In this document: positions 1-64,000 of the stretch, piece after piece
Position numbering within the stretch: the stretch's first letter is position 1
Layout of the letters: every line of letters starts with the position of its first letter
IMG/VR virus record: IMGVR_UViG_3300029309_000010
Span: 1-64,000 of that record
DNA length: 64,000 bases
Direction: 5' to 3' (one strand)
Source of the DNA: a virus
Notes under the pieces: generated by a model
What the model was told of the DNA's origin: nothing
The model's input: only the letters and a program-made list of their open reading frames with translations
The model's database searches: none
Program-made: the position numbers and the translations under genes

Positions 1-28
1 TAAGCTTTTGGGTGTCTTCTTCACTCAT
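1..28 (-). CDS. Start of an unidentified gene cut by the window edge
   Basis: An ATG whose first base is at 28 opens a frame reading MSEEDTQKL that runs off position 1. A good ribosome site, AGAGGGTG, lies about six bases upstream. It begins one base after the stop of the 70-residue gene, so it is the next gene of the same operon. Too little is visible to assign a function. Confidence 0.6.
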
Positions 29-29
29 A

Positions 30-242
30 CTAATCACCCTCTTTGCTAGTATAAATCCTGATGTCAGGCTGATTGGAACCCTTCTCTTTAAAAGAGTTTG
101 GGAAACACACAATCTTAATTTCTTCTCCACTGGAATCTTTAATAGACCCGCTGTAGAAGGATTGTTTTTTGCCGTCAACTCTCCAAAGCGCTCCTAATTC
201 GCGCTTTTTCCATTCGTCATTTAGTTTGGTATTATCACTCAT
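30..242 (-). CDS. Small protein resembling DUF736-type phage/plasmid proteins
   Basis: The 70-residue product has the pattern ELGALWR... FYSGSI... PDIRIYTSK. This is reminiscent of DUF736-like proteins, small beta-rich proteins found on phages and plasmids whose C-terminal part reads (K/R)xPDxRI. The similarity is by eye only. Its ATG overlaps the stop of the 54-residue gene upstream (ATGAGTGA), indicating coupled translation in the replication operon. It has no signal peptide or membrane segment. The role is unknown. Confidence 0.6.
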   Translation of the reverse strand: MSDNTKLNDEWKKRELGALWRVDGKKQSFYSGSIKDSSGEEIKIVCFPNSFKEKGSNQPDIRIYTSKEGD

Positions 243-399
243 TGTTGAATCTTAATTTAACACTTTCCCAAAACTTATCGGGATCAGTAGAAGAGTATCG
301 CTTTTTCAGCTTATTGTAAAGCTTTTTGTGGATTGGATTTGGATTTTTTTTATCATATCCAATTAACTGTCTGAGTCTTTTGGCGGCAGATCCACTCAT
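235..399 (-). CDS. Small basic protein, unknown function
   Basis: The frame starts at ATG 399 and encodes 54 residues beginning MSGSAAKRLRQLIGYDKK and ending FNNE. The ATG overlaps the TGA of the Clp-type ATPase gene (ATGA), and its own stop overlaps the start of the next gene. It therefore fits the operon's overlapping layout exactly, which is the main reason to accept so short a gene. It is lysine/arginine-rich, and tryptophan occurs once (DKFWES). I recognise no family. Confidence 0.55.
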   Translation of the reverse strand: MSGSAAKRLRQLIGYDKKNPNPIHKKLYNKLKKRYSSTDPDKFWESVKLRFNNE

Positions 400-2738
400 G
401 ATTTATGATCGTCATGAATACGATGTTTTTCAATTAAAAGTTGGATTTTTTTATTGCCGTCTAATATAGAACTAGAAACATAAGGCGTTATTTCTGAAAG
501 TATTTTTTTGTTCAGAGCCTCTATCTTAACTTTTTCATTAGATAAGCTATCTATGATTGATTTTATGTATTTAAAATCAAAATTAAGTTCTATGTCACTG
601 TCTTTGAGTCTGTTCTTAAGTCTCTTAAGTTTCATCCAAAGTATTCTCCTAAGACCTCTTTCATCTATTTCCTTCAACGGAAAGCACTCATCAACGTGCT
701 TCAATATATCTGGATGAATCATGAGATTATCTTTGTCTGATTTGGCTTCTTGAAAGCCCATAGATGATTGGCTATTAGACAGATCACTTGTTAGAAAGAT
801 AATGCAATTAGTGAAATCAGCCATATCACCATTGTTCATCTGAAACCTACCATCCTTAAATATTTGATTAAATAAGGGTATAGAAGAGTTATCTACTTTG
901 TGAAAATCATCTATGATAATGACACTATTTGGAGTAATTAAAACTTTCTCGCAAAGAGATGTATTATTACCCTGAGAGGTTGCTATCTTGTGAGGGGCAT
1001 ACAAATCAGCAAAATGCACACCACTGTATGAAAGAACATTTACTCCATGTTTTTGTAACGTATCTTTGAATATATCGAGGAAGTAAGACTTGCCACTGAA
1101 CTTAGATCCGCTAACAACATAACAGTCAGGAGAAGAGAAATTGTCTGTTTTTCTAATACCAAGAGAAGATAAAGTTATTTTCTCTTTTAGGTTTTTGAGG
1201 AGTTCTTTTTGTCCGACTATTGACTTCTCAATGCACTTAAAGCACTTGTCTATGAGGACCGTATTACTCAATGGGTTTCTTTTTTTAGAGAAGAAGTCCT
1301 TTAAATGTGAAAGCTTTACTTCTGGTTTTTCTTCTGGGACACCCTCTGTCCATTTCTCTAGGCTATCATTAAGTCTTTCTAAAAGCTCTGTGTGATCTTT
1401 TTCTGGATCTAGGGCAGCTTGCATTGTCTCCACCTGTATCTCTTTTATAGATGGTGTAACATGCCAAAAATTAACTTTAGCCTGTGCTCCGCAGTGATCT
1501 ATTATGTCAATCGCTTTGTCAGGATAAAATTTGTTAGGTATATACTTTTCACAGTAGTCTATAATATTATCCAAGAAAGAATCAGTATATTTGACTGTGT
1601 GAAATTTTTCGTAATATGAAGCAATAGTGGGAAGAATTTCCTCCATCTCAAATCTAGAGGGTTCTCTGATGATAATTCTCTCAAATCTACGATCTAAAGC
1701 AGTATCTCTCTTGATAGTATTTGTATATTCGTTGATTGTAGTAGCGCCAATGCAACTAATTGTTCCTCTGGCAAGTTCTGGTTTAAGTATGTTAGAAGCT
1801 TCTAGAGAATTGCTAGTAGCTCCTCCAGCACCTATCAACGTGTGGACCTCATCAATAAATAAAATTAGATTAGTATATTTCTTTGCTTCATTTACAAAGT
1901 CCTCTAAGCGTTTTTCAAACTGACCTCTGTATTCTGTGCCAGCTACCATGCTAGATAAGCTAACAGAATATATAACTTTATTAGCTATAAGCTCTGGAGC
2001 ATCACCCATAACTATTTTATTAGCTAACCCCTCTACGAGAGACGTTTTTCCAGTCCCCGCTGGACCAACTAAAAGTGCATTTGGCTTTTTCTTTCTACAA
2101 AGAGTTGTAGACAGCTCATCCATCTTGCCATCAAAATCAACTATCTTGTCAAACTCTCCCTCTAAAGCTTTTAAGTTTAAATTTTCAGCAAATTGAGAAA
2201 GAATCTCGTTCTTATCAAACATGTCGATCCAGTCATCAGGCTTGTCAAGTGATAATCTATTTATATCATCTGATAATTCAAAATCCTTAGCTGTTAGAGA
2301 GCACTCGGTTATAAAGCCCAAAATAATGCAATCCGCTTCTTCGTTACCTTGTGGATAAAGTTTTTTAACAACCTTTGGCGCATGTTTTTCATCAAAAAAC
2401 ATCATCAGTGCTACCTCTGGAGGTATATAATCTAATTCAAAATTTTCTTTAGATATCTGCTCCGCTTCTTTTAATAACTTGCGTATATCTGTTTTAAGAG
2501 ATTTTGTAGAATTTTTATTTTTGCGCTTCTTGTTAAGAACTTCTCTAGATTCTTTTAATAAATCTCTAGGGTCAACATTTACTTTTTTAAATATGGTCGC
2601 ACAAGATTGACTCAAATCATTTAAGAAGCAGTGAAAAAATAAATCTATGTCTGCTCCATTTCTGTGCAAAATAGCCGAAAGCTCTCTGGTTTTTTCAAGA
2701 ACTCCTTCAATATGTGGAGTTAGGGGTAAACTAGGCAT
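396..2738 (-). CDS. Clp/ClpB-type AAA+ ATPase with two nucleotide-binding domains
   Basis: The 780-residue product resembles ClpA/ClpB/ClpC unfoldases. Residues 5-45 look like a shortened Clp N domain (LTPHIEGVLEKTRELS). The first AAA+ module has Walker A GPAGTGKT at 225-232, Walker B LILFIDEVHT at 291-300 and a likely arginine finger in ALDRRFER near 347. The second module has Walker A GSKFSGKS at 544-551 and Walker B VIIIDDFHK near 595. These proteins unfold or remodel protein complexes by pulling chains through a hexameric ring. No phage protease partner is visible. It follows the polymerase gene with an 8-base overlap and a strong ribosome site (GGGAGGTG), suggesting a role in replication or virion remodelling. 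Domain call is firm; substrate is unknown. Confidence 0.88.
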   Translation of the reverse strand: MPSLPLTPHIEGVLEKTRELSAILHRNGADIDLFFHCFLNDLSQSCATIFKKVNVDPRDLLKESREVLNKKRKNKNSTKSLKTDIRKLLKEAEQISKENFELDYIPPEVALMMFFDEKHAPKVVKKLYPQGNEEADCIILGFITECSLTAKDFELSDDINRLSLDKPDDWIDMFDKNEILSQFAENLNLKALEGEFDKIVDFDGKMDELSTTLCRKKKPNALLVGPAGTGKTSLVEGLANKIVMGDAPELIANKVIYSVSLSSMVAGTEYRGQFEKRLEDFVNEAKKYTNLILFIDEVHTLIGAGGATSNSLEASNILKPELARGTISCIGATTINEYTNTIKRDTALDRRFERIIIREPSRFEMEEILPTIASYYEKFHTVKYTDSFLDNIIDYCEKYIPNKFYPDKAIDIIDHCGAQAKVNFWHVTPSIKEIQVETMQAALDPEKDHTELLERLNDSLEKWTEGVPEEKPEVKLSHLKDFFSKKRNPLSNTVLIDKCFKCIEKSIVGQKELLKNLKEKITLSSLGIRKTDNFSSPDCYVVSGSKFSGKSYFLDIFKDTLQKHGVNVLSYSGVHFADLYAPHKIATSQGNNTSLCEKVLITPNSVIIIDDFHKVDNSSIPLFNQIFKDGRFQMNNGDMADFTNCIIFLTSDLSNSQSSMGFQEAKSDKDNLMIHPDILKHVDECFPLKEIDERGLRRILWMKLKRLKNRLKDSDIELNFDFKYIKSIIDSLSNEKVKIEALNKKILSEITPYVSSSILDGNKKIQLLIEKHRIHDDHKS

Positions 2739-5292
2739 CTTTCACCTCCCTCAATTTCATATATACATCTGTTTCTACTGGATTCACATTATCTACAAAA
2801 AATGTATTATTACTCTTAGATCCTGATATAACAATTACTTTACTTTTAGCGAGCTTATATTTGCTATCTAGAAAGTTTGTTAATCTAGCTTCTCTTTGAT
2901 TATCCATGAATAAGAATGTCTTTGTTGCTGTATTATCAGAGACTGATAGCATCATATATTTATTACCATTTTGAGATGTTCTTGTAAAGAAATCTTTTAC
3001 CTCACCAACAACTTGAAAGTTTTGCCGATCCACTAAATCTTCAACTTCTTTTAAATCAATCAGCGATGAAAACCTATCTTGGAAACATTCTCTAAGATTA
3101 TGAGAGTAACTATAACCAAGAAGAGAACTTTCATATCTCCATTTAGCAAACATTTCATGTTTCTTATTTTGATTATAAATCTTTTTATATTTATCAAACT
3201 TGGCTCTAAATGTTTTAAATCTTTTGTGAGACATTATAGGCTTATTGTCATCTCCAAGAGTTTGTTTTTCCAAAACCTCTGATATAGCATTTAGTATATC
3301 ATAGCCAAACCTTTCTCCTATTTTAGAGAAGTTTCTTTTTTCTCTGTCTGTTAGTAAGTTGAATGATTGAGCTTCTAGAACCATTCTGGTTCTATTAGTC
3401 TTGGTGTGATCCATAGTCCCAGCTTGAATTAGTGCTGATAAAACAGATATGTTTATACCACATTGCTTGGCAGCTACGAATACTTCGTATTTATTATTGA
3501 ATTCCATACCTCGGAAATCAATCAGGCTTTTTATTGATTTTAAAGATATGCCCTTGATACTGTTTAAGCCATATCTGATATTACCTTCCTCAATTGTAAA
3601 ATCAAAATCAGATTTAAAAAGGCATGGAGGCAACATACGCATGCCAAAATCAGATAGCTCTTCATTTACTCCAGATACTGTCTGCAAGGGTTCTGGGTCA
3701 AACTCGGCGCACTCTAAAATGGATAGGAAAAACTCCTGTGGATACTTGTGTTTTAAGTAAACGGTCTTAGCAGCAAGATCAGCATAAGCAAAGCTATGAG
3801 ATTTATTAAATGAGTAGTGAGACGCAGCAACCAGTGAGTTCCAATAGAAGTCACTGATTTCCTCATCAAGATTATTTTCTCTCCCCGCCTCATAAATCCT
3901 ATCTTTCCACTTGGGCATTTCATCAACCTTCTTTTTCCCTACGATCCTTCTCAATATCTCTGCTTCTTCAAGGGTAAGACCAAAAACTTTATGAGCAATC
4001 TGCATCAGCTGCTCTTGATATAGAATGACGTTTTTAGACCAAGAAAGTATGGTATCGAGTTCTTCGTTTAAATTAAGTTGAGATGGAAACTCTTTTTGTG
4101 TTTTATAAACACTAACAAATTCTAAAGCTGCTGGTCTAGCTAGAGCAACAACATCTGAAAGTTCATTTATATCAGCTGGCTTTATATCTTTACAAACTTT
4201 AAAGTTTGTTTCAGCAGAAATCTGAAAAAGACCTATTGGATGTTTGAAGTCCTGCAATATCTCATAGATCATCTTGTCATTTGGATCTATGTCTTCAATA
4301 TCTATGCCGACTTTCTCGCAAGTCTTGTGAGCTATCGTTAAAGTTCTTAGACCTAATATATCAAACTTAACCATTAGGTCTGCCACATCAGACATATCAT
4401 ATCCTGTAACTAAGTCTCCATCTTTTGTTTTTTGTAGTGGAACTACATTTCCTATATCCTCTGAGCAGATAGCAATTCCAGAGGGATGGACTCCTGTGTT
4501 TTTAGGAAGGTTTTCTATCTTCAGTGCATTTTTGTAAGTCTTTTCATGTTTTTTTACCCATGATCTAAATTTATCTGACTCTTCTTTTGCTTGTGACAAA
4601 GGGAATACTTTACCATGCAGTTTTGGTATCATATCTGACACCTGATTAGCCTCGTCTTCTTTAGCCTCATCAAAATATTTAGTAGCCTCTCGTATGCAGA
4701 GTTTAGAGCTAAAAGTATTGAATGTAAGAATCTTGGCTGTTCTACCTTCATGTTTTCTTTCAATATATTCTATGACCTTATGTCTTTGATCATAAGATAT
4801 ATCCGAGTCAACATCAGGAAGTAAGCTGCCGACTAAGAATTCCTTACCTCGTTTATCGGTCACAGTCTTTGCCCTAGATTTAGATACAAATCTTTCAAAG
4901 AATAGATCGTGAGGTATGGGATCAATATTTGTTACTCCAAGGAGATATAATACAAGAGAGCCAGCAGCAGAACCCCTGCCAGCACCAGTTGGAATGTTAT
5001 TGTCATGACAAAAATTTAGAACGTCCCAGTTAAGTAAAATGTAGTCCGTGAATCCAAGCTCCTCAAAAGTCTCAAGCTCTTGTTTTGCTCTTTGATAGTA
5101 ATCGTTTTTATTTTCATATTTAGTTATGCCTTTATCTCTCAAGCCTTTTCTGGCTAGTTCATATAATATATCTTTAGTTGAGCTATCTGGACCAAGCCCG
5201 ATCTCTTTTAGCTTTTTAAGATCAACAATTGTTTTAGGTAGCTCTACACCCGCAGGTTCACAATCGTCATATATTGTAAAGTCTTCAAACAT
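2731..5292 (-). CDS. dnaE: DNA polymerase III alpha subunit, catalytic core (lacks PHP domain)
   Basis: This C-family replicative polymerase core carries GRGSAAGS near residue 105, the catalytic aspartates in PDVDSD near 160, and a third in FDILGLRTL. The finger, helix-hairpin-helix and OB-like regions follow. I chose ATG 5292, which overlaps the exonuclease stop as TAATG and gives 853 residues. A GTG at 5337 would add 15. The protein begins where the palm region of DnaE begins. The PHP domain that normally precedes it is encoded separately two genes upstream, with a DnaQ-type exonuclease between. Together the three genes probably form the phage replicase. Confidence 0.92.
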   Translation of the reverse strand: MFEDFTIYDDCEPAGVELPKTIVDLKKLKEIGLGPDSSTKDILYELARKGLRDKGITKYENKNDYYQRAKQELETFEELGFTDYILLNWDVLNFCHDNNIPTGAGRGSAAGSLVLYLLGVTNIDPIPHDLFFERFVSKSRAKTVTDKRGKEFLVGSLLPDVDSDISYDQRHKVIEYIERKHEGRTAKILTFNTFSSKLCIREATKYFDEAKEDEANQVSDMIPKLHGKVFPLSQAKEESDKFRSWVKKHEKTYKNALKIENLPKNTGVHPSGIAICSEDIGNVVPLQKTKDGDLVTGYDMSDVADLMVKFDILGLRTLTIAHKTCEKVGIDIEDIDPNDKMIYEILQDFKHPIGLFQISAETNFKVCKDIKPADINELSDVVALARPAALEFVSVYKTQKEFPSQLNLNEELDTILSWSKNVILYQEQLMQIAHKVFGLTLEEAEILRRIVGKKKVDEMPKWKDRIYEAGRENNLDEEISDFYWNSLVAASHYSFNKSHSFAYADLAAKTVYLKHKYPQEFFLSILECAEFDPEPLQTVSGVNEELSDFGMRMLPPCLFKSDFDFTIEEGNIRYGLNSIKGISLKSIKSLIDFRGMEFNNKYEVFVAAKQCGINISVLSALIQAGTMDHTKTNRTRMVLEAQSFNLLTDREKRNFSKIGERFGYDILNAISEVLEKQTLGDDNKPIMSHKRFKTFRAKFDKYKKIYNQNKKHEMFAKWRYESSLLGYSYSHNLRECFQDRFSSLIDLKEVEDLVDRQNFQVVGEVKDFFTRTSQNGNKYMMLSVSDNTATKTFLFMDNQREARLTNFLDSKYKLAKSKVIVISGSKSNNTFFVDNVNPVETDVYMKLREVKDA

Positions 5293-5906
5293 TACAGGTC
5301 CATGTGTTTCTTTAGTTTTAAGAAGATTTGGTAACACATTTTTATATCATAAAGAGCATCATGAAGTTTATCTTCATCAAAATCTATATCGAAAAATTTC
5401 AATAGTTGATTTTGAGAAACTTTAGCCTTAAGTGTCCTATCATTTATGATTTTGTATTGCCAGCTAAGGAGATTGCCCTTCGGTCTATCAAGCTCCTCCC
5501 TGTATGCCTTAGCTAAAGCCCTTGTGTCGTATATTCTAGGCAAGTAAGAATAGTCTGGGGTTTGACCAAGCATCCGTTGCAGAGCTGCAATCATATATAC
5601 ATCAAAACCCAACAAGTTTTGACCAACTACAATGTATTGAGGGTCAAATATATACTTCTCAAACTTAGACCAAACTTGTGATAAAGATTTACTCTTTTTG
5701 CTATATGTCTCCCAATTAAATCCTGTTACTCTTTTTGCCCCCTCTGAAACATTTAGATGCTTGTGAGCTATAAACTCATCGTGAGTTTCTAAGATTTTTG
5801 ACCCCTGACAAATTATCCAAGACAACTGCCAAGTCTTTGACGAGTGTAGATTTAAGCCCTCTGTCTCTGTATCAAAGACAAGATATTTTTGATTACTTGG
5901 CAACAT
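5292..5906 (-). CDS. DnaQ-type DEDDh 3'-5' exonuclease (proofreading)
   Basis: The 204-residue protein shows Exo I as FDTETEGLN (D12, E14), Exo II as GQNLLGFDVY and Exo III as HDALYDIKM near residues 182-190, the DEDDh set of catalytic residues. This family removes mismatched 3' nucleotides for C-family polymerases. The gene lies between the PHP-like gene (14-base overlap) and the polymerase core (TAATG overlap). It is very likely the proofreading subunit of this split replicase. Confidence 0.88.
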   Translation of the reverse strand: MLPSNQKYLVFDTETEGLNLHSSKTWQLSWIICQGSKILETHDEFIAHKHLNVSEGAKRVTGFNWETYSKKSKSLSQVWSKFEKYIFDPQYIVVGQNLLGFDVYMIAALQRMLGQTPDYSYLPRIYDTRALAKAYREELDRPKGNLLSWQYKIINDRTLKAKVSQNQLLKFFDIDFDEDKLHDALYDIKMCYQIFLKLKKHMDL

Positions 5907-6591
5907 TTTCTAAAAAAGATTCGTAACTAAATTCATTAGAGCAAAAGTCATTGAGTCTTGGATTGCTGTAACTTGGGACTCTTCCTTGTTTTCTGGAGCA
6001 CACAGCCTTATACATTTGAAATGCCTCAAAGTCATCTTTATCTCTGTAATATATGCTTTTTGCCCTCTCTGTTTTTACTTTCATTTTTTTAAGCACAGCA
6101 CTGATTTGAAAATCAAAAGGATGGTTGTTAGATTCCTCTATGTAAAAGTGATCATACTTTTTTAAAGACAGGTCACACATGCCAAAATGAAAAATGTTAT
6201 TGTAAACATAAGAGTCATAAAACGGAACTCCAATGCTAATTTCTTCTAGCTCATCATCTTGTATTTTAGAAAGATTTAAACAGTCGCCCTCACTAGCATA
6301 ACATTTAGTATATAGTTTTCTAGCATTATTTACTCCTTTGTTGTTTTTGGGGAAAAATATCAATTTACTAGCTTGTTCAGATAAATTTGATTGAACAACA
6401 GGAAGCTTAACACCGTAGACTAGGGGAACCCCAATATTAAGAAAGGCTTTGTTGACAACTCTAAATCCATAGAAGTTATCCTCTACTAAGATCATTCTCT
6501 TTACATCTCCAGACTGAGCTATATCAACTAGATCCTCAACCCTCAACAGAGACCTGCCTATGCTAAAAGTGCTCTTAAATAATGGTATCAC
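5893..6591 (-). CDS. Degenerate PHP-domain protein, N-terminal part of a split DnaE
   Basis: The 232-residue product follows the DnaE PHP pattern. FKSTFSIGRSLLRVEDLVDIA matches the (H)xHTxxSxLDG..rieeLv region, RMILVEDNFYGFRVVNKA matches the aALTDhgnlfG strand, and the C-terminal part resembles the segment before the palm. The metal-binding His-x-His is replaced by Phe-Lys-Ser, so PHP phosphoesterase activity is probably lost. The start is GTG at 6591; no in-frame ATG lies nearby, and GGGG immediately precedes it. Gene order PHP, exonuclease, polymerase makes a structural subunit of the replicase the likely role. Recognition is by pattern only. Confidence 0.6.
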   Translation of the reverse strand: MIPLFKSTFSIGRSLLRVEDLVDIAQSGDVKRMILVEDNFYGFRVVNKAFLNIGVPLVYGVKLPVVQSNLSEQASKLIFFPKNNKGVNNARKLYTKCYASEGDCLNLSKIQDDELEEISIGVPFYDSYVYNNIFHFGMCDLSLKKYDHFYIEESNNHPFDFQISAVLKKMKVKTERAKSIYYRDKDDFEAFQMYKAVCSRKQGRVPSYSNPRLNDFCSNEFSYESFLENVAK

Positions 6592-6600
6592 CCCCTGAAA

Positions 6601-7641
6601 TTACAGAAGTTCTATACGCTTGTCAAATGAAAATGCAGGACATCCCTCATATTTTGCCTTCTCTATTGTTAAGCCATTTTTTACCCTATCAGCAAGAGTT
6701 TCTCGTTCATCGGCAGAGGCTACCCAGTCTCCTTTTTCATTGACTAAAACATAGTAGTCTCTGGGGAACTTAAATGGACAATGCCACATTGGAGTGCCAT
6801 CTTTTTTTAACTGTCCAGCATAGTCTGCTCTCCCACACACAACCCTACCCGCAAACCCAGCATCTCTGTCCATGTAACCCTTATCATACGCTAGATTTTT
6901 AGAAGCTATTTTTACATTATAATTATTAATAATTTGCTGAACCTCTGTAAGAAAATATTCAAACCCTTCTAGTTCATCATTATCTAACGGTTCCATGCTG
7001 CAACAACCGTCATTGTTACAATCAAACTTAAGAAACAAAAACTCCATCTTTCGTTTCATGAACTCTGGATAAAGATGCTTGACTGCAAGGCAATACATCA
7101 GATTTTGCATATTGTCTGTGTATTCTTTGCCTGAAAAAATCTGCTTAGATGTCTTAAAATCCCTAATTATTGCGACCTTTTTTCTCTTAAATAGGAATAA
7201 TTTATCAATAAAACCCAATATTCTGTAGTTTTTACCATCTTCTGTCACAGATATGTCGAAATCTTTCTCGCTTATTGACTCAGTAGGTTTGCCATCTTTG
7301 TCGCCAAAAAAGTCATAATTTAAACCTTCTACTGTCATCTGATTTATGAGGTCCATGTTCTCAAAATCATCTATTTGATGCTTTTTGGCATAAGCCTCCA
7401 CCATTCTCTTGATAGGTGGAGAGGCGTAAGTGTTTTGGGTTTTTACAATCCTAGTATAATGCTTCTTGTGTCTAGGATTACCAAGATTTTCAAATATAGC
7501 ATGACATATAGTGCCTCTTAAGCTACCCTCATTTGATTTATCAGGTAGCTTAAGATGATATTTGCACCAATATTGCCAAGAGCAGGTCTGTAGGGTTTTT
7601 ATCCGTGATGCAGAAAGAGGTTTATTATCAGAATTCTGCAT
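6601..7641 (-). CDS. PD-(D/E)XK (RecB/Cas4-like) nuclease
   Basis: The 346-residue protein starts with LSASRIKTLQTCSWQYWCKYHLKLP, typical of the RecB-family nuclease fold. It has GTICHAIFE (His/Glu of motif I) and GFIDKLFLF followed by AIIRDFKTSK, the D...DxK active-site pair, then a helix with QNLMYCLA. Cysteines at the N-terminal end and near the C-terminus could bind an iron-sulfur cluster as in Cas4/AddB, but this is only a possibility. It sits between the PHP-like gene and primase, so a role in recombination or DNA end processing during replication is likely. Confidence 0.8.
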   Translation of the reverse strand: MQNSDNKPLSASRIKTLQTCSWQYWCKYHLKLPDKSNEGSLRGTICHAIFENLGNPRHKKHYTRIVKTQNTYASPPIKRMVEAYAKKHQIDDFENMDLINQMTVEGLNYDFFGDKDGKPTESISEKDFDISVTEDGKNYRILGFIDKLFLFKRKKVAIIRDFKTSKQIFSGKEYTDNMQNLMYCLAVKHLYPEFMKRKMEFLFLKFDCNNDGCCSMEPLDNDELEGFEYFLTEVQQIINNYNVKIASKNLAYDKGYMDRDAGFAGRVVCGRADYAGQLKKDGTPMWHCPFKFPRDYYVLVNEKGDWVASADERETLADRVKNGLTIEKAKYEGCPAFSFDKRIELL

Positions 7642-8674
7642 AATGGAATTTGTTTTTCTTCACAAGTTTTGCAAAAGATGAGGAAAAACTCTTATTGACA
7701 CCCCTATCATTCATTTTTTTGGCTATACTAATAATATTATCCATAGAATCACTATGCTTCATATTATAACACTCAGAGCTGTATTTTTCTATTTGCTCTG
7801 CGCTCATCTCTCCAAAGTCATTTTTTTCTGGTGGACTAAAATAAATTTTATCAAAGTCAATTGAATCAACCAACTTAAAAACAGATTTAATAGCTCCTTC
7901 AAAACCTCTATTTACAGAGGATGAATGATCATTATTGAATGATATAAATATCTTGCTCACTGGGAGCATAGATAGCCTTGATATGAATTTAGGAGATATA
8001 TTCAAGCCAAATGAAACTAAAACATTTTTTACCCCACTGTTGTATAGAGATAAGCAGTCACCAACAGACTCGACTATATGAACGGATTGCTTCTCTAGTA
8101 TAGATTCTTGAACACGCTTTATGTTGTAGTATGGGTAAAACCAGTTAGATGATTTGCCCATATGCAACCATTTTGGTCTATCATCATCTGTAACCTTTCT
8201 TCCTGAAAAACCGTGAATTCTACCGTCTTTCCTGAATATAGGAAAGATGACACGCTGATACATCTTCCCTGACATGGCTAAACCGCATTTAAAATCCTGT
8301 AATGTCTCTTTAGACATGCCTTTACCAATGTAAAAATCATGATGAGGCAGTAACTTTTGTAAGACATTAGGTGGGTATGTTTTTTCCTCTTTCAATAAGT
8401 GCTTTTGCTTTATTCTTGCACCTATATTTACACCATTATCCTTTAAATAGTGCTTTACCGCATTAGGATCTTTTGTATTTAGAGTCTTTTGAAGAAGCGC
8501 TTCAAAAGGCATGAAAGATGAGTCTTCTACATAGTCTTTCCAGACCCCTGTATCTTTATATATTTGCAATGCTGTAGAGTTATCACCAGATCTATATACT
8601 GCGTTTGTTCTCCAGTATGATCCATGATCTTTAAGGCGATAACCAAGATTTTCTAAAACCTCTTTATAGTTCAT
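7628..8674 (-). CDS. DNA primase with TOPRIM domain (DnaG-like)
   Basis: The 348-residue protein has an N-terminal region with WRTNAVYRSGDN, a weak counterpart of the primase nucleic-acid-binding start. A catalytic-core N part (VIFPIFRKDGRIHGFSGR) follows, then a TOPRIM segment, HIVESVGDCLSLYNSGVKNVLVSFG. The TOPRIM glutamate is present, while the usual DxD appears as NND (FISFNNDHSS). A classical CHC2 zinc finger is absent. It makes RNA primers for the fork and overlaps the DnaB helicase gene as TAATG, a common primase-helicase pairing. Confidence 0.8.
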   Translation of the reverse strand: MNYKEVLENLGYRLKDHGSYWRTNAVYRSGDNSTALQIYKDTGVWKDYVEDSSFMPFEALLQKTLNTKDPNAVKHYLKDNGVNIGARIKQKHLLKEEKTYPPNVLQKLLPHHDFYIGKGMSKETLQDFKCGLAMSGKMYQRVIFPIFRKDGRIHGFSGRKVTDDDRPKWLHMGKSSNWFYPYYNIKRVQESILEKQSVHIVESVGDCLSLYNSGVKNVLVSFGLNISPKFISRLSMLPVSKIFISFNNDHSSSVNRGFEGAIKSVFKLVDSIDFDKIYFSPPEKNDFGEMSAEQIEKYSSECYNMKHSDSMDNIISIAKKMNDRGVNKSFSSSFAKLVKKNKFHYAEF

Positions 8675-10212
8675 TAAGCTCTGAGATTTATAGGTATTTC
8701 ATCTGAGTCGTTTGTATGAACTTCAATACCCCCTCCATTAAATGCGTTGACTATATCTTGAAGATCTCCACACTCAGTGATTCTAAAGTTTTCAACATTT
8801 AAATTAATAAAATTCTGTCTCTTGGAACCATCTGGCATTTCTACTGGGTGAATAGCTCGTAATGCATCTCGACCTAGATGTCTAGCCTTTAAGTTTATCA
8901 GCTTATGTGTTCCAAAGTTAGCGCCCTCTTCATGTATCTCATCAGCAACCTTTCTTCTAAGCAGGAAAAGGTGGGAGCAAAACTGTGTGATCCCGTCAGA
9001 AAGTGACACAACACTTTCATCGTCCACAATTGAACCAGCAGCTCTGTTGTTTGTAATTCCAAGTCTGTTAGATTGCACAGAGGTCAACATTGATACACAA
9101 GGCTTGCCGTCAAACGACAAGTCTCTTTGTATGGTTTGCTTGAATTTATGAACCAAATAAGAAACTTGCTGCCACCCATCCACTTTCCCGATACTACCAA
9201 AGTCACTCTTAATATAATCAAAACTAAAAATAAGTTCGTTGCCCCTACCTATTTTTGAAAAGTAAAATCTTTTAAGCAGGGAACACATTTCATCAGGAGA
9301 AAGACCAGCCACATTCTCATAATAAAATTTCATGTTTTTGATTTTATTCCATGCAGACCTAACCTTGGCTACAACCTGCTCTGAGGTCCAGTCTTTGTAA
9401 GAAGTTGTTCTCCACTTGCCAGTTTGCAAAAGCCAAACAGGTATTCCAGTCATAGCAGAGCACTGCCTAAAGATAAGTTCCTCTTCACTCATCTCTCCAT
9501 TGTCAAAATGAAGAACTGGGACTCCATGTTCAGCAGAAACTTTAGTCGTAAAATCCATGCAGAAGTTCGTCTTACCGACTCCTGATCTAGCAACGATAAC
9601 AGAGATGTTCCCAGCAAGCAATAAAGACCCATACATCTCGTTGATGCGCTTGTGAGGACCAAGCATGCCAAAGTCCTCAACTGGATTGTTACCACGCTCT
9701 TCAACAACCTCTTCCATCATATCAAAAAGATTGACTGGTCCAGCCTCAGTCATTTCAAAATCTTTTATGTTCTTATTATATATCTGGTCAGACTGCTCAA
9801 TAATATCGCCATATTTAAGATTTGGGTCGGCGCTCTTTACAAAAGAGGCAACCTTTTTGCAGCTTGTGTATATTTCTCTACGAGCACTATACTTTTTAAG
9901 TTCTTTGACTGAGCTTATGAATATGTCCTCCGTTATTTTGTAAAATGCTAACGAAAACACATACTCAGCGATATCGACACTATCGGGGAAGCTAGCTTTT
10001 AGCTGCTGTATCCTTTGAACTAGAATAGTTTCGTCGATTGTCTCTGCATTATCTAGTGCGTTTTTGAGAAGCTTGAATATAGAGACGTTTACCTTTGAGT
10101 CCTCAGAGTAGAAGTCACTGTCATTTAGATAGATAGAGATTTCCTCCCACTTATGCTGATGTTGTAATATGCCACTAAGAACCTTTTTTTCTAAATCAAA
10201 CGAGTAAATCAT
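8674..10212 (-). CDS. dnaB: Replicative DNA helicase, DnaB family
   Basis: The 512-residue product has a DnaB N domain (residues 1-110) and a RecA-like ATPase domain. Walker A is ARSGVGKT at 208-215, VLHFDNGEM corresponds to the FSLEM motif, and ITQFCSHLFLLRR lies near the C-terminus. It is the hexameric 5'-3' helicase that opens the fork. It is followed directly by the primase gene and preceded by recombination genes, which supports the assignment. Confidence 0.9.
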   Translation of the reverse strand: MIYSFDLEKKVLSGILQHQHKWEEISIYLNDSDFYSEDSKVNVSIFKLLKNALDNAETIDETILVQRIQQLKASFPDSVDIAEYVFSLAFYKITEDIFISSVKELKKYSARREIYTSCKKVASFVKSADPNLKYGDIIEQSDQIYNKNIKDFEMTEAGPVNLFDMMEEVVEERGNNPVEDFGMLGPHKRINEMYGSLLLAGNISVIVARSGVGKTNFCMDFTTKVSAEHGVPVLHFDNGEMSEEELIFRQCSAMTGIPVWLLQTGKWRTTSYKDWTSEQVVAKVRSAWNKIKNMKFYYENVAGLSPDEMCSLLKRFYFSKIGRGNELIFSFDYIKSDFGSIGKVDGWQQVSYLVHKFKQTIQRDLSFDGKPCVSMLTSVQSNRLGITNNRAAGSIVDDESVVSLSDGITQFCSHLFLLRRKVADEIHEEGANFGTHKLINLKARHLGRDALRAIHPVEMPDGSKRQNFINLNVENFRITECGDLQDIVNAFNGGGIEVHTNDSDEIPINLRA

Positions 10213-10442
10213 AAGTTTATGTCATCTTCTTTCTTATTCATCGCCAGCTCTATCAGCTTGCCTAATGCCATGTCAACACAAGGGTTTTCAGTCTTACTTG
10301 TCATACTCGGACACCCATCTTTATTTACATAGAATAACATAAATCCTTTGTTACCACCACTTGATGATCCAGATGAGTCGTATATTTTATCAAGCAAGGA
10401 TTGTGGCAATCCTCCTGATGAATCTTCTTGCTCTAATCGCAT
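10209..10442 (-). CDS. Small unknown protein of the replication operon
   Basis: The 77-residue product has a serine/glycine-rich stretch (SSGSSSGG) followed by FMLFYVNKDGCP and ends in an acidic tail (KKEDDINL). It overlaps both neighbours by a few bases. No catalytic motif is visible. It may be a helicase-associated or loader-like accessory factor, but only its position suggests this. Confidence 0.6.
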   Translation of the reverse strand: MRLEQEDSSGGLPQSLLDKIYDSSGSSSGGNKGFMLFYVNKDGCPSMTSKTENPCVDMALGKLIELAMNKKEDDINL

Positions 10443-10855
10443 GTTAAATTTTCAATAAGGTCTTTGGGGTATTTATCAGAATCAATTACATCTGATTCTA
10501 AAACTCTGATAAGCTTAATATTATTGATCTCACAAAAATACTCTTTTTTCTCATCTCTCTTGAGTTGCTCAAGAAAGTTTTGCCTAGAGTTGCTGTGAAA
10601 GAATTTATTAAACCTATAATGTTGATTTCCATCAACTTCTATAGCGACCTTAGTGGTAGCATTGTAGAAGTCAAGAGTCATTCTTGTCCCAGCAACAGGA
10701 AACTCTTCAAAGACAACATCAGCAAACCAATAAGGTTTTATTTGTTGTTTTACATCTTTTTGTATCCCGCTTTTGCAACCACCCTCCCAGTCAATCAAGT
10801 ATTTGCTGACGCTCTTTATTTTTCTCTCTCGACCATTAGCACACAGAAATGTCAT
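10433..10855 (-). CDS. Putative PD-(D/E)XK endonuclease (Vsr/DUF559-like)
   Basis: The 140-residue protein has TLDFYNATTKVAIEVDGNQHY, then QLKRDEKKEYFCEINNIKLIRV. This is the D...ExD core with the basic helix and final strand seen in Vsr-like and DUF559-type nucleases and in some phage homing enzymes. It overlaps the recombinase gene by 20 bases. It could be a Holliday-junction or repair nuclease, or a free-standing homing endonuclease; the overlapping operon position favours the former. Confidence 0.7.
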   Translation of the reverse strand: MTFLCANGRERKIKSVSKYLIDWEGGCKSGIQKDVKQQIKPYWFADVVFEEFPVAGTRMTLDFYNATTKVAIEVDGNQHYRFNKFFHSNSRQNFLEQLKRDEKKEYFCEINNIKLIRVLESDVIDSDKYPKDLIENLTCD

Positions 10856-11975
10856 TACTTAAAATATTTTCTTTTACAAAATCAACGAGCATAGAGGTGA
10901 TTTTTTCATCTGATTCCAGAAGATCATAAACTGCATTAATTCCTTGATAAGAGTCTTTTATTTCTATGTTGTTATCTCGCAGGTAGCTTTTTACCTTGTC
11001 ATCAACTTTAATCCAAGCTCCAGATTTATCTAAATAACCCCACATCAAGAGCATGTCAACAACTTCTCTTTCTACCCAGATAGATCTGCCGTTTTTTCTA
11101 CCATGTTTTATTGGATAAAAAACAAGTCTACCTGTAGACTCATTTGTTGATTTTAGGATGGCGACTTTCGCATTATGACCATAGATCTTGTTATCAGCAT
11201 GGATTTGCTCTTTAGGCTTCTCTAGGATTTTGTCGCTTTTATTTTGTTTCTTAAACTCTATGATCCAGTCTGGATAATGTAAGATAGCATTACCACCACT
11301 ACTGTTTGTTTGGTTGTTTGGGTCTTGCTTGGCATACATACTCGTGGAAATAGTTGATCTTACTTGAGAGATCATGATGCACATGTGACCAAATTTACTC
11401 ATACCCAAACTAATCCTTCTCAGAAAGTCTGAGCACATCAAAGCTCCTCCTGCCACTTTTCTAGCATCAGAAGTTCCTTTTTCTAAATCTTCTTTTGTAA
11501 TCAAGCCATCCATGCTGTCAATTACAATACAGAACTTTTCTTTATCTGGATTATTTTTCACTAAGCCTCTCAAGAAATCTATCATGGTATCCATAATGTG
11601 ACACTCAAGAACCAAACATGTGCCTATAACCCAATCTTCTGCCGAATAGACAAATTTAATCCCTGCCCTATCTTTGATTTGTTTGCTTAGTCTGCCTTCA
11701 GCCATTACAAAAAGACCTTTGGAATTTTCTATTGTCTTGAGCATGTTATGCATAACATGCAGAGCTTCATTTGTTTTGCCTCCTTCATTAGCTCCAAGGA
11801 ATCTGTGTAACCCAGATCCAAAACCACCACCCAAAACGTGATCCAGAATCATGGACCCACTGGAGACTAGATATGGTTCTGCTGTCTCTTGTAAATTGTA
11901 GTGATAATCTTTGTTTGATTTAAGGAATGCTTCTGTATATTCTATTGAACCGCTTTTTTTCTTCATCTTATTCAT
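10836..11975 (-). CDS. RecA/UvsX-type recombinase
   Basis: The 379-residue protein has Walker A GANEGGKT at 61-68, a Walker B-like strand FCIVIDSMDGL at 148-158 and the RecA switch-like MISQVRSTIS, in the order of RecA/UvsX core domains. It coats single-stranded DNA and drives strand exchange for recombination-dependent replication and repair. It overlaps the zinc-ribbon gene upstream by 8 bases and belongs to the replication operon. Confidence 0.88.
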   Translation of the reverse strand: MNKMKKKSGSIEYTEAFLKSNKDYHYNLQETAEPYLVSSGSMILDHVLGGGFGSGLHRFLGANEGGKTNEALHVMHNMLKTIENSKGLFVMAEGRLSKQIKDRAGIKFVYSAEDWVIGTCLVLECHIMDTMIDFLRGLVKNNPDKEKFCIVIDSMDGLITKEDLEKGTSDARKVAGGALMCSDFLRRISLGMSKFGHMCIMISQVRSTISTSMYAKQDPNNQTNSSGGNAILHYPDWIIEFKKQNKSDKILEKPKEQIHADNKIYGHNAKVAILKSTNESTGRLVFYPIKHGRKNGRSIWVEREVVDMLLMWGYLDKSGAWIKVDDKVKSYLRDNNIEIKDSYQGINAVYDLLESDEKITSMLVDFVKENILSNDISVC

Positions 11976-12462
11976 CTAAAAATTCTTTTAATGTTTTTAT
12001 ATTTTTACTCAATATATCTTCTCCAGATTTAACGCCTTTGTCAACAAATTTATCAGGACTAGGTGGTTTATAATAAAATTCTCTATATTTTTTTATTAAA
12101 TATTGTCTCCCATCTTGTGTTAAGAAATATCCAAGAGTCGGATATTTGAATTTAAATGGAGGCTTTACTTTAGATAAAAAATCTAAATCATTATTAAATT
12201 TTTCAAATATTTTTTTAACGATAGACATTTGGAAAGGAAAGTTTTCGGGATACCTGTTATCTATCATTCTGCCTAAAAAATCTTTTTTAGCATCTGCAAG
12301 CTGCCTTTTGCTGGTTACATCAATTTCGAAGAGTTCAGCAATCTTTTTTTGTTTAGAGCCATCTAGCTTTGAATTAGAAAATACAAAGCTACAAGAGCAA
12401 ATTTTTGTAGAAGCTCCAACCTTTTTTGAGCATTTTGGGCATTGTTTATAACCCCTTGGCAT
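11968..12462 (-). CDS. Zinc-ribbon protein heading the replication operon
   Basis: The start at ATG 12462 gives 164 residues beginning MPRGYKQCPKCSKKVGASTKICSCSF. The CPxC ... CxC set should bind zinc. The rest is basic and unlike any family I know. A GTG at 12477 would add five residues, but it lies inside the -10 region of a consensus promoter whose geometry fits a leaderless start at 12462. It is the first gene of the operon. It may be a DNA-binding regulator or recombination accessory factor. Confidence 0.65.
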   Translation of the reverse strand: MPRGYKQCPKCSKKVGASTKICSCSFVFSNSKLDGSKQKKIAELFEIDVTSKRQLADAKKDFLGRMIDNRYPENFPFQMSIVKKIFEKFNNDLDFLSKVKPPFKFKYPTLGYFLTQDGRQYLIKKYREFYYKPPSPDKFVDKGVKSGEDILSKNIKTLKEFLDE

Positions 12463-12468
12463 ATACAG

Positions 12469-12496
12469 AATATACACCTATGACTCTATGTGTCAA
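12469..12496 (-). promoter_or_regulatory. Consensus promoter for the replication operon, leaderless start
   Basis: Reading leftwards, TTGACA (12496-12491), 16 bases, TATATT (12474-12469), six bases, then ATG 12462. The TGA inside TTGACA is the stop codon of the upstream gmd gene. The geometry is identical to the right-arm promoters, so transcription should begin at or beside the ATG. Confidence 0.75.
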
Positions 12497-13533
12497 CCCA
12501 ATATTTCGATGTCATTTCTGACCATTTTTTCTACAAGCTGAATAAAACTTGTCTTCGGGTGCCACCCCAAATACTCGCGAGCTTTAGTCGAATCTCCTAA
12601 CAGTAAATCAACTTCAGCTGGACGATAAAAATCTTTATTAATTTCTACAAAACAGTCTTTGCCATGAAAATACTTTTCCTCTAATCCTTCGCCCCTCCAT
12701 TCAGAAACACTTCGATGAAAGCCAGCAAAATTAAAAGCTTCAACCACAAACTCTCTAATTGTATGTGTTTCGTTAGAAGACAATACATAGTCTTTTGGAT
12801 TCTTCCTATCTTGATTTAGCATCAACCAAACACCTTTAACAAAATCCTCTGCATCGCTCCAATCTCTTTTAGCATCAACATTGCCGAGTTGTAGAGGCTT
12901 GATTGTCTTGCCTTGCTCAAAGTCTTTTAATATTCTAGCAACATTTTTTGTTATCTTTCTAGTAACAAACTCTTCTCCTCTTCTAACGCCTTCATGGTTG
13001 AAAAGCCAACCTTGAACAGCATACAAGTCATATGAATCCCTGTAAACTTTGACAAGATGTCTAGCAGCACACTTAGCTGCTCCATATGGGCTTCTAGGGC
13101 GCAGTGGGTGAGTTTCATCCTGTGGCGTAGATACCACATCACCAAACTCCTCAGATGAGCCAGCGTTGTAATATCGACAATGTGGAGCGTGTTTTCTAAT
13201 AGCCTCTAATTGATGCAAAACTGCCATAGCGTTTGTCTGCATATGGTTGACAGGCATCTCCCAACTACTGCCTACAAAAGAATTAGCAGCAAAGTTAATA
13301 AAATAATCAGGCTTCTCTTTGGCTATTACTCTATCTGTGTTCTCTGGGTCTGCTATATCCAAATCAATAAGATAAAATCTGTCATTGCCCTCTAAATGCT
13401 TAATGTTTTTATGATTCTTAACACTTAGTCTTCTAGCGCCGCCAATAATTGTATGATCTGTATACTTTAGAAGATAATCAACCATGTGACTGCCATCTTG
13501 CCCTGTAATGCCTGTAATAATTATCTTCTTCAT
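12493..13533 (-). CDS. gmd: GDP-mannose 4,6-dehydratase
   Basis: The 346-residue short-chain dehydrogenase/reductase has the NAD(P)-binding GITGQDGSH near residue 8, the catalytic region NAGSSEEFG and the YGAAK motif (YxxxK), all typical of Gmd. It converts GDP-D-mannose to GDP-4-keto-6-deoxymannose, precursor of GDP-fucose and related sugars. It sits beside a methyltransferase and glycosyltransferase-like genes. The phage probably changes a host surface glycan or decorates its own DNA or virion. Confidence 0.93.
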   Translation of the reverse strand: MKKIIITGITGQDGSHMVDYLLKYTDHTIIGGARRLSVKNHKNIKHLEGNDRFYLIDLDIADPENTDRVIAKEKPDYFINFAANSFVGSSWEMPVNHMQTNAMAVLHQLEAIRKHAPHCRYYNAGSSEEFGDVVSTPQDETHPLRPRSPYGAAKCAARHLVKVYRDSYDLYAVQGWLFNHEGVRRGEEFVTRKITKNVARILKDFEQGKTIKPLQLGNVDAKRDWSDAEDFVKGVWLMLNQDRKNPKDYVLSSNETHTIREFVVEAFNFAGFHRSVSEWRGEGLEEKYFHGKDCFVEINKDFYRPAEVDLLLGDSTKAREYLGWHPKTSFIQLVEKMVRNDIEILG

Positions 13534-14228
13534 TATTGATATATAATATTTAGATTTTTAAAAGAATTAAGATATTGAGTTATTTCTTCTTTATTAGACT
13601 CATAATCATTATTTATGTTATGAAATTCAAGACAAAAATGTTCAACACGTTCGAAAAAATTAGAACTAGAATCTATTAACTTTCTAAAAATTGAAAATTC
13701 AGATCCCTCAATATCCATTTTCAAATATTTTATTTTATCATAACAAGACATTGCTGTTTCAAACTCAACGATTAAAGTATTAACTTTCATGTTATTTTCA
13801 GACTCCTCTTTAAAAAAAGAAGAACCGCCTGAATTAGAAAATTCAATATTAAAAGATTTAGTCTTGGTTTCTGAACCAATCCCAAATGAGTGTAGATTAA
13901 TATTTGTAGATAAATTGTCTACTATTGAAAAATTCAATAATTTTAATAGTAGTTTATTACATTCATAACTATTAACTTGTATAAATGGAAATTTTTTAGA
14001 TACATAGAATGATAACAAACCAGTGTTTGCGCCTAAATCAATAAAAACATCTCCTTTATCAAATTTTATATCTTCAAAACCATATTCATTTTTTAAGATA
14101 GTGATTTCTGTTCCGAATGAGCTATTACTATTATAAAAATCATATATTTTTAAATCTATGTCATTTATATTTAAATTTCTTTGAACTATAGGATATTCTG
14201 TCCCTTCAATATCTATTTTATAAAACAT
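13533..14228 (-). CDS. FkbM-family SAM-dependent methyltransferase
   Basis: The 231-residue product has the SAM-binding motif GDVFIDLGANTGLLSFY and, near the C-terminus, YLKMDIEGSEFSIF, the FkbM signature (DxEGxE). FkbM enzymes O-methylate sugars or polyketides. It abuts gmd and is followed by glycosyltransferase-like genes, so methylation of a sugar is likely. It is noticeably AT-rich, like the sugar genes that follow. Confidence 0.85.
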   Translation of the reverse strand: MFYKIDIEGTEYPIVQRNLNINDIDLKIYDFYNSNSSFGTEITILKNEYGFEDIKFDKGDVFIDLGANTGLLSFYVSKKFPFIQVNSYECNKLLLKLLNFSIVDNLSTNINLHSFGIGSETKTKSFNIEFSNSGGSSFFKEESENNMKVNTLIVEFETAMSCYDKIKYLKMDIEGSEFSIFRKLIDSSSNFFERVEHFCLEFHNINNDYESNKEEITQYLNSFKNLNIIYQ

Positions 14229-14236
14229 AGTTGTGG

Positions 14237-14998
14237 TTATATTTTTTTAACCTCTGGTTTTTCCAAATTAAATTTTGTGTAATGGTCGTCATCAAAAATT
14301 AATTTATCATTTTCATGATCCCATTTATATGAACAAATTCCATTGTATCTTTTTAGTTGATACTTAACCTTAGCTTTTAAGAATTCTTTATCCCCAACCC
14401 AAGAAAAATGATCTGGAAAACATTTATCTTTAGGTATTTCACAAATTTTTAGATTTTTGTAATCTACAATTTTGTTGTTTATATTGTATGCTACATCGTT
14501 TTCATAATAAAAATAACTCAAGGTTTTTTTACCTTCGTAGTTAACAGAGAAAATTCTAGGGGCTATAAAATTTTCAATATATTCTTTTTCTGAAAATACA
14601 AAGTTTTTAAAATTTATTTTATACGTTGCAAAATCTTGATTGTTACTTACGAACTCAATAACATTTTTAATTTGATCTTCTGTATAAAATTCATCTTGGT
14701 CTAACATCCAAATATAATCTAAATCATGAGAGAGTAAATGTTGCAGTGGGACGTTTCTAGAAAAAGAATCATCGCCATCAGATCCTATGCAAATGTAATT
14801 AACAAATCCCCTGTAATCTTCTAGCAATTGTTTGGGTGTTTCAATATCATCATAATCCCAACCACATTTAACATAATCGGAATATTTATAGCTAGAAACT
14901 GCCACTTGTTTTACTTCAGGTATATTAACCCAAGGCCGTAAGGCTTTGTGCGTATATTGAGGAAATCCATAAAAATTACATAATAATCCTATCTTCAT
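14237..14998 (-). CDS. Glycosyltransferase-like protein (GT-A fold, DQDE motif)
   Basis: The 253-residue protein starts with MKIGLLCNFYGFPQYT and has YIWMLDQDEFYT near the middle, which resembles the acidic metal/nucleotide-sugar site of GT2-type or GT92-type enzymes. It overlaps the next gene upstream by four bases. It is part of a run of five sugar-modifying genes. Donor and acceptor are unknown. Confidence 0.6.
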   Translation of the reverse strand: MKIGLLCNFYGFPQYTHKALRPWVNIPEVKQVAVSSYKYSDYVKCGWDYDDIETPKQLLEDYRGFVNYICIGSDGDDSFSRNVPLQHLLSHDLDYIWMLDQDEFYTEDQIKNVIEFVSNNQDFATYKINFKNFVFSEKEYIENFIAPRIFSVNYEGKKTLSYFYYENDVAYNINNKIVDYKNLKICEIPKDKCFPDHFSWVGDKEFLKAKVKYQLKRYNGICSYKWDHENDKLIFDDDHYTKFNLEKPEVKKI

Positions 14999-15789
14999 AA
15001 TTTATTCCAAAGTTGTAAGTTGTGTTTCTGTCTTTCTCTACTTTTTAACTCTTCTTCGTCTAAAGAATGATTATTAGAATCGCCACCAGTTGCCTTTTCC
15101 CAAAAATCTTTCCAGAATTCATTTCTTGTTACCCTCTCTTCTAGATCAACATATCCTAAATGGTAAACAAAAGGATTTTTGTTAGAGCAATATTCTAAAG
15201 CGCCCTCTGTATTTGCTATATCACATAAAGGATAAGTTTGTAAAAGATTGCCTTTGTGATCTATTAATTCATCTGTGCTTGTTTTATGATAATCTGGCCT
15301 ACCATTTTCTTTTATTCCAAAATTAACTGGACCTCTATTTAGTCCTTTTTTATGTATATACCATTTTGCACCGAAATCTATGAAATGTTCATAATCACCA
15401 TACAGATTTATTACAGGAACAAAGAAAGATGCAAATTCATGATTATCTAATAATTGTCTACCTAAACTTTTTATTAATTCTTTTTCACCACCGAGTCTTT
15501 CATCTAGATTTTGCTGGATCATTAAATCACCAGAGCAAATTTGAAGAGCACAGTTTTCTGTTTTGCCATAACAAAATGGATCACTATAAGGAATGTCAAC
15601 GGGTATCACCTTTAAGTTATACCCTTTTTTCAGGCCATATTTTCTTATGACATTTTCTGTGTCATCTAAACTTTTATTAACAGCTATGCAAACTTCATCA
15701 GCATAATAAAACCAATTATCTAATGCATCCTCATGATTAAAGCCCTTGCCTATAATATTGAATGCAGTTGAGTAAATACTAATTTTCAT
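14995..15789 (-). CDS. Glycosyltransferase-like protein (GT2-type)
   Basis: The 264-residue protein opens MKISIYSTAFNIIGKGF. It has YYADEVCIAVNKSLDDT, as in GT2 N-terminal strands, and MIQQNLDERLGG, a probable DxD-like site. Gene overlaps on both sides show it is co-translated with its neighbours. The family assignment is by pattern and is moderate. Confidence 0.55.
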   Translation of the reverse strand: MKISIYSTAFNIIGKGFNHEDALDNWFYYADEVCIAVNKSLDDTENVIRKYGLKKGYNLKVIPVDIPYSDPFCYGKTENCALQICSGDLMIQQNLDERLGGEKELIKSLGRQLLDNHEFASFFVPVINLYGDYEHFIDFGAKWYIHKKGLNRGPVNFGIKENGRPDYHKTSTDELIDHKGNLLQTYPLCDIANTEGALEYCSNKNPFVYHLGYVDLEERVTRNEFWKDFWEKATGGDSNNHSLDEEELKSRERQKHNLQLWNKL

Positions 15790-16628
15790 TAAAATTTAAT
15801 TTTTTTCATGTGTTTAAAATCGTGACTATTAACTATTCCCACTTTTTGTTTTAAAATTTTGTATCTATACCAATCGTTTAAAAATTTTTCAAAATTTAAG
15901 CACTCTCTTAATATAGGAGTTAATTTATTTCTAAAACATTCCTCCATTGATTTTATGTCATAGGCATAAAATCCAAGTCTATTAACCTCATTTATTAACT
16001 TTTGTCTGAACTCATACCTTTTATTGATAAGGTCTGGTTTGTCTTCAACGCAAAGAACCAAGTGATTACTATTTGGAAATAAATAATATTTCATATTATG
16101 CTCGATAAAATAGTATGGGTCTTTTCTTTTTTGATCTCTAACATTTGATTGATAAGTTTCATCCCAGAATGTTTGTTTACTAAGCTCTATTGTTTTAGAA
16201 CAGCCCGTTATTCCTTCATGTGGATTGTTTATAAAAGATGTATTTTCTTTTAATTTAAATAGTAATCTTTTATTGTGTAAAAAAACTCCATCAATATCTA
16301 AATCATTCAAATCAGCACAAAGTTTTTTTAAAAATTTAGTAAACTTTGGAGACAATCTTTCCAGTGTATCTATTGTTAGAAACCAGTCCCCAAATCTCAT
16401 GGGACCTTGATATAAACTATGATTTCTACTAAAATCTAATCTACTACACCATTTAGTATAAATTATTTCACCATCACCCTTTACTGACTCTAAGTAATCT
16501 GATCCTTCGTCCTTCGGATAATGAAATGTCCAAACTAATCCATCAAAATCGTTTTTAATGGGTTCGATTAATTCTTTAAGGTCTTGTTCATGACCTTTTG
16601 TAGTGACTCCTGTAAGCCAGAGTTTCAT
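15789..16628 (-). CDS. Probable glycosyltransferase-related protein
   Basis: The 279-residue product begins MKLWLTGVTTKGHEQDLKEL and has FGDWFLTIDTLERLSP, possibly an acidic metal site, then many aromatic residues. It resembles its neighbours in layout but lacks a clear motif. The call rests mainly on its place in the sugar cluster, overlapping genes on both sides. Confidence 0.45.
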   Translation of the reverse strand: MKLWLTGVTTKGHEQDLKELIEPIKNDFDGLVWTFHYPKDEGSDYLESVKGDGEIIYTKWCSRLDFSRNHSLYQGPMRFGDWFLTIDTLERLSPKFTKFLKKLCADLNDLDIDGVFLHNKRLLFKLKENTSFINNPHEGITGCSKTIELSKQTFWDETYQSNVRDQKRKDPYYFIEHNMKYYLFPNSNHLVLCVEDKPDLINKRYEFRQKLINEVNRLGFYAYDIKSMEECFRNKLTPILRECLNFEKFLNDWYRYKILKQKVGIVNSHDFKHMKKIKF

Positions 16629-17362
16629 CCTATTGTTTTAGAATATGCTTTGTTTGTATTAAAAAAAGAAAAAGGGGTATCTGAATTTGTTAATTTTTTT
16701 AAGATAAATCCAGAAACTATTTCACAATGAACTTCGCCAAGTTTATCTAAATGATCTTGTGCTTGTTTCCAAGCTATAAATATTTCATTTGTCCTGCTAA
16801 TGTTAGGCTGGAAGGTAAAAGTAGGACCATACTGAGAGTAAATAATAGACTGTGTGAATATATTTTCATTTTCTATTAAAAATTCTCCATCAGGATCTTT
16901 AAATTCTTCAGCTCTATTAAATCTTACGCAAAGCTGATCTGGATTATTATCTAAAAAATCAATAGATTTTTTTAGTGCGTCCTCTAGTGAGATAGAAGAT
17001 AATTGTAATAATTCATCGTCTTCTAGCCAAAAAGAATATTTTTGTTTTCTAATATCTAAGTCTGAATATGCTTTATATATATCTTTGAAATATCCAGCAG
17101 AATGAGTGAGGTGATCTTCTGAGTGATGAACTATATTTTCCTTTGTCTCCATAACCCTTATATCTAGATGAGAGCAAAAAGATTTTATTTCATCTGCTAT
17201 GTTCTCTTCTCCATCTCTTGATTTTAGGTGAAGAAGTTTGTTAGAAAAAATTGACAGGTCTATCTTATTTTGAAGATTATTAAGACAGTCCTGATAAGTA
17301 TGTCTGCCACCATGCCCCATAGTGGTGCAAAATACTATTAGATTTAAGGGGAGTGTAGACAT
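16625..17362 (-). CDS. Glycosyltransferase-like protein, first gene of the sugar cluster
   Basis: The 245-residue protein has LIVFCTTMGHGGRHTYQDCL at the N-terminus and KYSFWLEDDELLQL near residue 110, a GT-A-like acidic site. It heads the cluster. Its 5' untranslated region holds a 12-bp hairpin whose 3' arm includes the ribosome site, and a consensus promoter lies about 70 bases upstream. It therefore has a true leader, unlike many other first genes here. Confidence 0.55.
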   Translation of the reverse strand: MSTLPLNLIVFCTTMGHGGRHTYQDCLNNLQNKIDLSIFSNKLLHLKSRDGEENIADEIKSFCSHLDIRVMETKENIVHHSEDHLTHSAGYFKDIYKAYSDLDIRKQKYSFWLEDDELLQLSSISLEDALKKSIDFLDNNPDQLCVRFNRAEEFKDPDGEFLIENENIFTQSIIYSQYGPTFTFQPNISRTNEIFIAWKQAQDHLDKLGEVHCEIVSGFILKKLTNSDTPFSFFNTNKAYSKTIG

Positions 17363-17365
17363 AGA

Positions 17366-17396
17366 AACCTCTGGGTCTAGGGGCGACCCAGAGGTT
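17366..17396 (-). promoter_or_regulatory. Leader hairpin masking a ribosome-binding site
   Basis: The minus strand reads AACCTCTGGGTC, seven loop bases, GACCCAGAGGTT, then TCT-ATG. The 12-bp stem is perfect, and its 3' arm contains AGAGG, the likely Shine-Dalgarno of the gene starting at 17362. It could limit translation until opened, or act as a weak terminator or stability element; no U-run follows it. Confidence 0.55.
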
Positions 17397-17434
17397 CACT
17401 ATGACCTCAAGGAAATAAATCCTCGACCAACCGT

Positions 17435-17463
17435 ATTGTAAGATAGAGACCTTATTATGTCAA
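17435..17463 (-). promoter_or_regulatory. Promoter of the sugar-modification cluster
   Basis: Leftward TTGACA (17463-17458), 17 bases, TACAAT (17440-17435). The -35 follows directly on the TAG stop of the 37-residue gene. It would make a leader of about 65 bases containing the hairpin at 17366-17396. Confidence 0.65.
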
Positions 17464-17577
17464 CTATTCTTCAATAATCTCTTCACTAATTTTGCCTAAT
17501 ATGTAGGCTAGGGTTTCATCAGTGTTTGTGTCAGGAGTTATTAGATCCTCTTCTATTATCGTGTCTAGGTCAGTCAT
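17464..17577 (-). CDS. Short acidic protein, unknown
   Basis: ATG 17577 to TAG encodes 37 residues beginning MTDLDTIIEEDLITPD and ending KISEEIIEE, strongly acidic and probably helical. It sits between nrdA and the sugar cluster. No clear ribosome site is visible, but GTGTA lies 17 bases upstream of the ATG. It could be a small inhibitor or DNA-mimic-like protein; only its charge suggests this. It may not be expressed. Confidence 0.4.
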   Translation of the reverse strand: MTDLDTIIEEDLITPDTNTDETLAYILGKISEEIIEE

Positions 17578-17614
17578 AGTATGACTTTCTACACACAAAT
17601 TTTAAAAAAGGGAA

Positions 17615-19261
17615 TTAACCCTCACAAGAAGAGCAATTTAAAATGGATCTAGCTAGCTCTTGACTAGGATTAGCACTTCTTTGATAATAAAAACTCTTGA
17701 TGCCTTGTTCCCATCCAAATATAAGTAACTCACTAACTTGTTTTGCTGGACACTTAGGTGAAATCATTACGTTTAGGCTCTGACCCTGATCAATATATTT
17801 TTGCCTTTGAGCAGCTTGTATCACAATTTCTTTTTGAGATATCTCGCCAAAAGTCTTAAATACATCTTTCTCTTGATCAGAAAGAAAATCTAGATGTTGA
17901 ACAGATCCACCCTTAACTAATATAGATTTCCAAGTAGTGGCATTGTTTTTACCCTTATCTTCCAGAAGATTCTCTAGATAAGGATTTTTATATGTAAATT
18001 TACCCTTAGCTAGATCTTTAGTAAAGTAATTACTATTTAACGGTTCAATAGAAGGAGAAACTTGACCCAAAATAAAAGAGCTAGAGGTAGTGGGAGCTAT
18101 AGCCATTGTAGTCATGTTCCTCCTGCCATATCCTCTAAGATACTCTGGCTCGCCAAACTCTTCTGCTAGTTTATGTGTGGCTCTATCACATCTCTCTCTA
18201 ATGATATTGTGAACTTCTGCATTAAGAAACTGAGCTTCTAATCCTTCAAATGGAATCATTTTGGATTGTAAGAGTGAGTGCCAGCCAAGAACGCCAACTC
18301 CGATAGCTCTTTGTCTTTTAGCAAAATTATGGCAAGACTTCATGAACGGTATGTTTTCTGTCTTGTAGATATACTCTTCCATAACAGCATCTAAGAACTG
18401 AACTAAAGTCTCAACGGCATCAGTTTCTTTTATTTCATCCCATCTAAGCAAATTAAGGGAAGAAAGACAGCAGACAAAGGACTCATCCTCTGAAGAGTGC
18501 AATGATATTTCACTGCAAAGATTAGAGGCATGGATTTTGAGTCCCTTGTCTTTATATGCCTGTGGAGCATTGTTGTTGGCGTTGTCTGTAAAAAATATAT
18601 ACGGGTATCCTGTTTCAAATCTCTTTTTTATGATGTTGGCCCAAACTTTACGCTTGTCTTTATCTCCATCGACCATCGACTGCATCCATTTGTCATCAAT
18701 GCAAACAGCAAATGACATTTGTTGAATTGGATTGCCTTCACTCCTAATCATTAGGAACTCATCAATATCAGGATGATCGACAGGGAGATATGCGGCAAAA
18801 GATCCTCTCCTTACATGGCCTTGAGATACTATAGATGCAACTTTATCAAAAAGCTCCATAAAGTAAACAGCCCCAGCAGAAGTCCCGCCAACACTGATAG
18901 ACTTTCCTCTAGCTCTAAGATCACCAAAATAACCAGAGGTTCCAGAACCGTGCTTGGTCTGCATACCAACTTCAGCCTGTTTCCTTAGAATAGAGTCCAT
19001 CTTGTCATTGATGAAAACCCCATTGCAGGATATTGGAAGACCTCTATCTCTTCCAAAATTAGACCAAACAGGACTAGCTAGGGAGTAGAACCCACGCTTC
19101 ATGTAGTCCTCAAATTTATCTGCAAAGCCTCCCTGTCTGAGATATTTCTCAGCAGCCTCTGCTATGCTCCTAATCCTCTTTTTAGCTGTTTCTCCTTTTC
19201 TAAGGTATCCTCTTTCAAGAAATTGTTTTGAATCGTCGTTTAGCCAATAATAGTCTTTCAT
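17615..19261 (-). CDS. nrdA: Ribonucleoside-diphosphate reductase, large subunit (class I)
   Basis: The 548-residue protein reduces ribonucleotides to deoxyribonucleotides. It shows SCNGVFIND, GGTSAGAVYFMELFD, HVRRGSFAAYLP, NLCSEISLHS (active-site Cys) and a C-terminal CSSC pair that passes electrons. It is about 200 residues shorter than E. coli NrdA. It begins near the catalytic barrel and lacks the N-terminal ATP-cone, so overall activity regulation by ATP/dATP is probably absent. It is co-transcribed with nrdB (the stop of one adjoins the start of the next). Confidence 0.92.
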   Translation of the reverse strand: MKDYYWLNDDSKQFLERGYLRKGETAKKRIRSIAEAAEKYLRQGGFADKFEDYMKRGFYSLASPVWSNFGRDRGLPISCNGVFINDKMDSILRKQAEVGMQTKHGSGTSGYFGDLRARGKSISVGGTSAGAVYFMELFDKVASIVSQGHVRRGSFAAYLPVDHPDIDEFLMIRSEGNPIQQMSFAVCIDDKWMQSMVDGDKDKRKVWANIIKKRFETGYPYIFFTDNANNNAPQAYKDKGLKIHASNLCSEISLHSSEDESFVCCLSSLNLLRWDEIKETDAVETLVQFLDAVMEEYIYKTENIPFMKSCHNFAKRQRAIGVGVLGWHSLLQSKMIPFEGLEAQFLNAEVHNIIRERCDRATHKLAEEFGEPEYLRGYGRRNMTTMAIAPTTSSSFILGQVSPSIEPLNSNYFTKDLAKGKFTYKNPYLENLLEDKGKNNATTWKSILVKGGSVQHLDFLSDQEKDVFKTFGEISQKEIVIQAAQRQKYIDQGQSLNVMISPKCPAKQVSELLIFGWEQGIKSFYYQRSANPSQELARSILNCSSCEG

Positions 19262-20232
19262 TAGAATAGATCGTCTGCGTCAAATGTTTGCGAGTTTTTC
19301 GCGTATTCTACGGGTCGAGTATGGAAAAAGTCTGTAGCGTTATTGCCAAGCAATTCTTCCTCAAACCAGATTGTATTGACCAAGATTTTTTTGTCAACAT
19401 CAAATGCTGGTCTAAATCCAATTTGTTCTAATGACTCATTGATTCTGTTCTTGATAAATTCTTTTAAAATAGGCGCACTTATGCCTTTTTCATTATATCC
19501 GTTAACCATCCAATCAACAATTTGAGACTCTGCTTTAAATGCAGCATGAGACTCCTTGATTATCCTCTCCTCTAACTCCTCGTTAAAAAGCTCTGGATGC
19601 TCATTTCTGATAGTATTGATAATCTTAATGCCAGCCAAAGCATGAATATTTTCCTCGTTCCTAGTATATTTAACCTGCTGACCAGTATCTTTTAGCACGT
19701 TTCTATATCGATTGAACCAGTTGATTACATAAAATTGGCTAAATAGAGAGACATTCTCCACAAAAAGAGTAAATAAAATCAGAGAGTAAACATACTGCTG
19801 CTTTGAGTCCTTGTAGAATTTATGGTTATATTTTCTTAAATAGTTAACCCTGCCTTCAATAAAGTCTAGCTTAAGGTTCTGCTCAAATACATCCTCCAAG
19901 CCTAAAACCTTGAGGAGTCTCTCATAAGCGTTATTGTGAATAACCTCAACATTAGCCATAACAAACCCAAGGTCTGAAAGGCTGGGATGAGGCAAATTAT
20001 CTCCCAATTTACTCCAGAACTTCTTAACAGCGACCTCAATCTGCCCTATTGCAGATAACGTCCTGATAATCATTTCCCTCTCCGTGTCATTCAGCTCAAC
20101 AGCGAAATCTTGAACATCGCTGGTAAAGCTAAACTCCTTATCTGTCCAAAACCCATTATGCATAGCCTCAATAAACTCCTGCGCCCAAGGGTAGTGGTCA
20201 GGCTTCCTAGATACTTGTTCTTCAAAAATCAT
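19261..20232 (-). CDS. nrdB: Ribonucleoside-diphosphate reductase, small subunit
   Basis: The 323-residue ferritin-like protein keeps the iron ligands in VEVIHNNAY (Glu and His), FVENVSLFSQF and RNEENIHALAG. The radical tyrosine sits four residues after the first ligand histidine, as in E. coli NrdB. It makes the tyrosyl radical needed by NrdA. It is the first gene of the leftward nrd unit, with a promoter just upstream in the divergent region. Confidence 0.93.
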   Translation of the reverse strand: MIFEEQVSRKPDHYPWAQEFIEAMHNGFWTDKEFSFTSDVQDFAVELNDTEREMIIRTLSAIGQIEVAVKKFWSKLGDNLPHPSLSDLGFVMANVEVIHNNAYERLLKVLGLEDVFEQNLKLDFIEGRVNYLRKYNHKFYKDSKQQYVYSLILFTLFVENVSLFSQFYVINWFNRYRNVLKDTGQQVKYTRNEENIHALAGIKIINTIRNEHPELFNEELEERIIKESHAAFKAESQIVDWMVNGYNEKGISAPILKEFIKNRINESLEQIGFRPAFDVDKKILVNTIWFEEELLGNNATDFFHTRPVEYAKNSQTFDADDLF

Positions 20233-20247
20233 TTCGTAAAGTTACAC

Positions 20248-20276
20248 ATGTTAGATCGCCCAAAGAACTAAGTCAA
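20248..20276 (-). promoter_or_regulatory. Promoter of nrdB-nrdA
   Basis: Leftward TTGACT (20276-20271), 17 bases, TAACAT (20253-20248), 15 bases before ATG 20232. GTGTAA also lies 15 bases upstream of the ATG. The three dyads at 20321-20383 lie just upstream of the -35. Confidence 0.55.
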
Positions 20277-20320
20277 TGTCTTTTTAAGAAAAAATCGTCG
20301 AAGACGTTAAATTAATATGA

Positions 20321-20383
20321 ACGTATCCTTTACGTATGGAATATTTATTTAACTCGTATCCAATACGTTCGTATCCCATACGT
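20321..20383. promoter_or_regulatory. Three 15-bp dyad sites in the divergent nrdB/sigma control region
   Basis: Sites ACGTATCCTTTACGT (20321-20335), TCGTATCCAATACGT (20354-20368) and TCGTATCCCATACGT (20369-20383) share CGTATCC and form inverted arms around a short centre. Sites 2 and 3 are directly adjacent; sites 1 and 2 start 33 bp apart, about three helical turns. They lie between the two divergent promoters and read as operators for a repressor or activator. Replication iterons are the alternative. Confidence 0.65.
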
Positions 20384-20435
20384 TCTAAAGAGTAGGGTAA
20401 ATTCTTCTTTTTAGGTGTCAAGAAAAAAATTTCAC

Positions 20436-20463
20436 TTGATATTTTCATATTTAATTGTATATT
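20436..20463 (+). promoter_or_regulatory. Promoter of the rightward sigma/glycosyltransferase unit
   Basis: TTGATA (20436-20441), 16 bases, TATATT (20458-20463), then 12 bases before the TTG at 20476. A poly-A stretch lies just upstream. It has the same 16-bp spacing as the right-arm promoters. Confidence 0.6.
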
Positions 20464-20475
20464 AATAAAACCTAG

Positions 20476-21072
20476 TTGATAGAAGACCTTACAGATTCAG
20501 CCCTAACAGAGATGATTAGGTCAGAAAATAACGAAAAAGCTCTAAATGAGCTTATTTCTAGGCATTCTGGCATATATGTGGATATGATAAAGAGATTTGG
20601 CTCAAACTGCCTAACTCAAAATCAAATCCAAGACATAATGAAGGATAAAGATTACACTATCTACAGGGCAGCATTAGAATATGATGAAAACAAAGCTAAG
20701 TTTTCTACCCATTTAGCTAATAAGACAAAATACATGTGTTTAACACAGAAGACTAAAAACAAAAATAACAAGGTCTTTAATAACTTTGAAGAAGTTAAAT
20801 TTTGTCAAAAAGACAAATCAGCGACTCCAGATGAGTCTTGTAGACTAAACGATTCTTTTTCTAGGATTCTAAATCTCATTAATAAACATAAAGATCAGAG
20901 ATTAAAAGTAATATTTCATGAACGATATTTTTGTGGAGAACGAGGTAAGTTAAAGCCTTGGAAAGATGTAGCTAAAAAAATAAATCTTTCTGCTCAAGGA
21001 TGCATTAATATACATGATAAAGCCATAAAAGAATTCAATTACAAGATTGAAAATGAAAAAATTAAATTTTGA
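20476..21072 (+). CDS. Sigma-70-like transcription factor
   Basis: The 198-residue product looks like a short sigma factor. The N-terminal LTEMIRSENNEKALNELISRHS resembles region 1.2/2.1, AKFSTHLANKTKYMCL resembles the FsTYa..wIrqai helix of region 2, and a C-terminal helix-turn-helix (PWKDVAKKINLSAQGCINIH) resembles region 4. It probably directs RNA polymerase to a class of phage promoters. The start is TTG 20476, chosen to keep the region 1.2-like helix; ATG 20512 is possible. A second sigma-like gene lies at 57376-58053. Confidence 0.7.
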   Translation: MIEDLTDSALTEMIRSENNEKALNELISRHSGIYVDMIKRFGSNCLTQNQIQDIMKDKDYTIYRAALEYDENKAKFSTHLANKTKYMCLTQKTKNKNNKVFNNFEEVKFCQKDKSATPDESCRLNDSFSRILNLINKHKDQRLKVIFHERYFCGERGKLKPWKDVAKKINLSAQGCINIHDKAIKEFNYKIENEKIKF

Positions 21073-22141
21073 TGGACCAATAAACTCTCTTAGCTTGGGA
21101 AATGTAAGTATAAATTTTCTAAGAGAAATTCAAAAAAGAGATCTAGAAGTATCTTTATATCCTGTCGGAGATCAAGGTAACTTTGATGCATATGATAAGA
21201 TTGGTGAAGAATTCAAGCAGTGGGTGGCTAATATAGCTACAAATAGATTAAAAAATCTTAGTCCATCTTCAAAATCATTAAAGGTTTGGCACATCAATGG
21301 ATCAGAAAAGGTTTTGCCAAATCAATATTTATACACCTTTTATGAAACAGACTCTCCGACAGAAGAGGAGGTGAATATTGTTAATCTTCAGAAACACACA
21401 TTCTTTTCTTGTTCTGAAGCAGCAGAAATTTTTAAAGATAAAGGGTGTGATAATGTATCATACGTCCCTTTAGGGTTTGATGAGGATTTTCACGTTACAG
21501 ACAAAAAGTATCTAGAAGATACGATACACTTTGGTCTAGTTGGAAAATTTGAAAGAAGGAAAAATACACAAGCTATCATTCAACTCTGGACAGATAAGTT
21601 TGGGAACAACCCCAAGTATCAGCTTTCTTGTTTAGTTCATAATCCATTTCTTAATGAAGATCAGATGAATCAAGCAATACAGTCTTCTCTTAGGGGTCAA
21701 AATTGGTCAAATGTTAATTTTTTGCCTCATTTGAAGACAAATTCTGAAATGAATGACTTCATAAACTCTATAGATATTGATCTCTCTGGTCTTTCTAATG
21801 GAGAGGGATGGAATCTACCTTCTTTTAACGCTACAGCTTTAGGAAAATGGTCAATAGTTAGTAACTGTTCTGCCCATAAAGATTGGGCCACAGAACAAAA
21901 CTCTATCCTTGTTGACCCAGTAGGCAAGCAACCATGTTATGATAATTTCTTTTTCAAAGAGGGTAATACATTTAATCAAGGTCAGTATTATAAATTGAAT
22001 GGAGATTCTATACTAGAATCCTTTGATAAAGCTATTGATAAAGTGGGTCAAATCAACACAGAAGGGACAAAACTTCGTGACAGTTTTACATACTCAAAGA
22101 CTATGGATGCGATTTTTTCACACATGTATAGCGATTCTTGA
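21053..22141 (+). CDS. Glycosyltransferase, GT4-like
   Basis: The 362-residue protein (from ATG 21053) has an N-terminal Rossmann half. The nucleotide-sugar half contains HFGLVGKFERRKNTQAIIQLW, typical of the GT4 GxxxxRKn segment, and SGLSNGEGWNLPSFNATALGKW, the GEGwglP..EA-like motif. It transfers a sugar from a nucleotide donor; the acceptor is unknown. It overlaps the sigma-like gene by 20 bases, so the two are expressed together. Confidence 0.8.
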   Translation: MKKLNFDGPINSLSLGNVSINFLREIQKRDLEVSLYPVGDQGNFDAYDKIGEEFKQWVANIATNRLKNLSPSSKSLKVWHINGSEKVLPNQYLYTFYETDSPTEEEVNIVNLQKHTFFSCSEAAEIFKDKGCDNVSYVPLGFDEDFHVTDKKYLEDTIHFGLVGKFERRKNTQAIIQLWTDKFGNNPKYQLSCLVHNPFLNEDQMNQAIQSSLRGQNWSNVNFLPHLKTNSEMNDFINSIDIDLSGLSNGEGWNLPSFNATALGKWSIVSNCSAHKDWATEQNSILVDPVGKQPCYDNFFFKEGNTFNQGQYYKLNGDSILESFDKAIDKVGQINTEGTKLRDSFTYSKTMDAIFSHMYSDS

Positions 22142-22166
22142 TTGGTATAAAAATTGATAATAGATT
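22138..22166 (+). promoter_or_regulatory. Possible promoter before the Hsp20 gene
   Basis: TTGATT (22138-22143), 17 bases, TAGATT (22161-22166), three bases before ATG 22170. Spacing is close to that of the leaderless promoters, but the hexamers are weaker. The second methionine of the gene (22197) would give a short normal leader. Confidence 0.35.
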
Positions 22167-22169
22167 ATT

Positions 22170-22493
22170 ATGTATTATAAACTTAATAAAAAATTCATGG
22201 ACTACTTTGATCAATTTGAAACTACTAAACACGCTAAAGTTAAAGATAGCGGTGATGTTTACGTTGGTGAATTTGAACTAGCTGGCTTCTCAAAAGATGA
22301 TATTGAAATTTTAGCTACTGATGAAGAACTAAAAATTCATGCAAAGAATGAAAAAAGAGAAAAAAGATTTAATTTAACATTGTATAGCGCTGTATCTATC
22401 TCTGATATCTCCTCCGAGACAAAAGATGGATTACTTACAGTTACCATGCCTAAAAAATGTGTTAGTGAGCGAATAAAAATTAAAGTAAAATAA
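22170..22493 (+). CDS. Small heat shock protein (Hsp20/alpha-crystallin)
   Basis: The 107-residue protein has an alpha-crystallin domain: VYVGEFELAGFSKDDIEI, a middle EKRFNLTLYSAV and a final DGLLTVTMPKK, the A-x-(n)-G-x-L signature region in variant form. It holds unfolding proteins and may help virion assembly or host stress during infection, as Hsp20 genes of cyanophages are thought to do. It ends in a TAATG overlap with the next gene. Confidence 0.85.
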   Translation: MYYKLNKKFMDYFDQFETTKHAKVKDSGDVYVGEFELAGFSKDDIEILATDEELKIHAKNEKREKRFNLTLYSAVSISDISSETKDGLLTVTMPKKCVSERIKIKVK

Positions 22494-22873
22494 TGCCAAT
22501 TTACGTCTACAAACACCCAACTGAGGAGAGATATGAGGAAATCATTCAGACTATGAGTGAGCCTCATGTCTTCTCCAAAGACGGGGTAGAGTGGAAAAGA
22601 GTATTTTTACCAACTCGTTGTTCAATATCAGCAAATGCTGATCCATTTAATTCAAACTCTTTTGTAGAAAAAACTGCAAACATGAAAGGCACGTTTGGAG
22701 ATATGATGGATTATTCAAAAGAACTTAGCGAAAAGAGGGCTGAGAAAGCTGGGGGAGAAGATCCTATTAAGAGACAACACTTCAATAGGTATGAGAAAGA
22801 AGTTGGCAAAAAACACATTGCCGATAAAAAGACTTCTTACGAAAATAAATCAGTTAAGATTGATTTTGATTGA
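22493..22873 (+). CDS. Small protein with an FmdB-like start, zinc ligands lost
   Basis: The 126-residue product begins MPIYVYKHPTEERYEEIIQ, as FmdB-type zinc-ribbon proteins do (MPIYEYxC..C). The cysteine pairs are replaced, so it should not bind zinc. The remainder is highly charged. Similar proteins occur near replication genes of phages. No function can be given. Confidence 0.6.
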   Translation: MPIYVYKHPTEERYEEIIQTMSEPHVFSKDGVEWKRVFLPTRCSISANADPFNSNSFVEKTANMKGTFGDMMDYSKELSEKRAEKAGGEDPIKRQHFNRYEKEVGKKHIADKKTSYENKSVKIDFD

Positions 22874-23662
22874 TTATGCTGGAGAGGTTCCTATTCCAAT
22901 ATAACCCCATAGATGAGTTCCAGTTTGAACTACTAAATTTTTTCCAGATATAGCTAAGGCTCCTATAGCAAAATTTTGTGCTGTATTAGATTCAGGAGCT
23001 AATCCTGTCCATATTGGAAGTGCGAAGCCTGTTTTAAAGGTGACTGTATCAGTGAAAATTGATGATCCTATAACATCTAAATTACCACTAAAAATACCAG
23101 AGCTATTAAAACTGGTATTGTCGCCAAAATAACTTTCGCCACCATTAAAAAAGTGACCGTTTGAAAAACTTGTTATTAAAGAATCTTGTAAACTGACCGA
23201 TAAAGCAGATGAATCATTAAAATCTTTAATTACAGTGTTCCCAGTCGCAGTTTTTGTAAAAGTAACAGTGTCTCCAGCTACTAATGTATTATTTTGACCA
23301 CTTCTTGATACTTCTACTGAACCAGCATTGAACAGCGCGTTTCCAATACCACTTATGTTACTATCATTAGCTCTAATCGCTATATTATCTCCATCAATTG
23401 GACCAGAGGCCAAAGTTGTATTATTGCCTAAAAATAGAAAATTTCCATCATTAGGGTCAAAACTATTATTACCACTATCAGCTAAACCAAAAACAGTTCT
23501 ACCCCCTATTTTTAGGCTACCAGTAAATGCAAAATCTCCTGTTAATCCTCTGGATAAATTTAATTTAACACCAGTATCAGTTTGAGTAACAGATATGTCT
23601 CCAGAATCACTAAAAAAAGTAGCTAACTGTATCTGTTCAGGTTGAATTTTGTTAAATGACAT
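22874..23662 (-). CDS. Virion structural or tail-fibre-like protein
   Basis: The 262-residue product is rich in Ser, Asn, Gly and Thr with short beta repeats (FNAGSVEVSRSG, TGNTVIKDFND, SGNLDVIGSSIFTDTVTF) and ends GYIGIGTSPA. This is typical of trimeric beta-helical fibres or appendages. It is the only minus-strand gene between plus-strand genes at 20.5-27.8 kb and stops exactly where the convergent gene stops. It may have been inserted, or bear a receptor-binding role. Confidence 0.6.
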   Translation of the reverse strand: MSFNKIQPEQIQLATFFSDSGDISVTQTDTGVKLNLSRGLTGDFAFTGSLKIGGRTVFGLADSGNNSFDPNDGNFLFLGNNTTLASGPIDGDNIAIRANDSNISGIGNALFNAGSVEVSRSGQNNTLVAGDTVTFTKTATGNTVIKDFNDSSALSVSLQDSLITSFSNGHFFNGGESYFGDNTSFNSSGIFSGNLDVIGSSIFTDTVTFKTGFALPIWTGLAPESNTAQNFAIGALAISGKNLVVQTGTHLWGYIGIGTSPA

Positions 23663-23700
23663 AATACAATAGATTATCTTTTATAAATTACACGAATTCA

Positions 23701-24261
23701 ATGAAATTTACTCTTTATAAGCCAAACTCTAAAAATACAGGGGCTGCTTTCAGTTTTGATCTAGCTAAGGACAAGAAGGGGAATGCAGTTATGTATGTCT
23801 CTATGATTCAGCAACACAGCTGGAACGATAAGACAAAAAGTGGCTCTTTTAAGGAAAATGCTAAGAATCCTGAAAAATCTGGCACAATCAAACTATCAGC
23901 AAATGAAGCTGGAGAAGTCCTTTCGTCATTTAAGACTAGAATCCCTTTTGTCGCTTTTCACAGAAGGAATGACGATACAACTATAATAAAATTCACCCCT
24001 TGGGATAAGAAAAGAAAAATCATGGGCAAGGATGGAGATACTTGGCATGAAACTCCTGCATTTGGAGTCAGCGTTACACGAAATTCATCTATGACATTTA
24101 AGCTTCCTTTGGAAGCTGGAGAAACGGAGGTCTTATCAGAGTTACTAAAAAAATATATTTTAGAATCCTTTATTGTGGCAGACGCATATAAACCTCAAGC
24201 TCCCAAAGAAGAAACTCAAGAAGATACCTTAGATACTGAAGATTCAGATGTCCCATTCTAA
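23701..24261 (+). CDS. Putative single-stranded DNA-binding protein
   Basis: The 186-residue protein has a beta-rich N-terminal region (KFTLYKPNSKNTGAAFSFDL). Its acidic tail, EETQEDTLDTEDSDVPF, matches the C-terminal tip of bacterial SSBs (DDDIPF), through which SSB recruits partners. The core does not look like a standard OB-fold SSB and could be a PC4/Whirly-like phage SSB. The tail is the main evidence. It overlaps the next gene by 14 bases. Confidence 0.6.
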   Translation: MKFTLYKPNSKNTGAAFSFDLAKDKKGNAVMYVSMIQQHSWNDKTKSGSFKENAKNPEKSGTIKLSANEAGEVLSSFKTRIPFVAFHRRNDDTTIIKFTPWDKKRKIMGKDGDTWHETPAFGVSVTRNSSMTFKLPLEAGETEVLSELLKKYILESFIVADAYKPQAPKEETQEDTLDTEDSDVPF

Positions 24262-25960
24262 AAAAATAAAGGTATTATTCCACTCTAACCATAGTAGATT
24301 GGTTACTGGATTTGGTAAAAATACTAGAAATATTATGATGGGTCTTCATAATGACCCAGATATAGAGGTTATTGAGGCTGCTAATGGAGCTAAGTTTGGA
24401 GCAGATCTTTTGACACCTTGGAAATCTTATGGAACTCACCCTAGCGATGCAGCCACCCTTCAAGCTATACAGGGAGATGGCCCAAAAGAAAGAATGGCTC
24501 AGTATGGATTTTATACAATAGATAAAATAATAGAAGAATGTAAACCCGACATATATCTTGGAGTCGAAGATATATGGGCTTTTACAGAATATGAAAATAA
24601 ACCTTGGTGGAATAAGATAAATAAAATTCTTTGGACTACATTAGATAGCTTGCCAATCTTAGATCAGGCCATCAAAATGGAACCTCTTTGTGATAAGATG
24701 CTTGTGTGGGCTTCTTTTGCAGAGAAAGAAATGAATAGACTTGGGCACAATAACATAGAGACTATACACGGAGCTGTTGATTACACAAATTTTCGTCCTC
24801 TTGAAAATAGGATTCAAATAAGAAAGAAATTTGGAATAAATGACGATTTTGTAATCGGTTTTGTATTTAAAAACCAGCTCAGAAAATCTGTCCCAAATCT
24901 GCTACAGGGATTTAAAATATTCAAAGAGCAAAATCCAGATGTAAAAACCAAGCTATTGCTACACACCGATTGGGGTGAAGTGGGACAAGGGTGGGATATC
25001 CCTAGATATATCAATGAAATGGGGATTGCCCCTGAAGATGTATTGTCCACATATGTTTGTCATGCTTGTGATTTTTACTTTGTATCTCACTATCAAGGAG
25101 AAGAAAAAAACTGTCCCAAATGTAAGGCTGAAAAAACATTTAAAACAAAAAACAGCAACAAGGGTATTGGTGAAGTTGAGTTAAATGAGCTTTATAATTG
25201 CATGGATGTATACTGCCATCCTTTTACTAGTGGTGGTCAAGAGCTTCCTATTCAAGAGGCTAAATCAGCTGGTTTAGTAACTTTAGTTACAGAGTATTCC
25301 TGCGGGACTGACTCTTGTTATGAACACCAAGGCGGTATCCCATTAAAATGGAATGAGTATAGAGAACCTCACACTCAATTCATTAAGGCGTCTACATGCC
25401 CAGAAGATATAGCAGATAAACTTAAAAAAGTTTACAGGATGGATGACATAGAAAAACTTTCTATAATTTCATCTGGAATTAAATATGTAAAAGATTCTTA
25501 CTCTATTAGTAGCATTTGCAAAAAACTTAAAAAGGTCTTCTTTAGTTTAGATAAACCAAAATTTGAAGAAAAAGAAGAAGATAAAAATACACAGAATCTA
25601 ATTAGTCTAGATGATGTTTTAGATGATGAAGGGCCTACAAATAGAATAGCAGTAGTGTTGCCAGAATCTGCTGGAGATATTCTCATATTGAATTCTTTAA
25701 TGGAAAACTTGAAATCTTTGTATCCAGAAAAAAATATCTATATCTTCACTAAACCAGAATACTATCAAATGATTGAGGATAATCCCGCAATACACAAACT
25801 TCTTCCATATAACCCTCAAGTAGAAAATCTTTTATTCTTAGAGGGTAGAGGTGATCACGAAGGATATTTTGAAATGGCCTTTCTACCTAACATTGGAACA
25901 CAAAGACATTTGAATTATCTTCACAACGGAAAAGATAAAACACAATTTGAATTAAGATGA
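24248..25960 (+). CDS. Glycosyltransferase GT4 fused to the N-terminal half of a GT9-like domain
   Basis: The 570-residue protein has a GT4-like region (residues 1-420) with FVIGFVFKNQLRKSVPNLLQGF and, near its end, TSGGQELPIQEAKSAGLVTL. A zinc-ribbon insert (CHACDFYF ... CPKC) lies near 270-295. From about residue 470, RIAVVLPESAGDILILNSLM resembles the first half of GT9 heptosyltransferases. The second half continues in the next gene, which starts within the stop codon (ATGA). The two proteins may act as one enzyme pair. Confidence 0.72.
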   Translation: MSHSKKIKVLFHSNHSRLVTGFGKNTRNIMMGLHNDPDIEVIEAANGAKFGADLLTPWKSYGTHPSDAATLQAIQGDGPKERMAQYGFYTIDKIIEECKPDIYLGVEDIWAFTEYENKPWWNKINKILWTTLDSLPILDQAIKMEPLCDKMLVWASFAEKEMNRLGHNNIETIHGAVDYTNFRPLENRIQIRKKFGINDDFVIGFVFKNQLRKSVPNLLQGFKIFKEQNPDVKTKLLLHTDWGEVGQGWDIPRYINEMGIAPEDVLSTYVCHACDFYFVSHYQGEEKNCPKCKAEKTFKTKNSNKGIGEVELNELYNCMDVYCHPFTSGGQELPIQEAKSAGLVTLVTEYSCGTDSCYEHQGGIPLKWNEYREPHTQFIKASTCPEDIADKLKKVYRMDDIEKLSIISSGIKYVKDSYSISSICKKLKKVFFSLDKPKFEEKEEDKNTQNLISLDDVLDDEGPTNRIAVVLPESAGDILILNSLMENLKSLYPEKNIYIFTKPEYYQMIEDNPAIHKLLPYNPQVENLLFLEGRGDHEGYFEMAFLPNIGTQRHLNYLHNGKDKTQFELR

Positions 25961-27081
25961 GTCACCTAGCAGAAGAATATGCAAAATCATGTGGTGTCAA
26001 AATAGGAAATCCTGTTTTAAAACCCCACTACTTTCCGATTATGTATGACAAATACATAACTATCCATAATGACAAAAAAGTTCAATCTAAAGAATATAAC
26101 ATGTGGCCCGATGTTATAGAGTTACTTAAATCTAAATTAAATGACATAAAGATTATACAGATTGGATCTCACGGAGAAGAAAGAATACAGGGTGTAGATG
26201 ATCATGTCCCAACAAACTCATTAAAACAATGCTCTTACATTATAAATAATTCTTTAGGTCATGTAGGTATTGATAGCGTCCCCGTGCATATAGCATCTGC
26301 ACTAGATAAACCTGTTGTTAGTATATATGCTCATACCTATGCTGATACCTGCAATCCCTTGTGGAATAAAAATTCTAAATTCATAACCATTGAATCTGAT
26401 CGAGGCGGTAAAAAGCCATCCTTTTCATTGGAAGAGCATCCTAAAACAATTAATTTTATTAAACCAGAAACTATAGCTCAAGCTGTGCTTGATGTATTAG
26501 ACATAAATAAAACAATAAAACACAAAACGATATACATCGGAGATAGATATACGAGTAATTTTGTAGAAGTGATACCCACAATTCAAACAAACGTAATAGC
26601 TCCCTTGATAGATGTTAGAATGGATTACGCTCATAACGAAAGCGTATTAGAAGGAATCCTACAGAAAAATGAAGTCGAGGTTACTACCAAAAAACCTATA
26701 AACGAAAATATTATAAGGTCTGGTAGAATTAAAAAAATTGTTTATCAGGCAGATTCTTTTGATCAAGATTTTTTAAAATTAATAAAGTCTTCTGGAATAT
26801 CTCACGTTATAATCTGCACATCTCAAAAAAATCTTGCAGAAGAAAGATCTAAAAATTTTGATACTTTGATAAACCATCTTGATCTGAAACATTTAATCAA
26901 CACTAATAAAAGTAAAGTAAATCATAAAGATCCAAGCTCTCTTAAAATAAAAAGCAATAAAAAAGTTGTTTGCGGAAACAAGATTTACGACAGTTTCTTT
27001 GATTTAAACAGCAGGAAAAACTTAGATCATTTTTTCATTGACCTAGAGTTCTTTAGGGTTTATACTGATTCAAATGAGTAA
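25957..27081 (+). CDS. C-terminal half of a GT9-like glycosyltransferase with an extra domain
   Basis: In the 374-residue product, residues 1-170 match the nucleotide-sugar half of GT9 enzymes: YITIHNDKKVQSKEYNMWPDV, IIQIGSHGEE, LGHVGIDSVPVHIASALDKPVV. The rest (NNIYIG-like strands, many Lys and Ile) is unknown. It starts in the stop codon of the preceding gene, whose C-terminus is the missing GT9 N-terminal half. This is either a split gene or an old frameshift with both parts kept. Confidence 0.7.
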   Translation: MSHLAEEYAKSCGVKIGNPVLKPHYFPIMYDKYITIHNDKKVQSKEYNMWPDVIELLKSKLNDIKIIQIGSHGEERIQGVDDHVPTNSLKQCSYIINNSLGHVGIDSVPVHIASALDKPVVSIYAHTYADTCNPLWNKNSKFITIESDRGGKKPSFSLEEHPKTINFIKPETIAQAVLDVLDINKTIKHKTIYIGDRYTSNFVEVIPTIQTNVIAPLIDVRMDYAHNESVLEGILQKNEVEVTTKKPINENIIRSGRIKKIVYQADSFDQDFLKLIKSSGISHVIICTSQKNLAEERSKNFDTLINHLDLKHLINTNKSKVNHKDPSSLKIKSNKKVVCGNKIYDSFFDLNSRKNLDHFFIDLEFFRVYTDSNE

Positions 27082-27844
27082 GAAAAAGATCTACGGACCA
27101 GATATCTACAAGCGTAACGAGCACGGATTGCTTGAGAATGTAGACTACGAATTTAATGAAGATGGCTCTGTAAACTGGAGAGCTATGATCAAGGAGGAGT
27201 TCTTATATCCAAACAAAGACTGGTTTGTCTCAAGAAAAAAAGATGTTCCTAATTCTGTAGAGGGCCTTTCTGATAAACAGCTTCTTATCATGCTTGGAGG
27301 CATCAAAGAGTTAGCTAAAATGAGAGGATACTCCACGGTAGCTTTTGATGTGACTCAGCCTTCAGATGGATATGTAACTGCTAAATGCACGATAAATTGG
27401 TATAAGAATTATGAGACACAAGATGAAGTCGCATACCAAGACTATGCTAATGCTACTCTTGCAAATACAGACAACTTCTGCGCTAAGTTCTTAGAAACAA
27501 TAGCTTGTAACCGAGCTTTTGTGCGTTGTGTTCGTAATTATCTAAATATCCACATTGTGGGTGCAGATGAGATTGATAAGTCAAAAGGCGCTAATAATTC
27601 AAACACCGTAGAACATGACTCTTCTAGTGATGCAGTAATGCTCCCTCTGACTCCTTCAGGGGCGCTACAGAAGGCTTTGGGAGATAAGTTGGGTGACAGC
27701 TCATTTGATAGCTTCAAGACGTTTCTGAGGCAACTGTGGAAGGATGATTCCTACAGGAATGAAGACGCAAAGGATTGGTCTTCTTATGAGGATCTACCCG
27801 CAAAAGAATGTAGAAAAATAATTTCTATAATAAAGAAATTATAA
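27074..27844 (+). CDS. Possible single-strand annealing (Rad52/Erf-type) protein
   Basis: The 256-residue protein has NFCAKFLETIACNRAFVRCVRNYLNIHIVGADEI, resembling the helix with conserved Arg/Ala that ends the core of Rad52/Erf/Sak annealing proteins, and VTAKCTINWY, a preceding beta strand. A linker (SSSDAVMLPLTPSG) leads to a C-terminal helical domain with DDSYRNEDAKDW. It follows the SSB candidate with sugar genes between, so a recombination role is plausible. The assignment is tentative. Confidence 0.4.
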   Translation: MSKKKIYGPDIYKRNEHGLLENVDYEFNEDGSVNWRAMIKEEFLYPNKDWFVSRKKDVPNSVEGLSDKQLLIMLGGIKELAKMRGYSTVAFDVTQPSDGYVTAKCTINWYKNYETQDEVAYQDYANATLANTDNFCAKFLETIACNRAFVRCVRNYLNIHIVGADEIDKSKGANNSNTVEHDSSSDAVMLPLTPSGALQKALGDKLGDSSFDSFKTFLRQLWKDDSYRNEDAKDWSSYEDLPAKECRKIISIIKKL

Positions 27845-30442
27845 TCCCAGTCTATTTCTCTGAGAGGCTGACAATAGAGTTGGTATACTAGATTTTGGAG
27901 TAAGTGCCTCCATACCCTGAACCAATAAGAAATTTTGGTCTGGTGGTATAATCTTTATTGTAGACTCATCTATAGTTGTTCTAACCCCATTAGAGGTAAT
28001 AGATATGGATATTCCATTTATAGTCGGTTTAAATTTAGGAATTTGAAGACCGTAAACTGTCCTGCTTGATGATTTTGGAATATCTAAAACATCATTAAAT
28101 TTTCCTCTAATAGATTGCAACACTTTCATCTCTGCGGTTGAACCAGACAAACTAGATAGTGTTAATTTATTTAAAATACTGTGAGGTGGTGATTCTACAG
28201 ATTTAAATATTAAATCAAACCTGTCACTAAGGTCGATATTTTGTTGTGCTCCAGTTGAAGATGCTGCTATATCATCATCTTCTTTTTCTTCTCCTTCTTC
28301 ATCATCTTTAACAACTCTTGTTTTGCTTCTTCTAAAATTTAACTTTATTGTATTTTTTGTCTCAGTGGCTTTTTTGTAGTAACCGTTAGATTTTAATACC
28401 AGAGCCATTATAGCATCCACCATATCTTTTTCTTTTTCAAATCCCAATTCTCCACCAGTTGCAATAGGGCCTCCTAAAAATAAATCATTATGGTGTTCAA
28501 AAAATTCAAAACTTTGAGTTATGAATGTATTGTAATCAACCTTATCTTGAACTTTAGCTCTATCATTGACTGGATTTGCTTTTTTAAGCTTAGGCAATGC
28601 TCTTATACCTATAAAATAATTATTATGGACACTCACAGCTGGAGTAACTCCCTTTTTTCCTTGTGTTAATTCAGCGAGCTTGTTAATTTTTGGATCTAAA
28701 TCTTTATCTAAAAGCTTAAACATACTGGATATAGGTTCCAATTCATCATGGTTTGATATTTTATCATCTCCATTAAAAGGCCCTAAAACATCAATACCAT
28801 TTTTGTTATCAAAGCTCATTCTATCAGCTTTGTATTTAGAGTAACCATTTGATATATAAATACCACCAGCTATTGAAAAGTAAGTTTCTAGAAAAGGATG
28901 TAGTGCTGTTTCCTTTGCTTTAGGCATGGGTTTGGTGGCTCTATTTTTTAAATGGAAATATTTAAACTTATTGGTTATTCTGTTAGCTGGCACTTTTTTA
29001 TTTTCATCATTTTCGTCAATTACTTTTAGCTTTGTTTTTAACGCTTGGTCTTTTGCAGCTTGTTTAGTAGGGTCATCATATATAGTTAATAGTCTCGCAA
29101 AATCCTCTAGATCAAGTCTTGCATATGGCCTCAACTCAACTATGTCTTCTGCGCCTTTGCGGACTAGTGCTATTAGTCCTTTGTCATCTTCAAATTCTTC
29201 AAGATATAAATTATTTACATTAAATGGGCCATTTTCCTCTAAATCATTTTCTTCGAAATAATCTTCGAACTTCGCCTCTGGGTAATCACCTGATGCAAAA
29301 ATAGACATCAAATATGTAAATTTGTTAAAGACTTCTTCGCTTTCATTTTGATCAAAAATGCTGAAGTAAGCACCCATAACAATTCTACTGCACTTTTGTT
29401 GTAATAAAGGTTTAGCATTATCATCATCCTCTTCTCCCTCTTTTTTAAGTCTTTCAAATCTAACTCTTTTTAAAAATACTGATTTTAAACGATCATCCCC
29501 ATCAGATGATTCTGAACCCCGATCTTTTTCAGAGGTTCCACTGTAGCTATTTACAATCTTGTTAGATAATTTGCTTTCTGAGAAAGAAGCGTTAAGAATA
29601 TTAGGGTCATTGGTTTCTGTGAAATTTTCTATTTCAAGCTGGCTAGCTATACTGGTATTTATAAATTTTATAATTCCAGTGTCAGGGTCAGTAAACCAAA
29701 AGTAACCTAGATAACTAGCTATTGTTGAAACTACACTATTTAAAGTCCCGCTTGCTTCAAATAACACATCCTTTTCATTTTCATCTGGCAAACCCTCTAT
29801 TCCAAGACCAGCCAAATTAATTATTTTTTTAAAGTCTCCTAAATTATATCCGAACTTTAAATCATACTGTGATAAATCAGGCTGGCTTTTGTATTGCGCT
29901 GAAACAAAATCTGTATTCAAAGATAGTTTTTCTATCAGCTCTTTGTTATTATAAACTAAATTCATTTTAACGCCTTTTTCAGTCGATGCTGACTCTGCAT
30001 TAAATATTCTACCAGCTTCTATTATTGATCCATTTCTTTTTGGTTCCAAAACTTGAAACGAATCTAAGGGACTATTTGAAACTTCTGAATAAAAAGGCAT
30101 CCCTCCTTCGAAATTCAGACCTCCCTCTGGTCCTAAATGCATTCCCCTTAAAAGAACTATATAAGAATTTAAAATTAAAGATGTCCTATCTACATACTTT
30201 CTAGATATTGTTTTTTTAGTTGGATCAGAAGATTTTGTGATTTGAGTGCATATGAATCTACTCATCATTTTTGAAATATTTTCATTAGAAAAATCATTTA
30301 CCTCTCCTAGATCTCCAATGACTATTCCTAAATCTTCTCCAGTTTGAATTTTTTTAGGATTTAAAACTGACCTAATTGATGCTGAATGACCACCTCCAGA
30401 ATTAGTAAAATTTAATTCTATATTTGTTATAGACTCACTCAT
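27839..30442 (-). CDS. Large distal tail protein, hub-like candidate
   Basis: The 867-residue protein begins MSESITNIELNFTNSGGG. Residues 200-300 contain SQYDLKFGYNLGDFKKIINLAG and LGYFWFTDPDTGIIKFIN, reminiscent of tail hub proteins that cap the tube. Charged loops (GEEKEDDD) occur late. It is the last gene of the leftward morphogenesis block, the usual place for tail-tip genes. Its stop overlaps the convergent gene by six bases. Confidence 0.55.
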   Translation of the reverse strand: MSESITNIELNFTNSGGGHSASIRSVLNPKKIQTGEDLGIVIGDLGEVNDFSNENISKMMSRFICTQITKSSDPTKKTISRKYVDRTSLILNSYIVLLRGMHLGPEGGLNFEGGMPFYSEVSNSPLDSFQVLEPKRNGSIIEAGRIFNAESASTEKGVKMNLVYNNKELIEKLSLNTDFVSAQYKSQPDLSQYDLKFGYNLGDFKKIINLAGLGIEGLPDENEKDVLFEASGTLNSVVSTIASYLGYFWFTDPDTGIIKFINTSIASQLEIENFTETNDPNILNASFSESKLSNKIVNSYSGTSEKDRGSESSDGDDRLKSVFLKRVRFERLKKEGEEDDDNAKPLLQQKCSRIVMGAYFSIFDQNESEEVFNKFTYLMSIFASGDYPEAKFEDYFEENDLEENGPFNVNNLYLEEFEDDKGLIALVRKGAEDIVELRPYARLDLEDFARLLTIYDDPTKQAAKDQALKTKLKVIDENDENKKVPANRITNKFKYFHLKNRATKPMPKAKETALHPFLETYFSIAGGIYISNGYSKYKADRMSFDNKNGIDVLGPFNGDDKISNHDELEPISSMFKLLDKDLDPKINKLAELTQGKKGVTPAVSVHNNYFIGIRALPKLKKANPVNDRAKVQDKVDYNTFITQSFEFFEHHNDLFLGGPIATGGELGFEKEKDMVDAIMALVLKSNGYYKKATETKNTIKLNFRRSKTRVVKDDEEGEEKEDDDIAASSTGAQQNIDLSDRFDLIFKSVESPPHSILNKLTLSSLSGSTAEMKVLQSIRGKFNDVLDIPKSSSRTVYGLQIPKFKPTINGISISITSNGVRTTIDESTIKIIPPDQNFLLVQGMEALTPKSSIPTLLSASQRNRLGL

Positions 30443-31284
30443 AATATTAGATTTTCTACTTTTGATGTAACTTCAAAGTTTGGTCCAGCTATTCCTCCAC
30501 TAATTAAACATGGTTTTCCTTCTTGTATAATATTTACACCTGTATACAGCTCTAGATAACTAGATGGAAGTTCAACCATTCCATTTATATAGAAATTAGT
30601 TCTACCCTCTATAAAACCTGATCCAGTTAGATCAGGCGATGAACCTGTTATTGAGTTAGATCTAAATCGTTTCTTGTAAGCTGTGTAAACAAAATTTGAT
30701 TTGTTATCTGCTGTGACAATACCATTAGCCGTAGCAGAATTATTAAACAAGGGAGTTTTAACAGTGGCGGCTTCAACCCCAACACCATCACCAGAGTAAA
30801 CTTTTTGACCATTTAAAAAATAGTCCATGTCTTCAAATATATAGTCACTGCCTATGGCAGAGTTAATGCTAGCTACTAAAGTTTGTCCAAAATCACCACG
30901 CGCAGCTATCATCGCAGATCCTGAAATTATATTATATAAAATATTTGAAGTAGATTTCGCAGGGACAGTGTTGTGAAAAAATACTCTATTAATATCAATT
31001 ATGTCTGCTTCTGTTCCTTTCACAAAATAATCACCAGTATTAATTTGATAGGATATTTCATTTGCAGCTTGTCCAGTTATAGGGACTTCTTGTAAAAGAG
31101 TTTGTGAGTTCAGGCTTAATTGCAATCTTTTGTCACCCGTAGAATTTGCCCTATCATAATAAAATAAACCAGCGCTACCAACAGCTTCTCTGTTTAGCTC
31201 TAAAAAATTATCTGTGTGGAAAAAATCAGAGGAACATCCTGATAAACTACTCTCTCCAGTAAAAATTACAGAATCATATATCAT
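30439..31284 (-). CDS. Distal tail structural protein
   Basis: The 281-residue protein is rich in Ser, Asn and Gly with repeated TG/SG turns (VPITGQAANEISYQINTG, SITGSSPDLTGSGFIEGRTN), typical of phage fibre or tip proteins. It overlaps both neighbours by four bases. No enzymatic motif is visible. Its exact role in the tail is not clear. Confidence 0.6.
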   Translation of the reverse strand: MIYDSVIFTGESSLSGCSSDFFHTDNFLELNREAVGSAGLFYYDRANSTGDKRLQLSLNSQTLLQEVPITGQAANEISYQINTGDYFVKGTEADIIDINRVFFHNTVPAKSTSNILYNIISGSAMIAARGDFGQTLVASINSAIGSDYIFEDMDYFLNGQKVYSGDGVGVEAATVKTPLFNNSATANGIVTADNKSNFVYTAYKKRFRSNSITGSSPDLTGSGFIEGRTNFYINGMVELPSSYLELYTGVNIIQEGKPCLISGGIAGPNFEVTSKVENLIL

Positions 31285-32705
31285 GGCCTACCTCCTAAGT
31301 AATAAATATAGTCTTTTTTAAACTTTTCAGAATTTACACCGAGAACTATTCCAGAGCTACTAATCGCAGGTGTATTTACTATGGTTTCATACAAAGGTTC
31401 TTGCAAAACCCCGCTAACCCTACTTAAAGCACCCACCTGCATTTTTGAACCAAATAGCTTTACAGCTATGCTCTCCGACCCAGATATTCCTCTATGCTCT
31501 GAAAATTCTTGAACTGCTCCATCTACATCTCTTAATCCTAAAGTTGCAAATGCATCGTCTCCAGTAGGTAGATATTGAAGTGTTCCATCTGGTTTCAAAT
31601 ATCCCACCTCTTCTTTTACAAATGTCTTAATACCACTAGCTGATAAATTGTTATCAAAAGATCTATATATAAAATACCTATCTCCTTCTCCAGTGTTTAC
31701 ACTGCTGGAGTTAAAGAAGTTTCCTGTTAACATATCTCTACCCGTAGCAAAATCAATGTCTCCTGTTATTTCATATCTATATCCTGTTATGCCAGTTTGA
31801 TATACTGTTGTTTGGCTATATCCAGTTATTCTCTTTTCTGTCTGCTCAGATGTAGATGACTCAGAGTAATCTCCTATCATTCCACTACCCAAAGCAAACA
31901 TTGCTGATGGTGACGCATATCCAGAAACTAAAGCAAAAGAATTCAAACTAACATTTGATGCTCCAGATTTAAAATATTGCGCCTGATCAACTTCAAGTGT
32001 GCCATTATTAGATGGCCTTTCTATAGGCGACCCACCTAGATAAAATCCTGTATTACTTGAGATAGCGGAGGTGTCTACAAAGAACTCATCTTTTTGTATT
32101 TTGTTATTTAAGTAATCATACCTACACATTGAAAGCTGATTTGATCCAATAGAAAAAGATACCAAGTTTCTCTTAGATAACTCTAAAGAACTAGATGTAT
32201 ATATAAAATCACCCTGCTGATTAAATCCTTGATAAAAAAGCTTGCCTCTATCTGTTACTCCAAAATTATAACCTTTTGCTCCAGTTATAACATTTCCATT
32301 TATGGAAGTTGATGTTTTTTCTAATGATCCAAATAAAACACAGTTTTCTACGTTTGTATTAAAATCAAAATCAATAATAACAGATTGATTTGAATACGGC
32401 AAATTACTTGTTCCTGTTACTTTTATATTAGAACCAGTTAAATTTGCGCTATCTTCTTTTAATATAGTTCCAGTTGCAAATTTTTTAGATGAAGCTGGCG
32501 TTGATCCAAAAGCAATAAATATACCACTATATAATCCAGTATCTTTTGATGGCTCAGAATTTTCTATAACACTAAAATTTAATGTGCTTATCTGCCTGTT
32601 TCCCAAGTGTCTTCCACTCATTCCAGAAAATTCATAATGAATCAAGAGTCTTTCACTGCCTCCGAAAGACTCCTGCATTGCATATTGTATACCTGACTGA
32701 CTCAT
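31281..32705 (-). CDS. Distal tail or fibre protein
   Basis: The start at ATG 32705 (MSQSGIQYAMQESFGG) gives 474 residues and sits one base past the upstream stop (TAATATG). A frame from 32747 would overlap the upstream gene by 41 bases. The protein has many SG/TG turns and a lectin-like beta composition (GNVITGAKGYNFGVTDRG). It is probably part of the tail tip or receptor-binding apparatus. Confidence 0.6.
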   Translation of the reverse strand: MSQSGIQYAMQESFGGSERLLIHYEFSGMSGRHLGNRQISTLNFSVIENSEPSKDTGLYSGIFIAFGSTPASSKKFATGTILKEDSANLTGSNIKVTGTSNLPYSNQSVIIDFDFNTNVENCVLFGSLEKTSTSINGNVITGAKGYNFGVTDRGKLFYQGFNQQGDFIYTSSSLELSKRNLVSFSIGSNQLSMCRYDYLNNKIQKDEFFVDTSAISSNTGFYLGGSPIERPSNNGTLEVDQAQYFKSGASNVSLNSFALVSGYASPSAMFALGSGMIGDYSESSTSEQTEKRITGYSQTTVYQTGITGYRYEITGDIDFATGRDMLTGNFFNSSSVNTGEGDRYFIYRSFDNNLSASGIKTFVKEEVGYLKPDGTLQYLPTGDDAFATLGLRDVDGAVQEFSEHRGISGSESIAVKLFGSKMQVGALSRVSGVLQEPLYETIVNTPAISSSGIVLGVNSEKFKKDYIYYLGGRP

Positions 32706-32706
32706 A

Positions 32707-34296
32707 TTAATAATATCTACTTGTGTTAAATGATATAGTATCATCATTTAGAGTGCTGCTTTCACTAAAGGTAAATATCCCCGTCAGATGACCGCTTATT
32801 ACTTCTTTCAACTTATCTAAATTGCCAGTATCACCTTCACAATTTGCGGATACTTGAAATTCACCAGCTGTCCTATTGTTTATTTTTTGTTTAGCGAAAC
32901 CACCTAAACTTGGAACAATCCCGCTTAACTCAAGTGGTTTTTTGTCAGTTATAGAAACTTTAAGTCCAGATAATGTTCCAGAAGACAAATCAACTCTATT
33001 GTCAAACTGAACTTCATATGTTATAGAGCTTTGGCTAGGTTTTTTATTTATACTTCTAGATAAAGGCTCTGGATTAATATAGTCTCCACTAATGTGATAT
33101 CCAGTAGCATCTCCAGTAAAGTCTTGTAAAGCCTCTACTGCTAAATTTAAAAATCCAGAACCCACAGATAACCCACTAAATTGTTCGTCTACTTGTAAAA
33201 ATCTACTACCAGTAGCTGGATCACCAGTTCCTAATACATCAAAAGGAGAATTGTATATAAATTCACCATTTACTGTTACATTTACTTTTGAGCTATCTTT
33301 GCTCGCTGAAACAGAAGAAGATCTCTTATGTAATACGTTCCCAACTTGATCAATATTTTCTGGATCAGAAAAAACATAATTAAAATCAACTTTATTCGCT
33401 CCGCTGTCTATTGTAAAAGATGCTGTTTTAGGTCCTCTCTCTATAAAGGTATAAGCACCACTTTCATAATTTGATAAAGATGAAGCTACAGAATTTATCG
33501 CTAATTCTGTTGCTTGAGTTGCTGTGAAAGCCCCTGTATCTATTAACCCATCGTTTTTGACAGCTCCCATGTTCCCCTGAACACTCGCTGTAACATTAAC
33601 AGTTATACCATTTTCTTTCTCAAATGCTATTTGAGTATTTGAAGTTAAAATACCCTCTGCACCACTTCTAGTGTTGTATTTATATACTTCTGATATCTCA
33701 TATGAGCTTTGAGCCTTATCTATATTCTCTGATCTAGAAGTTAAATAACCTGTTTGCCCAGTCAAAAATAAAGATAAATTTTGATATCCTCCAATTCTTG
33801 AGTTTACAAAATTTCTAGCATTCAAAAGGGCATCATTTCCATCTACCTTCAATCCTTTTGCTGACACCCTATGAGAAGCTTCAACTACATTTCCATCAGA
33901 CTCACTGAATGACCAAGTATCAATTGGGTCTGATATTCCAAAAAACTCAGAAAATGTTCCAGAACTATATGATTGAAAATTAACAGAATAAGGTAATACG
34001 GTTGTTAAGTCTGAATCTGAAAAAGAAATTGATTGAGGTTTTGATTTTAAAAAAACTTTATCTTCTACTGAGTTTGATATTGTTAATGTTTCAAAAGTTG
34101 ATAAAAGACCACTAATCATTTGCATTTTTTGCAAATCTAATGCTTTTAAATCTTCACCAGTTAAATTTCCAACTAATTCTATCGAGTCAACAAAGTTGTC
34201 TACTTTTCCTTTGGCATAGACAGGCTCTACTCCCTGACCAACAAATGGAATTGGCTTTGGGAAACTATAAGATCCATATGTAATTGATTCAGACAT
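32707..34296 (-). CDS. Tail structural protein
   Basis: The 529-residue protein begins MSESITYGSYSFPKPIPFVGQG and has SGLKVSITDKKPLELSGIVPS and many short beta segments with TG/SG turns. The opening MSESIT is shared with the 867-residue protein. It lies between two other tail genes and abuts both. A distal tail (Dit-like) or baseplate role is likely. Confidence 0.55.
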   Translation of the reverse strand: MSESITYGSYSFPKPIPFVGQGVEPVYAKGKVDNFVDSIELVGNLTGEDLKALDLQKMQMISGLLSTFETLTISNSVEDKVFLKSKPQSISFSDSDLTTVLPYSVNFQSYSSGTFSEFFGISDPIDTWSFSESDGNVVEASHRVSAKGLKVDGNDALLNARNFVNSRIGGYQNLSLFLTGQTGYLTSRSENIDKAQSSYEISEVYKYNTRSGAEGILTSNTQIAFEKENGITVNVTASVQGNMGAVKNDGLIDTGAFTATQATELAINSVASSLSNYESGAYTFIERGPKTASFTIDSGANKVDFNYVFSDPENIDQVGNVLHKRSSSVSASKDSSKVNVTVNGEFIYNSPFDVLGTGDPATGSRFLQVDEQFSGLSVGSGFLNLAVEALQDFTGDATGYHISGDYINPEPLSRSINKKPSQSSITYEVQFDNRVDLSSGTLSGLKVSITDKKPLELSGIVPSLGGFAKQKINNRTAGEFQVSANCEGDTGNLDKLKEVISGHLTGIFTFSESSTLNDDTISFNTSRYY

Positions 34297-35843
34297 TATG
34301 CATCTAAAAATAAATAATTTATAGTTCTAGTAGCAGAACCCTCTCCTAAATTAACCGAAAAAACATCTGAAGTTATATGAATAATGTTTTCATCTACTAA
34401 TTCATTTAAAGATGATGTTTTTGATTCTAATATTTCTTTCGCTCTATTTATTCCAGCAGTTTGACTAACAACTGCATCTGCCCTAACGGTCGCTTTTCCT
34501 ACAGTTTTTAAATTACTCTGGACTATTTGATCTTCAAGAGTTTCCAAAGCAAGGAATTTATCTATTCTTTTTATTTGGTGATTTTTAGTTAAAGTCTTTT
34601 TTAATTTCAGCAAGCCATCATCTGTAGAATTATATGAATCATCAGTAGTAAATACAACTGACTCATTTATTTTCCCATCTGATTTTAAAAAACTAGTTTG
34701 TCTGCTTTTTTCAAAATATGGAACTGTAGGGTGGAATAGTCTTTGTATCTTATCTATGTAGGTAGTATTTTCATTTATCCAAGACTGCCTAGAGTTTTTA
34801 AATTTTTCCAAAATATTTTTTCCATTAGAATTATATTCTACACTTAAAGTAAACTCATTAAATTTTCCTTTCTTTACTTTTTGACCAGAATAATCAATAA
34901 TATCTGATTGAGATTTTCTTGGGTCAGTAGAAAATGAAATGCTTAAATTAGCTTTGGTGTTATCTCTAGAGATACCTTTTGTTATAGAAAACGGAGTTCC
35001 AAATTCAGCTTCTTCTTCTGATATTTTTAGATCAATGATTGCAGATATGGCTTTAGATAAAATATTTTCAGAATCTAATCTAAGAGCTGTTAAATCTATA
35101 TTAAATATTTTTGTTAAAAATCCTTTATCATCAATTTGCAAATTTACAGTTTCTTTTTTTCCTACATTTAGAGTCTGATTAATAAAGGAAGTGTCTATTT
35201 TCTCAGATAAAGAAACACTTAAATTAATAAGATCATAAGTTTCTGTAATTATTCCTCTAAAGTCTTTATCTATTGTTGCATTTTCTGATATACCATCTTG
35301 CTGAAATCCAAAGTTTGGTCTATTAGCAAAATAATAATTAGTTAAAAATGTTTTAGCATTATTTAAAAATTGATCTCCAGCCTCTTGTTTATATTGTATA
35401 CTAATATTTCTATTGGAGCTGTAATCTGGCCCACTCCTAGAAAAATCATACGATTCAGAAAAGTTTTCTAAAGCATGTGGGTTTGGTATGAATTTAGCGA
35501 ATTGAGTCCCTGCATATCCATCTAACCTTCTAGATTCTTCTATAGAAATATTAACATTCTCTGATCCGACTAAAGATCCTGCCTCAAAATTGTAAGATGT
35601 TATTCTCCCATTTAAATATTCATCTGCTCCTATTCTGGCTGTTATGTTTTGTCTGTTGTAAACACTTGAAATAGCGTCTCTTCCTTTTAATAATGTCGTA
35701 TCATTTTTTACTACATTAATGTCAGATATATTAATTACATAATTACCTACTACATTATAAGAAAACAATTCCTCTGTATTTAAATAATTGTAACTTATCT
35801 CAACAGATGAGGATAATACATTTGTTACTATTAGTGAGGACAT
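34296..35843 (-). CDS. Tail structural protein next to the tape measure
   Basis: The 515-residue protein begins MSSLIVTNVLSSSVEISYNYLNTEEL and is rich in Ser, Asn, Ile and Lys. It lies directly downstream of the tape measure gene, where phages encode distal-tail (Dit) proteins that connect the tube to the tip. No family motif is recognised; the call is from position and composition. Confidence 0.55.
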   Translation of the reverse strand: MSSLIVTNVLSSSVEISYNYLNTEELFSYNVVGNYVINISDINVVKNDTTLLKGRDAISSVYNRQNITARIGADEYLNGRITSYNFEAGSLVGSENVNISIEESRRLDGYAGTQFAKFIPNPHALENFSESYDFSRSGPDYSSNRNISIQYKQEAGDQFLNNAKTFLTNYYFANRPNFGFQQDGISENATIDKDFRGIITETYDLINLSVSLSEKIDTSFINQTLNVGKKETVNLQIDDKGFLTKIFNIDLTALRLDSENILSKAISAIIDLKISEEEAEFGTPFSITKGISRDNTKANLSISFSTDPRKSQSDIIDYSGQKVKKGKFNEFTLSVEYNSNGKNILEKFKNSRQSWINENTTYIDKIQRLFHPTVPYFEKSRQTSFLKSDGKINESVVFTTDDSYNSTDDGLLKLKKTLTKNHQIKRIDKFLALETLEDQIVQSNLKTVGKATVRADAVVSQTAGINRAKEILESKTSSLNELVDENIIHITSDVFSVNLGEGSATRTINYLFLDA

Positions 35844-35857
35844 TTTTATTTATGATA

Positions 35858-38800
35858 TTATTCTTTCTCAACTAAAGCCATTCTAGCTTCAAGGTCAGAT
35901 ATTTTACCTTCTATGTTATTTATCATAGTCTCTTGTCTACCTACAAATTGTTGCTGTGTATCAATTAATGTATTAGTATCTTTTATAGTATCTGTGATAT
36001 TTGTGCTAAAGTTTTTAAATGTAGCTAAACCTTTTGATGCAGTTTGTAATTCTTTTGTTAATTCTAATACAATTGTAGTAACATTACCTGCGTCTTCATC
36101 TCCCTTGAACATTTTATTTAGATTTGCAAAATTGCTTTTCGCCTCTCTCATCTCTGCACCCAAATTCTTCTGTGCTTCTTCTAACTGATCTATAGACTCT
36201 GTATCTCTTCCCGATTGAAGATTTTGCAATTCAGTAATAGCGCCTCCACCAGCTTGACTTCCAATTATATCTCTTGAAGATTGTGTCCCTATTAACGACC
36301 TCTCTATAGTTTGGTCTATTCCCTGTAAAACTTCTGCCAACCCTTCATCTAGAACCCTTAAACCATCTAATACGTTTACTTTATCAAAACCTCCTTCAGC
36401 TAGTGCAGCTTTAACTTTTTCTAGTTCTCTAGCTATGCCAAGCGCCTCTTCTTCTGTGAAATCTTCTGAACCTCTCGCCTTTCTTTTGTTTTCTGCGCCA
36501 CCAATAGCTGAACGTAGTGCTTCAACAGATGGCATTATGTTAGATATGTTTGTCCCTCTTTCTCCTTTCGCAATAGCACTGATTTCAGATAGTGTTCCCT
36601 TAGTATTACCAGTTCTTATTTCGGCGATTCTTTTTCTATTCTTCTCCATTTCATCACTGGCCTTAACAACTCTGTTAGCGAAGTTCACCGCCGCATTTTC
36701 AACTTTTGCTTTTAAGTTGTCACCAGCTTTATTTATATCTTGTTGAAGTTTTTCTAATTCACCCTCATCTGCGCCCCTCCTTTCTGCTCTATCGAATTCA
36801 AGTTGAGCATCAGCTCTGGCTTGTTTAGCCACGTTTACGTCTGCTAACATTGCCTTTTGCTCAGAAGCTGCTCTAACAGCATCTCCCATAGGCCCAGTTG
36901 CAAAATCTCCCAACTGGGACCTCATTGTTGCTTTAGACAATTGATCTGCTGTAATTTGAACCATATCTTTTCTACCATTAGCCAAATCACTTGTTGCCCT
37001 TTGTAATTCTAAATTTGCTCTAAATATTTGTTCCTTAAGAGGGTTTACTCTTGCATTATACTTTCTTTCAGCTTCTGCACTGCTAAACATTTCTCCTGAT
37101 GCAGCCTTAGCTGCGTCTATTAAAGCTTTTTGTGCATCTTTTATTTTTTTAAGACCTACTGTTTCTCCTTTAGCCTGTGCATCAATTTGATCTGCCCTAT
37201 TTTGCAAAGCTTTATTATATCTATCTAATAAACCTTGAGCTTGCTCATTTCCTTCGGCAGCAGCTACTTTATTTAAATTCTCTACAACTGATCTATTGAA
37301 ATCACCCACCGACATCCCAAGGCTTCCTTCTTCTCTAGCTTTTGTCTTACTTTCTATTTTTCTATTATCGACTTCTATGTCTGCCATGTCAGCAGAACCT
37401 TGAAAGACTTTATCTCCAGCAAAGGCACCAATAGCTCCACCTATCAAAGCTCCAACAATAGGTATAGGAATAGCAGCCTGACCTATAAGTGCGCCAGCTG
37501 CTGCCCCGCCCATAGTCGTTGCTGATTCCTTAATTCTACCGCTCTTTTGTTTGCCCTCTAAATCTTTGTCAAGCAATGTGCTCCCTATTTGAAAAGCTCC
37601 AACACCTAGAGTTCCAGCAACTCCCAGTCTTCCAGCTAGCTTGCCTCCTCCTTGCATTAAAAGTTTGTTCCGTGCGGCTTTCCCCCCGATGCCCTTTTTG
37701 CCACTCATAGCACCCGCTCTCTTGGCAGCGCTTAATTTTTTTAGATTTCCTTTACCAGCAATCAAATTCCCTGCAAAACCTCCCACTTTTCCTCCAGTAA
37801 GCATATTTAAAGTAGCAAATGCTGATAAAGCAATAAATGCCTTATTAGCACCATCAGCTAATTTAACTATAGCGTCTGCTCCCCTTTTTTCTTGCTCTGT
37901 TTTACGCTCTATTGATTTTATATTATTTTGCAATGCACTAAAGCTAGTCTTGTCAATCGCAGCTCTTTCTTTTAGTGATTGTATTCTTGATTCAGATTCG
38001 TCCTGAATCACATTGTCACTTTGCTCAACACTCGAAGTAAAAGTATTTAACGCTCCCTGTAATAAACCAATCCCCATAAAAAGTCCAATTCCAGCTCCAC
38101 CTCCACTTCCAGACCCACTCCCGCTTTTACTTGTAGCGCCTTTAGCAAACTTCGGCATAAATCCTCCAGCAAAACCTTTTTTACCTGCTGTAAGTCTCCT
38201 CCTTGGTTGTATAGTAAATTTTTTATCATTAGCTAATTTTTTAGCAAAGCTAGCTACACTATTAGCTCCAGCGTTTTCTTTATAATCAAATATGTTTGCC
38301 GATTTAGGCGTGACCCCAAAAAGTTTTACTGTATCTGCTCTTTTTTCAGCAGAAACTCTTTTTATATCAAAATCTCCACCATCTACTTTTCTTGCTGGAC
38401 TTATGCCAAGACCAACATTAACAGCAGCTTCAAAAGCAGCACCAACAGCCCCTCTTAACGCGCCCTTCCCCCCTCCTTGCCTTTGCAGCATTCTTCTTAT
38501 TTCAGAAGGTTTTGGCTTGCCCAAAAGAGGACGCAATAATCCTGCATAATTTGCTGCACTTTTACTTATGCTATCTGTTACGTTTTTTCTTAATCTTTCA
38601 TCTTGAGGATCAGCTGCTTGATCAACAGCTTTAGGAACTTTTGGCCCAAATACACCTAATTTTTTACCATACTCAAAGCCCATTGGCTTCCCCCTAAATT
38701 TAAATCTTCCGCGAGTTCCAGCAGGTATGCTTCCACTAAATCCAATGCTTGGCACAAGCATCGCAGAGTTTTGTGGGTTAACTACAGCCACATCTTCCAT

Positions 38801-40756
38801 GTCTTGTCCTTTAAGAGATCTTTGTCTTCTTAAAGCAGCAGCTTTCGCATCTCTATCCGACTGTGCAGAACCTCTTCCTATGCCAGCGAATTTTTTAGTG
38901 CCCATAAAACCCTTCAAGGCAGAGCCGCTCATTTGACTAATTTGAGCAGGATTTTTTCCTAACATTCCCCCTATAGCATATCTAGGCAAATTTCCTCCTG
39001 CATACATAGGTATAACGGCAGAGTTCCCACCAGCAAAGTTGGGTATCTCCATCTCTGCGTTATTCATAACGAATCTTTGCCCGTTTATTCTGCCTTTTCC
39101 AAAATGAGCCTGAACATTAGGTGGCGCTCCAAGCATCCTAGCCGTTGCTTCTTCTTCTAAAAATCCTGTTGCAAAAGCCCTGCCTCTTCTACCTCTAGTA
39201 AAAACACCTGAAGCAGATACTCCACTAACCCCTCTTGAAGCAGCAGCTGCGGCCAAAGATCGCATTAAAGTAGCTTGAGTTTGCAGAAGAGCATTTTCTC
39301 TCTGTATAGCTTGTATAACAGCTTGTTCTTTTTGAGCTTGACTGGCTGTCGTGCTTGCGATCTGCTTCCTTAAGTTTCCATCTCTTTGCAAAAGCCCAAC
39401 TATTCCAGTTTCAATATTTTTTATTCTTTCGCTTTGTGTTCCTATAGTGAACAAAGATTTAAGGCCATCTCCAGCAAACTTAGCTACTAATTTAAATATT
39501 TTAATAAAAGCTCCAGTAAATATAACAATAGCAGGACCACTTAAAAATGATCCTATAGTTTTAAATAAACCTTTTACAAATACATTTCCCTTCTCTGGAT
39601 CTAGAGCAGAGTCTAAGGCTTCTGTGATCTTGCTGGCTATGCCGACTAAACCCTCAACAACAGGACCGAATGTTATGCTACCTATTTTTTCAGATAAGCT
39701 AGTAAGCCCTTGAACTAATGAATTTATTTGAGCCGAAATTGTTTTGTTTAGTGCCGCATTTTTTTCAAAAGCTTCATTCGTTGCATTTGCAGCAGTTTGA
39801 GCCGCACCTTTAAATATAGAGGTCTCACTACTTAAATCTTTTAAGGCAGCACTGACTACGTTAATTTGAAAAACCCCACCAGCTAGCTCTTTTATTTTAG
39901 ATACAACAGTTGGATCTGATATTCCCTCTATGGCTTTTGAAAGAGCATTTAGCTTTTGAATTCCTGTCTGACTAGCATCAATCGCAACTCCTAATTCTTT
40001 TAATTCTTCAATTGTTGTTCCGCGCTGTAATCTTGTAAAAATTGATTTAAATGCGTTACCAATAACAGCACCACCTCTGGCCGTCTTCTGTTCAACAGCT
40101 GTAACAAGACCAAGCAATTGGTCAAAACTTACTCCCGCATCCTCTGCCGTAGATCCAGCCCGACTAAATGCCTCTGCCAAATCTTGAGCAGAGACAGCAA
40201 ATGCTGTATCAACAGCAACTAATTTATTTACAATTTGATTAGCACTCAGTCCAGCGGAAGCAAATCCATTGATGGCAGCAGTTAAAGCTTTAACAGATTT
40301 TTCTGCATCTAATCCAGATATTCTTGTTAATACCAAAGACGCTTTTAATCTTTTAGCTGTTTCCTCTGCACTTAAACCCTGCCTAGCTAATTCAGCAGCA
40401 CCATCAGCTACAGTCCCAAAAGCTTGACCAGTTTCCTTGGCTACTGCAAAAATAGAGTTTCTAAATTTGTTAAACTGAACATCAGTTGCTTGGAATATAG
40501 AGTTTATCTCTACCAGCTTTTTTTCTACCTCAATAGTGGTCGAAACTAATTTTTTAAATGATTGGGTGACACTGTTCAGAACAGCGGTTGTTGCTCCGAA
40601 AGCAAAAACACGCGCAGTAGAGGCGTCTAGAGATTTTTGAAACTCAGAAGCCTGTCCTGTAATTCTTCCTAGAGCTTGCTGAACCTGCTTTGTAGAGGCG
40701 TTTAAACTCTGTGGATTAAGACTTACATTTAAAGAAGCATTTAAACTAGTGGGCAT
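35858..40756 (-). CDS. Tape measure protein with embedded nuclease-like domain
   Basis: The 1632-residue protein sets tail length. Residues 30-280 contain a phage tail TMP core (VEKKLVEINSIFQATDVQF, VADGAAELARQGLSAEE, TAVEQKTARGGAVIGNAFKSIF). The middle has aromatic-glycine motifs IPNFAGG, LPRYAIGG and MPKFAKG. Residues about 760-850 hold GAAFEAAV, GGDFDI and NIFDYKEN, an E...D...DxK pattern like PD-(D/E)XK nucleases. Hydrophobic glycine-rich segments near 1100-1180 may cross the host membrane. The C-terminal 450 residues are coiled-coil. It follows two chaperone-like genes. Confidence 0.88.
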   Translation of the reverse strand: MPTSLNASLNVSLNPQSLNASTKQVQQALGRITGQASEFQKSLDASTARVFAFGATTAVLNSVTQSFKKLVSTTIEVEKKLVEINSIFQATDVQFNKFRNSIFAVAKETGQAFGTVADGAAELARQGLSAEETAKRLKASLVLTRISGLDAEKSVKALTAAINGFASAGLSANQIVNKLVAVDTAFAVSAQDLAEAFSRAGSTAEDAGVSFDQLLGLVTAVEQKTARGGAVIGNAFKSIFTRLQRGTTIEELKELGVAIDASQTGIQKLNALSKAIEGISDPTVVSKIKELAGGVFQINVVSAALKDLSSETSIFKGAAQTAANATNEAFEKNAALNKTISAQINSLVQGLTSLSEKIGSITFGPVVEGLVGIASKITEALDSALDPEKGNVFVKGLFKTIGSFLSGPAIVIFTGAFIKIFKLVAKFAGDGLKSLFTIGTQSERIKNIETGIVGLLQRDGNLRKQIASTTASQAQKEQAVIQAIQRENALLQTQATLMRSLAAAAASRGVSGVSASGVFTRGRRGRAFATGFLEEEATARMLGAPPNVQAHFGKGRINGQRFVMNNAEMEIPNFAGGNSAVIPMYAGGNLPRYAIGGMLGKNPAQISQMSGSALKGFMGTKKFAGIGRGSAQSDRDAKAAALRRQRSLKGQDMEDVAVVNPQNSAMLVPSIGFSGSIPAGTRGRFKFRGKPMGFEYGKKLGVFGPKVPKAVDQAADPQDERLRKNVTDSISKSAANYAGLLRPLLGKPKPSEIRRMLQRQGGGKGALRGAVGAAFEAAVNVGLGISPARKVDGGDFDIKRVSAEKRADTVKLFGVTPKSANIFDYKENAGANSVASFAKKLANDKKFTIQPRRRLTAGKKGFAGGFMPKFAKGATSKSGSGSGSGGGAGIGLFMGIGLLQGALNTFTSSVEQSDNVIQDESESRIQSLKERAAIDKTSFSALQNNIKSIERKTEQEKRGADAIVKLADGANKAFIALSAFATLNMLTGGKVGGFAGNLIAGKGNLKKLSAAKRAGAMSGKKGIGGKAARNKLLMQGGGKLAGRLGVAGTLGVGAFQIGSTLLDKDLEGKQKSGRIKESATTMGGAAAGALIGQAAIPIPIVGALIGGAIGAFAGDKVFQGSADMADIEVDNRKIESKTKAREEGSLGMSVGDFNRSVVENLNKVAAAEGNEQAQGLLDRYNKALQNRADQIDAQAKGETVGLKKIKDAQKALIDAAKAASGEMFSSAEAERKYNARVNPLKEQIFRANLELQRATSDLANGRKDMVQITADQLSKATMRSQLGDFATGPMGDAVRAASEQKAMLADVNVAKQARADAQLEFDRAERRGADEGELEKLQQDINKAGDNLKAKVENAAVNFANRVVKASDEMEKNRKRIAEIRTGNTKGTLSEISAIAKGERGTNISNIMPSVEALRSAIGGAENKRKARGSEDFTEEEALGIARELEKVKAALAEGGFDKVNVLDGLRVLDEGLAEVLQGIDQTIERSLIGTQSSRDIIGSQAGGGAITELQNLQSGRDTESIDQLEEAQKNLGAEMREAKSNFANLNKMFKGDEDAGNVTTIVLELTKELQTASKGLATFKNFSTNITDTIKDTNTLIDTQQQFVGRQETMINNIEGKISDLEARMALVEKE

Positions 40757-40775
40757 ATAGTGTATTTTACACCTA

Positions 40776-41648
40776 TCAGCTTAAAAAGTCCTCTGCTTTC
40801 AGTTCGCCACCCCTAGCTTTTGCTTTTGCTTTTAAATCACTTACTCCATGACTAACTTTTGCATCATTATGCTCTTTTTCCTCATAATCAATCATTTTTA
40901 CAGGGTCTCCATATATTTCATCTGGAATCCTAGTATTTTTCATCTTTTGAAATAATGCGTTGCTCAATATTAATAAATTTTTTTGAAAAGATGTAATTGT
41001 TGAAAAATTCTTACCTATCATTTTCATGCCCCCACTTTTTTCAGCAACAAATAAATCAAAAAACCCCCCGTGATAAGATGCATTTAGTATGCATTCTTTA
41101 CTATTGAGTTCGTTGTATTTTTTAAACAATTGTATTGTAATCAAAACCTCATGATCTTCATCATATTCTTTTTTAGTCAAAGACTCGTTAGAATAAACAG
41201 AAGAATCAACCATTCTTTTTATTTTTTTTACTTCTGCTGCATGTTCCGCACTATATGAAGTTATTTTAGACCTATCTTCTTTTATGCTCTTGAGTTCATC
41301 TTCTTGATTTTTAATCTGCTGCAAAAAGAACTTTTTCTGATTTACATCTTGTATTTTAGATAAAGCACTATTGGATTTTTTTAAAGTCCAACTCAAAGAC
41401 TTTAATTTCTCTTCTTTGTTTATTGACCAAAATCCTTTTTTTATAGCATGGTCAATTAATTCTTTCTCTGATTTAATTCCAGAATTAATAGATTTTTTTA
41501 TATCTATCTCAGAAAGATACTCTAATTCAAGCATCCTAACAACTGTAAAATGCTCAAAATAATAGTTTTTATCTTTACATTCTAGGATGCTTTTTCCTTC
41601 TATTATTTCAAATAGATTTCTTGAGTGACTAAGATCATTGGCCTTCAT
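40776..41648 (-). CDS. Tail assembly chaperone candidate
   Basis: The 290-residue, lysine-rich helical protein starts inside the end of the previous gene (14-base overlap) and ends just before the tape measure gene. This is the position of tail assembly chaperones (G/GT type) in many phages. I see no slippery heptamer at the junction, so it is likely made by coupled initiation rather than frameshifting. Confidence 0.5.
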   Translation of the reverse strand: MKANDLSHSRNLFEIIEGKSILECKDKNYYFEHFTVVRMLELEYLSEIDIKKSINSGIKSEKELIDHAIKKGFWSINKEEKLKSLSWTLKKSNSALSKIQDVNQKKFFLQQIKNQEDELKSIKEDRSKITSYSAEHAAEVKKIKRMVDSSVYSNESLTKKEYDEDHEVLITIQLFKKYNELNSKECILNASYHGGFFDLFVAEKSGGMKMIGKNFSTITSFQKNLLILSNALFQKMKNTRIPDEIYGDPVKMIDYEEKEHNDAKVSHGVSDLKAKAKARGGELKAEDFLS

Positions 41649-42444
41649 CTAAAGACTTTTCGTTATCTACATCAAATAAATCTTTCATAGCTTTATCAAT
41701 AGATTCCTGATCAGTCCCTAGTTTATTATAGTATATGCTAGCGACCTTAATTAATGTATCAAAACAGTCTTCATACAATTTTTGAGACCTAACAAAAATT
41801 GCATCTTCAAGCTGATCGTCAGAAGGGTCTTGCAGACTTATCATATACCTTCTTTTTTGCTCGTAGGAGTCTCCTTCAAATATAGGGAATAATTCTTTTT
41901 TTTCATTCAAGGTTTGCTCAAAAAAAGAAAAGTTAAGAACAATCCACTCTATTACTTTAACTTCTGCTTTTGCATCTGCTGTTTGACTAAACTGTGCCCT
42001 CATGTTAGTCTCATAATCATGTATAGCAGTCTTTGTAGCAGCGAATATTGCTTTTGCCTCTTTTAGTTGCTCTTCTTGTGCTTCGGTTAAATCTTTAGCT
42101 CCTGCAAAAAACTCTATGGTTCTAGAAGCCTCGATATTATCCATAACAGTTTGTTCCATGCCCTCTTGTGTTGTTTTTGAAGTGATACCTCCTATATCAC
42201 CCATTTTTTTAGACAACATTGCTTTTGTTAAAAAACCAGCATTTATAAATTCATTGAATTTTTGACCGTAGAAAAATTCAGCATCTTCTAAATCCATGAT
42301 GGAAGGCTTTAAAAAAACAATCTTGTTTTTAAGGGTTTCCTTAACTATTTTGGTTGTTTCTACTGAACCTTTTTTAGTTTTTTTTATATGAGGAACCTCT
42401 TTTTCTATAGTCCTTTCGGAGTCGAATGAATACAATTCTTTCAT
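41635..42444 (-). CDS. Tail assembly chaperone candidate, first of the pair
   Basis: The 269-residue product begins MKELYSFDSERTIEKEVPH and continues with charged helices (EDAEFFYGQKFNEFINAGFLTKAMLSKK). It is the first gene after the tail-tube group and has its own consensus promoter with a leaderless start at ATG 42444. Its position before the tape measure gene suggests a tail assembly chaperone; no sequence motif proves it. Confidence 0.5.
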   Translation of the reverse strand: MKELYSFDSERTIEKEVPHIKKTKKGSVETTKIVKETLKNKIVFLKPSIMDLEDAEFFYGQKFNEFINAGFLTKAMLSKKMGDIGGITSKTTQEGMEQTVMDNIEASRTIEFFAGAKDLTEAQEEQLKEAKAIFAATKTAIHDYETNMRAQFSQTADAKAEVKVIEWIVLNFSFFEQTLNEKKELFPIFEGDSYEQKRRYMISLQDPSDDQLEDAIFVRSQKLYEDCFDTLIKVASIYYNKLGTDQESIDKAMKDLFDVDNEKSLDEGQ

Positions 42445-42450
42445 TTATAT

Positions 42451-42478
42451 ATTATATAAATAAAAGCATAAATGTCAA
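42451..42478 (-). promoter_or_regulatory. Perfect consensus promoter with leaderless start
   Basis: Leftward TTGACA (42478-42473), 16 bases, TATAAT (42456-42451), six bases, ATG 42444. Both hexamers match consensus. The TGA within TTGACA is the stop codon of the upstream gene 42475-42879. Confidence 0.8.
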
Positions 42479-42879
42479 CTTATAGAGCCACTAGCGTTTA
42501 GAGATAAAATTGAGTTCCCATGCTTTGTAAAAGAAATGTGGCTTATCTTATTATGATCTAAGTCTATACCAGTGGTATCGAGACTATTTGCGATGAGTAT
42601 TTTATCTGAATAGTAAGAGAATGTTTTATTTGTAAAATCATGATGGATCTCTAAATTGAATGGTTCTCCACTTCTATAGCCACCAAAAAAATTTCCACTT
42701 TGATCAAATAAATAACCCTCTTTACCAGAAAAAGATATTAAATTAGATGTTTTTAAAGTAGAGCTGTCCAGACCAGTGCTCAATATACTAAATTCAAAAC
42801 CACTCTCAGGTGAATCCACAGTCAAATCAATATTGTAGATACAGTTTTCATATTCTGGCAGATTTCCAGTTGTAATCAT
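42475..42879 (-). CDS. Small virion protein
   Basis: The 134-residue product is beta-rich (YNIDLTVDSPESGFEFSIL, FNLEIHHDFTNKTFSYYSD), with a lectin- or Ig-like feel. It overlaps the upstream gene by four bases, and its stop codon lies inside the -35 of the next promoter. Possibly a tail decoration domain; family unknown. Confidence 0.55.
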   Translation of the reverse strand: MITTGNLPEYENCIYNIDLTVDSPESGFEFSILSTGLDSSTLKTSNLISFSGKEGYLFDQSGNFFGGYRSGEPFNLEIHHDFTNKTFSYYSDKILIANSLDTTGIDLDHNKISHISFTKHGNSILSLNASGSIS

Positions 42880-43727
42880 GTTATTATCGGGAAATAGTAA
42901 GAAAAACTAACTACTGTATTATCGTCTAAAGATGTTGATTCATCAACTGATTCTAAACAGCAGCCGCTTGTAACGAAGTCTATGACAGATTCATCATCTG
43001 TATTTTTCAAATCAATTGTGATTACCCCGCTTTCACAAATTAAACTAGAGATATCCACACCTGTAACTTTATTCTTTACCACATCAAAATTTAAACTTCC
43101 TTGAGCTGGCATAATAGGATATCTAAATCTAGGAGTTCTTGTTCCCATTCTTGTGACAGGTTCTCTTTCTATAGAGGTCGAAATGCTAAAGCTCTGTATA
43201 TTTAAACTAGATGAAGAAATTCCTTCTTTTCCATTTGTAGATGTCGTTATTTCTATATCTTCAGGTCTAAAAAAACCATCAAAGTCATCTGTCGATTGAT
43301 CATCTTGTGTTAAAGCGCCAGCGTCTGTAAAGGATGCTGCATCACCCTCATATGTAGTTGAACCTCTAACTAAATCTCCAACTGATCCATTTATTTCATA
43401 AGAAGTTAATGAAGCTTTAGGTATTGTTGTTACTCCAACATTATCTTTTATTTTAAATTCAAAAAAACCTGTAGATAAAAAACCTGAATCTTGATTTTGA
43501 TAGGAATATGTTGGGTCAATACCAGTAGCTCCAGTTGATACAATTAAATCATAACTTAATGTAGTTGATTGATTAGAAGTAAGAACTCTATCTACAATAT
43601 GAGCAGCTCCCAGTCTAGGTATATCAACTAAAGATTTATTAGTAGAAATATTAGCTGATGAAATTGCGGGTATTCGCTGATCATTTACGAAAAGCTGAAT
43701 ATCACTGGAATGAACCCTATCTGCCAT
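42876..43727 (-). CDS. Tail tube-like structural protein
   Basis: The 283-residue protein has FELFV-type strands (HSSDIQLFVNDQRIPAISS), VGDLVRGSTTYEGDAASF and a late RYPIMPAQGSLNFDV. Its repeating beta layout with 'SSANISTNKSLVDIPRLG' resembles the start of the larger gene upstream, so it may be a second tube or tube-initiator protein. It starts after a strong terminator and has GTGTAAAG 14 bases before its ATG. Confidence 0.5.
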   Translation of the reverse strand: MADRVHSSDIQLFVNDQRIPAISSANISTNKSLVDIPRLGAAHIVDRVLTSNQSTTLSYDLIVSTGATGIDPTYSYQNQDSGFLSTGFFEFKIKDNVGVTTIPKASLTSYEINGSVGDLVRGSTTYEGDAASFTDAGALTQDDQSTDDFDGFFRPEDIEITTSTNGKEGISSSSLNIQSFSISTSIEREPVTRMGTRTPRFRYPIMPAQGSLNFDVVKNKVTGVDISSLICESGVITIDLKNTDDESVIDFVTSGCCLESVDESTSLDDNTVVSFSYYFPIIT

Positions 43728-43739
43728 ACTTTACTTTAC

Positions 43740-43774
43740 ACAAAAAAGCCCCGCATTTCTGCGAGGCTTTTTGT
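43740..43774 (-). terminator. Intrinsic terminator after the major tail gene
   Basis: The minus strand has AGCCTCGCA, loop GAAA, TGCGGGGCT (one G-U pair), followed by TTTTTT. The plus-strand reading also ends in T-rich sequence, so it may work both ways. It separates the major tail gene from the following gene. Confidence 0.9.
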
Positions 43775-43794
43775 GAGATACATTAGATTCAATA

Positions 43795-45168
43795 CTAGCT
43801 GCCATCGGCAGAAGAGTATTGACCCTTGCTAGGATCATCAGCAGCTTGATTTTTGACATAGTAATATCCTCTTTCGAAGTTCTTACCTCCAAAGCTACCT
43901 CCTGCTGTTGTGCCATAATGATCAGGAAGAGTAGTAGCTCCCCCATTGGTGCAAGCACCTGAATAAAAGAATCCTTGATCAGTTTGGTTATCTCCACCAA
44001 TTTGAGTAGAGAAGGTAAGTTCAATAGTTTCATTATCATCAAGACCTTGAGCGAATCCTTGTGAATCCATAACAGCTTTTTGCATAATATACCTATGCTT
44101 ATCAGCTCCATCTTCGCCTTTGACATTTAATGTAATATTGGTTGTCTCGTTTCCAGCAGCACCTGTCAAAATTTTATCAACTTGTCCTTCACTGAAATTT
44201 TTCAGTAATGCGCTAACTGACATTGTAACATTGATTGGAAAGTCCAGAGGCTTGGCTACAGCTTTAGCAGAACCAAGAGCTTCAATTGGAGTCCTTGAAA
44301 GAGGGACTTCGATAGAAGCACTTTGAACATGCATGTCGCCTAAATCAGTTCCACCAAAAGTAAACTCTTCATCACTGAAGCTAAGAGTCACATCTTCTGG
44401 ACGAAGAACTAAAACATTCATATTACCAGTGCTGGGGACACCAAGCAAAAGCTGACCAGTATCAGCCCTACCACCACCTTTATTTAAGGATGGGTTGTAA
44501 ATTCCAGAGTTTCCAGTTTGAAAGGCGATGTTTTCAGCTGTTCCTTCAATATCAACTCTTGGGATTTCTCCAACAGCAAAATTGACCGTATAACTCTCAA
44601 AGTTGCAGTTTCCTAAAGCAACAACGTCTTGAGAACGCATTTCCGCAGTTGTGAATACTCCAGTAGGATCATTAATAAAAGATCCATTACAAACACCTTC
44701 ATTACCCAGAGGCCCACTCTGGGTGGTTCCTGCTGTCGCAAAGGCGTCTTTTCCTTCTGCGTTTGTCAGAACAAACAAATTCTTTTCTCTTTTGTCTGGA
44801 TCTTCCGCAAGAATACCAGAAATAAACTGATCTGCTAAGACATTCGCTCCTGCAATTCCCTCTGTATTGAACCCTAAATTGAATTCATTTTCCCCATCAC
44901 CTAAGAAATAGCCAAGTGAAAAAGAAGGATTTAAATCACCAAGCGTGATTGTTCCGATTCGTGCTAACTGACCAAATTCTCTTATATCTTGCCGTCCACC
45001 AGCAATATCAATATCAAAAGAAAAATTGTCTACACGATGAAGTTGAGGCGGTTTAACTCCCGATTGAGCTTGGAGGCCCGCAGGTAAGTCACCAATTAGG
45101 CCAGTGTTTGAGACATATACCGCTTTGCTTTGAGAGATTACTCTCGTTCTAGATTGATTAGAAGCCAT
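43795..45168 (-). CDS. Major tail (tube) protein candidate
   Basis: The 457-residue protein begins MASNQSRTRVISQSKAVYVS and has VDNFSFDIDIAGGRQDIREFGQLARIGT, as in tail tube proteins of siphoviruses and related phages, then a long beta-rich body. Base composition is richer in G+C than the neighbours, fitting a highly expressed structural gene. A strong terminator lies directly downstream. It is placed between the neck genes and the chaperones. Confidence 0.7.
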   Translation of the reverse strand: MASNQSRTRVISQSKAVYVSNTGLIGDLPAGLQAQSGVKPPQLHRVDNFSFDIDIAGGRQDIREFGQLARIGTITLGDLNPSFSLGYFLGDGENEFNLGFNTEGIAGANVLADQFISGILAEDPDKREKNLFVLTNAEGKDAFATAGTTQSGPLGNEGVCNGSFINDPTGVFTTAEMRSQDVVALGNCNFESYTVNFAVGEIPRVDIEGTAENIAFQTGNSGIYNPSLNKGGGRADTGQLLLGVPSTGNMNVLVLRPEDVTLSFSDEEFTFGGTDLGDMHVQSASIEVPLSRTPIEALGSAKAVAKPLDFPINVTMSVSALLKNFSEGQVDKILTGAAGNETTNITLNVKGEDGADKHRYIMQKAVMDSQGFAQGLDDNETIELTFSTQIGGDNQTDQGFFYSGACTNGGATTLPDHYGTTAGGSFGGKNFERGYYYVKNQAADDPSKGQYSSADGS

Positions 45169-45214
45169 ATTAATTTATGTTTAAAGTGAAATGTTTACAC
45201 TTTCTTACACAAAT

Positions 45215-46099
45215 TTAAAGTCTAGGGAAACGATAAGTGCATAATTCAAAGTCTAAATATCCTATTGAAATGTTCTTATTTAGATTTTCTCTAATTCTTT
45301 CTGATACTATTTTTGAAGCATCAACTCTTTTAATATGAGATTTTGTTGGGCTTGCCTGATTTGAAACCAAAGTGTCATAACTGTAAGGATAGTCTTTTAT
45401 AGAAAAAGAAAATCCATATGGAAAACTCTCATAGGGGATATGGGTCATATCTTCCCTAACCGTATCTCTAAATAATGACAAAACTGAATCTAGAGTATAA
45501 TTATCGAAAGATAAAACCATTACTCTAACCATTGTTCTAGTATCTTCCTCTCCTCCAAAAGAAAATTCAGTATTATCTGAAGATGCTAAAGATATAAAAC
45601 AAGCAGGTAAAAAATACGTTGTTTCATCATATTCACTTGTTTTACCATATTGATATGGCAAAGCTGTAGCACTATCTTTAAAATCAGAGTGAATTATGAT
45701 TTGTGCATCAGTGTCATTTGTTATGTAAGTATTAACTTCTTTTACAGTAGAATTAGCTGTTAAAGGATTGCTTGCAATATCAACACCTGATTCTTGTGGG
45801 AATATTAATCTTCCGTTTTCATAATCCGTCAAGACTCCTCCATTAGAATCAGAGTCTCCTGTAATAAAATGGTCGCCTAGAAAAAATCCAGAATTTGGGT
45901 TATCGACATTATATTCACCAACTAAAGATCTATATTTACCCTGAAACGCAATATGACTTGATGGTATGTCAGGAAACGAACCAGAAGTAAAAGCATTATC
46001 TAAATTAATCTCATAGGCTTTTGACCTATCATTTAGTAGTTTGTTTTCAAACCATAGATAAAAGCTTGATAAAATATTTTGATCAAATTGTGATTTCAT
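45215..46099 (-). CDS. Neck or tail-completion protein
   Basis: The 294-residue protein begins MKSQFDQNILSSFYLWFENKLLNDRSKAY and is rich in Ser, Asp and aromatic residues. It lies between the connector-like genes and the tail tube gene and overlaps its upstream neighbour by four bases. A tail terminator or completion role is suggested by order only. Confidence 0.5.
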   Translation of the reverse strand: MKSQFDQNILSSFYLWFENKLLNDRSKAYEINLDNAFTSGSFPDIPSSHIAFQGKYRSLVGEYNVDNPNSGFFLGDHFITGDSDSNGGVLTDYENGRLIFPQESGVDIASNPLTANSTVKEVNTYITNDTDAQIIIHSDFKDSATALPYQYGKTSEYDETTYFLPACFISLASSDNTEFSFGGEEDTRTMVRVMVLSFDNYTLDSVLSLFRDTVREDMTHIPYESFPYGFSFSIKDYPYSYDTLVSNQASPTKSHIKRVDASKIVSERIRENLNKNISIGYLDFELCTYRFPRL

Positions 46100-46737
46100 C
46101 TATCCAACTTTAGCAATTTAGTTTTAAACTCTTTTAATAATTTATTAATATATGGAGTTCTAGTAAAAGTTACACCAGAAGACCTACTTTTGACTTGTAT
46201 ACCTGTTCCAGCTCTTGATTGACCGAAACCAGTAGAACTAAATAAGTATTGTCCTAAGTTTGTCAATCCCCCATCCTCAACACTTTTAACCCAACTTTTT
46301 CCTGTCATCCAAGGAATTGGAGTTAATCCATATATCTCTTCAATACTCGGAATAAAAAAAGTTACCACATATAGACCAGCATTGTTTCTCCTTCTGACTT
46401 TAAATCTTATTTTTTGATTAAATATTTCAGATATAACATTAGTTGGATCATCACTTGAGGAAAACCCTATGAAAGAAAAAAGGTTTCCATACCCACCCAA
46501 AGTTCCACTAGTATTGCTTGCTCTTGGCCCAGCGTTTAGCTCTACTGTTATAGGATGGGCTTTAAATTGCTGAACTAATTCTTTTTGTCTTTGTTCTATT
46601 TTAGGCTCTATGACTCCTCTAATAGCCATAGCCATGCTTCTACTATTCGGTGAATCAACAGTTAATTCTCTGAGAAGCTCTTTGGCATTAATTGTTACTA
46701 CTGGTCTTGATACAGATATAAAATTTTTTTTAGCCAT
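46096..46737 (-). CDS. Head-tail connector protein candidate
   Basis: The 213-residue protein opens with VVTINAKELLRELTVDSPNSRSMAMAIRG and has a helical N-terminus and basic C-terminus (KEFKTKLLKLDR). The length and place (fourth of the neck genes) resemble HK97 gp10-type tail-completion proteins. The assignment is from synteny. Confidence 0.5.
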   Translation of the reverse strand: MAKKNFISVSRPVVTINAKELLRELTVDSPNSRSMAMAIRGVIEPKIEQRQKELVQQFKAHPITVELNAGPRASNTSGTLGGYGNLFSFIGFSSSDDPTNVISEIFNQKIRFKVRRRNNAGLYVVTFFIPSIEEIYGLTPIPWMTGKSWVKSVEDGGLTNLGQYLFSSTGFGQSRAGTGIQVKSRSSGVTFTRTPYINKLLKEFKTKLLKLDR

Positions 46738-47183
46738 TAGTTCTCACGTTTTAAAAATATAGAATAAAACTGAGCATCAAATGGGCCTATAACTTTAGCA
46801 TCTCCATCAACAATAAATAATTCTTCATCAACCTCTATTCTAGAACAAATTTTTATCTTTTCGTATGCGTCAGATTTTACTTTGATCCTTATTTGACCTT
46901 CTGACCCAATAAGATTCATTTGACCATTTCCATCAATAATATCCTCTTTTTGCTCATTTTTATAAAAAATACGAGCACTAAAAGAATGTCTTGTTAATGT
47001 TTCCTCTGAGGAAATCTTAGATACATTTTTATTTCTTCCGTAAAGTGGATTGAAATTTAACTCAGCTGGAACGCTACTAGCCTCCTTTACATAAACATAT
47101 ATTGTTCTTGCAAAAGTATCATGAACATCATTCAATGCTGCATTTATAGCTGTCTTTTCAGCATCTGTTAATAATGAAGCCAT
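46737..47183 (-). CDS. Head-closure or stopper-like protein
   Basis: The start at ATG 47183 gives 148 residues beginning MASLLTDAEKTAINAALND, directly after the stop of the upstream gene (TAAAATG). A TTG at 47222 would overlap that gene. The helical start followed by beta segments (GQIRIKVKSDAYEKIKICSR) resembles neck proteins of the head-tail interface. Its stop adjoins the next start. Confidence 0.5.
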   Translation of the reverse strand: MASLLTDAEKTAINAALNDVHDTFARTIYVYVKEASSVPAELNFNPLYGRNKNVSKISSEETLTRHSFSARIFYKNEQKEDIIDGNGQMNLIGSEGQIRIKVKSDAYEKIKICSRIEVDEELFIVDGDAKVIGPFDAQFYSIFLKREN

Positions 47184-47184
47184 T

Positions 47185-47679
47185 TTATGTGAGCTTTCCT
47201 GACAAGGTAAATGTTCCGTCAATACCTGCTACTTGAACGGGGGAAGATTTTTGATAGTTATATTGAAATACAAGGCTATCTAATCTTTTCGAGGTTTCCT
47301 CAGATAACTCTCTATATGTCTTAGCAACAGAATTTTTATTTTGCCTTTGGATTGTAGTATCACCTTCTTTCAAGGTAACCCAGTCCACAGAATCAGAGTA
47401 AGTAAAAGATCTTAAAGATTCTCTAGCTGATTTTTGATAATACCACAGCTCATAAAGGGTAGTAAAAATATTCTTCTCTATAGGAGCCATGCCTGAATCT
47501 GTTCCCTCTAGAACTATAGCTCCAGTGCTATTTACCTGAAAATGTTCATGAGTTAATCCATTTAGCTCACCAATATTTGTTTCCAACCATCCTGATACAA
47601 AACCTATATTATAGTTTCCAGTATCATTAGGAAAATCAAATGTTACTATTTCATCAGCTAAACTACCCAAGTCATTCAT
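47185..47679 (-). CDS. Neck protein, unknown subtype
   Basis: The 164-residue protein begins MNDLGSLADEIVTFDFPNDTGNYN and has a helical centre (NIFTTLYELWYYQKSARESLRSF). It lies among head-tail interface genes with only three bases to the upstream gene. It resembles phage structural proteins whose members are annotated only as virion structural. Confidence 0.5.
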   Translation of the reverse strand: MNDLGSLADEIVTFDFPNDTGNYNIGFVSGWLETNIGELNGLTHEHFQVNSTGAIVLEGTDSGMAPIEKNIFTTLYELWYYQKSARESLRSFTYSDSVDWVTLKEGDTTIQRQNKNSVAKTYRELSEETSKRLDSLVFQYNYQKSSPVQVAGIDGTFTLSGKLT

Positions 47680-47682
47680 TAT

Positions 47683-48120
47683 TTAAAAACCTTCTTTAAA
47701 TAACTTTACAGTAGATTCGTAATCTGGGGAACTTGGATCTAAAATTGGTTTAGCAGAACCCTGAACAGTGACGTTGTGTTTTTGCACATAAAAGTCAAAA
47801 GATTTCATTAAAGACTTCCTAAGTAGGTGCATATTCCTTTCTCTTGGAATACCTACTCTTGCAGCCAAATCTGTGAGATCTGAAGCCGCCATGCTCTCAA
47901 GCTTTGTCTTAAATATATCTCTATGTAATGTTCCATATGGGTTCATTCTAGGCATCCCCAAAAGATCTTCCAGCTCTTTAACTTTCTCAATTTCTTTCTC
48001 TTTTTTACTGCGATCCTTGCCATCAGTAACATCAAATTCTTCTAAATGCTTTTTTTCAACACCCTTTGATACTGGCATTTCAGGAGTTGCTTTTTTCTTT
48101 GATGGTTTCTTCTTACTCAT
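47683..48120 (-). CDS. Head-tail adaptor-like protein, first neck gene
   Basis: The 145-residue protein has a lysine-rich N-terminus (MSKKKPSKKKATPE), then RMNPYGTLHRDIFKTKLESMAASDLTDLAARVGIP and LRKSLMKSFDFYV, a helix-loop-helix pattern seen in small neck proteins of marine phages. It is the first gene after the capsid terminator and has its own leaderless promoter. Confidence 0.55.
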   Translation of the reverse strand: MSKKKPSKKKATPEMPVSKGVEKKHLEEFDVTDGKDRSKKEKEIEKVKELEDLLGMPRMNPYGTLHRDIFKTKLESMAASDLTDLAARVGIPRERNMHLLRKSLMKSFDFYVQKHNVTVQGSAKPILDPSSPDYESTVKLFKEGF

Positions 48121-48125
48121 ATTAG

Positions 48126-48153
48126 ATAATATGTAAAAGTGTTAAAATATCAA
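48126..48153 (-). promoter_or_regulatory. Promoter for the neck-tail unit
   Basis: Leftward TTGATA (48153-48148), 16 bases, TATTAT (48131-48126), five bases, ATG 48120. It begins a few bases after the capsid terminator and has nearly the same geometry as the other leaderless promoters. Confidence 0.65.
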
Positions 48154-48154
48154 T

Positions 48155-48190
48155 AAAAAAGAGCCGCCCCTTTCGAGGCGGCTCTCTTTA
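48155..48190 (-). terminator. Intrinsic terminator after the capsid gene
   Basis: The minus strand has AGAGAGCCGCCTC, loop GAAA, GGGGCGGCTCTTTTTT, with a GC-rich stem ending in a T-run. It ends the capsid transcript, and a new promoter follows at once, allowing separate control of capsid amount. Confidence 0.9.
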
Positions 48191-48207
48191 TGAGTAGCGT
48201 AAGCTGA

Positions 48208-49344
48208 TTACACAGCCAAGCCAACCAGAGCCTTATTGTTGATACAAATACGACCCTCTTCGACTTTACCGTAGTAACCAATCTTGTTCTGACGAACAGA
48301 GAACTGATCATCGACAAGAACTTGCAGCTCAGAAGGCGATCCCTCGCCAACAACCACAGGACGGATAAGAGCTTCCTTAGCGCGATCAACACCGATGAGA
48401 ATCTCATCAGCTGCTTGCGAGAAGGTTCCGCCGCCACCACCAGCGACTGTAGCTCCCTCAGAAGTAACAACTGCTGCGAACAGCTTGTTGAACCTCTGGT
48501 TAACTCCCATTTCATTAACCTCAGTGATGTTAATTCCATAGAAGCTTGGAAGACCAGCTGCGCTGAAAAGCTCTTGACGAAGAGCCTCTGGTGCCATCTG
48601 CCCATCAGCAGGAGTTCCACCCGCAGGGGCAGCAGCCGTGTTGATTGGGTTGTAAGCCATTGCACGAAGCTCCTCAGTCATTTCTGGAGAGACCAGAAGG
48701 TCAGTAATTCCAGACTTGATGCCACCAACAGGGGTGCCACCGCTGAACGAGCTATTCATGCGCTTACTAAGCGTGATTAAGTTATTGAAGTCTGCAAGGA
48801 CAAAACGATTCTCCGTGTCAGAAGCGATAATGCTTCCACCAGCGGTAGATCCAGTTCCAGTTCCCTTGACCAGAGCGGTCGCAAGGACGTTGAAAGCGGT
48901 AGTCGTTTGCTTAAGTAAAACTTCTTGAGCCATCCGAGTAAAGGTCTTGCTAACAACGTCAAGACGCGCCTTACGGACATACTTGCGATCAAACGCAAGA
49001 GCACTGTCCAAGTTGTAAGTCGTGAACTTAAGCTCGTTGTGAGCAGGAAACACTTGACTGTAAGGAAGGCCACCAGCAACCTGCTGAGAATACACCTCGA
49101 TGTAGTCCTCATCAGTAATGTCGTGGAAAAGATCCAAAGGCAAGGATGGGTTATCATCTTCACCATAAGAAATCGTGGTATACAGATTTCCAATGGTAGG
49201 AGCGTTATTGATAACTTCAGACACTACAGGTCCAAGCAGTTCTGCAACTGCCGCCTGTGCCTCATAAGCCTCTTCACGATTATTAGATCCCATAGCTCTG
49301 ATAAGAGCCAACTGATCTTCAGTTCTTTTAATTGTGATTTTCAT
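48208..49344 (-). CDS. Major capsid protein (HK97-like)
   Basis: The 378-residue protein has a helical N-terminus (MKITIKRTEDQLALIRAMGSNNREEAYEA). An HK97-like body follows: NLYTTISYGEDDNPSLPLDLF, YIEVYSQQVAGGLPYSQVF, KYVRKARLDVVSKTFTRMAQEVL and a C-terminal QNKIGYYGKVEEGRICINN. It follows protease/scaffold and decoration genes, the normal order. The gene is visibly GC-richer than the genome average, as expected for very high expression. A terminator directly follows. Confidence 0.85.
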   Translation of the reverse strand: MKITIKRTEDQLALIRAMGSNNREEAYEAQAAVAELLGPVVSEVINNAPTIGNLYTTISYGEDDNPSLPLDLFHDITDEDYIEVYSQQVAGGLPYSQVFPAHNELKFTTYNLDSALAFDRKYVRKARLDVVSKTFTRMAQEVLLKQTTTAFNVLATALVKGTGTGSTAGGSIIASDTENRFVLADFNNLITLSKRMNSSFSGGTPVGGIKSGITDLLVSPEMTEELRAMAYNPINTAAAPAGGTPADGQMAPEALRQELFSAAGLPSFYGINITEVNEMGVNQRFNKLFAAVVTSEGATVAGGGGGTFSQAADEILIGVDRAKEALIRPVVVGEGSPSELQVLVDDQFSVRQNKIGYYGKVEEGRICINNKALVGLAV

Positions 49345-49356
49345 GATCGTAAAATA

Positions 49357-49986
49357 TTAGCAGCGTAGTTTAAGAATTGCGTAAGCACCAGCGAATGCAT
49401 CAGTAGTGCCTCCTTGTGATTCCCTCAAGCCAGTGGCAATGAAGGTTCCAATAGAATGTGCGTGATGAACATGATGGTTTGCTGCTGTATCAGCAAGACC
49501 AGTGATAGTTCCGTCAACTGCTGGCATAGCATGAGAGTTGATCGCAGGAGCAACTCCGTTTGAAAGACCTTTTACGTTAATCGTAAACAGACCCCGAGTT
49601 GCCACGGGGACGGCCTCTCCAGATACAACAGCCTGAAGCTCTTCTTTTTTCTGAGGATAATACAAAAGATTCTCCCCATTTTCATCTTTGTTGCGAACAT
49701 CGCGCAACATGATTCCCAACGCCTTGACGCCAGCACCTGTATCATCACATTTGGTAACCTTATAGGGAACCTCTGGATACAGCGAAAGCGCTTTAGCTTG
49801 CACGTTAAGGAAGGAATCAGAATCCCCCCGCTCAACATACTTGACAGGATCATCAGTAAGATTAGCAGCACTAATCTTAACGACAGTTCCCGCCGCGCCC
49901 GTTTCATCATCGAGAGAATAGAAGTTGATAACATCATTCTCGTCGTATTGACGAAACGGCAGTAAACGTGTAATTTCGTTAGCCAT
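49357..49986 (-). CDS. Head decoration protein candidate
   Basis: The 209-residue protein has beta-rich N-terminal residues (MANEITRLLPFRQYDENDVINFYSLDD) and a histidine cluster (AANHHVHHAHSIGTF). It lies between the scaffold and the capsid genes, where capsid-stabilising proteins such as lambda gpD are encoded. It is GC-richer, like the capsid gene. A decoration role is likely by position. Confidence 0.6.
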   Translation of the reverse strand: MANEITRLLPFRQYDENDVINFYSLDDETGAAGTVVKISAANLTDDPVKYVERGDSDSFLNVQAKALSLYPEVPYKVTKCDDTGAGVKALGIMLRDVRNKDENGENLLYYPQKKEELQAVVSGEAVPVATRGLFTINVKGLSNGVAPAINSHAMPAVDGTITGLADTAANHHVHHAHSIGTFIATGLRESQGGTTDAFAGAYAILKLRC

Positions 49987-50002
49987 AATTTGTTTTAGTT
50001 AG

Positions 50003-50677
50003 TTAGTTAGTAACTTCTACAGAGAAGTTCTTCTTGAGTCTCTCGACAAAAGAAATCTGTTCGCTTGCGTCAGCATTGTTGTTGGGAATAGAGGCTTCTG
50101 CCTCCTCTGCCTCAACTTCAAGCTCTTCTTCACAACACTCTTCTTCTTCAGCTGCCTCTTCTTCGCCACCCTCTTCAGGATCACGGCTAGCTACAGCTTC
50201 ATCAATGCGAGCTTTAATCTCAGCCTCTTGAGCTTCGATATTGCTTTTAAGCTTATGTGCAAAAATGACCTCAAGCTTTTCCTTATAGGAATTAAAATCT
50301 TCTTCAGAAGAACCGAGTCCTTTCACTTCAGCAGTAACCAGAGCGAGTTCTTTCTCGTTCAGGTCGTAGTCGCTGTCGATGAAGTTCATGCGATCATTAA
50401 AGAGATCAACCGCAGCTTTAGCTTCGACTTCATTCTTAAGAGCATCTAGTTCTTCTTTTGTTTCCTTAAAAGAGCTTTTAAGCTCCTCAAGCTCTGCCTC
50501 GGCATTAGCCTTGGCTTCCTGCTCAACTTTAATCTTGGAGGTCCAAGACTCGTTGTGCTGGACGAGAGTATCACGAATGCTCTCGCCCACCGATTTAGCC
50601 TCAGAGTCCTCCTTCACAGCGGAAGCAACACTCTTAGTTAACTTAGTAATAAGTTCTTCGAATTGTTCGTTATCCAT
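50003..50677 (-). CDS. Possible nested scaffold protein from an internal start
   Basis: ATG 50677 in the frame of the 500-residue gene would give a 224-residue scaffold (MDNEQFEELITKLTKSVASAV...). Base composition changes at this point. Lambda C/Nu3 shows the same protease-scaffold nesting. No clear Shine-Dalgarno is seen, so independent expression is only an inference. Confidence 0.35.
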   Translation of the reverse strand: MDNEQFEELITKLTKSVASAVKEDSEAKSVGESIRDTLVQHNESWTSKIKVEQEAKANAEAELEELKSSFKETKEELDALKNEVEAKAAVDLFNDRMNFIDSDYDLNEKELALVTAEVKGLGSSEEDFNSYKEKLEVIFAHKLKSNIEAQEAEIKARIDEAVASRDPEEGGEEEAAEEEECCEEELEVEAEEAEASIPNNNADASEQISFVERLKKNFSVEVTN

Positions 50678-51505
50678 ATTAAAAATGTTTTTTAATTTGT
50701 CTGACTTTACATTAATATTAGCGTTTCGGGAAATTTTTTCTAATTTTTTATTATTAGATTCATCTTCCTCAACATATATACCCTTCACAGCAGCAGCAGG
50801 GTTTCTAGTTAACGCTGCTCCTAGAGGGAATGTTTTGCCTACAATTAATCTGTTAACAGGGTTACCTTTAGGGTCTACGCCCTTACCACCTAAACCCCTG
50901 ATATATTGTTTTAGGTCTTCTTTTTCGGCACCCGTTGCAATGGTTGAATCTTCTAAAAACTTTGATCCAACGGCGACCTCAAATTCTTTGAATGCCAACT
51001 CCCAACTTGTCGATATGCTTTGATATGATTGATCGTCTTCTTCTGAAGCTGCAACAATCGCATCAGCAAGTTTTGGGTAAACAGATTTATAAATTAAACC
51101 TGCTGCATTCATAAAGAATGGCTCCTTCTTGTCGGCAAAGGATTCAATATCGTTATTTTTAAAGTCAAACTCTCGTTCTGAGAAGGACGCATTAATCATG
51201 TGGCCGACGATCTTATCTTTTTTATGCTCAATATTAATTGGCTTATTGATAAATCTTTTTATAGCAGCTATAGCAGTCTTTGCATCAATGCCATCGCCAT
51301 TTTTGTTGAACTCATTAACTTTTGCTAAGTTAAAAACAACTGGCAATACATCAATATTCTGATCTGGATCGAAATCATCTGGAAGCAAGTTAGCTGCCGT
51401 CTCTTGAATATTACCTTGAGACAGGCCAAATGATTCAAACTCCTCGTCTTTTATCTTTCTTACCGAGGCTTCAAATTGGCAAATTTTAAAATCATCCAAT
51501 GACAT
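50003..51505 (-). CDS. Prohead maturation protease fused to scaffold
   Basis: The 500-residue protein has an N-terminal protease-like domain (FNKNGDGIDAKTAIAAIKRFINKPINIEHKKDKIVGHM, with a candidate catalytic His in the IEHKK segment). From about residue 275 a coiled-coil scaffold follows, very rich in Glu, Ala and Lys and ending in an acidic block (EEGGEEEAAEEEECCEEELE). The DNA encoding the scaffold is visibly GC-richer than the protease part. A methionine at the junction (ATG 50677) may give a separate scaffold protein. It ends in stops in all three frames. Confidence 0.75.
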   Translation of the reverse strand: MSLDDFKICQFEASVRKIKDEEFESFGLSQGNIQETAANLLPDDFDPDQNIDVLPVVFNLAKVNEFNKNGDGIDAKTAIAAIKRFINKPINIEHKKDKIVGHMINASFSEREFDFKNNDIESFADKKEPFFMNAAGLIYKSVYPKLADAIVAASEEDDQSYQSISTSWELAFKEFEVAVGSKFLEDSTIATGAEKEDLKQYIRGLGGKGVDPKGNPVNRLIVGKTFPLGAALTRNPAAAVKGIYVEEDESNNKKLEKISRNANINVKSDKLKNIFNMDNEQFEELITKLTKSVASAVKEDSEAKSVGESIRDTLVQHNESWTSKIKVEQEAKANAEAELEELKSSFKETKEELDALKNEVEAKAAVDLFNDRMNFIDSDYDLNEKELALVTAEVKGLGSSEEDFNSYKEKLEVIFAHKLKSNIEAQEAEIKARIDEAVASRDPEEGGEEEAAEEEECCEEELEVEAEEAEASIPNNNADASEQISFVERLKKNFSVEVTN

Positions 51506-51513
51506 ACTTTTTC

Positions 51514-53469
51514 TTACACAGAAATTTGAGTTGAATGATATAAAATTGCAGAAGATAGATCATCTAGTTGATGTTGACACCCTAGCTCAAGAACTTTGGA
51601 GTGAACTCCAAGCTCAGTAATTTTATCTAAATCACCTACAATCTCAGCTAAAGCTGGCTCCCATTCATCTTTTTCTTTTGCTATAACAATTGATTCACAA
51701 ACTTTTGTAACCATCTCTTTTTTCTGCTTGGACATTCTTTTAAGTCCAAACTTAGAAGCAAATTCTCTAAATGCTAAAAGCTCGAATTCACCTAGCATCT
51801 TGGTAGCCTCTACAATATTTTTCTTAGAGTAGGATGAGTTAGAGACTCCTATTGGCCTACCACCAGATGGCGATACAGGCTGATCTTGTTTTGGCTCTGG
51901 CGCATCATCATTTGCTTCGTTATAAAGGTTGATAGTATTAACTAAGGGCATGTAATGACCTTTTTCTCTATCATCTACAAATTTTGTTTGTGCTGCATCC
52001 ATGTCCTTAGACTCTGGGAACACGCCTGTATGAACGACCTGCATACCTTGCTCTGGAGTCAACACACCAAGCTCCATGAGCCTTGTGGCGAGCTTAGAAA
52101 GGTTGTTGTCATCCATTGTGTCAGTTTTAGCAAACCTAGCTTCAGGAAAGTTTCTAAGGCCAGCAGCCTTACAAACTCTTCTTATCTCTGGATTGATAAA
52201 ATCATTTAAGAACGCTCTACGAGATTCTTCTAAACGCTGAAAGAAAACTTTCATTTTAATTTGCGTATCAGAATATTTAGAGTCTCCAATAAGAACATTC
52301 TGCAAGCCCTCTTCGATATCTTTGTTAATTACAGCATACTTTTCAGGTCCAACAACCTTACGGATATCTGGAATGATAAAATCAGCTTTTGTTGTATAGT
52401 CAGATACAAGAACTCGACCCACACTTTGATTTTTAAATATTTGCTGCATTGCTGCCAAGTTCCTGTGGTTTACCCCACCCTTGTCTGGTTCGTTGCCCAT
52501 AGTCACAAGCAACACAACATTTTCAATGGATCTGCTAATAGCCTGATCAATATTTTTAAGCTCTATCTTTCTGTTAAGGTCATCAAGGACAGAGTATCCA
52601 ACTGGTATTGCTAAAGGCTCATAGTCTTGTTTCTTAGAGAATATTACATGAAGTAACTGTGGATCTAATTTTATTTGAATCCTAGTCATAGAATAGGAGT
52701 TCTTACCTGATTGTAGGGCCACTTGAATGTCTGGAGGCAATGACTCAAACATTTCTTGTTCATGCTCTGTCTCTGGCTTCTGTAGCCTAGAAATCTCAAA
52801 TGGAGTTAAGACCTTGAAATACTCATAACCACTAAACGATACAGACCCTTTTGTAGCAATGTCGGTGGGATTAATCAGTAGGTATCTGATTGGTATTTCT
52901 TTTCTGACACTAGCCCCGTAAGCCTCTAACATTTTTTGTGAGTTCTTCAGTGGGATCTTCCCGTCCATCCTGTAAAAGAAAACATTGCCAGACCTGTAAT
53001 ACTCTCTAAAGTATTGTTCTTTTAAGTTGTGTATTCTGATTCTTTTGAACCAAGCATCAATAAACCTTCTTGATTTGTCATTACCGCCCTCAAGATAAAT
53101 TTCAGAATCTGCGAACTCAGAGAGAAGATCTACAGTCCCTCTAAAAGATGAAATATTAAAGTAAGCTTTCTGACAAAGTTCTACCGCTTCTTTAGCATCG
53201 GCAGAATCTTTTTCATAATTAAACGGCAGGATTCCATTTTTAATATTTTCAAACTTATTCCCTAACCCATTAACTGCTACAGAGTTTGTTCTTGCTTGAG
53301 TCCTAGATGTAGGCCCATCTAATCTTGAAGCTTTGCTAGAGCTAAATATAGGCTCACCTATGAGTTCTGGGATGAATTCATCCTCTTGATTTAAAAGTCC
53401 TTCAATTGGAGATTCTTTCTTGTTGAACTTTTCCCAGTATTCTGATCTTTTGGTATATTTGCGAGCCAT
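51514..53469 (-). CDS. Portal protein
   Basis: The 651-residue protein forms the dodecameric gate at the capsid vertex through which DNA passes. I chose ATG 53469 (MARKYTKRSEYWEKFNKK) over a TTG at 53523, which overlaps the terminase gene. GTGTAAACT lies 14 bases before the ATG. The middle has portal-like features (QKMLEAYGASVRKEIPIRYLLINPTDIA, LDDLNRKIELKNIDQAISRSIENV). It lies between terminase and protease, the standard order. Confidence 0.8.
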   Translation of the reverse strand: MARKYTKRSEYWEKFNKKESPIEGLLNQEDEFIPELIGEPIFSSSKASRLDGPTSRTQARTNSVAVNGLGNKFENIKNGILPFNYEKDSADAKEAVELCQKAYFNISSFRGTVDLLSEFADSEIYLEGGNDKSRRFIDAWFKRIRIHNLKEQYFREYYRSGNVFFYRMDGKIPLKNSQKMLEAYGASVRKEIPIRYLLINPTDIATKGSVSFSGYEYFKVLTPFEISRLQKPETEHEQEMFESLPPDIQVALQSGKNSYSMTRIQIKLDPQLLHVIFSKKQDYEPLAIPVGYSVLDDLNRKIELKNIDQAISRSIENVVLLVTMGNEPDKGGVNHRNLAAMQQIFKNQSVGRVLVSDYTTKADFIIPDIRKVVGPEKYAVINKDIEEGLQNVLIGDSKYSDTQIKMKVFFQRLEESRRAFLNDFINPEIRRVCKAAGLRNFPEARFAKTDTMDDNNLSKLATRLMELGVLTPEQGMQVVHTGVFPESKDMDAAQTKFVDDREKGHYMPLVNTINLYNEANDDAPEPKQDQPVSPSGGRPIGVSNSSYSKKNIVEATKMLGEFELLAFREFASKFGLKRMSKQKKEMVTKVCESIVIAKEKDEWEPALAEIVGDLDKITELGVHSKVLELGCQHQLDDLSSAILYHSTQISV

Positions 53470-53512
53470 ATCAAAGTTTACACTAAAGTTATAAAAGTAA
53501 CTTTTAAACTTT

Positions 53513-55405
53513 TCAAATCGCAAATGGAATAAATGTTCCTTGAGGTTTTTCTTCTACCGAGGCGTTTTCTGAATCAAAAAATACTTTCGCATACCAATTG
53601 CCTAAAACCAAAGCAGAATAAGAGTCTTTTCTAGCTCTATTAGGCCCTTTCTGTCTTCTGAGATTTTGAGGCAAGTTAAATGACTGAGACCCCTGTGGGT
53701 TAGCTATGACTTCAATGTTGGCACATTCTGACTTTGTAAGTTCAACAACATACTTTTGATGGTCAAGCAGGTCTATCATCATTGCACCTTTAGAAGCTTT
53801 GGGCGCTTTTATGTCCCATTTTAATTTATCAATAGGTATATTCTTTTTTCTCTGCTCATCAAAGTGAGAGTCTATCGCTCTAGAGGCAAATAATATTCTT
53901 CTATGGTCTATCGCTGCTTGTAACATCTCATTAGCGTTTCTAATCCAGTTGGATGTAGGTTTTCTGAGTATGCAGTAATTTTTTTCTCTTACGTTATATT
54001 GATTCTTAAATGAGATAACATCTGAGTTCCAGTTTTCTGGTTTTTCTAAATCAGCCTCTATAACCCCTATCTTAACACTTTTGGATTTAAATAGTGCGCT
54101 TTCGTTACAGGAGTTTATAAACTGGACTCCTCCATTATAGTCACCGCATATACCAACAATATTAAAATGTTCTATTAGATATAGGAAATACTCCATGTGG
54201 TGCTTTAGAGAAACACCAGCTATAGCATAGCTGTGAACTAAGCAGATCTTTTGAGTGTCTCTGTCTAACTTGAAAACGTGCATCGCAAAATGATCAGCAC
54301 TTGTGTTACCCGCCCAGTTGGGGTCAAACGATAACAAATATTCATCACTAGGATTACCCACCACCTCCACTGCTGGAAGTTCCCCATCAGGTATCGTGCA
54401 AGCCGCCATCTTTGATAATCTAAAGTAGCCATCACTTTCATCAATAAATTGTGCTCCAAACTCACGCTTGAACTGCATCTCGCTCATTGTAGCCTTCGCC
54501 TGTTTAAGCAGGTTTTGATCATACAATCTTGGCGGGGCGCAGTCGTAACTAAGCTGCATTATTAGTCTATAAGCATCATCTTTAAATGAGTCCTCCTCTT
54601 CACCTTCTTTTACAGATAATCCATGAATTAAGTCCTCATATTTTTTATATAACTTATACATATACTCAAACTTAAATGATGGAGATGAAAGAATTATTAA
54701 CTTGTTGTTAGGCCAAATATACCGATCATCTTCTGTCATCTCGCCTTTGTCGATTAATTTGGATTCTAAATTATACAACTCTTCCCTTTCGATAGGATTC
54801 TCTACCACACCAAGGAAAGGTATGATAACTTCATTGAAAATCTTTTCAGGGATTGTCAAAAACTCATCCAAGACAATTCTGTTGAATCGAAATCCACGCA
54901 ACCTCTCACCGTTAGCTAACGGCAGAGCTATCGCTCTAGCTTTGCCTAAAGTTAATGTCCATTGGTCAGTTCCCTTCTGTATTTTAAATCCACACTCTTT
55001 AATTAGGCTGGCTTCGGGTTTGCTAACAATATCCTCCATCTTTTGGAAGATTTGCTTTGATTGCCTAAAGCTACCTGCAATAACACCTATATTTGAATTA
55101 GGATTGAGTAGACACTCCAGTAGGACATAGATCGCGGTAGAGAACGTCTTAGACATACCACGCGAGAAAACGAACATGGAATAGTCTGACACCATCATGC
55201 CCTTGATAGCCATCGCTTGAAATGGGAATAGCTTAACTCCTAAGAATAGCTCAGAAGTAAATGCTATGTTGTTGCGTAAGAATTTGTATAGCAAATACTT
55301 CGCTTCTTCTTCTTTGATACCGCCATCAATCTCTTTTAGAAAATTGTTAAGCTCTTGAGAAGAATGCTCAAGACGATATCCTTGTTTTCCTTTTGTCCAA
55401 GACAT
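53513..55405 (-). CDS. terL: Terminase large subunit
   Basis: The 630-residue packaging motor has an ATPase domain with a Walker A-like SRGMSKT at 81-87 and a Walker B-like RIVLDEF near 175. Its RNase H-like nuclease has LSFDPNWAGNTSADHFA and GICGDYNGG, supplying acidic metal ligands. It translocates and cuts the genome at the portal. It overlaps the ERCC4-type nuclease gene by 38 bases, so the two are translated together. Confidence 0.9.
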   Translation of the reverse strand: MSWTKGKQGYRLEHSSQELNNFLKEIDGGIKEEEAKYLLYKFLRNNIAFTSELFLGVKLFPFQAMAIKGMMVSDYSMFVFSRGMSKTFSTAIYVLLECLLNPNSNIGVIAGSFRQSKQIFQKMEDIVSKPEASLIKECGFKIQKGTDQWTLTLGKARAIALPLANGERLRGFRFNRIVLDEFLTIPEKIFNEVIIPFLGVVENPIEREELYNLESKLIDKGEMTEDDRYIWPNNKLIILSSPSFKFEYMYKLYKKYEDLIHGLSVKEGEEEDSFKDDAYRLIMQLSYDCAPPRLYDQNLLKQAKATMSEMQFKREFGAQFIDESDGYFRLSKMAACTIPDGELPAVEVVGNPSDEYLLSFDPNWAGNTSADHFAMHVFKLDRDTQKICLVHSYAIAGVSLKHHMEYFLYLIEHFNIVGICGDYNGGVQFINSCNESALFKSKSVKIGVIEADLEKPENWNSDVISFKNQYNVREKNYCILRKPTSNWIRNANEMLQAAIDHRRILFASRAIDSHFDEQRKKNIPIDKLKWDIKAPKASKGAMMIDLLDHQKYVVELTKSECANIEVIANPQGSQSFNLPQNLRRQKGPNRARKDSYSALVLGNWYAKVFFDSENASVEEKPQGTFIPFAI

Positions 55406-56318
55406 TTATTCTATCGTTTATAAAAAATTGTAAATCAACATCCCATAGCTTATCGCCATGATATAAGATTCGCGGTATAATCTTCTTCGCGCCCGATCTA
55501 TTGTGCGCAAATATGATTTGTATGTTTTTGGGGTAGTCTATAATTAAGCTTCTTATGTTGTGCCATAGATAACCAAGATTAGACTTAAACTTGGAAGTCT
55601 TATTGTCTGTTTCTAGTTTGTCTATGGTTGTTTCTGCTACAACAAACATATATGACCCAAATTGAACACAACGATCCATCTCTCTCCTAAACCTCTCGAT
55701 GTCCTTGCCAAAGGTTTGCCTAAAGTCATCCTGTGACTTGCGGTCAACAAATGTTTTTGTATATAGGTCACCTCTGGCTGTATAATCGCCAAAGTCTAAC
55801 TTATTGGTAACAGAGTCCTTAAACTTGAGGGGAGCCTTCTCTCTAGTGTCTGTAAACAGAGGAATGGTAGAATAATCATACTTCCAGAAATCTTTTGGTA
55901 GATTTGACTTAAAGTAATTCTCTACTCCAATGTCATCCAAGAAACTAGAATAAGAACCCCAAATCTTCTTGTAGTCTGCTATGTTAGCCATATTGCACAA
56001 ATCATAATAAAGGTTCGGGGGCGATACCTTTATTTCTTTTAGCTCAAACTTTTCTTGCGCTTTCGCTTGTATGTATGTTTTGACATCCTCTCTTGGAGAC
56101 TCGTCAATCCAGAGCTTAAAATTACGGTGACTATTAAAGTCATCCCTAAAATACCTATCATAAGATTTGAAAGCAAGTTTTTCACCAGTGTATAAATCCT
56201 CCTTGTTATAATGCTTAACATAGTAATCACCTATGGTAAGCGTGTGAGCTTTTAGGTGCGCGTGGAAACTACGCTTGTTATCAAACTGTTTACCACATTC
56301 TAAACAAGTAAACTCCAT
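55368..56318 (-). CDS. C2H2 zinc finger plus ERCC4 (XPF-type) nuclease
   Basis: The 316-residue protein has an N-terminal zinc finger (FTCLECGKQFDNKRSFHAHLKAH, C2H2 type). After residue 150 comes an ERCC4 domain: TDTREKAPLKF, KLDFGDYTARG and FVDRKSQDDF, the DxRE...GDY...DRKS active-site pattern. Such enzymes cut branched or structured DNA. It lies between the small-terminase candidate and TerL with overlaps on both sides, so resolving branched DNA before packaging is a sensible role. Confidence 0.85.
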   Translation of the reverse strand: MEFTCLECGKQFDNKRSFHAHLKAHTLTIGDYYVKHYNKEDLYTGEKLAFKSYDRYFRDDFNSHRNFKLWIDESPREDVKTYIQAKAQEKFELKEIKVSPPNLYYDLCNMANIADYKKIWGSYSSFLDDIGVENYFKSNLPKDFWKYDYSTIPLFTDTREKAPLKFKDSVTNKLDFGDYTARGDLYTKTFVDRKSQDDFRQTFGKDIERFRREMDRCVQFGSYMFVVAETTIDKLETDNKTSKFKSNLGYLWHNIRSLIIDYPKNIQIIFAHNRSGAKKIIPRILYHGDKLWDVDLQFFINDRINVLDKRKTRISS

Positions 56319-57379
56319 TACAGCATCTCCTTTTTAGATATTCCCAAAATACGAGCTTTGTATTCGTCCATAGACTCAAGACGGTCAGCTTCTTCCTCGA
56401 TCAGCTTGTTCTGCATCTCTGCCATCATAATCATGCGATCACGCTCTTCCTTCTCTTGGAATGCTTCAACTAACGCAGCGATACTCCCGTTCTGCTCTCC
56501 TCTTGCCTTTAAACGCGCCTGACGGCTTCCGTTGAGGTCTTTAGTCAAAGATTCGATTCTCTTCTCACATTGGTTCAGCTCCTCACTGGTGACCTTTATA
56601 AGCTCAGTAAGACGCAATGTCATATCACGCTCATTATCAGTGTCGTTGAGCATTGTGTTCAGTCTGTCTATTCTTTGTTGAATATGTTTCTGTCTAACAT
56701 AGTTTGTGCAGACAGTAATATACAAATTTAACTCATCATTAGTCAAATCAGGCTTATCCCAGATTGTTCTGACAAATTCACTCTCAAATAAGTCTCTGTC
56801 AGCTATTATTGAGTATTGATTTATAAAATGCACGAACCTCGGACTCTTCAGGTAGAAGAGCAACTTCTCACACATCTTTTTTTGTTTTGTTTGTATTGTT
56901 ATTTCATCGAAGGTTTGACCAGCCCAGTCATTTACCTTCTTAATAGCTCTAGAAAGCGATTTGGGAGGCGACCACTTGTCGTTGGTTATCATCTCATTGT
57001 CATCGACTATCTCGGGTCTGTATCGACGTAGGAACTCCATTACGGTCCTATGCTGTTGAGTAAGAGGTTGTATATCTCTGTCTTTAAATGTTAGCCTCGT
57101 AATCTCTAGAGCATTCATGCCTCGCTCTACGTTGTTACCCATCAAAAATTGTTTCTGTTCGGGTGTTAGATCAATTTCTTCGACTCTAGCTACTAAAGTA
57201 GTAGTAAAATCTAAATTATTTTTAATTAAAAACGCTCTAACAGCTCTTCCTTCTTTAGATCTGCCGTCTAACGACGAATTTTTAAACACAGTTTGCGTAA
57301 TGTGCTTCAAATCTGGATTTTTATCGAACTCATCGGCGATTTGCTCCTTCTGATCCTCTGTTAACTCAAAATCACTCAT
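56318..57379 (-). CDS. Helical DNA-binding protein, small-terminase candidate
   Basis: The 353-residue protein is mostly helical. Its N-terminal half has helix-turn-helix-like parts (LTEDQKEQIADEFDKNPDLKHITQTVF, LTFKDRDIQPLTQQHRTVMEFLRRYRP). Its C-terminal part is a charged coiled coil (ELNQCEKRIESLTKDL ... EKEERDRMIMMAEMQNKL). It sits just upstream of the terminase-associated nuclease. A small-terminase role is likely but not proved; it is larger than most TerS proteins. Confidence 0.5.
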   Translation of the reverse strand: MSDFELTEDQKEQIADEFDKNPDLKHITQTVFKNSSLDGRSKEGRAVRAFLIKNNLDFTTTLVARVEEIDLTPEQKQFLMGNNVERGMNALEITRLTFKDRDIQPLTQQHRTVMEFLRRYRPEIVDDNEMITNDKWSPPKSLSRAIKKVNDWAGQTFDEITIQTKQKKMCEKLLFYLKSPRFVHFINQYSIIADRDLFESEFVRTIWDKPDLTNDELNLYITVCTNYVRQKHIQQRIDRLNTMLNDTDNERDMTLRLTELIKVTSEELNQCEKRIESLTKDLNGSRQARLKARGEQNGSIAALVEAFQEKEERDRMIMMAEMQNKLIEEEADRLESMDEYKARILGISKKEML

Positions 57380-58053
57380 AATATATCGTTATCCTTCATT
57401 ATCTTAAGGGCGATTATATAAAATTTCTTTTTTAAATTCGCCATTTGTTTATATCTTGGTTTTTTTCTCTTGGAAGAGTCGGCTTTGAACCCAAATTTCT
57501 TTGCAACATCATTCTCATCAATGTTTTCGATGTATAACATAAAATATATCTTCTTGTGCTTTTCACTTAACTGATCCATAACAAGATTATGCAACTTCAT
57601 CGAAGAACCCTTATAATCTACAAAATCCTTTATTGTAGCAGTCCCCGTCGATACTCCTTCCTCTAAAGCAAGTGGTAACTTCAAATTGTAAGCTTTTTCT
57701 TTTTTCTTCTTCCACTTAGCGAATTCTGCACAAGTTTCATCTTGTTCCTCACTTTTTGTATAATCACAAAATGTTGCCCCCATATTATGAGGACATCTCA
57801 AACAAGGCTTGGCGAAACTAGAATAATTATTACGAATCAGATTCTTTATCTGATTTGATATAATCATCGAAGCCCAAGGCTTGAATGGTCGAGACTGATC
57901 CCAAAGGTGCCACTTCTTAAATATATGTAAGCGTATTATTTGACAGACATCATCATAGTCCATCCACGCCAAGGCGCTTAATTGCCACTTAGGTCTATAT
58001 TTTTTTAGAAGTTCTTCTAGATCATCACGTTGACTGTCAAAATTATGACTCAT
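57376..58053 (-). CDS. Second sigma-70-like factor with a zinc-binding insert
   Basis: The start at ATG 58053 gives 225 residues. FKPWASMIISNQIKNLIRNNYS resembles sigma region 2 (wi...i.n.i.d..R), CLRCPHNMGATFC is a zinc-finger-like insert, and the C-terminal part (MDQLSEKHKKIYFMLYIENIDENDVAKKFGFK) resembles region 4 (Ls...r.v..L....g.s..EIA...G). Position at the head of the morphogenesis block suggests control of late genes, like T4 gp55. Overlaps the zinc-ribbon gene upstream and the next gene downstream. Confidence 0.65.
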   Translation of the reverse strand: MSHNFDSQRDDLEELLKKYRPKWQLSALAWMDYDDVCQIIRLHIFKKWHLWDQSRPFKPWASMIISNQIKNLIRNNYSSFAKPCLRCPHNMGATFCDYTKSEEQDETCAEFAKWKKKKEKAYNLKLPLALEEGVSTGTATIKDFVDYKGSSMKLHNLVMDQLSEKHKKIYFMLYIENIDENDVAKKFGFKADSSKRKKPRYKQMANLKKKFYIIALKIMKDNDIL

Positions 58054-58408
58054 CAATATCTCTCATACGAGATGAGGCACAATCCTGAATAGTTTTGTCT
58101 AACAGAGCTTGACCATCTGGATCTTTAGATGCTGGTCGCTTATAATCACCTCTAGGCATATTTGCCTCTGAAGAAGTAACGGAACTCCAAAGTTGTCCTA
58201 AATTAGTTTTCTGAGTGGACACTTCTGCCACAATCCCCCTCTTCAACTTATTTAAATCTAAATCCAACTCATTTTCCTCTTCAGGCTCTTGTTTTTTGGA
58301 AGAGGTCGATAATGAAGCTATGCCTTGCCCACAACTTGAGCAAAATTTTGGCTTCGTGACCTCATACAAGATTTTAAATCCACATGATACACAAAAAAGT
58401 TTGTTCAT
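58043..58408 (-). CDS. Zinc-ribbon protein upstream of the sigma-like factor
   Basis: The 121-residue protein begins MNKLFCVSCGFKILYEVTKPKFCSSCGQG, four cysteines in two CxxC pairs that should bind zinc. An acidic linker and a disordered C-terminus follow. It starts at ATG 58408 with a promoter-like sequence in the end of phoH. It may be a transcription co-factor for the sigma-like protein with which it overlaps; this is inferred from position. Confidence 0.6.
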   Translation of the reverse strand: MNKLFCVSCGFKILYEVTKPKFCSSCGQGIASLSTSSKKQEPEEENELDLDLNKLKRGIVAEVSTQKTNLGQLWSSVTSSEANMPRGDYKRPASKDPDGQALLDKTIQDCASSRMRDIDES

Positions 58409-58413
58409 GGCTA

Positions 58414-58442
58414 ATTTTATTAATATATATCGCTTTTTTCAA
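58414..58442 (-). promoter_or_regulatory. Promoter-like sequence inside the phoH 3' end
   Basis: Leftward TTGAAA (58442-58437), 17 bases, TAAAAT (58419-58414), five bases, ATG 58408. TTG to ATG is 34 bases, as in the right arm. It would give a leaderless message for the zinc-ribbon and sigma-like genes. Confidence 0.5.
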
Positions 58443-59097
58443 TTTTATCTACTAAGTAGCTTATGATCTTATCTCTCATAACGTCATCCTTAGTAAACTT
58501 AAGATGATGAATGCCATATGAACGGCTTTCCTCATCATCGAACACCTTGCAGAATTTACTGAACCCAGTAGAGTATATATCACTCTGCATTGTATCCCCG
58601 CATACAAACAACGTAGTATTCGTGCTGATTCGCGTTAATACTGTTGTTAGTTCTTTTACTGTCATATTTTGCGCCTCATCAACTATAACAACCTTGTTCT
58701 TCCAAGTCGCACCCCTTAGAAAGTTAATCGGGGCCGCATCTACCGCATCCCGCTGGTCTAATTGATGTCTCTCATGGTCACTTAAAAGTTCACTCAACTT
58801 ATCTTCCAACGGACCAATATAAGGATTAAATTTATCATCCATGCTTCCTTTCAGAAAACCCATCCCCTTCTCCGCACTCTCAGCCAAACTCCTTAAATAT
58901 AGGATCTTAAGCAGAGTGTCCTGATTGTGTTTATATATTGCTGTATACACTGACAAAAATGTCTTAGCCGTCCCAGCTGGTCCACTAATAAATACTACCC
59001 GCGTATCGGGGTTCCTCATGATCTTATGGAATTGACTCTGTTTTTCTGTAAGTTCTATATGACCTAACAAAAAAGAGTTTTTATATTTATATGACAT
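58420..59097 (-). CDS. phoH: PhoH-like ATPase
   Basis: The 225-residue P-loop protein has Walker A FISGPAGTAKTF near residue 36, Walker B VVIVDEAQNM near 137, and LTRISTNTTLFVCGDTMQSD, typical of PhoH (superfamily 1 helicase-like ATPases). PhoH is widespread in phages, especially marine ones; its role is not settled. It is the first gene of the leftward late block. Confidence 0.9.
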   Translation of the reverse strand: MSYKYKNSFLLGHIELTEKQSQFHKIMRNPDTRVVFISGPAGTAKTFLSVYTAIYKHNQDTLLKILYLRSLAESAEKGMGFLKGSMDDKFNPYIGPLEDKLSELLSDHERHQLDQRDAVDAAPINFLRGATWKNKVVIVDEAQNMTVKELTTVLTRISTNTTLFVCGDTMQSDIYSTGFSKFCKVFDDEESRSYGIHHLKFTKDDVMRDKIISYLVDKIEKSDIY

Positions 59098-59256
59098 ATA
59101 TGTTCTTTTTTACACGAATAACTGAATGGGTGCCTACTTGTTTATAGAATTCGCCACCCCCCTGCGCGTTGCGCGTCAAGTCAAAAAGTCAATATTCTAA
59201 AAAAACCCTACCCTGCCTGCCCTGCAAAAAAAAATCACTTTTTATGCGATTAGGGC
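59098..59256. other. Intergenic junction between the leftward and rightward genome arms
   Basis: Divergent region between phoH and the first right-arm gene, in which base composition changes from AT-rich to GC-rich. It holds TTGCGCG in tandem near 59168, poly-A tracts near 59201 and 59226, and GTGTAAAAAA 18 bases before phoH. No clear -35/-10 pair for phoH was found. I see no gene. Confidence 0.5.
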
Positions 59257-59284
59257 TTGCGCTCAACAGGATCTGTAGTATAAT
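59257..59284 (+). promoter_or_regulatory. Leaderless promoter of the first right-arm gene
   Basis: TTGCGC (59257-59262), 16 bases, TATAAT (59279-59284), six bases, ATG 59291. A-tracts upstream could act as UP elements. Confidence 0.85.
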
Positions 59285-59290
59285 GCTCAC

Positions 59291-59557
59291 ATGACTAAGA
59301 CAAAGACCACCTACAGAACCACCATCGACTTCCTCAACGACTGCGACACAGTGATCTTCGAACACGAAGGTGTCGAGCACGAGGGAGAAGTCACCTTGCA
59401 CGATCCTGAGATCCACGAAGATGACTGCCCAGAGGGGCACGTTTACATTCTGTTTCCTGCCATCGCAGGACAAGAAGAGTATCCCTTCGGGATGCCAGTC
59501 CACGAGGACGACATAGTCGCTAAGATCGACGAGGACGGCGAGAGGATCGAGCTGTAG
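59291..59557 (+). CDS. Acidic small protein, unknown
   Basis: The 88-residue protein begins MTKTKTTYRTTIDFLNDCDT and is strongly acidic with many His (HEGVEHEGEV ... HDPEIHEDDCPEGH), ending DEDGERIEL. It is the first of the small GC-rich genes and has a strong promoter with a leaderless start. Acidity would fit a DNA-mimic or inhibitor, but nothing specific is seen. Confidence 0.7.
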   Translation: MTKTKTTYRTTIDFLNDCDTVIFEHEGVEHEGEVTLHDPEIHEDDCPEGHVYILFPAIAGQEEYPFGMPVHEDDIVAKIDEDGERIEL

Positions 59558-59592
59558 GCGCTAAAAAAAAAGAAAAAAAAGCGCGATTCCCC

Positions 59593-59620
59593 TTGCGCCC
59601 ACGCTAAAATCAGCTATAAT
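59593..59620 (+). promoter_or_regulatory. Leaderless promoter of the second right-arm gene
   Basis: TTGCGC (59593-59598), 16 bases, TATAAT (59615-59620), six bases, ATG 59627. Upstream is a long A-tract flanked by short inverted arms GCGCT and AGCGC (about 59558-59586). Confidence 0.85.
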
Positions 59621-59626
59621 ATCCCC

Positions 59627-59875
59627 ATGACTCAGGAAGACATCATGACCCGCCCGACTGACAACTACTACGTGGTGACCGCTGCCTCACGCGCCGACTC
59701 TATGAGTCGCGTGCTGGTGGGTGGCACCGTGAACAAGCCGCTTGCCCTCGCTATCGGAGAGCAGCAGATCGCTGGGATGGTGAGCGGTTTCGCCTCCCGC
59801 GCCGAGGCACTTGAGACATACCCCGAGATGCGCGGCGACCTCATCCCTCGCCCTCTCCCTCTTCCTACCCTGTAA
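59627..59875 (+). CDS. Small protein, paralogue of the 60439 gene
   Basis: The 82-residue protein contains FASRAEALETYPEMRGD near its C-terminus, matched by FASRAEAVEAYPDWEEE in the gene at 60439. The shared block shows that the two are related. The rest (NYYVVTAASRADSMSRVLVGGT) is short. Function unknown; leaderless start from a consensus promoter. Confidence 0.65.
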   Translation: MTQEDIMTRPTDNYYVVTAASRADSMSRVLVGGTVNKPLALAIGEQQIAGMVSGFASRAEALETYPEMRGDLIPRPLPLPTL

Positions 59876-59893
59876 TCACTAACAAGTAATCAA

Positions 59894-60187
59894 ATGAAAC
59901 TCACATTCCAATACCTCAAACAGTTCACCATCACCGCCATCGTGTTCACTCAAGCCATCTCCCTCATCATACTTGGGTTGATCTGGTGGTTCAGTGGTTC
60001 AGCAGCAGCAGTCAACTACATCAAGACGCAATACGTGGGCGACTACATGAATCAGGAGGGCCTAGTTCTCTGGCTTACAGTGTTCGCGCTTCTTGGGTCG
60101 CTCTTCTGCGCCCCCATCGCTGCCTTTTTTCACTGGCGCTCTGATCTAGCCCCAATCCCTACCCACAAAAAAAAAGTGCGTGGCTAG
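59894..60187 (+). CDS. Small inner-membrane protein with two helices
   Basis: The 97-residue product has two hydrophobic helices, about residues 10-32 (FTITAIVFTQAISLIILGLI) and 58-78 (LVLWLTVFALLGSLFCAP), with a basic C-terminal end (HKKKVRG). It follows the previous gene by 18 bases and probably shares its message. It could be a holin-like or superinfection protein; nothing decides between these. Confidence 0.6.
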   Translation: MKLTFQYLKQFTITAIVFTQAISLIILGLIWWFSGSAAAVNYIKTQYVGDYMNQEGLVLWLTVFALLGSLFCAPIAAFFHWRSDLAPIPTHKKKVRG

Positions 60188-60228
60188 GTAAAAAAAATCT
60201 TGACATCCGTCTGTAGGGTGTCGCTGTC

Positions 60229-60294
60229 ATGGGAGGCCCCGTTCCCCGCTTGGGGGGCGGGGCTAACCCGTTGCCTCAAGATCACAAGTCATAA
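60229..60294 (+). CDS. Possible 21-residue peptide ending in element A
   Basis: ATG 60229 runs to the TAA at positions 5-7 of the 83-bp element, so it would end as the other right-arm genes do. The DNA also encodes a strong hairpin at 60236-60263. TTGACA at 60200 has no convincing -10 at the usual distance. The peptide has no recognisable feature, and it may be only an RNA. Confidence 0.22.
   Translation: MGGPVPRLGGGANPLPQDHKS
60236..60263 (+). other. GC-rich 12-bp hairpin
   Basis: GCCCCGTTCCCC, loop GCTT, GGGGGGCGGGGC pairs along 12 bp (two G-U). No T-run follows, so it is not a plain intrinsic terminator. It resembles the stem of the terminator before the tRNA (63420-63456). Confidence 0.6.
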
Positions 60295-60370
60295 CTCGTT
60301 GACACTCAAGGACTTACGAGGGCGCGGCCCCCGCAAACTCGTAACTCGTTGACGCTCAGTCAGTTACGAG
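60288..60370 (+). repeat. 83-bp stem-loop element, copy A
   Basis: Two 33-bp units (60288-60320, 60338-60370) separated by 17 GC-rich bases. Each unit is two 15-base arms around three bases. TAA at positions 5-7 ends the possible 21-residue frame. An A-rich tract and the promoter of the 60439 gene follow. Confidence 0.85.
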
Positions 60371-60404
60371 GGTAAAAAAAAGAAATAAAAAACGCATTTA
60401 GGGC

Positions 60405-60432
60405 TTGCGGTTAGGCGCAGCTGTGCTAGTAT
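60405..60432 (+). promoter_or_regulatory. Leaderless promoter of the 60439 gene
   Basis: TTGCGG (60405-60410), 16 bases, TAGTAT (60427-60432), six bases, ATG 60439, preceded by an A-rich tract after element A. Confidence 0.8.
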
Positions 60433-60438
60433 TCCCCC

Positions 60439-60639
60439 ATGACAGTAACTGAAACTACCCCTCGCCCCCGCCCGTTTTTCATGGTGATCCGCCCGAGCCG
60501 CGTTCACGCGGGCTTTTGCCTCCTCTGGTGTGGCGAGGACCGCCATGATGCCCCCTACGGCCACCCGATGGCTTTCGCTTCCCGCGCCGAGGCGGTCGAG
60601 GCGTATCCCGATTGGGAAGAGGAGATCATGACCTCCTAA
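60439..60639 (+). CDS. Small protein, paralogue of the 59627 gene
   Basis: The 66-residue product shares FASRAEAVEAYPDW with the 59627 product (FASRAEALETYPEM). The first part (MTVTETTPRPRPFFMVIRPS) is proline-rich and basic. Its stop codon is positions 5-7 of element B. Function unknown. Confidence 0.65.
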   Translation: MTVTETTPRPRPFFMVIRPSRVHAGFCLLWCGEDRHDAPYGHPMAFASRAEAVEAYPDWEEEIMTS

Positions 60640-60715
60640 GTCACTAAGCCTCAATGAGTTATGAGGCGCGGCCCCCCGCCGCCTCGTAACTCGTTGATAC
60701 TCAAAGAGTTATGAC
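60633..60715 (+). repeat. 83-bp stem-loop element, copy B
   Basis: Units 60633-60665 and 60683-60715 with a 17-base GC spacer. The 3' arm of unit 1 and the 5' arm of unit 2 pair over all 15 bases when two G-U pairs are allowed. TAA at positions 5-7 is the stop of the 60439 gene. Confidence 0.87.
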
Positions 60716-60832
60716 TTAAGTTCTAAAACCGCATCTTTTACTATAGGCTGTCAAGTCAAATATTTGGCTATTTGCTATTTGTTGTTCTAACCTGCAACCT
60801 GAATTAAAAATGATTTTTTAATGAAAAAAATG

Positions 60833-60860
60833 TTGCGTAGTCTGCGGTTCTGGCTATACT
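60833..60860 (+). promoter_or_regulatory. Leaderless promoter of the 60867 gene
   Basis: TTGCGT (60833-60838), 16 bases, TATACT (60855-60860), six bases (GTGGAC), ATG 60867. Poly-A and AT-rich sequence precede it. The 117 bases between element B and this promoter hold no gene I can support. Confidence 0.83.
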
Positions 60861-60866
60861 GTGGAC

Positions 60867-61076
60867 ATGACAGTTGATCAGGCACTAGCCAAACTAATGA
60901 AAGCAGAAGCTGCACTTGAGGTTGAGCGCAATAAGCACAACGCCCTTCGGATGGACATATCGGGAGTGCAAGGCCAGCTCAGTGTTGTTACTATGTTCTG
61001 CAAGGACGAGTCTGCTAAGTCAGACCTAAATGACTCCATCAAGAAAATCCAAACTGCATTAAACAATGATCAATAG
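60867..61076 (+). CDS. Small coiled-coil protein
   Basis: From ATG 60867 it encodes 69 residues beginning MTVDQALAKLMKAEAALEVE, with a heptad-like helix, then a short segment and SDLNDSIKKIQTALNNDQ. A GTG six bases upstream would lie inside the leader and is unlikely. Overlaps the next gene by 11 bases. Unknown function. Confidence 0.65.
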   Translation: MTVDQALAKLMKAEAALEVERNKHNALRMDISGVQGQLSVVTMFCKDESAKSDLNDSIKKIQTALNNDQ

Positions 61077-61257
61077 AATAGACCAGATTCTCTCGAATCT
61101 CCAGTGCGCCGCCGTCGATGGTGGCTTTAGCCTGTCCGTCAAAGACGGGGAAATCGTTGCCAAGGATCTGATCTCTGAGCAGCCTCTTGAGTTTATCGTC
61201 CGCTTCACTGGGGACGACATCTCTGATGTATCAGTAAAACCACTAACAAAAAAGTAA
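61066..61257 (+). CDS. Small protein, unknown
   Basis: The 63-residue protein begins MINRIDQILSNLQCAAVDGGF and has alternating polar and hydrophobic residues. It overlaps its upstream neighbour by 11 bases and lies one base before the next gene. No motif. Co-expressed with the genes from 60867 to 62109. Confidence 0.6.
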   Translation: MINRIDQILSNLQCAAVDGGFSLSVKDGEIVAKDLISEQPLEFIVRFTGDDISDVSVKPLTKK

Positions 61258-61258
61258 C

Positions 61259-61651
61259 ATGGGACTCGACCAATACGCCTACAAAGTAAAGCGCAAGTAT
61301 GCGCCTACCACTAAGACTTCAACCGTAAGAACTACAGAGTTCTTTTACTGGCGCAAGCACAACGCCTTGCACGGTTGGATGGAGAATCTATACAACGGAA
61401 AAAAACTAGAGGATGGCATCAACATAGACAGCGATGACTTCAATGGTGTCGCTGTTAAGCTGGAGGAGAAAGACTTGGATAAGCTGGAGCAGGATGTCAT
61501 GACCTTCAACTTGCCTCAGACCGCAGGTTTCTTTTTCGGTCGTGACAGTGTGGGTGATGAATACCAGAAAGAGCAGACTCTTGAGTTTCTCAAGAAAGCT
61601 AGGAAAGCACTTGCCGAGGGTTTCGAGGTTGAGTATAACAGTTGGTGGTAA
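61259..61651 (+). CDS. Conserved phage protein of the MGLDxYAYK type
   Basis: The 130-residue protein begins MGLDQYAYKVKRKYA and has FYWRKHNALHGWMENLY, a combination I have seen in conserved small phage proteins (sometimes mis-annotated as phosphoglycerate kinase). It ends in an aromatic tail (EVEYNSWW). The function of the family is unknown. It overlaps the next gene as TAATG. Confidence 0.75.
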   Translation: MGLDQYAYKVKRKYAPTTKTSTVRTTEFFYWRKHNALHGWMENLYNGKKLEDGINIDSDDFNGVAVKLEEKDLDKLEQDVMTFNLPQTAGFFFGRDSVGDEYQKEQTLEFLKKARKALAEGFEVEYNSWW

Positions 61652-61827
61652 TGGAATCATTCAAAGTATACTTAAAAGAAGTCCACTGGCAGGAGGTGCA
61701 TGTTCACGCTACCAGTAGACAAGATGCAGTAAAACGTGCGCGTGATGGGGAGGGTGACTATGTTGGTGCTACAACATACGACCACACAATCGAAACAATA
61801 AGTGAACACAGGGTAGAAGAACTGTAG
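61651..61827 (+). CDS. Small protein, unknown
   Basis: ATG 61651 overlaps the previous stop (TAATG) and gives 58 residues starting MESFKVYLKEVHWQEVHVHATS. A TTG at 61642 would add three residues but is less likely. It resembles small phage proteins with an N-terminal beta strand pair and acidic end. No function. Confidence 0.6.
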   Translation: MESFKVYLKEVHWQEVHVHATSRQDAVKRARDGEGDYVGATTYDHTIETISEHRVEEL

Positions 61828-61854
61828 AAACTCTCAACATCACTTTGACAAAAG

Positions 61855-62109
61855 ATGGAAAACCAATACAGTAGTATAACAAAGCAGGTAATCAGGTTCG
61901 GCCCAACCGACGAATTCCCCTTCCTCTTAAACTTAACTATAACTTCTAATGACAAGCGCACTTGTTCTTTTACTGTTCATACTTTGCAGTCCGATGATAC
62001 GTGGTCTGCTGCACTTCCCCAATGGCTCTTCACTGAGGCAAAGCAGAAAGAAATCAGGCTTCTGCTTAATCAGCTATGTCAGAAACATGCTCTGAAAAAG
62101 TTCTCGTAA
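61855..62109 (+). CDS. Small protein ending in element C
   Basis: The 84-residue protein begins MENQYSSITKQVIRFG and has a mixed beta/helical layout. It has no motif I know. Its last codons (Lys-Phe-Ser-stop) run into element C, whose positions 5-7 are the stop TAA. Confidence 0.6.
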   Translation: MENQYSSITKQVIRFGPTDEFPFLLNLTITSNDKRTCSFTVHTLQSDDTWSAALPQWLFTEAKQKEIRLLLNQLCQKHALKKFS

Positions 62110-62185
62110 CTCACTGATACTTAGTGGGTTACGAGGCGGGGGCGGCGCCGCCCTCCTAACTCGCTGATACTCAACGAGTTATGAA
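62103..62185 (+). repeat. 83-bp stem-loop element, copy C
   Basis: Units 62103-62135 and 62153-62185 with a 17-base GC spacer. Here the arm sequence has changed (CACTGA with TTAGTG) in a compensating way in unit 1, keeping the stem. TAA at positions 5-7 is the stop of the 61855 gene. Confidence 0.87.
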
Positions 62186-62210
62186 AGTGAAAAAAAAAGA
62201 AAGAAAACGC

Positions 62211-62238
62211 TTGCACGGTTAGCTGACTGTGTTACTTT
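62211..62238 (+). promoter_or_regulatory. Leaderless promoter of the 62245 gene
   Basis: TTGCAC (62211-62216), 16 bases, TACTTT (62233-62238), six bases, ATG 62245, preceded by an A-tract after element C. Confidence 0.8.
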
Positions 62239-62244
62239 CCCCAC

Positions 62245-62469
62245 ATGACAGATCTACATGACTTCATCACCGTCCGCCCCGAAGAACTCATCGACTCCCT
62301 CGCGGACGGCCCCCGCGAAGGGCAGTTCAACCCGTCACCCGAGGAGGTGCAGGAGTTGTTCGCGCAGATTCACGCGGAGGAGCACCCCACCCAGTTCTCG
62401 ACTGACGATGACGAGCGCGACGAGATACCGATGCTCAACACGGAACTTGCAAAAAGATTCGTTCCGTAA
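62245..62469 (+). CDS. Acidic small protein, unknown
   Basis: The 74-residue protein begins MTDLHDFITVRPEELIDSLAD and is acidic (EEVQELFAQIHAEEHP, DDDERDE). A frame at 62258 overlaps it but has no promoter and low-complexity Ser/Arg coding. Its stop is positions 5-7 of element D. Its function is unknown. Confidence 0.65.
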   Translation: MTDLHDFITVRPEELIDSLADGPREGQFNPSPEEVQELFAQIHAEEHPTQFSTDDDERDEIPMLNTELAKRFVP

Positions 62470-62545
62470 GTGATTAATACTCAAGGGGTTACGAGCCGCG
62501 CCCCGCCGCCCCCTCGTAACTCCTTGATACTCAAGGGGTTACGAC
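62463..62545 (+). repeat. 83-bp stem-loop element, copy D
   Basis: Units 62463-62495 and 62513-62545 with a 17-base GC spacer. The inner stem pairs over all 15 bases with a single G-U. CCTTGA/TCAAGG shows compensatory change relative to the other copies. TAA at positions 5-7 is the stop of the 62245 gene. Confidence 0.87.
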
Positions 62546-62569
62546 TGAATAAAAAATAATAAAAAAGGT

Positions 62570-62597
62570 TTGCAGATCAGGCGTCTTGTGATAGTCT
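62570..62597 (+). promoter_or_regulatory. Promoter without an ATG at the usual place
   Basis: TTGCAG (62570-62575), 16 bases, TAGTCT (62592-62597), then AAG where the ATG would be (62604). It could transcribe the region before 62644 with a longer leader. Confidence 0.6.
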
Positions 62598-62680
62598 ATT
62601 TGCAAGTTAGCTATTTGCTATTAGACCATATATCCTGTAACCTATGATCAAAAAAATGTTCAGATTCAGCAGAAAACCTC

Positions 62681-62708
62681 TTGCACTCACTGCAAAACCT
62701 GTTAAAAT
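62681..62708 (+). promoter_or_regulatory. Second promoter, inside the long reading frame
   Basis: TTGCAC (62681-62686), 16 bases, TAAAAT (62703-62708), seven bases, ATG 62716. It lies within the frame that opens at 62644 and supports a start at 62716. Confidence 0.65.
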
Positions 62709-62715
62709 CACACCC

Positions 62716-63009
62716 ATGCAACCAACCAATCTTACTAACGTAATCGTGGATGCTAACCAGCAGTTACCAAGCAATCCAGTTCACCTTGCCTCTGAGCTTA
62801 CAGGCAAGACCGTTTCCTACACTAACAAAGAGAAATCTTCTGTTGTGTCTGGCAAAACCAGAGTCTTCAAGATCAAAGCAGTTGAGGACATCACCGTCTC
62901 CAAAACCACGGGCAACGAGTATGTAACCGTGCAGGTCCAAGACTTGGACGATGGAGGCACCGTCAAGCATCGGAATCTCCTTGTGCAAGGAATCGACGTT
63001 GTTGTATAA
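62716..63009 (+). CDS. Small protein, unknown, leaderless start
   Basis: ATG 62716 gives 97 residues beginning MQPTNLTNVIVDANQQLP. A longer frame from ATG 62644 would add 24 residues rich in Lys and Pro; I prefer 62716 because a promoter with the leaderless geometry ends seven bases before it. The protein is basic in the middle (FKIKAVEDITVSKTTGNE) with beta character. Function unknown. Confidence 0.6.
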   Translation: MQPTNLTNVIVDANQQLPSNPVHLASELTGKTVSYTNKEKSSVVSGKTRVFKIKAVEDITVSKTTGNEYVTVQVQDLDDGGTVKHRNLLVQGIDVVV

Positions 63010-63026
63010 TTCTACCAAACAAAACT

Positions 63027-63251
63027 ATGGCATCTAAAACCAAAACAGAAACCGTTAGGATCGAAGTGAGAAACTCCGATCAAGCCGCCCTTGTAAGCTA
63101 TGGCCTCGGCCTAGTCCATCAGGAACTCTCTACCAAGCTAGTGGATGTGGCAGATGATAAGCTCGACACCTTTGTTGGGAACATCAAGTATCTTCGCAAG
63201 AATGCTAATCACTTAAACGAAAAGTTTTCTCTCCCCGTGAACGATCAATAA
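63027..63251 (+). CDS. Small protein, unknown
   Basis: The 74-residue protein begins MASKTKTETVRIEVRNSDQA and resembles short phage proteins with an alternating charged helix. It follows the previous gene by 17 bases and probably shares its message. No motif. Confidence 0.6.
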   Translation: MASKTKTETVRIEVRNSDQAALVSYGLGLVHQELSTKLVDVADDKLDTFVGNIKYLRKNANHLNEKFSLPVNDQ

Positions 63252-63261
63252 TTTCTAGAAA

Positions 63262-63461
63262 CCTCCCCTCCTGTTCTCTCTGATGGGTAGGTGGTTGTAA
63301 AACACAGTGAGGCTTTTAGCGGTGGGCGTATAACCGTAGGCTTAACGTAAGAGTAGCCGCCCCTCTCCCACTTTTCTAGACAGTGGGTGAGGGAACCACT
63401 TTCTGCATGGTGCTAACTGCCCCGTCCCCTATGTTTGCTCATGTTAGGGGGCGGGGTTTTT
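63262..63461 (+). ncRNA. Candidate structured noncoding RNA before the tRNA
   Basis: About 200 bases with no reading frame but clear structure. CCCTCTCCCACT (63361-63372) pairs with AGTGGGTGAGGG (63382-63393), and GGGCG can pair with CGCCC around 63324-63363. A terminator stem ends the region. No known RNA family is recognised; RNase P, tmRNA and SRP motifs are absent. Confidence 0.4.
63420..63461 (+). terminator. Intrinsic terminator-like hairpin before the tRNA
   Basis: CCCCGTCCCCTA (63420-63431) pairs with TAGGGGGCGGGG (63445-63456) along 12 bp with one G-U, followed by TTTTT (63457-63461). The tRNA begins at the next base, so it may be partial, or act as a processing site. Confidence 0.8.
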
Positions 63462-63534
63462 GGGAGTGTAGCTCAATGGTTAGAGCACACGACTCATAAT
63501 CGTTAGGTTGCGGGTTCGAGTCCCGCCGCTCCCA
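63462..63534 (+). tRNA. tRNA with CAT anticodon, Ile2- or Met-type
   Basis: The 73-base gene has acceptor arms GGGAGTG and CGCTCCC, D stem GCTC/GAGC, anticodon loop CTCATAA and T arm GCGGG TTCGAGT CCCGC. The anticodon stem has one C-T mismatch at its outer end. CCA is not encoded. The D and anticodon arms look closest to tRNA-Ile2 (anticodon CAT, modified to lysidine, reads ATA), but elongator tRNA-Met cannot be excluded. ATA codons are common in the AT-rich phage genes. It ends at position 4 of element E. Confidence 0.9.
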
Positions 63535-63613
63535 TAACTCACTAAGCCTCAAGGAGTTACGAGTCGCGCCCCGCCCCGCCCTCGTAACTCGTTGATACTC
63601 AACGACTTACGAC
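63531..63613 (+). repeat. 83-bp stem-loop element, copy E
   Basis: Units 63531-63563 and 63581-63613 with a 17-base GC spacer. The element shares its first four bases with the tRNA 3' end, and TAA (63535-63537) follows directly. An A-rich tract and promoter follow. Confidence 0.87.
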
Positions 63614-63646
63614 TGAAAAAAAAAGAAAGAAAAAGGCAAAATAGGG

Positions 63647-63674
63647 TTGCATCAAATCTCTCATGTGATACTCT
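63647..63674 (+). promoter_or_regulatory. Leaderless promoter of the DUF932-like gene
   Basis: TTGCAT (63647-63652), 16 bases, TACTCT (63669-63674), six bases, ATG 63681, after an A-rich tract following element E. Confidence 0.8.
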
Positions 63675-63680
63675 CCTCCC

Positions 63681-64000
63681 ATGCTGATACTAGCTAAGAA
63701 CAAAGTTGATACCGAGCAGCTCGCAGAAGTTACCACCCCGTCTGCAACGGACACTCACACTCCAATCCCTCACGCGCTCCTCGCGGATCGCACTCGCACC
63801 GTCATTGATGCGGCTGGTTTGGAGATCGTCGAAGAGGAACACGCGATTGCGCGTGGTGGTCTTCGCTACTTTGGTGGCTTCGCCCTCAAGGGTGAGGCCA
63901 TCGACGGAGATGACCGCAAGCTGGTGCTTGGTCTCCGCAACGCGCACGACAAGTCTTTTGCGGCTTCCGTGTGCATCGGCAACCAGATGATGGTCTGCGA
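63681..64000 (+). CDS. DUF932-like protein, cut by the window edge
   Basis: From ATG 63681 the frame runs open to the window end (106 complete codons). The product begins MLILAKNKVDTEQLAEVTTP and contains LRYFGGFALKGEAIDGDD and RNAHDKSFAASVCIG, the conserved block of DUF932 (phage/plasmid-related) proteins. The family's biochemical role is not settled. It is under a leaderless promoter directly after element E. Confidence 0.8.
   Translation, partial: MLILAKNKVDTEQLAEVTTPSATDTHTPIPHALLADRTRTVIDAAGLEIVEEEHAIARGGLRYFGGFALKGEAIDGDDRKLVLGLRNAHDKSFAASVCIGNQMMVC

Follow-up and report, generated by a model that had tools for sequence, protein, structure and literature searches.

We report that three consecutive genes of an uncultured virus, encoding a PHP protein, a DnaQ-type exonuclease and a polymerase core, probably (at roughly 0.7) encode a single C-family (DnaE-type) replicase in separate parts, in which the PHP protein would be docked structurally and the DnaQ protein would provide proofreading. 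The genes are located in a stretch of 64,000 nucleotides (referred to as the window) that covers part of an 85,136-base IMG/VR virus record, and they are shared by an extensive lineage of uncultured, mostly marine phages. The case for a three-part replicase is based on homology, on the universal linkage and order of the three genes, on their being separate genes and on intact catalytic residues. What is new is that a domain regarded as strictly attached to the polymerase is cleanly separated from it across a widespread family; the enzyme chemistry is otherwise known.

The replication module and its three polymerase proteins

The module is encoded on the minus strand and comprises, in the order of transcription, genes for a DnaB-like replicative helicase (8674..10212; Pfam DnaB_C 1.3e-10, phrog_19 3.1e-31), a DnaG-type primase (7628..8674; DNAG_N 1e-7, phrog_47 4.8e-23), a PD-(D/E)XK nuclease (Cas4/RecB-like, 6601..7641; PDDEXK_1 1.4e-15), the PHP protein (5893..6591, 232 aa), the exonuclease (5292..5906, 204 aa) and the polymerase core (2731..5292, 853 aa). 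Helicase and primase thus belong to the replication module that contains the three polymerase genes, and synteny shows that the nuclease gene preceding PHP adjoins it in the distant clade of relatives too. The PHP and exonuclease frames overlap by 14 nt (5893..5906), while the exonuclease stop and the core start have one base in common in the sequence TAATG (5290..5294), a junction that is likely to provide translational coupling. These spacings are typical of the relatives: -14 nt is the most frequent PHP-exonuclease distance (161 fetched loci) and the exonuclease-core distance is -1 or -4 nt in 201 fetched loci. In the 85-kb record, which may be incomplete, neither an A- or B-family polymerase nor a sliding clamp (DnaN, gp45) was found.

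Several other genes were noted in the record. Directly 3' of the core gene, with a start that overlaps the core end, lies the gene for a ClpA/ClpB-like double AAA+ protein (396-2738, minus strand; phrog_4871, E 4.9e-104). A 140-aa DUF559/homing-endonuclease-like ORF (10433-10855, minus strand) has a RecA-like recombinase on one side and the DnaB helicase on the other, and the product of 55368-56318 (minus strand), adjoining a terminase-like gene, combines an N-terminal C2H2 zinc finger with an ERCC4-type nuclease domain. Outside the window, at 69300-72576 of the record, we predicted a DenV-like pyrimidine dimer glycosylase (L114:5300-5767) and a RuvB-like AAA protein (L114:7620-8576).

The 232-aa product is a DnaE-type PHP domain, complete end to end. 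Its match to the Pfam PHP model (3.1e-5) is slightly below the Pfam cut-off, tblastn with the window protein against 50,697 phage records gave zero matches, and a profile search of PDB sequences returned only a chance match; since sequence-to-PDB searching was uninformative, fold and profile-profile comparisons were needed. Aligned by hhalign to the PHP domains of fused DnaEs, the protein matched with a probability of 99.0 (E 7.7e-18; 216 columns, residues 5-225). The AF2 model (pTM 0.74) was compared with the PDB using Foldseek, where ranks 1 to 18 were all DnaE alpha chains (best E 1.4e-9) and PolC reached only 0.06; in BFVD the named best matches were phage DnaEs. Together, alignment and fold place the end of the PHP protein at the helix following the PHP barrel and the start of the core in the pre-palm linker. 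The cut thus falls in the linker between PHP and palm, which is where the exonuclease gene is located.

For the core, Pfam identified DNA_pol3_alpha (3.5e-61), DNA_pol3_finger (2.9e-31) and HHH_6 (9e-17), and its architecture comprises palm, thumb, fingers, HhH and a C-terminal OB domain, without a tau-binding C-terminal domain. The N-terminal PHP domain is also absent, PHP being a separate ORF in all loci of the family. Compared with the PDB, the core profile matched DnaE (3e0d) at 7e-107 vs 2e-8 for PolC. Foldseek aligned the AF2 model (pLDDT 78, pTM 0.76), which has a C-terminal beta domain, with the DnaEs of M. tuberculosis, T. aquaticus and E. coli over approximately 840-880 columns, with matches to the OB fold. 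The catalytic aspartates D160, D162 and D311 (PDxD, KxD) and H499 of the FNKSH motif are kept in 96 of 96 non-redundant cores. Moreover, the full DnaE model phrog_405 is tiled piecewise by the PHP protein (50-289) and the core (316-1090) of relatives L270 and L043. No clear clamp-binding motif was seen by eye between HhH and OB in A1.

The 204-aa protein matches RNase_T (Pfam, 9.1e-12) and the exonuclease subunit phrog_192 (1.2e-23), and its DEDDh residues D12, E14, D102, H182 and D187 are invariant in all 97 non-redundant exonucleases. The protein ends at most about 20 residues past the ExoIII motif in 23/23 aligned sequences, and it thus has no C-terminal tail. A bona fide epsilon is defined by such a tail, through which the E. 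coli protein binds the PHP domain of alpha (PMC3666897); any recruitment via PHP would in our case need a different surface. An earlier note, prepared from the letters of the window, had proposed separate overlapping genes for a PHP-like product, a DnaQ-type exonuclease and a core that begins where the DnaE palm begins, and each of these assignments is borne out by the comparisons above, including the PHP fold.

The split family and its altered PHP protein

At least 511 core and at least 517 PHP relatives were recovered from IMG/VR. With respect to the window, core identity is 68-99% in the close clade, 51-66% in intermediates and 37-39% in the distant clade. The order PHP, exonuclease, core was found in all 265 fetched loci with a complete block, the few other loci being truncated at a contig end or at the edge of the fetched stretch, and two of the domains were never seen in a single ORF; the fetched loci overlap, with some contigs fetched repeatedly, and represent about 130 distinct sequences per protein. 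In some relatives inserts of 0.4-3.4 kb separate the parts, e.g. a LAGLIDADG gene (L036) or an RNA ligase gene (L168); the gap exceeds 2 kb between PHP and exonuclease in L168, and between exonuclease and core in L171 and L273. The presence of unrelated genes between the parts argues that the products are separate polypeptides.

Some core genes are themselves interrupted. In L036 (L036:5995-9042) the palm motif GRG|SAAGS is the insertion site of an intein, which is encoded by two ORFs approximately 100 nt apart (it starts with CFVSGQSV and ends with INGAAVHN; Pfam Intein_splicing/Hint in the N-half); this active-site intein is either naturally split or broken. The cores of L177, L186, L182, L185 and L191 consist of two ORFs cut after approximately residue 590, and in L177 and L186 an additional ORF is present there. 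The interruption looks like a mobile intron; an Rfam search of the interrupted cores of L177 and L186 did not find an intron.

Independently of the profile searches, viral DnaEs were sampled by scanning for the motif FNKSHSxAY with TCN serine codons, which introduces some bias. Of the 80 viral loci obtained, 40 belong to the split family by score (394 bits in the truncated L370, >480 bits in the others). The gene start is visible in 30 of these family cores, and every one of the 30 lacks PHP, having at most 28 residues ahead of the core. Where a non-family DnaE gene is uninterrupted and its start is visible, the protein has an N-terminal extension of 188-499 residues, a length that matches a fused PHP, either alone or together with DnaQ. 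The non-family DnaEs of L352, L353, L361 and L366 are cut elsewhere, as in Cellulophaga phage phi19:2, and L321 is ambiguous in this respect. In bacteria and in every other sampled phage with an intact gene PHP is fused to the polymerase, and neither profile search nor motif scan detected a fused member within the clade.

An active DnaE PHP metal site has nine ligands, HHDHEH[C/H]DH (PMC12926913). We mapped these columns via the hhalign alignment to the PHP of fused DnaEs: none of the nine is left in the window, as suspected in the earlier note, and the loss extends across 110 non-redundant PHP proteins, where H7 is replaced by L/I/V, H9 by K/R, D16 by K/R/T, H41 by D/N/E, E66 by R/K and H88 by K, and the last three ligands C by F, D by S/T and H by Y/L/F. 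Only at H41 is the replacement a possible ligand, and four of the former ligand positions are uniformly or mostly basic (Lys/Arg) family-wide. The protein is accordingly predicted to be catalytically inactive. On the other hand, about 20 positions are invariant, and the new invariant or near-invariant residues include PFYDSY, N155, D160 and K178; this conservation suggests that fold and surface are maintained. PHP is nevertheless the least conserved of the three parts, with 26-28% identity between the two clades vs 36-39% for exonuclease and core, which suggests a loosely held partner surface.

These data bear on what the PHP protein does. There is some, though rather little, likelihood that it now serves as an exchangeable subunit and has acquired a new function, in which the conserved basic pocket at the former metal site would bind DNA, the exonuclease or a partner protein and PHP would thereby regulate switching between synthesis and proofreading; K6, R13, K62, K76, D126 and D160 are candidate residues of this pocket. 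It is also rather unlikely that it has left the replicase and become an independent phage protein of DnaE descent, e.g. DNA-binding or regulatory, with core and exonuclease being sufficient. The loss of the metal site with four positions changed to Lys/Arg, the fastest evolution of the three proteins and the genes that separate PHP from the exonuclease in some contigs would all be expected for a protein on its own path. Against this, every locus with enough flanking sequence has PHP as the first of the three genes, and the invariant positions include PFYDSY and N..PFD. Moreover, loss of the PHP metal site accompanies a separate exonuclease in bacteria, and in E. coli the polymerase is stabilised by its inactive PHP, such that known inactivation in DnaE goes with a structural role and not with loss (PMC3666897). 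The latter fits the structural PHP subunit that we propose.

Origin of the split and comparison with known polymerases

In three core trees the split cores are on one side of a branch with an SH-aLRT value of 100, with the fused phage and bacterial DnaEs opposite, and in one core tree L375 and L385, which had been set apart because their start is unclear, are also inside the split clade. With all fused DnaEs across this branch, the most parsimonious account is a single break-up. Among the fused DnaEs, L324, L334, L368, L369 and L387 form the closest group, a weakly supported sister (SH-aLRT 94-96) that holds both PHP-core and exonuclease-PHP-core fusions, and L369 retains, as judged by eye, the full set of PHP ligands. 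Single 1300-aa fusions with DnaQ at the N-terminus are encoded on the minus strand in L368 (L368:544-4560) and L387 (L387:3-3911). The DnaEs of L282, L284, L285 and L435, taken from phage records, are actually cellular DnaEs in contaminated or unverified records.

Several relatives of the split family were found in flavobacterial MAGs, and judged from the MAG contigs, marine flavobacteria and Bdellovibrionota would be the foremost host candidates. The cellular DnaE of the flavobacterial MAGs (1458-1461 aa) begins with a fused DnaQ domain, and the family could conceivably have arisen when such a host DnaE was split and rearranged. Flavobacterial DnaE and viral L368/L387 do have the same three domains in one locus, but fused and in the order exonuclease-PHP-core, i.e. 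with the exonuclease first. The core tree also sets the family apart from flavobacterial DnaE: a tree constrained to group the two is worse by 40 log units (p-AU 0.0375), a weak rejection. We consider this origin improbable.

The gene order PHP, exonuclease, polymerase is that of PolC, and the earlier note left open whether a DnaE or a PolC ancestor had been broken up. In PolC the OB domain is N-terminal to PHP. The split family, which consists of three genes, has the OB domain at the C-terminus of the core, and its close relative in both sequence and fold is DnaE, not PolC. Moreover, the PolC exonuclease is embedded within PHP and interrupts it (PMC3919608), whereas here PHP is a whole, undivided domain and the exonuclease gene occupies the junction between PHP and palm. 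Finally, no fused PHP-exonuclease-polymerase was seen among the approximately 130 distinct relatives or in the motif-based sample. The DnaE alternative thus stands, and descent from PolC or from a fusion in that order appears very improbable. With the E. coli-type system of DnaE plus epsilon the family shares a C-family core running from palm to HhH and OB, a degenerate PHP and a separate DEDDh exonuclease as proofreader. Unlike that system, PHP has its own gene, the exonuclease gene is adjacent and lacks the epsilon tail, the core lacks the tau-binding C-terminal domain, and metal-site positions are now Lys/Arg.

Among GenBank phages DnaE is mostly a single gene (Navo gp77, 1094 aa; VieEnRose, 1161 aa; Finch, 1063 aa), and where it is cut, as in KLEB27-3, phiT1 and phi19:2, the cut is inside palm or fingers. 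Cellulophaga phage phi19:2 (Cbastvirus; gp044/gp045) as well as L352 and L366 likewise have DnaE in two genes; unlike in the split family, the cut is within the palm region, with phi19:2 gp044 comprising PHP and the N-terminal part of the palm, and the DEDDh exonuclease gene of phi19:2 is located elsewhere. In Pbunavirus F8 the exonuclease gene is directly next to the DnaE gene with a 1-nt overlap, as in the split family, but it precedes a polymerase (1035 aa) to which PHP is fused. GenBank phages contained no core of the family (best approximately 33% identity), nor did we find a standalone PHP of the split-family type in them. We found no description of a split phage DnaE in the literature outside subscription journals. 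That the parts are joined into a single polypeptide by ribosomal frameshifting, or that the split is an assembly error, might be suspected from the short overlaps of 14 nt and 1 nt, but this is extremely unlikely given that about 130 distinct sequences, obtained from many samples, share their start and stop positions and that overlap lengths vary, and it is refuted for those relatives with up to 3.4 kb of unrelated genes between the parts.

A predicted three-subunit replicase

Taken together, we read the three genes as encoding what would be an obligate three-subunit replicase, with the dead PHP kept as a structural subunit; its assembly is a prediction from the sequences. A self-assembling replicase of three parts, as raised in the earlier note, is what best accounts for genes that always occur together and in one order. 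The ancestor would have been a fused PHP-polymerase; the break would have occurred in the helical linker that connects PHP to the palm, and the gene for the DnaQ exonuclease would have arrived at that site. In the present enzyme the core would polymerise, and the PHP protein, structural and without nuclease activity, would dock on palm and thumb of the core as in DnaE, with a Lys/Arg-Asp salt-bridge network possibly substituting for the PHP metals. The DnaQ protein would act as proofreader and be held close to the core, probably via PHP, and overlapping frames together with translational coupling may keep the amounts of the subunits in step. We suggest that the enzyme would be the main phage replicase, working with the adjacently encoded DnaB helicase and primase and using either the host sliding clamp or none.

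In bacterial replicative polymerases PHP is described as strictly conserved; it contributes to stability, to proofreading and to binding of the exonuclease, and its covalent attachment makes these contributions difficult to tell apart (PMC3666897). In the lineage described here, which makes up half (40/80) of the motif-based sample of viral DnaEs, PHP is naturally detached, and separately purifiable core, PHP and exonuclease would permit add-back tests of the role of PHP. The family also documents a path from a single polypeptide to a multi-subunit replicase.
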